NCBI GenBank assembly: GCA_022843525.1
Contig: JALHNR010000008.1
Coordinates: 1-32,756, forward strand
Direction: 5' to 3'
DNA length: 32,756 bases
DNA from: Methylocystis sp.
GTDB taxonomy: Bacteria > Pseudomonadota > Alphaproteobacteria > Rhizobiales > Beijerinckiaceae
Shown here: positions 1 through 32,756 of the stretch, in pieces
Position numbering within the stretch: position 1 is the stretch's first letter
Layout: each line of letters starts with the position of its first letter
Notes under the pieces: generated by a model
The model's database searches: none
What the model was told of the DNA's origin: nothing
The model's input: only the letters and a program-made list of their open reading frames with translations
Translations under genes and position numbers: made by a program

Positions 1-466
1 CAAAGGCCGACACGTCGCCGCCAAGCGCCGCGATCTGGCGCACAAAGGTTCCGCTGACATGGCGTAACCCTGGCGAAGCCGGCAGAAAAACAGTGCGAAT
101 GTCGGGCGCAAGCGTCCCGTTCATCCCCGCCATCTGCATCTCATAGTCGAAGTCGGCGCTATCGCGCAAACCGCGGAGAATGGCGCAGGCGCCGCGCTGG
201 CGCGCCGCCTCGACGACAAGTCCGTCAAAGCCCGCGACCTCGAAGCCGCAAGACGCGCCCAAGCCGGCGCAGGCCTCGCGAATGACCGCCGTGCGCTCGT
301 CGAAAGAGAGCCACGGCTCCTTGCCGTGGTGCACGCCGATCGCAACGACGATCCTGTCAAAGAGCGCACCGCCCTGCGCCATCACGTCGAGATGGCCAAA
401 GGTCAACGGGTCGAACGTGCCGGGGTAGAGGGCCGTCCGCGCGGTGGTGGCAGAGGTGGCGATCAT
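1..466 (-). CDS. coaD: Pantetheine-phosphate adenylyltransferase (partial, 3' end off window)
   Basis: Phosphopantetheine adenylyltransferase transfers AMP from ATP to 4'-phosphopantetheine, the penultimate step of coenzyme A synthesis in the cytoplasm. Reading leftward from the ATG at 466, the protein starts [20 protein letters not shown] and carries the nucleotidyltransferase signature TFGHLD (the T-x-G-H motif) near residue 20. It continues with the CoaD-typical [20 protein letters not shown] block and the [17 protein letters not shown] stretch. About 155 residues are visible, nearly the usual 160-170, so only the C-terminus is missing. The start was chosen because it places the T-x-G-H motif at its normal distance from the N-terminus. 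The gene is divergent from the LysM protein gene, and the shared upstream region is 467-673. Confidence 0.93.
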
Positions 467-673
467 CGCAGGGGTATAGGAGATTTTGCGTGCTTTCGCG
501 AGACCGCGCGCGTTTCGCCGCCGTAACCCGCTGCTGGCCGGCTAGGATTGCTCGGAAGTCGCGCCCTAGCGCTGCTTTTCGGATACGCCTACACTCGCGA
601 GTTGCGAGCGGAGCGCTACAATAGATCAGTCGCATCCGGCGTGAATGGCCGGACCTACGAAGGAGACTCCAGC

Positions 674-1027
674 ATGGGACTTTTGGATTTTCTGACCGGA
701 AAAGGCAAACCGGGGCCTGCCCCAGACGCGCTCAAGAAAACGGCCGCGGCTACCCCTAAGGCCGAAGAGAAGCCCGCAGCCGCAGGGTCGTCCGAGACCG
801 AGACCTTCTACGTCGTGAAGCCAGGCGACACGCTGTGGAAGATCGCCGAAGAGCATTACGGCGCCGGCAAGGGCGCCAAATATATGGAGATCTTCGAGGC
901 CAATCGGCCGATGCTGACGGATCCCGACAAAATCCAACCGGGTGAACGCCTGCGCATCCCAGCCGCACAGACTAGTCCCTCGGCTGGGGGTGAGTGGAAG
1001 CCTCCAAGCGAAATTGCCAGCAAATAG
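674..1027 (+). CDS. Small LysM-domain protein
   Basis: A 117-residue protein with one LysM module at about residues 43-96 ([18 protein letters not shown] through [10 protein letters not shown]). LysM modules bind N-acetylglucosamine glycans such as peptidoglycan. An Ala/Lys/Pro linker separates a short [10 protein letters not shown] leader from the module; there is no signal peptide. This resembles the LysM half of YgaU/Kbp-type proteins, but the BON domain those carry is absent. The ATG at 674 is preferred over in-frame starts upstream because a strong GAAGGAG lies at 659-665, nine bases before it. A TACAAT hexamer at 617-622 could be a -10 box. The gene converges on the glutathione S-transferase gene. 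A peptidoglycan-linked role is inferred from the domain only. Confidence 0.88.
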
Positions 1028-1092
1028 GCTGACAGCTTCGCTTCTTGGCAGAGCAGATCTCCCGGACAGGCGCCATATGCGCTAGGGCCGAA

Positions 1093-1689
1093 TTAAACCT
1101 TCGTTGCGTCGAAGGCCGGGACGGCGCGTGCAAATTCCGTAAGCCACGATACGAGAGGCTGGTGGTTTTCTCGCCATGCGCCAGAGAAACGCAAATCAAG
1201 ATAGCCAAGCGCACAGGCGACCGCGATATGGCCGATGTCGACCGAACCGGCCGGCGGGGCGGCGTCGAGCGCGCCGAGCGCTCGATCAATCTTGCCTTGC
1301 TGAAGCGCGATCGCCTCATCGTAGCGTAAGTCTTCCGGGCGATTGAACGTTTCGTAGCGGATCAATAGAGCGGCGTCGTTGATCCCGTCGCCGAGCGCTT
1401 GCAGCCGCAAGGCCGCGAAGCGAGCCGTAGACTCGGTCGGAATGATCCGCCCGCCGCCGGCGAGATGATCCAGATATTCGGCGATGACGCGACTGTCATA
1501 GAGCGCTGAGCCGTCCTCCAAAATGAGCGTCGGGATTTTGCCGAGCGGGTTCTGGAGACGCAGACTGTCGGCGGAATCGGCCGCATCGGCGGCGGCGATT
1601 TCGATCCTTTCCGACAAGCCGAGCAATTCGGCGGCGATTCGGATCTTCCTGGCGTAGGGCGAAGCGGGAGAATAACGCAAGATGAGCAT
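1093..1689 (-). CDS. Glutathione S-transferase family protein
   Basis: A 198-residue cytosolic GST-like protein. GSTs conjugate or reduce substrates with glutathione. The N-terminal thioredoxin-like domain begins LILRYSPASPYARKIRIA, with the Ser-Pro-x-x-Arg arrangement seen at bacterial GST active sites. NPLGKIPTL contains the cis-proline that contacts glutathione, and YDSRVIAEYL contains the gamma-glutamyl contact. The C-terminal half is the helical GST domain. The ATG at 1689 is chosen over 1704 because AGGAG sits just before it and the reading then begins exactly at beta-strand 1. Substrate is unknown. It is a single gene, convergent with the LysM gene and divergent from the small Tat-signal gene. 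Confidence 0.9.
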   Translation of the reverse strand: MLILRYSPASPYARKIRIAAELLGLSERIEIAAADAADSADSLRLQNPLGKIPTLILEDGSALYDSRVIAEYLDHLAGGGRIIPTESTARFAALRLQALGDGINDAALLIRYETFNRPEDLRYDEAIALQQGKIDRALGALDAAPPAGSVDIGHIAVACALGYLDLRFSGAWRENHQPLVSWLTEFARAVPAFDATKV

Positions 1690-1861
1690 GGCCGCTCCTA
1701 TCATCCGTGCAGGAAACCGACAACGGCTCTATAGCGCGCCCGTGAACCTTTGCGGCCTCCGTCAGATCGACTTGATAAGCGCGCATATTGGGCCAGATGT
1801 CGTAAGACCGACCATGCATGAAGGCGCAGCAGTTTGAGTCCTGCTGGCAGGGAGAGGTTAA

Positions 1862-2098
1862 ATGGAACGACGCACATTCATTACGTCGCTGCTCGCCGGC
1901 CTTGGCGCGACTGTCGTCGTGTCGCAAGCGCAGGCGCTTCCCGGGCTGGCGCCGCAAGCAGGAGTGACTCCCGCGCGCCCCGAACTCGGCGTCGCCACGC
2001 CTGAAGACATGGACAACGCAACGATCGAAAAAAGCTGGTGGCGCCGCCGTCGATACTGGCGGCGAGCTCGGCGTCGTCGTTGGCGCCGCCGCTGGTGA
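1862..2098 (+). CDS. Small exported protein with Tat-like signal and Arg/Trp tail
   Basis: A 78-residue protein. MERRTFITSLLAGLGATVVV followed by SQAQA looks like a twin-arginine-type signal peptide (paired Arg, Phe, then a hydrophobic stretch and an A-x-A-like cleavage site near residue 25). About 30 residues of Pro/Ala/Gly-rich spacer follow. The last roughly 21 residues consist almost only of Arg and Trp with one Tyr and one Ala, giving a very basic aromatic tail. A purine-rich GGGAGAGG lies at 1849-1856, just before the ATG. Similar short Tat-signal proteins with R/W/Y tails are, to my knowledge, annotated in Hyphomicrobiales without function. The tail could bind anionic envelope polymers or nucleic acid; that is inference. 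Confidence 0.7.
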   Translation: MERRTFITSLLAGLGATVVVSQAQALPGLAPQAGVTPARPELGVATPEDMDNATIEKSWWRRRRYWRRARRRRWRRRW

Positions 2099-2169
2099 GC
2101 GCGACAATACGCTCCTGAGTATGAGTTACTCCCGAGGCCAGCCAAAGTCGGCTCGGAAACTTGATCAGC

Positions 2170-3015
2170 TCATTCGCCAGCGAGCCACGCAATCTCGCAG
2201 CCCGCGCCTTCGCCTTGCGCCATTCGTGCCGCGAGGAAGGCAAGGAGCGTTCGCGCCTCTGCTTCGAACACGAATGGCGGATTGACGACCGCCATTCCGC
2301 AGCTGCGCAATCCCTCTCCATGTCCGCCAACGCGCAACGAAAGCTGCAGGATGCGCCGTATGCCGCTTTCCCTCAATCTGTTTTGGAATTTTCGAACGTC
2401 GCGGTCGCTCTTTGCGGGATGCCACAAGGCGTAAATTCCAGAACTCCACTTTGCATATGATTTATTGAAGGCGTCAAAAGCGGTCTCGAACTCATCCTCG
2501 CGCTCGAAAGGCGGATCGATCAGCGCGAGCCCCCGCCGCTCCTTCGGCGGGACATAAGCGCCTAGCCCCACATAACCATCGATATGAATTGCCTTAACGC
2601 GCTCGTCGCGTGCGAACCGGCGACGCAGCGCCGCGAAGGCGTCAGGCCGCAGCTCGCAGAAAATTGCGCGGTCCTGCGGGCGCATCAATTTCTGCGCGAT
2701 CGACGGGGAACCTGGATAGAGCGCGGGCTTTCCCTCGTGATCACGCGGCCCAAGACAATCGATGTAGGGCGCAAGCAGCGCGCAAACTTCCGCACTCGCG
2801 CCGGAGAGATCAGCGAGACGTCCCACGCCGCCGCGCCACTCGAGCGTGCGCTCCGCCTCATCCGCTGAAAGATCATAGGCGCCCTCTCCTGCGTGCGTAT
2901 CAATCACGCGAAACGGCGTCTCCTTGCGCCTCAGATAGGCCAGGAGGCGCACGAGCAGCGCATGTTTAAAGACGTCGGCGAAATTGCCGGCGTGAAACCC
3001 GTGGCGATAGTTCAT
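2170..3015 (-). CDS. rlmJ: 23S rRNA (adenine(2030)-N6)-methyltransferase
   Basis: RlmJ methylates N6 of A2030 in 23S rRNA using S-adenosylmethionine. The 281-residue product is almost the same length as E. coli RlmJ (280) and begins with the family hallmark MNYRHGFHAGNFADVFKH. FRVIDTHAGEGAYDL at about 36-50 is the SAM-binding segment, ALYPGSPSIA lies near 98-107, and LALIDPPFE at about 163-171 holds the catalytic DPPF of N6-adenine methyltransferases. A longer in-frame opening exists upstream, but it would overlap the RNase T2 gene, and the ATG at 3015 matches the family start. It lies only five bases after the RNase T2 stop on the same strand, suggesting co-transcription. Confidence 0.95.
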   Translation of the reverse strand: MNYRHGFHAGNFADVFKHALLVRLLAYLRRKETPFRVIDTHAGEGAYDLSADEAERTLEWRGGVGRLADLSGASAEVCALLAPYIDCLGPRDHEGKPALYPGSPSIAQKLMRPQDRAIFCELRPDAFAALRRRFARDERVKAIHIDGYVGLGAYVPPKERRGLALIDPPFEREDEFETAFDAFNKSYAKWSSGIYALWHPAKSDRDVRKFQNRLRESGIRRILQLSLRVGGHGEGLRSCGMAVVNPPFVFEAEARTLLAFLAARMAQGEGAGCEIAWLAGE

Positions 3016-3020
3016 AGGCG

Positions 3021-3731
3021 CTACAGCGGCGCGGGCGCGCTGATTTCTCGAACGTGGCAACCGCGCTGCGCAACGGCAGGACAGGCGCGAAACTCGCGCA
3101 GGTCCTTGGACAGGCAGATGCGTACGCCGTCCATGACGCCCCGCCGGCACGACACCGCCATCATGCCGGGCCGCAGCCGTGGATTGGCTTCATAGAAGGC
3201 GCGCTCGACGTCGATCGGCGTAAAGGTCTGGTCGCGGGTGGGCTTGACGAAAAGCGGCGGGATGGCCAGGGCGGCGTGGGCGCGCGCCACGTCGGCGAAA
3301 TAGTCGCTCGGGCTTTTGCCGCTGCACACTCCATGCTTGCGCCACTCGTAGCGCGCCAGCCGCTCGTCGGGAAACAAGCCTGCCGCTTTTTCGATTGCGA
3401 CGTGCGATGGAGAACGCGCGCCCGGACATTCGCTGGGGACGCCGCTTTCATACTGCGGCCAGAGCCCGTGAACGACGAAGCCGAGTCCCTTTCCCGGCTC
3501 GCATTGGTCGCGCGCGCCTTCGACGCCTTGGCAGAAGCCGGGCGACCAGCTGAGCGCCAGCACGTAAAAGTCGAAGTCCCGCGCCGCGCCCGCCCGCGAA
3601 GCTGCGCGATTGGCGCAATCGTCCCCCGTGCTGCAGTCGCCTTCCTTCGCGACAGCGCCGAAAGATCCGACCCACGCCAACGCGCCAACAATTAGCGCCC
3701 ATGCGGCGCAAAGAACGAAAACTCTTCTCAT
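3021..3731 (-). CDS. Ribonuclease T2 family protein, exported
   Basis: RNase T2 enzymes are non-specific endoribonucleases that cleave through a 2',3'-cyclic phosphate; bacterial members are usually periplasmic. The 236-residue product has a signal peptide (MRRVFVLCAAWALIVGALAW, cleavage probably near residue 28). Both catalytic blocks are intact: CAS1 FVVHGLWPQ at about 85-93 (His88) and CAS2 YEWRKHGVCSG at about 128-138 (Glu129, Lys132, His133). Cys residues around both blocks fit the family's disulfides. It lies 24 bases after the secreted four-Cys gene and five before rlmJ. No clear ribosome binding site precedes the ATG, so translation may depend on coupling. It probably scavenges external RNA; the physiological role is inferred. 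Confidence 0.93.
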   Translation of the reverse strand: MRRVFVLCAAWALIVGALAWVGSFGAVAKEGDCSTGDDCANRAASRAGAARDFDFYVLALSWSPGFCQGVEGARDQCEPGKGLGFVVHGLWPQYESGVPSECPGARSPSHVAIEKAAGLFPDERLARYEWRKHGVCSGKSPSDYFADVARAHAALAIPPLFVKPTRDQTFTPIDVERAFYEANPRLRPGMMAVSCRRGVMDGVRICLSKDLREFRACPAVAQRGCHVREISAPAPL

Positions 3732-3755
3732 TTCAAAAGACTCTGCAAAAGGACG

Positions 3756-4232
3756 CTAAGGCCCTGCCGCCCGACAATTAGGACTGAACGCATGATTGCG
3801 GTCGAGCCCGACAACGCACCATGTCACGCCAGGTCCCGCGCCGATGAAGCCCAAGGATTCACCGATATTGTAGACGACCTCGCGTCTTACGCCGTCGTTA
3901 AAAAGCGCCAGTGCGCGACAATAGCGACGGGGAATATAGCTCAGGCCGTTGTTGCGGGCGCCGATGTCCTCGACGCCGTCAAAGGCCACAATGACCAAAG
4001 GCGAATTCCAGAACCAGGCTTCTCTTGCGGCAAAACCCTTGACGACTTCGTTGAGAATCGTCGGATCGATGCAGTAGGGCGTCAGTCCTGAGTAAGGGAG
4101 AATTCGAAATTCCGCTGGCGGGTTTTCCTCGCGCGCCGGCTGGGCGGCCGCCGTGGCCGCAGCAAGCACGAAAAGCGCCGCCGCGGCGGCTCGCCTCCAA
4201 ACTCCGCCAGATCCCTGGTAACGGCGCCGCAT
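3756..4232 (-). CDS. Hypothetical secreted protein with four cysteines
   Basis: A 158-residue protein I do not recognise. Residues 1 to about 31 form a signal peptide (basic start, then Ala-rich VWRRAAAAALFVLAAATAAA, cleavage near AQP). The mature part has exactly four cysteines (about C54, C105, C139, C153), compatible with two disulfides in the periplasm. Recognisable blocks are PYCIDPTILNEVVKGFAARE, IPRRYCRALALFNDG and WCVVGLDRNHAFSPNCR. The ATG at 4232 is preceded by AGGAG at a normal distance. It is first in a same-strand run with RNase T2 and rlmJ, so a link to extracellular RNA degradation is possible. That link comes from gene order only; no catalytic motif is visible. Confidence 0.8.
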   Translation of the reverse strand: MRRRYQGSGGVWRRAAAAALFVLAAATAAAQPAREENPPAEFRILPYSGLTPYCIDPTILNEVVKGFAAREAWFWNSPLVIVAFDGVEDIGARNNGLSYIPRRYCRALALFNDGVRREVVYNIGESLGFIGAGPGVTWCVVGLDRNHAFSPNCRAAGP

Positions 4233-4369
4233 CTCGCTTCTCCTAAATCCCGCCCAAAGCTGACGATTGAGCCAAAACCGCTCCAGGCGTCAAGGTTATG
4301 CGGCACACTATTAAGCGAAGAATCGCAACAAGGATGCCAAGGCGTTCGGGACGCGCTATAATGGCCCCC

Positions 4370-5677
4370 ATGTCTAGGAGCGTGCACACCCTGCGCCACG
4401 TTATGGCGCTTTTCCTTGGCGCATTGTTGACGAGCGCGACGCCCGGCGCGTCCTTTGCGCAGGACCCCTTCACGGAATTCTTTGGCGGCATCTTTGGCGG
4501 CCATCCGCAGCATGGTTGGGGGCCTCGTAGCGAGCCGAGGGTGCGACGGATCATGCCGCACCGCGAGAATCGCGCGCCGACATATTGGCACGGCCAGACG
4601 GATAATCCGCGACGCGCGGCGAAGCGTACGGACGGCGGCGCCCCCGACCAGGCTCAGAACACGGCCGTTACCCGGCCGACGTTCTTTGTCGCGACGATCG
4701 GCGACACTCTGGGACTGCTTCTCGCCAACGGCCTGAAAGACGGATTTTCGGATCGCCCAGACGTCGCCGTCCTTCGAAAAGGCCGGGAAAGCAGCGGACT
4801 CGTACGCGAAGACTTTTACGATTGGCCCAAGGCCGCGAAGGAGATCGCCGCCGACCCGCAAAAGATCAATGTCGCCGTGGTCATGCTCGGCAGCAACGAC
4901 CGTCAACCGATCCAGCAGGGCGAAGAGTCAATCGAGCCGCTGTCGCCGCGTTGGCGCGAGATCTACGCAGCGCGGGTCGACGCGGTGATCGCGGCCTTCA
5001 AGGAGAAGAATATTCCGGTCATTTGGGTCGGTCTGCCGGTCATGAAGAACGAGCGCCTGTCCGCCGACATGGCGCAGCTCAACGAAATCTTTAAGGCGCG
5101 CGCGGTCCACGCCAATATTCCCTACGTCGATCTGTGGGACGCGATGACTGACGAACACGGGCAGTACAGCGCTTTCGGGCCGGACATCAACGGCCAGATC
5201 GTTAAGCTGCGCTCTGCGGACGGCGTGCACTTCACCGATGCCGGCGCGCGCAGCGTCGCCCATTTCGTCGAAGGCGAGATCAAGAAATATTACGACGCCT
5301 CTCGCCAGCAGGCGCCGGTCGCTGACGCGCCCGCCGCGCCCCAACCCGAGGCGGCGACTCCGTCCCAGCAGCCAGTGGCGGCGGCCCCAGCGGCCGGTCA
5401 GCCGGTAGTATTCCGCTCGCCCGTTGACGGGCCGTCGGCGGCGCCGAGCTTACCCGAACGACCTGCCGTCGGCCCGACGCAGCAACTGACGGGCGCCGGA
5501 GCGGCGACAGAGCTCGCCAAACGGACCCCGGCCGGTAAAGCGGCGGACGCGGGCACGCCCGCGCAGGCGCTCGCGCGGCATGTTTTCATCGAGGGCGGGG
5601 ACCAGAATCCGCGCAGCAATCGGGCCGACGACTACAGCTGGCGCCCGACGGCGAACGCCCCTTCTCAGCCGCGCTAA
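4370..5677 (+). CDS. SGNH-hydrolase-like exported protein (DUF459 type), Thr at the nucleophile position
   Basis: About 435 residues from the ATG at 4370; the start is uncertain because no good ribosome binding site is visible, and 4361 is also possible. A signal peptide (VMALFLGALLTSATPGASFAQ) indicates export. An SGNH/GDSL-like domain follows: block I reads FFVATIGDTLGLLLANGL (T113 where GDS normally has the nucleophilic Ser), block III reads MLGSND (N176), and block V reads ADGVHFTDAG (D284, H287). This arrangement resembles DUF459 proteins of alphaproteobacteria. The C-terminal 130 residues are Ala/Pro/Gln-rich and probably disordered. It lies 81 bases before the YkuD gene on the same strand, so a peptidoglycan or exopolysaccharide deacetylase role would fit; the Thr substitution makes activity doubtful. 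Confidence 0.85.
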   Translation: MSRSVHTLRHVMALFLGALLTSATPGASFAQDPFTEFFGGIFGGHPQHGWGPRSEPRVRRIMPHRENRAPTYWHGQTDNPRRAAKRTDGGAPDQAQNTAVTRPTFFVATIGDTLGLLLANGLKDGFSDRPDVAVLRKGRESSGLVREDFYDWPKAAKEIAADPQKINVAVVMLGSNDRQPIQQGEESIEPLSPRWREIYAARVDAVIAAFKEKNIPVIWVGLPVMKNERLSADMAQLNEIFKARAVHANIPYVDLWDAMTDEHGQYSAFGPDINGQIVKLRSADGVHFTDAGARSVAHFVEGEIKKYYDASRQQAPVADAPAAPQPEAATPSQQPVAAAPAAGQPVVFRSPVDGPSAAPSLPERPAVGPTQQLTGAGAATELAKRTPAGKAADAGTPAQALARHVFIEGGDQNPRSNRADDYSWRPTANAPSQPR

Positions 5678-5758
5678 CGATTTGTGCGTTCGCGCACGGA
5701 ACGCTTTTCGGTGGTTTTGCATTCTCTCTGCACGAACAGAGAAAATTGTGGAGCCGTC

Positions 5759-6487
5759 ATGTCCCAGCGTCAATTCAACGCCAGCCGCTTTCTGAAGGTA
5801 GCCGCCGTCGCCGCTTTCGCGGGACTATCGTCTTCCGCCGTATACGCGCAGGAAAGCTCCTTCATGGCGCTGTTTGATCCGCCAGCGAGCGCGCAGGAGA
5901 TGACCGCGTCCTACTATGACGCGCGTGAGCAGCAAGCCTATTACGGCGGCCAGGATCAGCAGGCCAATTACGGCGCGCAGGACCCGCAGGCCTACTACGG
6001 GGATCAAGAAGACGCGCGGCTCGCGCGCGAATATCCGACCACGACGCGCGAGATCGTGCAGGACCCAACCAATGAGCGTCCTGGCACCATCACCGTCGAC
6101 ACAAACAACCGCTATCTCTATCTGTCGCTGCCGAACGGACAGGCCGTGCGCTACGGCGTCGGCGTCGGCCGCCAGGGCTTCACCTGGAAGGGCCGGACGC
6201 ACATCGGCCGCAAGGAAGCATGGCCGGATTGGACGCCTCCGGCGGCGATGTTGAAGCGCCGTCCCGATCTGCCGCGCCACATGACTGGCGGCGAGGACAA
6301 CCCGCTGGGCGCGCGCGCGATGTATCTTTTCTCGGGCAACCGCGACACGATGTTCCGCATCCACGGCTCGAACGAGCCCTGGACAATCGGACAAGCGGTT
6401 TCGTCGGGCTGCATCCGCATGCTGAACAATGACGTGACCGATCTGTTCAGCCGCGTGAAGGTGGGCGCCACGGTCGTCGTGCTGTAA
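5759..6487 (+). CDS. L,D-transpeptidase (YkuD family), exported
   Basis: YkuD enzymes make 3-3 peptidoglycan cross-links or attach proteins to peptidoglycan through a Cys nucleophile. The 242-residue product starts MSQRQFNASRFLKVAAVAAF, a signal peptide ending near SAVYAQ. Residues about 58-84 are three tandem nine-residue repeats (QQAYYGGQD, QQANYGAQD, PQAYYGDQE). The YkuD domain fills the C-terminal 140 residues with FRIHGSNEP (H202) and SSGCIRMLN (C218), the catalytic His and Cys. The ATG at 5759 is chosen over in-frame 5684 because GGAG lies at 5750-5753 and a proper signal peptide results. It follows the SGNH gene and ends before a strong terminator at 6507-6538. Confidence 0.93.
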   Translation: MSQRQFNASRFLKVAAVAAFAGLSSSAVYAQESSFMALFDPPASAQEMTASYYDAREQQAYYGGQDQQANYGAQDPQAYYGDQEDARLAREYPTTTREIVQDPTNERPGTITVDTNNRYLYLSLPNGQAVRYGVGVGRQGFTWKGRTHIGRKEAWPDWTPPAAMLKRRPDLPRHMTGGEDNPLGARAMYLFSGNRDTMFRIHGSNEPWTIGQAVSSGCIRMLNNDVTDLFSRVKVGATVVVL

Positions 6488-6506
6488 GCCGGCTCTCCGT
6501 CAAACG

Positions 6507-6538
6507 AAAGGCCCCGGTTTGCCGGGGCCTTTTCTTTT
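6507..6538 (+). terminator. Rho-independent terminator after the YkuD gene
   Basis: AAAGGCCCCGG (6507-6517) pairs perfectly with CCGGGGCCTTT (6522-6532) across a TTTG loop, followed by CTTTT. This is a textbook intrinsic terminator 19 bases after the L,D-transpeptidase stop. The symmetric A and T runs let it also act on the opposite strand, ending the gltD/small-membrane-protein transcript whose last stop is at 6544. Confidence 0.93.
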
Positions 6539-6543
6539 GCGCC

Positions 6544-6753
6544 CTATTCGAGCGAGCAAGTGAATACGAGATTGGTGAGCGCCGAAAAGATCAATTGGAT
6601 GCCGAGCCAAACGCCGATCAGCGACCAGGCGAGCTTGTATTTCCCGCGGCCATAGAAGAAGGCCCCCAAGAGCGGCACGAGGAGAAGGTAAAACTGCCAG
6701 GGCGTGCTGACGAAGGTATCACAATACCATAGATTTAGCTTTTCACTGACCAT
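6544..6753 (-). CDS. Small two-helix membrane protein coupled to gltD
   Basis: A 69-residue protein with two predicted membrane segments: WQFYLLLVPLLGAFFYG (about 19-35) and LAWSLIGVWLGIQLIFSALT (about 41-60), joined by the basic turn RGKYK. Two Cys (YCD near the N-terminus, FTC near the C-terminus) flank the hairpin. I recognise no family. Its ATG is only six bases past the gltD stop, and AAGGTGAG, overlapping that stop, serves as ribosome binding site, so translation is probably coupled to gltD. The bidirectional terminator at 6507-6538 follows. Coding potential is supported by the clean amphipathic layout and coupling. A link to glutamate synthase or nitrogen metabolism is only by position. 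Confidence 0.72.
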   Translation of the reverse strand: MVSEKLNLWYCDTFVSTPWQFYLLLVPLLGAFFYGRGKYKLAWSLIGVWLGIQLIFSALTNLVFTCSLE

Positions 6754-6759
6754 TTACTC

Positions 6760-8178
6760 TCACCTTGGCAGATTGGTTTCGCCCATCAGGAATTCGTCTA
6801 CTGAGTGGGCGCATTGGCGTCCCTCCCGAATGGCCCAGACGACGAGCGATTGTCCGCGCCGCATGTCTCCGCAGGCGAAGATCTTGTCGCGAGACGCCTG
6901 ATAGGCGCGCGTGTCCGCCGCGACATTGCCGCGCGAATCGAGATCGACCCCGAGCGTTTCGAGCAGGCCTTCGCGCACCGGCGACACAAAGCCCATCGCA
7001 AGCAGCACGAGATCGGCCTTGAGCCTGAAGTCGCTCCCGGGCTCCTCCTGCATTTTCCCGTCGACGCGCACGCAGCGCAGCGCCTTCACCGCGCCTTCAG
7101 CGCCTTCGAATTCGCGCGTCAGCACCGAAAATTCGCGCGCGGAGCCCTCGTCGTGTGAGGAGGACGTGCGCAGCTTCAGCGGCCAGTCGGGCCATGTCAG
7201 CAGTTTGTTTTCCTTCTCAGGGGGCAGCGGCATGATTTCGAGCTGGGTGACCGAAAGCGCCCCCTGGCGAACCGAGGTGCCAATGCAGTCCGAGCCGGTG
7301 TCGCCGCCGCCGATGACCACGACATGTTTGCCGGTGGCGAGGATCGGCTCATTGGTCGAGAGCGGCTCGCCAGAGACCCGGCGATTTTGCTGCGGCAGAA
7401 AATCCATGGCGAAGTGAACGCCGCGCAATTCGCGGCCGGGGATCGACAGATCGCGCGGCTGTTCGGCGCCGCCAGCGAGGACGACGGCGTCATGGCCCGC
7501 GACCAGATCAGCGGCGGATAGATCGACGCCGACATGAACGCCGCAGTGAAACACCGCCCCTTCCGCCTCCATCTGCTGAACGCGACGGTCGATGAGGTGC
7601 TTTTCCATCTTGAAGTCGGGAATGCCGTAGCGCAGCAGGCCGCCGGCCTTTGCTTGCTTTTCGTAGACGTGCACGTCATGGCCGGCGCGCGCGAGCTGTT
7701 GCGCCGCCGCAAGTCCCGCCGGTCCGGAGCCGACGACGGCGATCTTCTTGCCTGTTTTGCGCTTGGGCGGCTCGGGAACAACCCAGCCCTGCTCAAAGCC
7801 ACGATCTATAATGGCGCATTCGATGGTCTTGATGGTGACCGGCTGATCCTGGAGATTGAGGGTACACGACGCTTCGCAGGGCGCGGGGCAGACGCGCCCC
7901 GTGAACTCCGGGAAGTTGTTGGTGGAATGGAGATTGACGAGCGCGCGCCGCCACTCACCGTGGTACACGAGGTCATTCCAGTCGGGAATCTGATTATTTA
8001 CCGGACAGCCGTTGTGGCAAAATGGAATGCCGCAATCCATGCAGCGCGAGGCTTGGCTGCGCGTGGTCTCGTCCGACAAGGGGATGACGAATTCGCGATA
8101 ATGGCGAATGCGGTCGGCCGCCGGCTTATATTTGCGGTCATGCCGGTCGATCTCGAGAAACCCGGTCACCTTACCCAT
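6760..8178 (-). CDS. gltD: Glutamate synthase (NADPH) small subunit
   Basis: GltD oxidises NADPH through FAD and passes electrons via iron-sulphur clusters to GltB, which makes two glutamates from glutamine and 2-oxoglutarate. The 472-residue product starts [17 protein letters not shown], the usual GltD opening. Cluster-binding cysteines appear in [20 protein letters not shown] and in [12 protein letters not shown]. The FAD-binding [12 protein letters not shown] and NADPH-binding [12 protein letters not shown] follow. The ATG at 8178 is preferred over in-frame 8223 because it matches the family start and has GAGAGG upstream. Unlike the common adjacent gltB-gltD arrangement, a GGDEF gene separates it from gltB, though all lie on one strand. 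Confidence 0.96.
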
Positions 8179-8245
8179 CTTATCGCGCACCTCTCGCACC
8201 GCGCGTTGCGGCGGCAGTTGCATTTCTATCGGCGCGGCAGCCTCA

Positions 8246-8270
8246 CCGGAAAAGCGAATCCGCTTTCCGG
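8246..8270. repeat. Imperfect palindrome (REP-like) before gltD
   Basis: CCGGAAAAGCG (8246-8256) and CGCTTTCCGG (8261-8270) form a near-perfect stem with one bulged A and a four-base loop, between the GGDEF stop and the gltD start. Its composition resembles the short palindromes scattered between genes in Hyphomicrobiales. No T-run follows on either strand, so it is not an obvious terminator. It could stabilise or attenuate the mRNA between the two genes. A genome count would settle whether it is repeated. Confidence 0.5.
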
Positions 8271-8378
8271 CCCTAGCGCCATGATCCGCCGCAATCTTGG
8301 ATGTTTTCTAAACGCTTTCGAGGGGTCGCCGTCAAGCCGCGAAGCTTCGGCGTCAGGAGCTGACCGTCGCCAGCAGCG

Positions 8379-9584
8379 CTATTGAGTGCTTGGGCTCAGG
8401 CCGCGCACCGCCGGCGTGATGTGGCGAGACTGATCCTCCTTAACGAGGGTGTGCAGCAATTTCACCTGCCGCTGGGCCTTCGCCTCGTAAAGCGCTTCGT
8501 CGGCCACCGCGAGCAGCGCCTCGGCGTCCGCGCCATGTTCGGGCACCAGAGCTACGCCGACGCTGACTCCAATCGTCGTGCAAGCGCCGTCGCCGAGGTC
8601 GTAAGGCGCCGATATGGAATTCGTCAGCCGATGGCTCAGCTCCGCCGCCTGCTCGCTCGTCAAACTCCTGGCGAGCACTACGAATTCATCGCCGCCAATC
8701 CGCGCCGCCACGTCGGTCGCGCGCAAGGACTGGCGGAGGCGCTCCGCCACCGATTTGAGCAGCCTGTCGCCGGCGGCGTGTCCGTATGTATCATTGACCG
8801 CTTTGAAGTTGTCGAGATCAAGAAAAAGGACTGCCAAATCGCCGACGTGCGCCGGCGCGCTATTCAGGTTCGCGTCAACCGCGGCGGCGAGCCCGACGCG
8901 GTTCGACAGGCCGGTGAGCGCATCATGCTTGGCGCGATGGTCGTTCACGCGTTCGGCCTGCATCGTCGCAATTAGCATTTTGTTCAGGCTGTAGGCGGCG
9001 GCGATCATGGCGGCCAGGTAGAAGGGAATCTGAAGAAATACGAGATACAGCAACGGTTCGTCCGAGAGGGCGGCGCCCGGCAGGAAGGGGCCGAGGCTCG
9101 TCAGGATCATTGCGCCAGCGAGGCGCGGCGCGCCAAAATTGCGAAATCCGATGCCGCCGACCATGGCGGACCCAGAGAGGCACGCCAGCGTCGCGGACAC
9201 CCAGTCGCCACTCGCGAGGCTGATAAAGGCGCCGTAACCGACGCCGCTGCTCCAGAAAAGCTGAAGCAGGAGATAAACGTCGGTCGGCGTCTCGCGATGC
9301 GCGAGAGCCTCGCGACGCGAGACGCTCAGGACGGCCAGACGCACAGCTCCGAGCACGATTTCAAAGACGAACCAAGCGATGAAAGGGAACGTCTGTTCGC
9401 GCGCCGCAATCGCTCCCGACACCACAATCGTATTGATGACGCCGCCAAAGAAGACCGGCAGGGTTCCAAACAACCCGCCAATCAGCGCCACCTGGATGTC
9501 ACGAGTCGCCCCATGACCCGGGTCCGCGAGCCAGCGCATCGCGGGCCAACGCGGCAGACTGTAAACTCTAGAGTCCTCTCGCAT
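8379..9584 (-). CDS. Membrane-anchored diguanylate cyclase (GGDEF)
   Basis: Diguanylate cyclases make the second messenger c-di-GMP from two GTP. The 401-residue product has an N-terminal region of about 200 residues with several hydrophobic helices (for example VALIGGLFGTLPVFFGGVIN and IPFYLAAMIAAAYSLN), then a complete GGDEF domain: HDALTGLSNR, LFLDLDNFKAVNDTYGHAAGD, and the active-site loop RIGGDEFVVL. RATD lies five residues before GGDEF and is the inhibitory I-site (RxxD), so product inhibition is expected. There is no EAL domain. It sits between gltB (129 bases upstream) and gltD (200 bases downstream) on the same strand. The ribosome binding site at 9584 is weak, so the start is less certain than the domain call. 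Confidence 0.92.
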   Translation of the reverse strand: MREDSRVYSLPRWPAMRWLADPGHGATRDIQVALIGGLFGTLPVFFGGVINTIVVSGAIAAREQTFPFIAWFVFEIVLGAVRLAVLSVSRREALAHRETPTDVYLLLQLFWSSGVGYGAFISLASGDWVSATLACLSGSAMVGGIGFRNFGAPRLAGAMILTSLGPFLPGAALSDEPLLYLVFLQIPFYLAAMIAAAYSLNKMLIATMQAERVNDHRAKHDALTGLSNRVGLAAAVDANLNSAPAHVGDLAVLFLDLDNFKAVNDTYGHAAGDRLLKSVAERLRQSLRATDVAARIGGDEFVVLARSLTSEQAAELSHRLTNSISAPYDLGDGACTTIGVSVGVALVPEHGADAEALLAVADEALYEAKAQRQVKLLHTLVKEDQSRHITPAVRGLSPSTQ

Positions 9585-9713
9585 CAGGCTTCGCCGCCGC
9601 CTTAAGGAAAAACCGCCGAGTTTAAAGCACGTTAGCCCGACTCCCTCTCTTTAACAACGACTGCGACGAACGCAAAGCCTAAGCTTAAGCATTCCGCGCA
9701 TCAGCAGCCCGGT

Positions 9714-12700
9714 TCACTCGCCCGCCGCCTTCAGTTGCTGCGGCTGGTTCTTGCGTGCGTTGATTTCATTGAGCGCGCGCCGATACTCGACCGGCATCAC
9801 CTTCCGGAACTTGCCCACGTAATTTGGCCAATCCGCCAGAATGTCGCGCGCGCGCGTCGAGCCGGTGTAGCGCAAGTGGTTGGCGATCAGCTGACGCAGC
9901 CGCTCGGCGTCGAAACGCGTCATGTCGCTCATCACATCGACGCGGCCATGGCCTTCCAGATCGCCGGACTGGTGATAGGTCTCGGTCATGACAGTCTCCT
10001 CGTCACGCACCGGCTCGAGGTCGACCATGGCGAGATTGCAGCGCGTCGAGAACGCGTCGTCTTCGTCGAGGACATAGGCGATGCCGCCCGACATGCCGGC
10101 CGCGAAGTTGCGCCCCGTCTGTCCAAGAACCACCACGACGCCGCCTGTCATATATTCGCAGCCGTGATCGCCAACGCCCTCGACGACGGCGAGCGCGCCA
10201 GAATTTCTCACGGCGAAGCGTTCGCCGGCGACGCCCCGGAAATAGCATTCGCCCGCGATGGCGCCATAGAGAACGGTGTTGCCGACAATGATCGAATTTG
10301 AGGGATCAATCTGCCCGGCGTCGCGCGAGGGATAGATGATCAGCTTGCCGCCCGAGAGGCCCTTGCCCACATAATCGTTGGCTTCGCCTTCCAGACGCAG
10401 CGTCACGCCGCGCGCGACAAACGCCCCAAAGCTCTGGCCCGCCGTGCCCGTCGCGCGGATGTCGATCGTGTCCTCGGGCAGTCCCACATGGCCGTAGATG
10501 CGCGCGACCTCGCCCGAGAGCATCGCGCCCGTGGCGCGATCGACGTTGCGGATCGGCGTTTCGATGGAAACCTTCGCGCCGCGATCGAGCGCCGCGCGCG
10601 CTTCGGCGATGAGCTTGTTGTCGAGGACCTTATCCAGGCCGTGATCCTGCGTCTTGCTGTGACGGATCGCGCCGCCTTCTCCCTGCGGCTTGAAGAACAG
10701 CTTGGAGAAATCGAGACCACGCGCCTTCCAGTGCGCAATCGCCTTCTCCTTGTCGAGCATTTGCATCTGCCCGATCATTTCGTCGACGCTGCGATAACCC
10801 ATGGAGGCCATGAGTTCGCGCGCTTCTTCGGCGACGAAGAAGAAGAAGTTGATGACATGTTCCGGCAGGCCGACGAAGCGCTTGCGCAGAACGGGATCCT
10901 GAGTCGCGACGCCGACCGGGCACGTGTTGAGATGGCACTTGCGCATCATGATGCAGCCCGCCGCAATGAGCGGCGCCGTCGCGAAGCCAAACTCATCGGC
11001 CCCGAGCAGCGCGCCGATCACGACGTCGCGGCCGGTGCGCAAGCCGCCGTCGACCTGCACGGCGATGCGCGAGCGCAGATTGTTCAGCACGAGCGTCTGA
11101 TGCGTCTCGGCGAGCCCGATTTCCCAGGGCGAGCCCGCGTGCTTGATCGACGTCAGCGGCGAAGCGCCGGTGCCGCCCTCGAAACCGGAGATCGTCACAT
11201 GATCGGCGCGGCCCTTGGAGACGCCGGCGGCGACCGTGCCGACGCCGACTTCCGAAACGAGCTTCACCGACACGGCGGCGCGCGGATTGGCGTTCTTTAA
11301 GTCGAAGATAAGCTGCGCCAAATCCTCGATCGAATAAATGTCGTGATGCGGCGGCGGTGAGATCAGGCCGACGCCGGGCGTCGAATGGCGCACCTTGGCG
11401 ATGACTGCGTCGACCTTGTCGCCAGGCAGCTGGCCGCCTTCGCCGGGCTTTGCGCCCTGCGCCATCTTGATCTGGATCATGTCGGCGTTGACGAGATATT
11501 CCGTCGTGACGCCGAAGCGGCCGGACGCCACCTGCTTGATGGCGCTGCGCATCGAGTCGCCGTTCGGCAGCGGCTTGAATCGATCCGCCTCTTCGCCGCC
11601 CTCGCCGGTGTTGGATCTCCCGCCGATGCGATTCATGGCGATGGCGAGCGTCGTATGCGCTTCGCGCGAGATGGAGCCAAACGACATAGCGCCCGTCGAG
11701 AAGCGCTTGACGATCTCGTTCGCCGGCTCGACCTCGTCGAGTGGAACCGGCTTCCGACCGTCCTCCTCGGCGCCTTTGACGCGGAACAGCCCGCGCAGAT
11801 TGAGAAGCCTCTCGTCCTGCTCGTTCAGAAGCTTGGCGAAGGCGCGATATTTGTCTTGCGCATTGCCGCGCACCGCGTGCTGCAGCAGCGACACGGTTTG
11901 CGGCGTCCAGCTGTGCGCTTCGCCTCTGATGCGGTAGGCGTAATCGCCGCCGACGTCGAGCGCGTCCTTGTAAACGGGCGCGTCGCTGAAGGCGAGGCGA
12001 TGGCGCCGCACGGTCTCGCGCGCGATTTCTTCCAACCCGACGCCTTCGATGCGCGTCGTCGTGCCGGTGAAGAATTCGTCGATGAAGCTTTGCGCAAGAC
12101 CGACGGCGTCGAAGATCTGCGCGCCGCAATAGGACTGGTACGTGGAGATGCCCATCTTGGACATCACCTTGAGAATACCCTTGTCGACCGCCTTGATGAA
12201 GCGCTTGACGGCCGTCGGACCGTCCACGTCGGAGGGAAACTCCGCCGCGGAGGCGATGAGCGTTTCAAAGGCGAGATAGGGGTTGATCGCCTCGGCGCCG
12301 TAGCCCGCGAGGCAGCAGAAATGATGCACCTCGCGCGCCTCGCCGGTCTCGACGACGAGGCCGACGGAGGTGCGCAGCCCTCTGCGGATCAGATGATGAT
12401 GCACCGCCGCGGTCGCGAGCAGCGCCGGAATCGGGATACGGTCCGGCCCGACCATGCGGTCCGAGAGGATGATGATGTTGTAGCGGCCGCTGACCGCCTC
12501 CTCGGCGCGTTGACATAGCCGCTTGATCGCGGCGTGCATGCCTTCGGCGCCCTTTGAAGCGTCGTAAGTGACGTCGATCGTCTTGGTGTCGAAACTATCC
12601 TCGACCGTGCCAATCCAGCGGATCTTTTCGAGATCCTCGCTCGTCAGGATCGGCTGGCGCACTTCTAAACGCTTCTTATTCGCCGAGCCTTCGTGGTCGA

Positions 12701-14408
12701 GAATGTTGGGCCGCGGGCCGATGAAGGACACGAGGCTCATGACCAGTTCTTCGCGGATCGGATCGATCGGCGGATTGGTCACCTGAGCGAAGTTCTGCTT
12801 GAAATAGGTGTAGAGCAGCTTCTCCTTGTCGGAGAGCGGCGACACGGGCGTGTCCGTGCCCATCGAGCCAATCGCCTCCTGGCCTGTGACGGCCATCGGG
12901 AAAAGCAAAAGATCGAGGTCTTCCTGCGTGTAGCCGAAGGCCTGCTGACGGTCGAGCATCGACACGTCCCATCGCGCGGGACGGGTATCGACGGGCTTCA
13001 GATCCTCGAGCTGAATTTGCGTGCGCGCCAGCCACTCCTTGTAAGGATGAGAGTTTGACAGCGTCTTCTTGATCTCGTCGTCGGAAATGATGCGTCCCTG
13101 CTCCAGATCGACAAGCAGCATCTTGCCGGGCTGGAGACGCCACTTGGTCACGATCTTCTCTTCGGGAATCGGCAAAACGCCCATTTCCGAAGCCATCACG
13201 ACGAGGCCGTCGTCGGTGACGAGATAGCGCGCAGGCCGCAGCCCATTGCGGTCGAGCGTCGCGCCGATCTGCAGTCCGTCGGTGAAGGCCATGGCGGCGG
13301 GACCGTCCCAAGGCTCCATGAGCGCCGCGTGATGCTCGTAGAAAGCCTTGCGGTCGGCGTCCATCAGCGGATTGCCGGCCCACGCCTCCGGAATCAGCAT
13401 CATCACCGCATGCGCGAGCGAATAGCCGCCGCGCACAAGGAATTCGAGCGCATTGTCGAAGCAGGCGGTGTCGGATTGACCCTCATAGGAGATCGGCCAC
13501 AGCTTGCTGATCCCGTCGCCAAACAGTGGCGAGGAGACCGACGCCTGGCGCGCCGCCATCCAGTTCAGATTGCCGCGCAGCGTGTTGATTTCGCCGTTAT
13601 GCGCGACAAAGCGATAGGGATGCGCAAGCCGCCAGGAGGGGAAGGTATTCGTCGCGAAGCGCTGATGAACAAGCGCCAGCGCCGAAATAAAACGCTCGTC
13701 CTTGAGATCGAGGAAATATTCGCCGAGCTGCGAGACGAGCACCATGCCCTTGTAGACGATGGTGCGCGACGAAACCGAGACCGCGTAAAACTCCCGTCCG
13801 CCATTGCCGAGCCGGTAAATTTCGTTCGAGGCCGCTTTGCGCGCAAGATAGATGCGCCGCTCAAAGATGTCGGCGTCGGGGACGTTCGGCCCGCGCCCGA
13901 TGAAGATCTGCGCGTGATGCGGCTCGACGGCCTTCACCGCCTCGCCGAGATCGCTCGAGTCGACGGGAAGATCGCGCCAGCCGAGAACGACGAGCCCCTC
14001 TTCTTCGATCGACTTATCGATGATGCCGCGCGCAAGTGCGCGCGTTTCTGGATCGCGCGGCAGGAAAAACTGCCCGATGGCGTAATCGCCGGCGGCGGGA
14101 AGCTCCATGCCGAGCTTCGCGCACTCCGCTTTGAAGAACGCATGGGGGATCTGAAGCAGGATGCCGCAGCCGTCGCCGAGCTTGGGATCAGCGCCGACGG
14201 CGCCCCGGTGATCGAGATTGAGCAAGATCTGCAAGCCCATCTCGACGATGGCGTGCGACTTCTCGTTGCGCATGTTGGCGACGAAGCCCACCCCGCAGGA
14301 ATCGTGCTCCTTGGCGGGGTCATAAAGCCCTTGCGCCTGCGGAAGAGCGGGGTCGCGGCCGAGCGGCTGCGGTCCGGCTTCAGCGAAGTGCTCGGCGGCT
14401 TTCGTCAT
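9714..14408 (-). CDS. gltB: Glutamate synthase (NADPH) large subunit
   Basis: GltB hydrolyses glutamine and channels ammonia to 2-oxoglutarate to form glutamate on an FMN/3Fe-4S core; with GltD it is the GOGAT half of ammonium assimilation. The 1564-residue length is full. The N-terminal nucleophile Cys appears in [14 protein letters not shown] (about C38, exposed after removal of a propeptide). The FMN domain has [18 protein letters not shown] and [12 protein letters not shown]. The 3Fe-4S cysteines lie in [15 protein letters not shown]. The C-terminal GXGXG-type beta-helix contains [11 protein letters not shown] and [17 protein letters not shown] precedes the ATG at 14408. It is first of a same-strand series with a GGDEF gene, gltD and a small membrane protein. 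Confidence 0.97.
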
Positions 14409-14853
14409 TTTGGCGTCTCCTCGACAGGACGGCGCGCCTTTTTCTGCGCCCCTCCCGCCCGCTCATCGAACCATAAAACTGTCGTAGGCGTGACCGAAAT
14501 CGTCACAGCCCGACTCTCGCATCCCCCGCACGCAGATCCGCAACGTGGATTGCGAACTCGCGTCCTCGTCTCGCGTTCGGACGCAAGGCAAGGGACGCAC
14601 CGCTTTGCGAGCCCTCTCATTTACGTTGGCCGCGGCGCGTGTCGAGCGGCGACCATGAAAATGAAACAGAGCTTCCAAAAGCGAGCGACGCCTTAAGGTC
14701 AGCAACGCTGACATATCTTCGGGCTGAATTACTGCCAGATTTACGCTGAAGTGACAAGCAATCGCTTGGGCTTTGAGCGCATGCCGGTCCAACGCTCGCC
14801 GCAATGTTGTCAGAGCATCCGCGCCGACGAGAGGGCTGGACAGGGAACAAACA
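14409..14853. other. Divergent intergenic region between gltB and the PepSY-like gene
   Basis: This 445-base stretch separates two divergent genes and must hold both promoters. The only structure I can point to is a 15-base inverted repeat, GTCAGC-AAC-GCTGAC at 14698-14712, which could be an operator. Open frames here (for example minus 14463-14867) have no ribosome binding site or family resemblance and run through the neighbouring start. I see no RNA gene. Confidence 0.5.
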
Positions 14854-16278
14854 ATGCGGTCATTCAAGGGGAAAGCGATTTTGCCGTTCGCGTTGGCGCT
14901 GGCGGCAAGCGCCGCCGTTCCGCAGCACGCCTGCGCGCAGTTTTTCTTTCGGCCGTTCGCCTATAGCTACCGCCAGCAAATTCCCCCAGAAGAGCCAGGT
15001 TTCGCCTCCCGTCGGGCGGTCGCCTCGATTCTGGGACGAGAGGGCTATCGACTCGTTGGGCCGCTCGGCCGTCGCGGCGAGCAGATCGTCGCCACCGGCG
15101 TCAGTCGCCGGGAGGGTGACATGCGCTTCATCATCGACCCCTATGAGGGCCGTATTTTGCGCGCGGTCAGACTTGGCCCTCCGCCGATGTATGATCGGGG
15201 ACCGCGCTATGGCGGCGATTACGGTCCCTCCGGCGGCGACGCTTATGGGACGCCCCCCTCGACGGGCGGCGCTCCATACCCGCCGCAGGGCGCCGGCGCT
15301 TCCGGGGCGGTTGGCCCGGCCGATCGTGGACGCCAACAGCCCGGCGGCGCAGCTTTGGCCGATAAGGCGCCGAACAGCCAGCGCGCTCGGGCGACTCAGA
15401 AAAGCGCGGCGTCGAAGAGTTCGCGCGCAGTCGCCCCAACGACGAAACCCATAGCGCCCTCCGAGGCGCCGATGGCGATCGCGCCTGCAGCCCTCCCCAC
15501 CCCGGCGCCGTCCGCGGCTACGTCGATCGAGCCCAAGACTGCGCCGTCCGCAGCCCGGTCGCAGGAGCCGCAACCCAATGCTCAGAGCGCCAGGACGCCA
15601 TCCGCGTCGGGCGCTGAGACGCCGCCCGCGTCGAGCCCTGAACAGAAGAGCTCCGATTTAACGGTTACGCCTTCGGCCGCGACGGCCAATACCAGCGGCG
15701 ACAAGCCAGCCAACTTGGCTCCGTCAGAGCCGAAGTCCGACGAAGCCAGCGTCCCTGCGCCGGCGCAAGCGGTCCCGGCGCCGCAGCCGACAGCGGAAAG
15801 CTCTGCTAAGCCAGCGCCGACCTCTGCTGAAAAGGCGCCGGACTCCGGCGCTGCTCCTTCGGCGCAGGCCGCCAAGGAAACGCCCGCCGGCAGGCCGGCG
15901 GATTCGGCGTCCGGCGAGACGAAAGCCGACCCCGCCAGCGCGCCGCAAGCGCAAGCGACGCAGCCGCCGCCGAAAGACCCTGAGAGCGCTCCGCCGGCGC
16001 CGGTCTCGGCTGACAATGCGCCGAGCGCCGCGCCTCCAGCGGAGCAAACGGCCCAAAATCCAGCCGCCCCGTCGGCCAGCGTGTCCACGCCTGCGAAGCG
16101 CGCAGCGGCCGTCCGCGCCGCCGGAGGCTCCTCGCGCCGGGCGATCGTCCCGCCATCAGGCGCGAGCGGCACGACTGTTGTGACCCCGACGGCCTCGGCG
16201 CCGCCAGCTTCCGCCCCGACGGGCTCAGCGACGGCGAAGACGCCCGACAGCGCCGCAAAGCCAAAAGCCGGCGGATAA
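14854..16278 (+). CDS. Exported PepSY-like protein with long Ala/Pro/Ser-rich tail
   Basis: A 474-residue protein. The ATG at 14854 (with AGGGAA upstream) gives a good signal peptide, MRSFKGKAILPFALALAASA ending near HACAQ. Residues about 50-115 (RRAVASILGREGYRLVGPLG, then DMRFIIDPYEGRILRAVRLG) resemble a PepSY-like fold: a helix for reading a substrate, then strands ending in D-P-Y-x-G-R. A Gly/Tyr/Pro-rich linker follows. From about residue 150 to the end the protein is almost only Ala, Pro, Ser, Thr, Lys, Glu and Gln, so it is probably disordered and may span the periplasm or wall. The function is unknown. Repeat-rich composition, not frame error, explains several long overlapping open frames here. 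Confidence 0.8.
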   Translation: MRSFKGKAILPFALALAASAAVPQHACAQFFFRPFAYSYRQQIPPEEPGFASRRAVASILGREGYRLVGPLGRRGEQIVATGVSRREGDMRFIIDPYEGRILRAVRLGPPPMYDRGPRYGGDYGPSGGDAYGTPPSTGGAPYPPQGAGASGAVGPADRGRQQPGGAALADKAPNSQRARATQKSAASKSSRAVAPTTKPIAPSEAPMAIAPAALPTPAPSAATSIEPKTAPSAARSQEPQPNAQSARTPSASGAETPPASSPEQKSSDLTVTPSAATANTSGDKPANLAPSEPKSDEASVPAPAQAVPAPQPTAESSAKPAPTSAEKAPDSGAAPSAQAAKETPAGRPADSASGETKADPASAPQAQATQPPPKDPESAPPAPVSADNAPSAAPPAEQTAQNPAAPSASVSTPAKRAAAVRAAGGSSRRAIVPPSGASGTTVVTPTASAPPASAPTGSATAKTPDSAAKPKAGG

Positions 16279-16282
16279 CAAA

Positions 16283-16319
16283 AGAGGCGCCCCGAAAGGG
16301 CGCCCCTGACCTTTCCTTT
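16283..16319 (+). terminator. Terminator between convergent PepSY-like and hsp20 genes
   Basis: AGAGGCGCCC (16283-16292) pairs with GGGCGCCCCT (16298-16307) over a CGAAA loop, with one mismatch. A pyrimidine-rich run ending CTTTCCTTTG follows on the plus strand and AAAA precedes it, so it can act for both convergent genes. It starts four bases after the upstream stop codon. Confidence 0.8.
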
Positions 16320-16332
16320 GAATTTTCCGCCG

Positions 16333-16797
16333 TTACGCAGCCTTTGATTCAACGATGGTCGCGGACGGCGTCGTCACGCCGATGTCAATGCGGCGTGGCT
16401 TCTGCGCCTCCGGAATCTCGCGCACGAGGTCGACGTGCAGCAAGCCGTTGACGAGGCTGGCGCCTGTGACGACCACATGGTCGGCAAGCTGGAACCGACG
16501 CTCAAAGGCCCGCGCGGCAATGCCCTGATGCAGGACCTCGCGGCCCTCCGCAGGCTGCGCCGGCTCTTTCGAGCCTTTGATGGCCAAGGTGTTTTCCTTG
16601 GTCTCGACGGACAGTTCCTCGCGCGAGAAGCCGGCGACCGCAAGCGTCACGCGATAGGCGTTCTCGCCGGTGCGCTCGATATTGTAAGGCGGGTAGCTTT
16701 GGGACGTCTCGAAGCCGCTGGCCTGATCGAGCAGGTTGAACAGACGGTCGAAGCCGACGGTCTGGCGGTACAGCGGAGAGAGATCGAACTGACGCAT
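16333..16797 (-). CDS. Small heat-shock protein (Hsp20/IbpA family)
   Basis: Hsp20 proteins are ATP-independent holdases that bind unfolding proteins in the cytoplasm. The 154-residue product begins MRQFDLSPLYRQTVGFDRLF, very like IbpA-type proteins. The alpha-crystallin domain spans about 37-130 (YNIERTGENAYRVTLAVAGF, then ASLVNGLLHVDL, the A-x-x-x-N-G-L-L signature). Hsp20 proteins end in a short tail, here VTTPSATIVESKAA. A strong GGAGG sits 7-12 bases before the ATG, embedded in a hairpin that looks like a ROSE thermometer, so translation is probably switched on by heat. It converges on the PepSY-like gene. Confidence 0.95.
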   Translation of the reverse strand: MRQFDLSPLYRQTVGFDRLFNLLDQASGFETSQSYPPYNIERTGENAYRVTLAVAGFSREELSVETKENTLAIKGSKEPAQPAEGREVLHQGIAARAFERRFQLADHVVVTGASLVNGLLHVDLVREIPEAQKPRRIDIGVTTPSATIVESKAA

Positions 16798-16850
16798 GAC
16801 ATATCCTCCAGTTGAGCGACATGCGGCGCGCTAGCGTTATCGCGCCGCGC
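16798..16850 (-). promoter_or_regulatory. ROSE-like RNA thermometer in hsp20 leader
   Basis: On the minus strand the leader reads UCGCU (16815-16819), CAACU, then GGAGGAU (the Shine-Dalgarno, 16803-16809), then the ATG at 16797. ROSE elements of alphaproteobacterial hsp20 genes carry the conserved U-Y-G-C-U facing the Shine-Dalgarno with a G-G mismatch, and UCGCU fits exactly. Just 5' is a strong hairpin with an 8-base perfect stem (16823-16830 with 16841-16848, loop 10), as in multi-hairpin ROSE leaders. The pairing is what I see; temperature control is inferred. Confidence 0.66.
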
Positions 16851-16888
16851 CTCTTAGCGCGTCCGTTACGGCCCGCGCTGGCAACGAT

Positions 16889-18049
16889 TTAAGAAGCGCT
16901 GCGGCGTCGTTCAAGAGGCGCCGGCGACGCGGATAACAGCGTCTCCGTCGGCAGCGGATGGCGCTCCGGCGCGCGGAAGGGAGATTCCAGAGCAAGCACG
17001 AGCTTGACCAGATCCGCCTGGCGGGTCGCGCCGGTCTTCTGGAAAATGCTTTTCAGATAACCTTTGACAGTTCCCTCGCTCAGACCAAGCGCGCGCGCGG
17101 TGGCCGGGACGCCGCCCACTTCAGCGATGGCGAGCAGCACCGAACTCTCGCGGGCGGTGAGGCCGAACACGCCCGCGGCGACTGCTCCACCCTCGCTGGA
17201 GTTGAGCGCGAGCCTGCGCAAAAACAGCGCCGACAGTCCCTTGGACAGCGGCAGCACATGCATCACGCAGCAGCGCGACTCTCCCCGCTTCACCATGATC
17301 GCGAAGGCTTCCGCATCGACCCCGCCGATCCGGGCGAGCGCACGTTCCAAAGCCTCCTTCGCGCGCGGATCGCGCAGAGCCAGCGTATCGCCGGAGATCG
17401 CCAGCGCATCGCCTTCGCCAAGCATCTCGTCGGCGCTGCGATTCCGATGGACGATGCGCATCCTGCTGTCGACGACAAGCACAGGCGACGTCAGCTCCTC
17501 GAACAATTCGACGAGAGCCGATGTGTCCGATGCCGGCTTGTGCCGCGCGATGGCCTTGGCGAGATGCGGCAGAAGCGCGTCAAGCCGCGCCTTCGCGTCG
17601 GCGTCGGCGAGACCTGCAGCCTGATCGCGAAAGGCGACGAATAGGCAAACGCCGGTCTCGGACCGGTGAATGACTCCGCCGATCATATCGGCGAGGCCGA
17701 AGGGCGCCATCCAGCGCTGGTAGGCGCCGCTTTGATGAAGCTCGTCCAGGGAGACGAAGTCTTCCGACGAGAACGCCCGACCGACGCCAATCTCGGCTAA
17801 GACTCGCGCCTTGACCGGATCGAGTTTGCGATGATTGCGCAGATATTCGACGATCCAGGCTTTCTCGGCGCGCGTCGAATGCTTGAGCTCCAACAGCGCC
17901 GAACAACGGTCTTCGAACAGCAGCGCTGCAAAGCGCACATTTAGCAAACGCGCGATCTCGTCGAGCGCATGGGGCCAGTGCTGGGCTTCGTCGGCTGCGG
18001 CTTTGATGGCCGCGATGACGCGCGCATCCGCATCGTTCGTCGAGGTCAT
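16889..18049 (-). CDS. LuxR-type helix-turn-helix transcriptional regulator
   Basis: A 386-residue cytoplasmic regulator. The C-terminal LuxR/FixJ-type helix-turn-helix is at about 295-354: FGLTARESSVLLAIAEVGGV, ARALGLSEGTVKGYLKSIFQ, KTGATRQADLVKLVLAL. A central PAS-like segment (LVELFEELTSPVLVVDSRMR to about 270) precedes it, and the N-terminal 180 residues are an unassigned sensory region. It lacks the receiver domain of response regulators and the N-acyl-homoserine-lactone-binding signature. GGGTGAAGA precedes the ATG. It is divergent from the copper receptor cluster across about 170-270 bases, so regulation of that cluster or of itself is possible but only positional. The ligand is unknown. 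Confidence 0.88.
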   Translation of the reverse strand: MTSTNDADARVIAAIKAAADEAQHWPHALDEIARLLNVRFAALLFEDRCSALLELKHSTRAEKAWIVEYLRNHRKLDPVKARVLAEIGVGRAFSSEDFVSLDELHQSGAYQRWMAPFGLADMIGGVIHRSETGVCLFVAFRDQAAGLADADAKARLDALLPHLAKAIARHKPASDTSALVELFEELTSPVLVVDSRMRIVHRNRSADEMLGEGDALAISGDTLALRDPRAKEALERALARIGGVDAEAFAIMVKRGESRCCVMHVLPLSKGLSALFLRRLALNSSEGGAVAAGVFGLTARESSVLLAIAEVGGVPATARALGLSEGTVKGYLKSIFQKTGATRQADLVKLVLALESPFRAPERHPLPTETLLSASPAPLERRRSAS

Positions 18050-18198
18050 GTCTTCACCCGGTGCGACCTCTCGCCACGCCTTCGCAAGGCCGGTCGTCGC
18101 GATGGCGCTTCCCGCCAGCGAAACGTCACACTGCCCTGGAGCCCTAGAAGAATCGGTAGAAACACTAGGGCGCCAACCGCTCGCACCTTAGCTTCTGT

Positions 18199-18214
18199 GT
18201 TGCGCAACTGCAAC
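18199..18214. promoter_or_regulatory. GTTGC/GCAAC operator-like repeat upstream of the copper cluster
   Basis: The sequence GTTGCGCAAC is a perfect 10-base palindrome (18199-18208), followed one base later by a further GCAAC (18210-18214). Overlapping inverted and direct TGCAA-type half-sites resemble binding sites of Fur/Mur-type metal regulators in alphaproteobacteria. The position between the LuxR gene and the first gene of the receptor cluster suits an operator. The protein that binds is not identifiable from sequence. Confidence 0.4.
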
Positions 18215-18317
18215 AATGACAAGAATTTACGTGAATGCCGAGCGTCACCCTCCCGATCGGGGGGAAACGGAAGAAAACGTAGCGGCTAAGTTACACGAAA
18301 TGAATCGGCGTAGCGGC

Positions 18318-18710
18318 ATGTCACCTCCGGCTTCAACGAAGACAGCAAAGACGAACGCAAGGCGGAAAGACCTGCGCGCCTTTCTTGCTGCGACGATTTT
18401 CGTCGTTTCGGCGTTGTTGCAGGCGACGATCGCGCCGCAGGCGGCCCTGTCGGCGACGCAAGAGTTCTGCGTCACGAGTCACGCCGCTGCGGACGAGACC
18501 GCGCCGAGCGGCGCGCCGACGCACGGCTGGCACGCGCACTGCGGCGCCTGCCAGATTGCCGCGGCGCCGATCCTTTCCGAAAAGCCGCCGATCGCGCGGC
18601 TCGAACAGCCGCCAATCCCGCTTGTCTATTTCGACTCATGGCCTTTCGAACCGCGAGAGCGACGCCGGCCCGGCGAAATGCGCTCGCGCGCGCCTCCCAC
18701 GCTCTCCTGA
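18318..18710 (+). CDS. Small His/Cys-containing membrane-anchored protein (DUF2946-like)
   Basis: About 130 residues from the ATG at 18318; in-frame ATGs at 18300 and 18216 are alternatives and none has a clear ribosome binding site. After a basic start, FLAATIFVVSALLQATIAPQ is a signal anchor or signal peptide. The exported part holds FCVTSHAA and the cluster HGWHAHCGACQ, three His and two Cys within 11 residues, a likely metal-binding site. Short proteins with a His/Cys cluster, often named DUF2946, are frequently found next to TonB-dependent copper receptors, as here (60 bases upstream of one). The copper-handling role is inferred from that context and the ligands. The family assignment is tentative. 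Confidence 0.68.
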   Translation: MSPPASTKTAKTNARRKDLRAFLAATIFVVSALLQATIAPQAALSATQEFCVTSHAAADETAPSGAPTHGWHAHCGACQIAAAPILSEKPPIARLEQPPIPLVYFDSWPFEPRERRRPGEMRSRAPPTLS

Positions 18711-18770
18711 CGAAACAAAACACGCACCGTTTCAACCGCCGTTCGCCGGCGGATCAGGAGAACTCATCCA

Positions 18771-21197
18771 ATGTACCGTCCCGCCCTACTGCGCAGCGCA
18801 AGCGCTTGCGCGTTGATCCTGGCCTCGCTTGCGACCGCCAAGGCCCAAGTCTCTCTTCCGCAGATCGTCGTCGGCGCCGCGCAGGGGACGCCAACCACGC
18901 CGCCGGTGGATAAGGCCAACGAGACCGTCGTCACGCAAAGAGAAATCGTGGAGGAAAAACCTCCCGAAACGGATACGGCGAAGCTTCTCGAGCATCAGCC
19001 GGGCGTGAGCGTTCAGACAGGGGGCGGCGTTTCCGGGCTCCCGGCGATCCGCGGTCTCGCCGACGATCGCCTGAAGATTGTCGTCGGCGGCGTGCAGGCC
19101 ACGTCCTCCTGCGCCAATCACATGAATTCGCCGTTGAGCTACACCGATCCGAACACGATCGGCCGCGTTGAAGTCGTCACCGCGGTCTCGTCCGTCAGCA
19201 AAGGCGGCGATTCGATCGGCGGCTCTATTCTGGTCACGCCGAAATCGCCGGTCTTTGCGACGCCTGTGGTCGCGCCGGGGGTTGTCGGCCCGGGCGGCGC
19301 GCCGGTGTCGCCGATCGTCGCCGCAAGTCCCTACCCGCCTGTTCCCTATCTGCCGCTGCCGGTTCCCGGGACGCTGCGATTTGGCCCGAACAATGAAGTG
19401 CTGGCGACGGGAACAGTTTCCGCGTTCTTCCGCGGCAACAACAACGGCGTCGGCGTTTCAGCAAACATCAACATGGCCAACGACCATTGGAGCCTGCTCT
19501 ACAATGGGTCCTGGCAGCGGGCGACGAACTATCACGCCGGCGGCAACGGCGACAAAGTTCTCTCAACGAGCTTCATGTCCGAGAATCACGCCGTCACGCT
19601 CGGCTACCAGAACGAAGGGCATCTGTTCACCTTCCGCGGCGCCTATCAGAACATCCCCTACCAGGGCTTTCCGAACCAACGCATGGATATGACGCGCAAT
19701 CGCTCCTATTCGCTGGACGCTCTCTACAAGGGCGCCTTCGAATGGGGCACGCTGGAGGCGCGCGCCTACTGGCATCAGGTCTTCCACAAGATGGGATTCC
19801 TGGAGGATAGATTCTGGCTCAATCACCCGATGATCGCGCTCGGCCGCGACTTTGGCTATTCGGTAAAAGCGGAAATTCCATACAGCGATCAGGATCTTTT
19901 CCGCATCGGCAATGAGTTCCACGGCTATCGCCTGCAGGACTACTGGCCTTCCGATCCCACCGGTTTCACGCAGGGGTTCGCCACGCCACCCGGCAGTTTG
20001 AGCCGGCCTTTCGCGAATGTGAACATCAACGGCGGCCAGCGCAACCGATTTGGCACCTATGCCGAATGGGAGCGCCGCTGGACGACTCAGTGGTCCAGCC
20101 TGATTGGCGTGCGCAACGACATCGTCTGGATGGACACTGGTCCTGGCCAGAGCTACACGCCCTTTATCTTCCCCAACTCACCCCTGCTCGCGCGCGCGAA
20201 TAATTTGGCGGTCAATATCTTCAACGCGCAAAATCGCGCGCGCATCGACATCAATTTCGACATGACTGCTCTGGCGCGCTATGAGCCGGAACCTGGCAGC
20301 CTTTACGAGTTCGGCTATTCGCGCAAAACGCGCTCGCCCAATCTCTATGAACGCTACACTTGGCCGGTCGCCGGCCCGTTCACGGCGATGTTCAACTGGT
20401 TTGGCGACGGCAATGGGTATACTGGCAACCTCAATCTGAAGCCGGAAGTGGCGCACAACGTCGCATTCACTGGCGCTTGGCGCGACATGTCCGGCGCAAA
20501 CAATTGGGAAGCGCGGATTTCGCCCTTCTATACCTATGTCGAGAATTACATCGACGGCGCGAGAACCGGCGGGACCTTCAATCAGTTTCCAGTGGCGAAT
20601 TCCTACATTTTCCAGATCTTGCAGTTCCGCAATTTCAATGCGGAGCTTTATGGCGTCGACGGCTCGGGCAGAGTGAAGCTGCATGAGTCGCCCGAATACG
20701 GCAGGCTGCAGGCGGTGGGCGTCGTCAGTTTCGTCTATGGACGAAATCTCGATATCGGCAATCCGCAGTATTGTCCGCCTGGCAACGGCTTGTGCTCCGT
20801 CGCGTCGTTCCTGGTCAAAAAGGGCGACGGTTTGTGGAACCTGATGCCGGCCAATGCGCGCATTGCGCTCGAGCACCAGATCGGCGGGTTGAGCATGGCC
20901 GCTGAAACGCAACTCGTCGCGCCTAAGGATCACGTGTCGGCGAACAAGGGAGAGTTCACGACCCCGGCGTATGCGCTGCTCAATCTCCGCGCCGCCTATG
21001 ACTGGAGCAATATGCGCATCGACCTTGGCGTCGACAACGTCACCGATGCGCTCTACTCGCTGCCGCTTGGCGGGTTCGACTTGACGAACTATTCGCGCAA
21101 TGCGTTCCTCTTCGGACGCAATGCGGGTCTTGCGAGCGTGCGCCAGGTCCCCGGAATGGGACGAAACTTCTACGCGGGCCTGACCGTAAGGTTCTGA
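18771..21197 (+). CDS. TonB-dependent copper receptor, OprC/NosA-like
   Basis: An 808-residue outer-membrane receptor. It has a signal peptide (about 1-25), a TonB-box-like LPQIVVG at about 29-35, a plug domain (LLEHQPGVSVQTGGGVSGLP and IRGLADDRLKIVVGGVQ) and a beta-barrel ending in the aromatic strand NFYAGLTVRF with terminal Phe. TSSCANHMNSPLSY holds a CxxxM motif (C114, M118), and WHQVFHKMGFLEDR holds HxM (H339, M341). These match the Cys, Met, His and Met copper ligands described for Pseudomonas OprC, so copper import is the best call. An unusual Pro/Ala/Val-rich insertion (about 159-200) lies at the plug-barrel junction. AGGAG at 18756-18760 precedes the ATG. It is followed by a terminator hairpin. 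Confidence 0.88.
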   Translation: MYRPALLRSASACALILASLATAKAQVSLPQIVVGAAQGTPTTPPVDKANETVVTQREIVEEKPPETDTAKLLEHQPGVSVQTGGGVSGLPAIRGLADDRLKIVVGGVQATSSCANHMNSPLSYTDPNTIGRVEVVTAVSSVSKGGDSIGGSILVTPKSPVFATPVVAPGVVGPGGAPVSPIVAASPYPPVPYLPLPVPGTLRFGPNNEVLATGTVSAFFRGNNNGVGVSANINMANDHWSLLYNGSWQRATNYHAGGNGDKVLSTSFMSENHAVTLGYQNEGHLFTFRGAYQNIPYQGFPNQRMDMTRNRSYSLDALYKGAFEWGTLEARAYWHQVFHKMGFLEDRFWLNHPMIALGRDFGYSVKAEIPYSDQDLFRIGNEFHGYRLQDYWPSDPTGFTQGFATPPGSLSRPFANVNINGGQRNRFGTYAEWERRWTTQWSSLIGVRNDIVWMDTGPGQSYTPFIFPNSPLLARANNLAVNIFNAQNRARIDINFDMTALARYEPEPGSLYEFGYSRKTRSPNLYERYTWPVAGPFTAMFNWFGDGNGYTGNLNLKPEVAHNVAFTGAWRDMSGANNWEARISPFYTYVENYIDGARTGGTFNQFPVANSYIFQILQFRNFNAELYGVDGSGRVKLHESPEYGRLQAVGVVSFVYGRNLDIGNPQYCPPGNGLCSVASFLVKKGDGLWNLMPANARIALEHQIGGLSMAAETQLVAPKDHVSANKGEFTTPAYALLNLRAAYDWSNMRIDLGVDNVTDALYSLPLGGFDLTNYSRNAFLFGRNAGLASVRQVPGMGRNFYAGLTVRF

Positions 21198-21214
21198 CGC
21201 AACATGCTATCTTA

Positions 21215-21243
21215 AAAGGCGGCGCGCCCTTGCGCCGCCTTTC
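21215..21243 (+). terminator. Terminator or attenuator hairpin after the copper receptor
   Basis: AAAGGCGGCGC (21215-21225) pairs perfectly with GCGCCGCCTTT (21232-21242) across a six-base loop. It lies 18 bases past the receptor stop and 13 before the thioredoxin-like start. The trailing T-run is short (TTT then CC), so it may stop only part of the transcripts and set a lower level for the genes behind it. Confidence 0.8.
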
Positions 21244-21255
21244 CTCCGGACGTTT

Positions 21256-21825
21256 ATGATGCGGCGACCTCTCGTTTTGACCCTTTTGCTCTGCGTTGCG
21301 CTTGCCTCGGCGCATGCCGAGATCATCGGCGCCAACGCGCCGCGCGCGGTCACCGAGGACGAGATGAAGGCCTCTCTGGGGGAGGTCGATCTCGTGGGCG
21401 CAAATGGCGCGTCGCTCGATCTGCGCGCGCTGATGGCGAACGGTCGGCCGACGCTTGTCAGCCTTTGGGCATATTGGTGTCCGAATTGTCTCGCCGAAAT
21501 GAAAGGCTTCAAGGCGATCGCCGCCGCCTGCCCGGATCGTTGGAACATCGTCTTCGTCTCGGCGCGCGCAAGCGACTACCCCAAGGATCTGGCGAAGTTC
21601 AAAACCTACGGCCTGCCCTGGAAGATTTTTCGCGTCGGCGATTCTACGAAGACCGATGTCGCAAAAGCAAAGAGCGCGCGGGCCTTCTACGGCGCCACGG
21701 CCGACGGCGGCGTGGTCACCCCGCTGCACTATCTGATCGGCGCTTCCGGACGGGTGGACGCTATCGTCGACGGCAGACTGAACTTCGCCGAACCCCAACG
21801 TCTCGCCGCCTTCTGCGCCGACTGA
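21256..21825 (+). CDS. Exported thioredoxin-like protein (TlpA/ResA-like, CPNC)
   Basis: A 189-residue protein with a signal peptide (MMRRPLVLTLLLCVALASAHA) and a thioredoxin fold of the TlpA/ResA type: GRPTLVSLWAYWCPNCLAEM carries the redox-active C75-P-N-C78, and VVTPLHYLIGASGRVDAIVD has the cis-Pro and central-strand region. Such periplasmic proteins reduce disulfides, for instance in cytochrome or copper-site assembly. It follows the copper receptor by 58 bases with a terminator hairpin between. Maintaining reduced Cys or Met ligands of copper proteins is a reasonable inference. The ribosome binding site is weak, and the second Met (21259) is equally possible as start. Confidence 0.88.
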   Translation: MMRRPLVLTLLLCVALASAHAEIIGANAPRAVTEDEMKASLGEVDLVGANGASLDLRALMANGRPTLVSLWAYWCPNCLAEMKGFKAIAAACPDRWNIVFVSARASDYPKDLAKFKTYGLPWKIFRVGDSTKTDVAKAKSARAFYGATADGGVVTPLHYLIGASGRVDAIVDGRLNFAEPQRLAAFCAD

Positions 21826-21903
21826 AACGGCGCCGTTCGGCCTTGTCGCCAAAATGCATTATCTTGGCGCGAAGATTCGGCTCTGAAGCGCCGAGGAGAG
21901 CCC

Positions 21904-22851
21904 ATGCGAGAACTTGTCGCGTCGCCCGGCAACCCAATCCCCGAGGGCGCCGCAGTTTACATCCTGAAGACACGGGATGGCCGGCGTTTGCGCGCAGCCG
22001 CATTTCCTTGCAGCGGGAGTGCGCGCGGCACGGTGGCGCTGTTTCAGGGCCACAACGAATTCATCGAAAAATATTTCGAGACAATCGAGGAGTTGCGCAG
22101 CCGCCGCCTCGACGTGGTCGCGCTCGATTGGCGTGGCCAGGCCGGCTCGGAGCGCGAACTCGCCGACCCGCGCAAGGGCCATATCGACGACTTCTCGCAG
22201 TATCAACGCGATCTGGAGGTTTTCATCTCCCAGGTGTTGAGCCAGCGGCCGCAGCCTTGGTTCGCCCTCGCACATTCGATGGGCGCGGCCATCCTGCTGG
22301 ACGCGGCGCATGCAGGAAAAACGCCGTTCCAGCGTTTCGTGCTGACCGCCCCGATGATTGATCTCGCCAATCTGCGCTTTCCGCGCGGGTCGCGCTGGCT
22401 CGCTGACACGCTCGACATGTGCGGACTGGGCGGCAAGTACATCCCGGGCGGAACCGGCGCCTCTTTCATCGAGAAGCCCTTCAAGGGCAATCTCTTGACC
22501 ACTGACCCGGTTCGCTTCGAACGAAACGCGGCGATACTCCGGGTAGCGCCGCAGCTCGCCATCGGCGATCCGACGATCGGCTGGGTCAACGCCGCCTTCC
22601 GTCTCATGAGGGGTTTCGAATCGCCCGACTACGCCCGAAGAATTCGCGCGACAATCCTGATGTTCGGCTGCGGGCGTGAGACGATCGTCTCTAACGCCGC
22701 CATCGAGCGTTTCGCGCAAAATCTCGACAGCGGCGTTCTCGCGATGATCCCCGGCGCCAAGCATGAACTCATGATGGAACGCGACGAGTTTCGCAGTCAG
22801 TTCTGGCGCGGCTTCGACGCTTTCATTCCGGGCGAAGCGCGCGTCTCCTAA
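21904..22851 (+). CDS. Alpha/beta hydrolase, lysophospholipase-like (serine aminopeptidase S33 type)
   Basis: A 315-residue cytoplasmic alpha/beta hydrolase. LFQGHNEFIEKYFETIEELR resembles the oxyanion-loop region of PldB-type lysophospholipases, DWRGQAGSERELADPRKGHI follows strand 4, and LAHSMGAAI carries the nucleophile Ser125. PGAKHELMMERDE supplies the catalytic His near the C-terminus. The acid region reads FGCGRETIVSN, with Glu after Arg where PldB-like enzymes usually show Asp, so the acid may be Glu or displaced. GAGGAGA precedes the ATG. It is 78 bases after the thioredoxin-like gene and its stop overlaps the convergent hisN stop by four bases. The substrate is probably a monoacyl lipid, inferred from family only. 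Confidence 0.87.
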   Translation: MRELVASPGNPIPEGAAVYILKTRDGRRLRAAAFPCSGSARGTVALFQGHNEFIEKYFETIEELRSRRLDVVALDWRGQAGSERELADPRKGHIDDFSQYQRDLEVFISQVLSQRPQPWFALAHSMGAAILLDAAHAGKTPFQRFVLTAPMIDLANLRFPRGSRWLADTLDMCGLGGKYIPGGTGASFIEKPFKGNLLTTDPVRFERNAAILRVAPQLAIGDPTIGWVNAAFRLMRGFESPDYARRIRATILMFGCGRETIVSNAAIERFAQNLDSGVLAMIPGAKHELMMERDEFRSQFWRGFDAFIPGEARVS

Positions 22852-23660
22852 CCGCCGAGCAGCTTCAACGCCTGTTCGTGCAGCGCCGGGTCGCCCGCCG
22901 CCACGATGGCGCCGCCCAGCGCCGCCGCGCCGCCGCTCCAGTTGGTGACGACGCCCCCGGCGCCCTCGATGATCGGGATCAGCGCGACGATGTCATAGGG
23001 CTGCAAATTCGTCTCGATGACGAGGTCGACATGGCCGGCCGCAAGCGCGCAATAGGCGTAGCAGTCGCCGCCGTAGCGGGAAAGCCGCGCCGCGCGCTCA
23101 ACGCGGTGAAAATGCTCGCGCAGCGCCGGGTCGATCAGCAGCGGCGAGGTCGTCATCAGCGTCGCCTGCGCGAGGTTTGGACAGTGGCGCGAGGCAATCT
23201 TGCGCGTCTCAAGAACGCCGCGCGCGCCCTCCGACCCTCGCGCCGGCCCGCGCCAATAGGCGGCCTCGCCGTCGCCGAAGAATCGCTCTCGCGTAAACGG
23301 CTGGCTCATCAGGCCGTAGCAGGGACGCCCGCGATGCGTGAGGCCGATCAGCGTGCCCCACAGCGGCAGACCGCAGATGAAGCTCTTGGTGCCGTCGATC
23401 GGATCAAGCACCCAGACATATTCGGCGTTTTCGCGTAAATGTCCGAATTCCTCGCCGTAGACGCCGTGGTCGGGGAAGGTCGCCTCGATCAGCCGCCGCA
23501 TGGCGAGTTCGGCGCCGCGGTCGGCTTCCGTGACGGGATCGAACGCGCCGCCATGCGCCTTGTCGTCGGCGGCGAGCGCGGTCCTGAAGAAAGGCATGAT
23601 GGCTTCCGCCGAAACGTCGGCGAGGCGCTCAACGAATTTATCGAAATCAACGGCGGTCAT
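22848..23660 (-). CDS. hisN: Histidinol-phosphatase, inositol-monophosphatase type
   Basis: HisN dephosphorylates L-histidinol phosphate in histidine synthesis, replacing the unrelated PHP- or HAD-type enzymes in many Actinobacteria and Alphaproteobacteria. The 270-residue product has the IMPase metal motifs FDPVTEADR, GEEFG, VLDPIDGTKSFI and, at the C-terminal side, LQPYDIVALIPIIEGAGG. The form GLPLWGTLIGLTHRGRP after the DPIDGT motif is typical of the HisN branch, unlike the suhB product in this window. GGAGCTGGC precedes the ATG at 23660. It is transcribed in the same direction as the N-formylglutamate amidohydrolase gene, 34 bases behind it. Confidence 0.86.
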   Translation of the reverse strand: MTAVDFDKFVERLADVSAEAIMPFFRTALAADDKAHGGAFDPVTEADRGAELAMRRLIEATFPDHGVYGEEFGHLRENAEYVWVLDPIDGTKSFICGLPLWGTLIGLTHRGRPCYGLMSQPFTRERFFGDGEAAYWRGPARGSEGARGVLETRKIASRHCPNLAQATLMTTSPLLIDPALREHFHRVERAARLSRYGGDCYAYCALAAGHVDLVIETNLQPYDIVALIPIIEGAGGVVTNWSGGAAALGGAIVAAGDPALHEQALKLLGG

Positions 23661-23694
23661 GCCAGCTCCAGGCCGGAGGCGTCGAGCGCCCCGG

Positions 23695-24654
23695 CTATTC
23701 GGCCGCCGCGCGTCGCTCGCCGCCCAAAATCTCGCTCAAGTCTTCGTGCCGCGCCACCACCGCCATGACGTCCGCAAGATCGCGGGCGACGGCGTCGAAG
23801 CGCTCGTTCTTCTGGAGCGTAGACTCGTCCATGTAAAGACCACGCGACACTTCGATCTGCAGGGCGTGCCAGCCCGCGGCGGGCTTGCCGTAATGCTCGG
23901 TGATAAAACCGCCCGCGTAGGGCCGATTGCGCATGACGTGATAGCCGCGGCCGCGCAACCGATCCTCGACAACGTCGACGAGTCCGGTGAAGGCGCTGGC
24001 GCCGTACCGGTCGCCGATGACGAAGTCGATGCGCCGCTTGTCGCCCCGCGTCGAAAGCAAGGGATCGCGCGCGCCGGTCGAAGGCATTGAATGGCAGTCG
24101 ATCAGCACGGCGACGCCGAAACGCGCCGCGGCGCGCTCCATCAGGCCGCGCAAGGCCGCATGGTAGGGCTTGTAGAGGCTGTCGATGCGCCGCAGGGCTT
24201 CCTCGAGCGTGAGGCGGCTTGCATAGATCTCGCGCGCGTCGGCGACGACGCGCGGGATCGTGCCCAGTCCGGCCGCGACGCGCAGAGAACGCGTATTGGC
24301 GAAGGACGGCAAAGCGCCGTCGAAGAGCTTGGGGTCGAGTTCGTAGGGTTCGCGATTGAGATCGAGATAGGCGCGGGGAAAGCGCGCCCGCAGCAGAGGC
24401 GCTCCCATGGATGAGGCCGAGGCGAAGAGATCGTCGACATAGGCGTCTTCCGAACGGCGCAGCGTCGCCGCGTCGAGCGGCGTCGCGGCGAGAAAGCGCG
24501 CAGGATAGATCCGCCCCGAATGCGGTGAGGAAAAGACCAGCGGCGAGATGAGCGCGTCCGGCTCGATGATATCGAAGGCGCGCTCAAACTCCGGTTCGCA
24601 GCAGGGCGTCGCCGTAAAATTGGTTTCGCGCCACTCGCGCATGCCGTTGTTCAT
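23695..24654 (-). CDS. N-formylglutamate amidohydrolase family protein
   Basis: Members hydrolyse N-formyl-L-glutamate to glutamate and formate, the last step of one histidine-degradation route. The product has about 319 residues from the ATG at 24654; 24681 and 24642 are possible starts and no strong ribosome binding site decides. Family blocks are LVFSSPHSGRIYP (metal-binding His), DLNREPYELDP, VLIDCHSMPSTG, GYHVMRNRPYAGGFITEHYG and HALQIEVSRGLYMDE. It lies directly upstream of hisN on the same strand and divergent from cpdR. The family also includes enzymes with other N-acyl-amino-acid substrates, so the substrate is assigned by family. Confidence 0.88.
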   Translation of the reverse strand: MNNGMREWRETNFTATPCCEPEFERAFDIIEPDALISPLVFSSPHSGRIYPARFLAATPLDAATLRRSEDAYVDDLFASASSMGAPLLRARFPRAYLDLNREPYELDPKLFDGALPSFANTRSLRVAAGLGTIPRVVADAREIYASRLTLEEALRRIDSLYKPYHAALRGLMERAAARFGVAVLIDCHSMPSTGARDPLLSTRGDKRRIDFVIGDRYGASAFTGLVDVVEDRLRGRGYHVMRNRPYAGGFITEHYGKPAAGWHALQIEVSRGLYMDESTLQKNERFDAVARDLADVMAVVARHEDLSEILGGERRAAAE

Positions 24655-24833
24655 ATGTTTTTCTCGTCCCCGCGCCGCCACCGCCGCCAGACTAGCGCCG
24701 CCGCGGCCGACCAGCGCTCGAAAAGGACGGTGCGTCGCGTTATACTGGGCGCTAAGTTAACGCGGCGCCACCCCGGTTTCACCTGAAATTTACGAAGCTC
24801 GGGCGATATGGCAAAAAACCCGCGAGGATGGCG

Positions 24834-25214
24834 ATGAACGATAGACCGACCGCGAGAATTCTGCTTGCGGAAGACGACAACGACATGCGGCGCTTCCTGG
24901 TCAAGGCTTTGCAGCAGGCCGGTTTTTCCGTCACGTCATTTGACAACGGGCTTTCTGCCTACGATCAGCTTCGGGTCGAGCCCTTCGAACTCCTGCTGAC
25001 CGACATCGTCATGCCCGAGATGGATGGAATCGAACTCGCCCGCCGCGCGACCGAACTCGATCCCGACATCAGGGTCATGTTCATCACCGGCTTCGCCGCC
25101 GTGGCGCTCAACCCCGACAGTCACGCGCCGCGACAGGCGAAAATCCTCTCCAAGCCGTTCCATCTGCGGGATTTGGTCACTGAGGTGCACAGAATGCTTG
25201 CGGCCTGAACGCTT
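24834..25214 (+). CDS. cpdR: Single-domain response regulator, CpdR-like
   Basis: CpdR is an adaptor whose unphosphorylated form localises and primes ClpXP for degradation of CtrA-pathway substrates. The product, about 124 residues ending at the stop near 25208, is a receiver domain only: ILLAEDDNDM (acidic pair), LLLTDIVMPEMDG (phospho-acceptor D57), MFITGF (switch Thr) and KILSKPFHL (Lys). The surrounding residues (FLVKALQQAGFSVTSFDNGL, GFAAVALNPDS) are the CpdR-specific sequence, not a generic CheY. The ATG at 24834 is preferred over 24828 because GAGGA lies five bases before it. TATACT at 24741-24746 may be the -10 box, followed by GTTAAC, a CtrA half-site. Confidence 0.9.
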
Positions 25215-25270
25215 TAGATCGCGCTGCATCTGAGCTTTATCGCCCAATGCAGATCACGCAGCGCGATCTA
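25215..25270. repeat. Long inverted repeat between cpdR and the homocysteine methyltransferase gene
   Basis: TAGATCGCGCTGC (25215-25227) and GCAGCGCGATCTA (25258-25270) are perfect 13-base inverted arms. An inner ATCTG (25228-25232) can pair with CAGAT (25250-25254), lengthening the stem with a three-base bulge. The right arm contains the stop codon of the minus-strand gene. There is no T-run, so it is an atypical bidirectional terminator, an mRNA-stabilising hairpin or an intergenic repeat. Confidence 0.8.
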
Positions 25271-26203
25271 GGCGCAAGCTTCGCAGATCGCGGCGACATG
25301 GCGATCGTCCGTCCCGCAACACCCGCCCAGGATGCGTAAGCCGGGATATGTTTCGCGCAATTTCCGATATCTGCGGCCGAGATCAATCGGATCGCCGGAG
25401 TCGAGCGTCTCCGATTCGTCCAATTCGCCGTGGCTTTTCGTCGAAGCGTTGGCCTTGACGCCCAACAGCCGGTTCATCCATGGCGCGTCCGCGGAGAGCG
25501 CCTGCTCGAAATGCGTCGGATGGGCGCAGTTGATCATGTAATAGGCAGGCGCTGCGTCGGTTTCGCGATCCACCGTCTCGACCGCGTCGCGCAAGCTCCG
25601 GCCGCCAATAAGCTTGCCGTCAGTCTCCACCGTGAAGGAAATTGAGCAGGGCATGGCGAGCGCGCGGGCGGCGCGGGCGATCCCGATCGCCTCCTCGACG
25701 TAATTCAGAGTGTAGGCAGCGACCATGTCGGCGGCCGTTTGGGCGAAGGAGGCGATCTGCGGCGCGTGATAGGCTTCCGCTTCCGTGGCGCTCATGCGCC
25801 CTTCGGCGTAGCCATCTCCGCGCGGCCCGATCACGCCGGCGACGACGATCGGCGTTTGAGCCGTCTCCCAAGCCTGCCGAAGTTCGTCGAGCAGCGCGAT
25901 CGATGCTTCATTGATGCGCTTCAACCCTGCCGCGTCATAGCCAAGCTTCGCGCCCCAGTCGGGATTCGCGCGCCAGGTTGGACTGTCCAGCATCAAGCCG
26001 CGTCCGTGGCGCCGCGCGATCGCGAGGTAGCGCTCGTAATAGGCGCGGAGCCGCGCCCGTCCCTCTTCACTGTCGAGCAGAACAAACGACGCGAAATGCG
26101 GCAAGTCGACGCCCTCATGGAAGATCAGCGTCGTCTCCATGCCGCCGTCGCTAACGAAGAGATCCGGCTTCAGCTGCGGCAGATCGGCTCGGTATCCGGT
26201 CAT
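25268..26203 (-). CDS. Homocysteine S-methyltransferase family protein
   Basis: These enzymes transfer a methyl group to homocysteine using a catalytic zinc. The 311-residue product has [13 protein letters not shown] at the N-terminus, a TIM-barrel body, and the zinc ligands in [11 protein letters not shown] and in [12 protein letters not shown] near the C-terminus. It has no cobalamin or folate domains, so it resembles MmuM-type single-domain enzymes that use S-methylmethionine or betaine-like donors; the donor cannot be told from sequence. GAGGAA lies upstream of the ATG. It is convergent with cpdR and its stop lies inside the inverted repeat at 25215-25270. It is divergent from rpmE. Confidence 0.88.
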
Positions 26204-26367
26204 TATCTGTATTCCTCGCTTGTGGCGCCCGGCCGTTAGGGGCCAACTTGCCCATTTGCCCGCAGTGCGTTATCAGCGCCAGCAAATTCGCTTGTTTCGA
26301 ACGGCCGACCCCGCGCCGCCGCGGCGTGGGTCTTCAGTCGTTTCCATCGCAAAAAGGATGCATCATT

Positions 26368-26598
26368 ATGAAAAAGGACATCCACCCCGGATATCACATG
26401 ATCAAGGTCGTGATGACCGACGGCACGGAATTTACGACCCGTTCCACCTGGGGTAAGGCGGGGGACACGATGCAGCTCGACATCGATCCGAAGACGCACC
26501 CGGCCTGGACGGGCGGGTCGACGCAACTGCTCGACCGCGGCGGACGCTTGTCGCGCTTCAACTCCCGCTTCGGAAATCTCTCTTTCGGCAAGAAATAA
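26368..26598 (+). CDS. rpmE: 50S ribosomal protein L31 (bL31, Cys-lacking form)
   Basis: bL31 bridges the ribosomal subunits. The 76-residue product begins [20 protein letters not shown], the standard opening, and contains no Cys, so it is the zinc-free form common in Alphaproteobacteria. A longer open frame begins at 26248, but AAGGA at 26354-26358 and family length fix the start at 26368. It is a single gene between a divergent methyltransferase gene and the convergent rcdA. Confidence 0.96.
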
Positions 26599-26626
26599 AA
26601 AGAGGCGGCGGTCAAACCGCCGCCTC
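26595..26626 (-). terminator. Intrinsic terminator of rcdA, overlapping the rpmE stop
   Basis: GAGGCGGCGGT (26602-26612) and ACCGCCGCCTC (26616-26626) form an 11-base perfect stem with a CAA loop. On the minus strand the hairpin is followed by a run of five T then ATTTC, so it is a proper terminator for rcdA, 22 bases after its stop. On the plus strand it starts just after the rpmE stop but has no T-run. Confidence 0.87.
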
Positions 26627-26648
26627 CAGTTGGTTCGCCTGAAGGATA

Positions 26649-27179
26649 TCACTGGGCGAAAGCGGCGCGCAGCCTCGCGATCTGCGCTTCGACCGGACTG
26701 GACAGCTGCGCCGGCGCGGCAAGAGCCGGCTCGAGCGCATGGATCAGCCGGTCAAGGTGGATGATCCGCGCCTGCAGGCGCAGCGACTGTAGCGACAGCT
26801 CGCGCAGGCGGAGCGGCAGGCGCTGGAAGAGGTCGGGGGCCGAGGCCAGCTCCTGCTCGCGAAGCTTGACGCGATGCCGATTGCTCGCCGCCTGATGGCG
26901 CGTCAGCTCGCCCTGATTCACCGCGCGCTGCAGCAACAGCCAGGACGCAATCTGCATCAGCCTTGTGGTCAGCCGCATGCTCTCAGCCGCATAGGCGAGA
27001 GCTTCGGTCCGTGGCAGTGATTTCGCGTCGAGACGTCCGTCGCCGTCGAGATAGGAGGCCGCCTCCTCCACGAGGCTCATTCCCTCGCGAAATAGAGCGC
27101 AAAAGCCCTCTGATCCCGCCAGTCTCTCGATGAAAGAGACCGGCTGCTTCTCCCCCACGCTGCCTTTGACTCGAGCCAT
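26649..27179 (-). CDS. rcdA: RcdA/DUF1465 family protein (regulator of CtrA degradation)
   Basis: RcdA is an adaptor that, with CpdR and PopA, delivers substrates including CtrA to the ClpXP protease in Caulobacter. The product, about 176 residues from the ATG at 27179 (in-frame 27224 is possible), has the family core: FREGMSLVEEAASYLDGDGR, then LAYAAESMRLTTRLMQIASW and LLLQRAVNQGELTRHQA, three helices forming the RcdA bundle. The tail is less conserved. A near-perfect CtrA box lies at 27258-27274, and the gene is 1.4 kb from cpdR. Neither start has a good ribosome binding site. Gene identity rests on recalled family sequence, not a search. Confidence 0.8.
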   Translation of the reverse strand: MARVKGSVGEKQPVSFIERLAGSEGFCALFREGMSLVEEAASYLDGDGRLDAKSLPRTEALAYAAESMRLTTRLMQIASWLLLQRAVNQGELTRHQAASNRHRVKLREQELASAPDLFQRLPLRLRELSLQSLRLQARIIHLDRLIHALEPALAAPAQLSSPVEAQIARLRAAFAQ

Positions 27180-27257
27180 ACGAACGTTCACGCAAATGCG
27201 ACGCGACTGCGTCTCTGATGGCATGAACTGTAACGCAGAGCACCGAGGGGCGCGCGC

Positions 27258-27274
27258 TTAGCCTTTCTTTAACC
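27258..27274 (+). promoter_or_regulatory. CtrA-box candidate upstream of rcdA
   Basis: TTAG, seven bases, TTAACC matches the CtrA consensus TTAA-N7-TTAACC with one mismatch. It lies 34-95 bases before the candidate rcdA starts, in the range of a promoter. A second TTAACG half-site follows at 27275-27280. It is a prediction from the consensus; no binding is shown. Confidence 0.5.
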
Positions 27275-27300
27275 TTAACGGGCCGTCCCCGCCCCGAACG

Positions 27301-27405
27301 CAAAAAGAGAGCCGCAACGGCGGCTCTCAAGGCTTCTTGACAGGGAGGCATCAAGGACGAGTGGAGAAGAAGCCACTCGGAGGTCCCACCTAGGGACACA
27401 TTCAG
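27301..27405 (-). ncRNA. Candidate sRNA of suhB/alpha-r8 (MmgR) type
   Basis: The minus strand shows three hairpins in order: GTCCC-(5)-GGGAC (27383-27397), CGAGTGG-(8)-CCACTCG with loop CUUCUUCU (27358-27379), and a terminator, GAGAGCCGC-(4)-GCGGCTCTC (27307-27328) followed by five T (27302-27306). No gene on that strand needs this terminator: the nearest minus-strand gene upstream starts past 30 kb, so a short independent RNA of about 100 nt is likely. It is divergent from suhB, as expected for the suhB motif described in alphaproteobacteria, whose members bear pyrimidine-rich loops. A GATTAT hexamer at 27412-27417 may be its -10 box. Structure and direction are visible; the family name is recalled. 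Confidence 0.62.
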
Positions 27406-27420
27406 GCTGCATGATAATCG

Positions 27421-27436
27421 TTAATTTAAAGTTAAC
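27421..27436 (+). promoter_or_regulatory. Perfect CtrA-box match between sRNA candidate and suhB
   Basis: TTAATTTAAAGTTAAC is TTAA-N7-TTAAC, an exact match to the CtrA half-site pair. It ends three bases before the possible -10 of the minus-strand sRNA and lies about 190 bases before the suhB start. The AT-rich palindromic makeup (GTTAA on both strands) means another regulator or a plain promoter AT-element is possible. The rest of the region to 27624 shows no gene or structure that I can support. Confidence 0.5.
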
Positions 27437-27624
27437 GCGCGCCAAGCTGCCTTTGTGTCGAGCGTTTTTGGCCAATGGAGACGAAGCGGCGGCAAAGGCG
27501 AAAAAGGGACTGGCTCCAGGGCGAAAACTGGCGCATTTGAACAAACCTCCGCAGGCGCCCCCGGGCGCCCGCCGCGCTCGAAAAGCGTTGAACCTCCCAC
27601 ACCCCTCCCCCTAGGCTCTCCTTA

Positions 27625-28416
27625 ATGATTCGTTCCGCCTTGATGAATGTGATGACCGCCGCCGCTCTCAAAGCGGGGCGTGGCCTTAAGCGCGATTTCG
27701 GGGAGGTCGAGAACCTCCAAGTTTCGGTGAAGGGTCCGGGCGACTTTGTTAGCGCGGCCGACAAGCGCGCCGAGAAGACTCTGTTCGACGAGCTCTCGAA
27801 GGCGCGCCCCGGCTATGGCTTCATTCTCGAGGAAGGCGGCGTGGTCGAAGGTTCCGACAAGAGCCACCGCTGGATTATCGACCCGCTCGACGGCACGTCG
27901 AATTTCCTCCATGGCGTTCCAGTCTTCGCCATCTCTATCGGCCTGGAGCGCGAGGATCGTCTCGTCGCCGGCCTCGTCTACAATCCCGCCACCGACGACA
28001 TGTTCGTCGCTGAGCTCGGCCAGGGCGCCTATTTCAACAATCGCCGCATGCGCGTCGCGGCGCGGCGTTCGCTCGGCGAGTCGATGGTGGCCTGCGGAAT
28101 TCCGCCGCTAGCGCGGGTTCGCGACCATGAATCCTTCAAGCGCGAGCTTGCTGCCGGCATGGGAAAAATCGCCAATATTCGCCGCTTGGGCGCCGCCGCG
28201 CTCGATCTCGCGATGGTCGCCTGCGGGCGTTTCGACGGCTATTGGGAGCGCGGCATCAGCTCCTGGGACGTGGCGGCGGGAATCGTGCTGGTGCGTGAAG
28301 CCGGCGGCTTCGTCAGCGATTTTTCGGGCGGCGCAGATATGCTTGGCAAGGGCGAGATCTGCGCAGGCAATGAGGCGATCCACCGCCAGCTGCTCGATCT
28401 GATGAGGAAGGCATGA
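27625..28416 (+). CDS. suhB: Inositol-1-monophosphatase
   Basis: SuhB hydrolyses inositol monophosphates with Mg2+; in E. coli it also joins rRNA antitermination complexes. The 263-residue product begins MIRSALMNVMTAAALKAGRG, the usual alphaproteobacterial SuhB opening, and has the IMPase motifs ILEEGG, WIIDPLDGTSNFLHGVPVFA and ISSWDVAAGIVLVREAGG. This differs from the HisN-type sequence at 22848-23660. The start has no strong ribosome binding site but matches the family. The stop overlaps the acetyltransferase start by ATGA, so the two are co-translated. A candidate sRNA and a CtrA box lie upstream. Confidence 0.94.
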   Translation: MIRSALMNVMTAAALKAGRGLKRDFGEVENLQVSVKGPGDFVSAADKRAEKTLFDELSKARPGYGFILEEGGVVEGSDKSHRWIIDPLDGTSNFLHGVPVFAISIGLEREDRLVAGLVYNPATDDMFVAELGQGAYFNNRRMRVAARRSLGESMVACGIPPLARVRDHESFKRELAAGMGKIANIRRLGAAALDLAMVACGRFDGYWERGISSWDVAAGIVLVREAGGFVSDFSGGADMLGKGEICAGNEAIHRQLLDLMRKA

Positions 28417-28892
28417 ACGCCCCGACCGCACAGGCGTCGCTGAATCTGCGTCTGCGCGTCGACGACGACTGGCCCTTCATTCTCGACGTGTGGGTCGCCT
28501 CCTGGCGGGTCACCTATCCCGAGATCGACTTCGAGGGGCGCCGCGACTGGCTCCTACGCCGTATTCGGGAGTTGGAGGCGACCGGATCTGTGACGCTCTG
28601 CCTGTTTGACGCTCAGTCGACGCTTGCGGGCTTCGTCGTGATCAACCCGGCGGATGGCTGGCTCGATCAGATTTGCGTCGCTCCTAATCGCTTCGGCTCA
28701 GGCTTCGGCGCGTCGCTGCTGTCGGCGGCGCGAAATGTCTCGCCAAGGCTTGTTCGACTTGACGTCAATGCGGACAACGCTCGCGCCATTCGTTTTTATG
28801 AACGTGACGGATTTTCGCGCGTCGGGCGCGGCGCGAACACATTGTCCGGTCGCGAAACCGTCATGATGGAATGGCGGCCGCAGGGAGAATAA
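28413..28892 (+). CDS. GNAT family N-acetyltransferase
   Basis: GNAT enzymes move an acetyl group from acetyl-CoA to an amine. The 159-residue product has LNLRLRVDDDWPFILDVWVA at the N-terminus, LAGFVVINPADGWLDQICVA as the central strands, and the acetyl-CoA loop APNRFGSGFGASLLSAA (R/Q-x-x-G-x-G/A type), followed by LDVNADNARAIRFYERDGF, the motif-B helix. Its ATG overlaps the suhB stop by four bases (ATGA), giving translational coupling. The substrate is unknown. It is followed by the cold-shock gene promoter. Confidence 0.92.
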   Translation: MNAPTAQASLNLRLRVDDDWPFILDVWVASWRVTYPEIDFEGRRDWLLRRIRELEATGSVTLCLFDAQSTLAGFVVINPADGWLDQICVAPNRFGSGFGASLLSAARNVSPRLVRLDVNADNARAIRFYERDGFSRVGRGANTLSGRETVMMEWRPQGE

Positions 28893-28910
28893 CAATTCTC
28901 GCCTGGCGGG

Positions 28911-28937
28911 TTTTCATCGGGCGTTCGCTCCTATAAT
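28911..28937 (+). promoter_or_regulatory. Sigma-70-type promoter for the cold-shock gene
   Basis: A perfect TATAAT lies at 28932-28937 and TTTTCA (a weak -35, 4 of 6 consensus bases) at 28911-28916, with a 15-base spacer. Transcription would start near 28944, giving a leader of about 135 bases before the ATG at 29079, as in cold-shock genes whose leader RNA controls translation. Confidence 0.55.
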
Positions 28938-29078
28938 ATTATTCGCGCATTCGAGTTTCGGCCGAACGATCTTGCTCTCTCGTCTCAAGACGCGCGGCGC
29001 CTGACCTTTCCCAAGCTTCGATTGACTGAGAAGAACGCAGCGATCCGCAGCGTTCCCGCTATTTTGAAAGGAAAAGCC

Positions 29079-29291
29079 ATGCCGACAGGCGCCGTAAAGT
29101 GGTTCAACGCACAAAAGGGCTTCGGCTTCATTCAGCCGGACGCCGGCGGCCAGGACGTCTTCGTTCATATCAGCGCCGTCGAGCGTGCAGGCCTGGACAG
29201 CCTCGCTGAAGGCCAGAAGGTTTCCTACGAACTTGTCGTGGACAAGCGTAGCGGCAGGTCGTCCGCCGATAAGCTGCAGCTGCAGGACTAG
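29079..29291 (+). CDS. Cold-shock protein (CspA family)
   Basis: CspA proteins are single-strand nucleic-acid chaperones. The 70-residue product starts [20 protein letters not shown] and holds RNP1 (KGFGFI) and RNP2 (VFVHIS), both intact. The longer frame from 29022 is rejected because AAAGGA at 29067-29072 sits before the ATG at 29079. A long leader from a strong -10 at 28932 suggests control at the RNA level. Its stop overlaps the convergent pyruvate kinase stop by three to four bases. Confidence 0.95.
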
Positions 29292-30730
29292 ACGTCGCCG
29301 TCTTGGCGCTGCTCGCCCAAATGTGCGATGCGGATCATGTTTGTCGCGCCCGGCGTGCCGAAAGGCATGCCGGCGACGATGATGACCCGGTCGCCGGGGC
29401 CGCCGAACCCCTCGCTCTCCGAATATTCGCAGGCGCGCCCGACCATGTCTTCAATGTCGACGGCGTCGCGCGTCTCCAGCGCGTGCACGCCCCAGACAAG
29501 CGCCAAGCGACGCGCGGTGTCGCGCTTTGGCGTCAGCGCGAGAATCGGCGACTGCGGCCGTTCGCGGGCGATCCGCAGCGCCGTCGTGCCGGATGACGTC
29601 CAGGCGATGATCGCCTTCGAATGAAGCGTTTGCGCCACGTCGCGCGCGGCGACGGCGATGGCGTCGGCTGAGGTTGGGTTGGGCAATTCGCCGCGCTGGG
29701 CATTGATGATCGAGCGGTAGATCGCGTCCGTTTCGACCTCTTCCGCGATCCGGCTCATGGTGGCGACGGCTTCGTGCGGATATTGCCCCGCCGCGCTTTC
29801 GGCGGACAGCATGACGGCGTCCGCGCCTTCAAAGACGGCGGTGGCGACGTCAGACACTTCGGCGCGCGTCGGCAAGGGCGACAGGATCATCGACTCGAGC
29901 ATCTGCGTCGCGATGACGACCGGCTTGCCCAGCCGTCGCGCCGAACGATTGATGCGTTTTTGAAGTCCGGGGACGCGCTCAAGCGGCACTTCGACGCCAA
30001 GGTCGCCGCGCGCCACCATCAGCGCATCAGAAACCTCGATCACCTCCTCGAGCCTCGAAATCGCTTGAGGCTTCTCGATCTTCGCCATGACCATCACCCG
30101 GCCTTGCGTGATCTGCTTCACTTCAAGCACGTCTTCGGGACGCTGGACGAAGGAGATCGCAACCCAGTCGACGCGCTCTTTGAGCGCGGCGTCGAGATCG
30201 GCGCGATGCGTGTTGGTCATCGAGGTGATCGGAATTTGGGTGTAGGGCAGGCTGACGCCCTTGCGGTTCGAGAGGCGCCCCGCGACGTCGACGACGGCGT
30301 GCGCCCGCTCCGGCGACGTTTCGACGACATGCAGCCGCACGCGCCCATCGTCGATGAGGATCGAATCATTGACCTTGAGCGCCGCAAGGATCTCGGGATG
30401 CGGCAAGCGCACGCGCGTGGCGTCGCCGGGTTTAGGATCGCTGTCGAAGACGAAGACGTCGCCCTTGCGCAGATGCACGGAGCCTTCCTCGAAGGCGCCG
30501 ATGCGCAGCTTCGGGCCCTGTAGGTCGACGAGCACGGCGATCGCGCGCGAGATGTCGTTCTCGATTTCGCGGATGATCCGCACATAGCTCGCGAGGCCGG
30601 CATGATCCGTGTGGCTCATGTTGATGCGGAAGACGTCCGCGCCGGCGCGCACGAGCCCCGCGATGACCGCTTTGTCGACCGTCGCCGGACCAAGGGTTGC
30701 GATAATTTTTACGCGCCGCGACCTTCTCAT
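29288..30730 (-). CDS. pyk: Pyruvate kinase
   Basis: Pyruvate kinase makes pyruvate and ATP from phosphoenolpyruvate and ADP. The 480-residue product starts [20 protein letters not shown]. It has [11 protein letters not shown] (phosphate-binding region), the active-site signature [13 protein letters not shown] (catalytic Lys) and [13 protein letters not shown], and a C-terminal regulatory-type domain. It is a full-length type I/II bacterial enzyme. It lies 23 bases downstream of the DUF1036 gene on the same strand, a pairing common in Hyphomicrobiales. It converges with the cold-shock gene, with overlapping stops. Confidence 0.97.
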
Positions 30731-30753
30731 GATGAAGCCGTTCCTGAATTGAG

Positions 30754-31173
30754 TTATTGCGCGGGCGCGGCGTTGGGGTCAGTGAGCTGAACCGTCCAGC
30801 TCTTCGCGTCCCGTCCCGTGTCGATTTCGAAAAATCCGGTTCGATCAAAGCCGCGCGCGAAACAGTCCTCTCGGCCGTCGATGCGGAATTCCCGGTCACG
30901 CGTGCACATGAACGCCTTGCCCTTCCATTCGCCGCCGCGCTCGTCCATCGCGTAGACATAATAATATTGGGCGGCGAGCGGACCGCGCAGAAGCGTTTCG
31001 CAAACGCTCGGCCGAAGGTTCCACCACCCCTCCGACAACCAGTTGCGCCCGTCGGTGTAAGCGATGGCGACGCTGACGCGCGCGCTCGTGTTGTTGCACA
31101 GACGAAAATCCGCTCGGGCCGGCCCGGCGGCGCAAAACGATAGAGCGGCAACAAGAACGGCGCGATGAATCAT
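30754..31173 (-). CDS. DUF1036 domain exported protein
   Basis: A 139-residue protein. MIHRAVLVAALSFCAAGPARA is a signal peptide. The mature part begins DFRLCNNTSARVSVAIAYTD and contains GWWNLRPSVCETLLRGPL, AQYYYVYAMDERGGEW and FDRTGFFEIDTG, the DUF1036 pattern. Four Cys in the mature part may form disulfides. The function is unknown. The ATG at 31173 is chosen because it begins the signal peptide; a longer frame opening upstream has no such feature. It is upstream of pyk by 23 bases, probably an operon. Confidence 0.88.
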   Translation of the reverse strand: MIHRAVLVAALSFCAAGPARADFRLCNNTSARVSVAIAYTDGRNWLSEGWWNLRPSVCETLLRGPLAAQYYYVYAMDERGGEWKGKAFMCTRDREFRIDGREDCFARGFDRTGFFEIDTGRDAKSWTVQLTDPNAAPAQ

Positions 31174-31402
31174 ATCTTTAGCGAGGCCTGGAGGGGGCTG
31201 AAGATAACTCGCTGACGCGCGCGAAAGCGGCGCAGCGGGCGGTCCTGCAAACCATGCTTGCGAGTCTTTGTCCACCCCGCGAGTTCCAAGTCTCGCCGCG
31301 CCGTCCGTCCCGCCGACGCGCCCGCCCTGCAATCCGCCGGAACAAAGCAATCGGGCTATTGTTTAGGACCCGTACGCGCTTGCGTCCTCGGGAGGCAGGA
31401 AA

Positions 31403-31843
31403 ATGGAAAAGTCTGAAGTCATCACCACGTTGAATGAGCTGGCCGAAATCAGTCGCGACGGCGAGCAAGGGTTTCTGGCCGCGGCCGAAGACGTCGAAAA
31501 TCCGACGCTAAAGACTGTGTTTCGAACGGCAGCCGCGCGCTGCGCCGAAGGCGCCAAGGAGCTCGAATCGAAGATCGTCAGCTTAGGCGGCGAACCTTCG
31601 AAGAGCGGCTCCATGACCGGCGCCATGCACCGTGCTTGGACAAATCTGAAGGCCGCCCTGACAAGCCGTTCGGAACAGGCGGTGCTGGAGGAGGTCGAGC
31701 GCGGCGAAGACGCCGCCAAGGACGCTTATCAGCAGGCTATCGCGCAACCCCTCCCTCCGGAGATCCGATCGATGGTCCAGCGCCAGTATCAGGGCGTGAA
31801 GGAAAATCACGACCGCGTGCGCAGCCTGCGCGACGCGGCGTAA
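31403..31843 (+). CDS. Four-helix-bundle protein, PA2169/DUF2383-type
   Basis: A 146-residue, highly charged helical protein: ITTLNELAEISRDGEQGFLA, then TAAARCAEGAKELESKI, a Gly-rich turn LGGEPSKSGSMTGAMHRAWT and LEEVERGEDAAKDAYQQAI. This is the pattern of the PA2169/DUF2383 family, ferritin-like helical bundles that are often stress-linked and of unknown activity. I see no complete E-x-x-H di-iron pair that would prove metal binding. GGGAGGCAGG precedes the ATG. It converges on hemB. Confidence 0.82.
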   Translation: MEKSEVITTLNELAEISRDGEQGFLAAAEDVENPTLKTVFRTAAARCAEGAKELESKIVSLGGEPSKSGSMTGAMHRAWTNLKAALTSRSEQAVLEEVERGEDAAKDAYQQAIAQPLPPEIRSMVQRQYQGVKENHDRVRSLRDAA

Positions 31844-31848
31844 CGACC

Positions 31849-32756
<908 letters not shown>

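Follow-up and report, generated by a model that had tools for sequence, protein, structure and literature searches.

A probable copper-acquisition operon in Methylocystis with an OprC-like receptor behind a CruR-type reading frame

The window analysed here (the whole stretch of 32,756 nucleotides from contig JALHNR010000008.1 of the Methylocystis sp. assembly GCA_022843525.1) contains a gene cluster on the forward strand. It starts with a cruR-like upstream open reading frame of the DUF2946 family (18216-18710, 164 amino acids as called), which is followed after 60 nt by a TonB-dependent receptor of 808 amino acids (18771-21197), a thioredoxin-fold protein of 189 amino acids with the motif CPNC (21256-21825) and an alpha/beta hydrolase (21904-22851). 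The hydrolase was assigned from domain matches (Hydrolase_4, lysophospholipase-like) and is conserved in the cluster. The open reading frame list bears out all four positions of the initial annotation, and its suppositions that the cluster is linked to copper and that the host is a methanotroph also stand: the host is of the Methylocystis type, named Methylocystis genomes carry receptors at 98-99%, and the host genome has two PF02461 matches, one of them cut by a contig end. The assembly contains no recognisable 16S gene, and the assignment to Methylocystis is based on these receptors. A literature search of main texts, mostly outside the subscription journals, found no published description of the locus and no copper experiment on it.

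The receptor had been proposed to keep the copper ligands of OprC. C114 and M118 (CxxxM) and H339 and M341 (HxM) are indeed where they were said to be, and sequence alignments, among them that of a family profile with OprC, place the four at positions homologous to the OprC ligands, in agreement with the predicted fold. CxxxM occurs once in the receptor (C114-M118) and HxM twice (H339-M341 and H352-M354). Across 20 aligned family members C114, N116, H117, M118, H339 and M341 are invariant and H352 is not; an alignment of 76 sequences, the window's included, gives C114, N116, H117, M118, M305, H339, M341 and M354 as invariant. A set of 80 relatives was retained, all from named genomes. In 79 of them the reading frame is intact (it is broken at locus L063), and every intact frame has CxNHM, followed at a distance of 183-225 residues by HxM. 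The count partly favours the plug motif by its design, because the relatives were fetched with the seeds [SA][AST]CANHMN and NQRMDM[TI] and the reading frame was picked by a CxNxM pattern; HxM was not selected for. Only the window's own receptor has CxxxM among 18 host loci with a TonB-plug match, for several of which a neighbouring reading frame may have been read.

The family profile aligns with OprC residues 43-723 (E 2e-43), with C114/M118 on C143/M147 and H339/M341 on H323/M325. Counted in the same alignment, M305 and M354 correspond to the silver-binding track residues M286 and M343. The receptor shares the fold, the plug CxxxM, the barrel HxM and these two track ligands with OprC of Pseudomonas aeruginosa and NosA, and oprC too has a cruR homologue ahead of it, as stated in PMC9426467. 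It differs from OprC in having CxNHM with an invariant extra His, and in the track, where M341 of OprC corresponds to H352 and M339 to L350 by the same counting. The loop at 460-492 is also different, with no Met in the window's receptor and its clade; seven relatives (L022, L023, L024, L026, L027, L028 and L045) have 5-12 Met there. The receptor scores 69.7 bits against TIGR01778 (OprC/NosA), below the equivalog cut-off of 472.45, and is a divergent OprC relative outside that equivalog family.

The predicted fold points in the same direction. The model built from 76 sequences has a mean pLDDT of 83.7 and replaced an earlier one from 20 sequences, in which pLDDT was 66.1 and residues 114-119 were below 50. 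Its nearest structure is OprC (Z 37.4, 2.1 A over 598 residues), with identities of 16-20% in structure alignments. Siderophore or B12 receptors as closest homologues would have spoken against the initial annotation, but the closest solved homologue by sequence and by fold is OprC. Judged from this homology, the receptor would bind and import ionic copper at an OprC-like C/M/H/M site. A different cargo, whether haem, zinc or a copper chelate, is unlikely. It would agree with the next ranks of the fold comparison after OprC, held by ZnuD (34.0) and ChuA, with the Met-free loop of the window's clade, and with the best NCBIfam scores, which come from haem-receptor models (TIGR01785/01786; 102.2 bits with a cut-off of 323.75 and 89.6 with a cut-off of 316.85, both below). 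Haem receptors carry a His between the FRAP and NPNL boxes. In the present family FRAP-like and NPNL-like boxes occur with no His between them in 20 of 20 members, and the four OprC ligands are invariant in 76 sequences. Membership in the haem-receptor families was rejected on the scores and the missing His. A copper-chelate receptor of the CrtA type was rejected on the invariance of C114, M118 and M341, given that CrtA lacks a conserved Cys or Met and has a His-based site as the accessible part of PMC12914433 describes it. The methanobactin receptor MbnT, which sits with mbn genes, was rejected as well, since the contig that carries the window gave no match to the MbnB family.

Within the genus the receptor tends to accompany PmoA. 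Among 31 genomes that are at least 89% complete, 24 have both, 2 the receptor only, 2 PmoA only and 3 neither (Fisher p 0.02), and a version with 37 genomes gives 26, 2, 3 and 6 (p 0.0008); the Fisher test is confounded by incomplete genomes and kinship, and its cells were counted by hand. The importance for methane monooxygenase that the initial annotation raised may follow from this co-occurrence, but members of the receptor family were also found in Azospirillum, Rhodoblastus, Accumulibacter and Chlorobiaceae, none of which is known as a methanotroph. MbnB was found above the cut-off in 21 of 39 genus genomes, the host's not among them. Methanobactin may nevertheless be present in the host, because a host contig of 5288 bases (C317) has a flank resembling the one beside an mbn-type locus of L165. 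The receptor in the latter locus was not flagged with CANHM.

The gene directly before the receptor had been read as a His/Cys-rich anchored protein acting as a partner in copper capture and hand-off. The description is fair in its wording but misses the identity, and the hand-off role is not supported. The protein matches PF11162 (DUF2946) with 27.7 bits (cut-off 23.7) and has orthologues, and its layout is exactly that of the arrest peptide CruR of Bordetella (Bp2923): a CxxC, here CGAC at residues 109-112 (18540-18551) and presumably copper-sensing, then 45 residues, RAPP at residues 158-161 (18687-18698) and a tail of three residues before the stop. The true start may lie further downstream, because several orthologues have shorter frames. 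In all 27 Methylocystis rows directly before the receptor the distance from CxxC to RAPP is 45-47 residues and the tail exactly 3, although the selection pattern allowed distances of 40-52 and tails of 0-12. On these motifs the upstream reading frame looks like a regulator, a copper-sensing arrest peptide, rather than a hand-off protein. In B. pertussis the CxxC of CruR is needed for copper control and RAPP is essential (PMC9426467, available text), and the arrest has been toeprinted in vitro with the two Pro codons in the P and A sites (PMC12992588, likewise). A CruR motif had no match within 700 nt upstream of 58 of 79 receptors, including those labelled as from beta- and gammaproteobacteria and Chlorobiaceae; a wider CruR pattern, run to L081, added L077 and L081. 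The switch therefore belongs to only a part of the receptor family. A PF11162 scan of the host genome listed contigs C317 and C279 only, and it undercounts because the window's own cruR is absent from its list.

The end of cruR, TCTCCTGA (18703-18710, forward strand), comprises the final codons and the stop and is complementary to the receptor's Shine-Dalgarno sequence, TCAGGAGA (18754-18761, forward strand). An inner hairpin CCGCCG/CGGCGG (18736-18752, forward strand) lies between both arms, and a conserved stem-loop is predicted to mask the Shine-Dalgarno sequence. This pairing is in the top 5% at 11 of 11 syntenic loci, several of which are nearly identical and therefore not independent. 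Control junctions in the same operons reached this rank in 2 of 18 and in 0 of 17 cases. Seven of the 18 loci in the control comparison (L044, L049, L050, L052, L067, L068 and L168) lack a CruR match by BLAST; the junction of each was in the top 5% in a test of 34 junctions. In that test the pairing reached the top 5% at 29 of 34 junctions with a Shine-Dalgarno target of 20 bases. With a target of 32 bases the arm outranked all other partners at no more than 3 of 34 junctions, which counts against the helix; the 20-base target was chosen after this result, to isolate the Shine-Dalgarno sequence, and the control gene pairs were then run. Two junctions, L069 and L071, have most of their pairing on the upstream side of the 20-base region, and 25 and 40 of 121 cruR segments there pair equally well or better. 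Four rows with gaps above 120 nt (L075, L078, L080 and the second L074 row) were excluded before folding, L054 is outside the junction list as its DUF2946 reading frame does not adjoin the receptor, and L076 was left out of the swap, 32-base and 20-base tests because its leader is too short.

The arm helix is paired in 91.3% of cells, compared with 35-55% after sliding. A two-sided covariation analysis of 24 aligned sequences found no pair of the arm helix that changes on both sides. When arms were exchanged between 8 lineages the native ones performed better, with 164 of 40320 permutations equally good. This signal comes chiefly from two Rhodoblastus groups and is one-sided in that foreign arms fit Rhodoblastus leaders badly; Rhodoblastus arms on Methylocystis leaders give -9.7 to -12.8, a fit much like that of group 1 on its own leader (-12.4). 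A search with an RNA model suggests that CruR-type leaders recur before other receptors in the genus. The search and its follow-up are partly circular because the model was built with both the helix and the RAPP codons in it, and the pairing partner in the follow-up is the best of many positions. Judged by eye and independently of the model, the stop region pairs with the Shine-Dalgarno sequence in about 7 of 19 CruR rows and the rest are without such pairing.

On the peptide motifs and their spacing, the conserved complementarity, the four-ligand homology, the predicted fold and the synteny computed here, the cluster is probably an operon with which a methanotroph of the Methylocystis type acquires copper, and its switch is probably an arrest peptide that senses copper. 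From them we infer the stalling, copper binding, direction of response and transport of a switch that would join a CruR-type sensor to an output of the SecM/CutF type and would recur before other receptors in the genus. When copper is low, the ribosome making CruR would stall on RAPP. Given the size of the ribosome footprint, arrest with the Pro codons in the P and A sites would bring the ribosome edge over the anti-Shine-Dalgarno arm, covering the final cruR codons and the stop that otherwise pair with the receptor's Shine-Dalgarno sequence. The latter would then be free, the receptor would be translated and ionic copper imported through the C/M/H/M site of plug and barrel. With ample copper the nascent CruR would bind the metal at CxxC, the stall would be relieved and the ribosome would leave, after which the mRNA would close over the Shine-Dalgarno sequence and import would stop. 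The new element would be that cruR's own final codons and stop serve as the anti-Shine-Dalgarno of the importer behind it. We lean slightly towards regarding the arrest position, the three-residue tail and the RNA pairing as one fitted device, with CruR sensing, a SecM-like output and a copper sign opposite to that of CutF. In this view the same methanotroph genomes have copies of the device ahead of several receptor genes, three of them in the present genome, and these copies make up a copper regulon. In SecM-secA a stalled ribosome likewise opens a masked downstream start signal, as is also mentioned in the available text of PMC9973294, but SecM senses secretion and not copper.

The output could also be Rho, since CruR of B. 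pertussis acts through Rho termination and a C>G bubble is present here too. Copper would then relieve the stalling, Rho would terminate before the receptor gene and the complementarity of arm and Shine-Dalgarno sequence would be incidental. We regard this as clearly less probable. In its favour, the mechanism has been shown to operate in B. pertussis (PMC9426467), and the bubble extends over the end of cruR and the gap (it peaks at 18670-18747 with 21.8; window mean 0.9, sd 7.8). However, the peak is not exceptional, with 4.4% of window stretches exceeding 15; the 27 Methylocystis rows have gaps of 57-85 nt compared with 162 nt in B. pertussis; and the control gene pairs indicate that the complementarity is specific to the cruR-receptor junction. 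The window resembles CruR-CrtA of B. pertussis in that a DUF2946 reading frame with CxxC-45-RAPP-3 heads a receptor gene, but the receptor is of a different family, a thioredoxin-like protein takes the place of PepSY_TM, and the Shine-Dalgarno complementarity would act instead of, or besides, Rho termination.

A switch of the opposite sign is very unlikely. Here copper would prolong the stalling and open the Shine-Dalgarno sequence of a copper-induced operon, as in CutF-CutO of Rhodobacter capsulatus, which has a DUF2946-like nascent sensor, a short gap like the present one and a stem-loop over the next Shine-Dalgarno sequence, this shielding being the CutF output (PMC9973294, available text). 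In that system copper strengthens the stall and switches on an oxidase, whereas repression of the importer is expected here and a copper-induced importer makes little sense. The window's anti-Shine-Dalgarno is in the stop region of the upstream reading frame, its motif is CxxC with RAPP as in CruR and not CxxxC as in CutF, and RAPP of CruR arrests in vitro (PMC12992588, available text). Still less probable is a role for the upstream protein itself in the periplasm, as a functional chaperone or capture protein for copper that supplies the receptor or acts after it. The His/Cys content and the hydrophobic N terminus would suit such a role, but apart from the CruR layout, the spacing of the motifs is constant although large parts of the remaining sequence drift, and the discussion in PMC9426467 describes the B. 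pertussis homologue as probably short-lived and undetected in earlier proteomics.

The preferred reading, a CruR-type sensor acting on the receptor's Shine-Dalgarno sequence, would explain why RAPP is placed exactly three residues from the end. It matters more than the receptor itself, being a testable account of how a nascent copper sensor could control a gene 60 nt downstream, and it warns that DUF2946 genes annotated as metal-binding proteins can be regulators. Methanotrophs have a high copper need for particulate methane monooxygenase, and studies of their copper uptake usually deal with methanobactin. The present results point to an ionic-copper receptor in Methylocystis. They also point to a large family related to OprC and spread over many Gram-negative bacteria, which keeps the four copper ligands and whose member in the window falls under the standard cut-off. 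The copper-starvation operon of Bradyrhizobium is presumably pcuABCDE, a name for which the literature search found no paper. According to the discussion in PMC9426467 this operon begins with a cruR homologue and is switched on when copper is lacking. The authors of PMC9973294 note that many CutF-like genes have short gaps and that many precede TonB-type genes, and they asked whether stem-loop unfolding applies to these genes.

The CPNC thioredoxin-like protein of the initial annotation is real, with domain matches and a WCPNC reading frame downstream in 18 of 24 CruR-headed loci. Its N terminus is signal-peptide-like by eye, and it may have a periplasmic role in thiol or copper redox chemistry. 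On the other side of the cluster a LuxR-type regulator is encoded divergently (16889-18049, reverse strand; GerE above the cut-off, PAS below), and synteny shows that this gene is kept beside the cluster in the closer relatives.

The ORF directly upstream of the receptor, cruR (164 aa, 18216-18710, + strand), very likely encodes a CruR-type regulator. Its DUF2946 match exceeds the cut-off, and its CxxC motif, its 45 residues before RAPP and its tail of three residues are exactly those of Bp2923/CruR in Bordetella pertussis, as given in an excerpt of PMC9426467. Among 27 Methylocystis entries with cruR directly 5' of the receptor, picked by a looser form of the CxxC-RAPP motif, the spacing is 45-47 residues, the tail three residues and the intergenic gap 57-85 nt. 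In vitro work has shown CruR to arrest at RAPP while the two Pro codons occupy the P and A sites, and RGPP is likewise arrest-prone (both from an excerpt of PMC12992588); RGPP is found in place of RAPP in a Methylosinus locus (L081). The initial annotation suggested a copper hand-off role for this ORF, which is not borne out given the DUF2946 match and the CruR motif layout. The CruR-type match, spacing and tail instead make a cis-acting sensor the most likely role.

The output of such a sensor probably runs through masking of the receptor Shine-Dalgarno sequence. Folding of the junction predicts that the last cruR codons and the stop (TCTCCTGA, 18703-18710, + strand; the arm) pair with the Shine-Dalgarno (TCAGGAGA, 18754-18761, +), and the helix encloses a small hairpin (18736-18752, +). 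From the size of a ribosome footprint, a stall with the Pro codons 18693-18698 should extend to about 18708. A ribosome stalled there would cover most of the arm, and therefore low copper would leave the receptor start open and high copper would close it. Stem-loop unfolding has already been raised as a possibility for other short-gap DUF2946-like genes in the CutF work (excerpt of PMC9973294), thus the whole system would extend a known mechanism. The boldest part of the proposal is that the uORF's own stop region would act as the anti-Shine-Dalgarno of a copper importer.

When 24 junctions were aligned, 91.3% of the helix cells pair, against 35-55% after a slide of 1-3 columns, and the RNAalifold consensus, without being given the helix, contains six of the eight arm pairs. 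Across these 24 junctions, none of the arm-helix base pairs is altered on both sides. After arm swaps between eight lineage representatives, 164 of 40320 pairings were as good as the native one. Two Rhodoblastus groups reach -12.4 and -16.0 kcal/mol with their own leaders, whereas arms of other groups reach only -3.3 to -8.6 kcal/mol with Rhodoblastus leaders; the reverse swap is unspecific, since Rhodoblastus arms give -9.7 to -12.8 with Methylocystis leaders. With a 20-base leader target, 29 of 34 junctions place the arm within the top 5% of same-frame cruR segments (the exceptions are L069 and L071 from Rhodoblastus, L074, L077 and L045); with a 32-base target including the GC-rich hairpin it is the best partner in only 3 of 34. 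Top-5% pairing was seen in all 11 cruR-receptor junctions, a count from which seven of the 18 loci, lacking a CruR BLAST match, are left out, compared with 2/18 receptor-thioredoxin and 0/17 thioredoxin-hydrolase junctions, which served as controls from the same operons.

A covariance model of the junction has one strong match in the window (111.7 bits, the next 14.8) and matches 30 of 39 genus genomes. The 29 top-scoring rows are the receptor family's own junctions and 38 further rows lie below, of which 15, chosen by hand from rows not used for training, were read. Each of the 15 encodes RAPP or QAPP followed by three residues, the last of them Ser, and a stop, with complementarity to a segment downstream at 6-8 of 8 bases, and in 11 the next gene, judged by eye, starts like these receptors. 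Two of them come from the host genome (contigs C115 and C31), each just 5' of a receptor plug; for L202, also among the 15, a plug match lies 3' of the CruR-like ORF. Because the model includes both helix and motif, these matches speak for recurrence and are not independent proof. Such pairing was seen by eye in about 7 of 19 CruR rows that had instead been chosen mostly on protein family. QAPP replaces RAPP in L202, L209, L210 and L214, with the three-residue tail and the Shine-Dalgarno complementarity kept.

The receptor itself (808 aa, 18771-21197, +) is likely a divergent OprC-type copper importer. All its NCBIfam scores fall short of the cut-offs (102.2 against 323.75 for the haem/transferrin model, 89.6 against 316.85 for the haem model and 69.7 against 472.45 for the TonB-copper model). 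OprC is the top phmmer hit among solved structures (E 1e-13, the next non-OprC 6e-4), and it is matched by receptor-family profiles of 20 members (E 2e-24) and of 76 members (residues 43-723 aligned, E 2e-43). The residues C114, M118, H339 and M341 are positioned as first reported, and the predicted agreement with the OprC ligands holds in the 76-member profile, where C114 aligns with C143, M118 with M147, H339 with H323 and M341 with M325. By positions counted in the alignment of 76 sequences, the invariant M305 and M354 fall on OprC M286 and M343, which bind silver (excerpt of PMC8610252); by the same kind of count, the OprC track residues M341 and M339 are replaced by H352 and L350. In an AlphaFold2 model (mean pLDDT 83.7), OprC is the nearest structure by VIA (Z 37.4, 2.1 A over 598 residues), followed by ZnuD (34.0) and ChuA (32.5), and is likewise top in Foldseek.

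Downstream lie the CPNC protein (189 aa, 21256-21825, +) and an alpha/beta hydrolase (315 aa, 21904-22851, +), and a LuxR-type regulator (16889-18049) is divergent from the cruR-receptor genes. The description of the exported CPNC protein as thioredoxin-like agrees with profile matches to a TlpA/DsbE kind of thioredoxin fold, weak and all below cut-offs. Of 24 CruR-headed loci, 18 have a WCPNC ORF behind the receptor, and AhpC_TSA and thioredoxin genes are described behind CruR or RAPP uORFs (excerpts of PMC9426467 and PMC12992588). The protein may act as a reductant for copper or for copper-chaperone thiols. Many Methylocystis loci keep the order Hsp20-like, LuxR, cruR, receptor, thioredoxin, hydrolase, inositol-phosphatase-like, N-formylglutamate-hydrolase-like and response-regulator, the outer genes being named by eye and not by family search. 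No tRNA was found within the window; a match to the alphaproteobacterial sRNA family BjrC1505 lies at 27302-27430 on the - strand (52.1 bits, gathering score 50).

A Methylocystis-type methanotroph is the source of the window: its genome carries two matches to PF02461 (AMO/PmoA family), one of them truncated at a contig end, and the closest named receptors, among the best 80 of at least 548 matches, are from Methylocystis sp. L43 (99%) and M. rosea SV97 (98%). The suggested methanotroph host thus stands. The receptor family is wide and OprC-related, and supply of methane monooxygenase cannot be its general role. A search of genome contigs gave at least 548 stretches encoding related receptors, and the best 80, which were analysed, include hosts such as Methylocystis, Rhodoblastus, Azospirillum, Methylosinus, Methylobacter, Methylomonas, Methylophaga, Accumulibacter, Gallionella, Chlorobiaceae and Magnetococcales. 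The 79 intact receptor ORFs among these 80 all contain CxNHM, with an HxM further on; CxNHM was partly selected for, by CANHM-type seeds and ORF picking by CxNxM, and HxM was unselected. Within the genus, 26 of 37 genomes have both receptor and PmoA, 2 the receptor alone, 3 PmoA alone and 6 neither; for the 31 genomes at least 89% complete the counts are 24, 2, 2 and 3 (p 0.02).

The receptor slot varies. The receptors of L048 and L066 are only 53% identical to that of the window, with flanks about as close to the window's as those of L038 and L064. A tree separates a Met-poor clade of nine, including the window receptor, from a Met-rich clade of five (both 100/100), and loop 460-492 has 7-12 methionines in the latter and none in the former. 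A Met-poor or a Met-rich receptor is seen between conserved flanks at L042:6901-11911, L048 and L066, and genome G001 carries both in tandem with one cruR each, the second receptor in pieces in a fragmented assembly. The alternation and the tandem pair look as if a duplication had been followed by differential loss.

Related CANHM receptors carry an N-terminal STN signalling domain at the Methylocystis-group loci L054, L055, L170 and L088, and in part at L169. They sit downstream of FecR and ECF sigma genes, and a DUF2946-like ORF stands in front; at L169 FecR and receptor alone of this arrangement were seen. Pfam searches covered the L054 receptor and four L170 genes, and the L170 DUF2946 score (22.3) is just below the 23.7 cut-off. 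These would be OprC-like receptors wired to surface signalling. At L165:2428-7830 a divergent DUF2946 ORF is followed by MbnP, di-haem peroxidase (MbnH-like) and receptor genes adjoining methanobactin-type genes, and host contig C317 has a similar flank. In Chlorobiaceae (L116:371-754, L118:5303-5686, L121:5479-5862) a 128-aa Cys-rich ORF with CCGHC and without RAPP precedes the receptor. In a Gallionella MAG, a small His/Cys-rich, exported-looking protein that resembles copper storage proteins (L129:5401-5841) is encoded directly 5' of a CANHM receptor; it gave no Pfam match. A PCuAC copper chaperone gene lies 3' of the receptor in a Sideroxydans MAG (L113:8355-8858).
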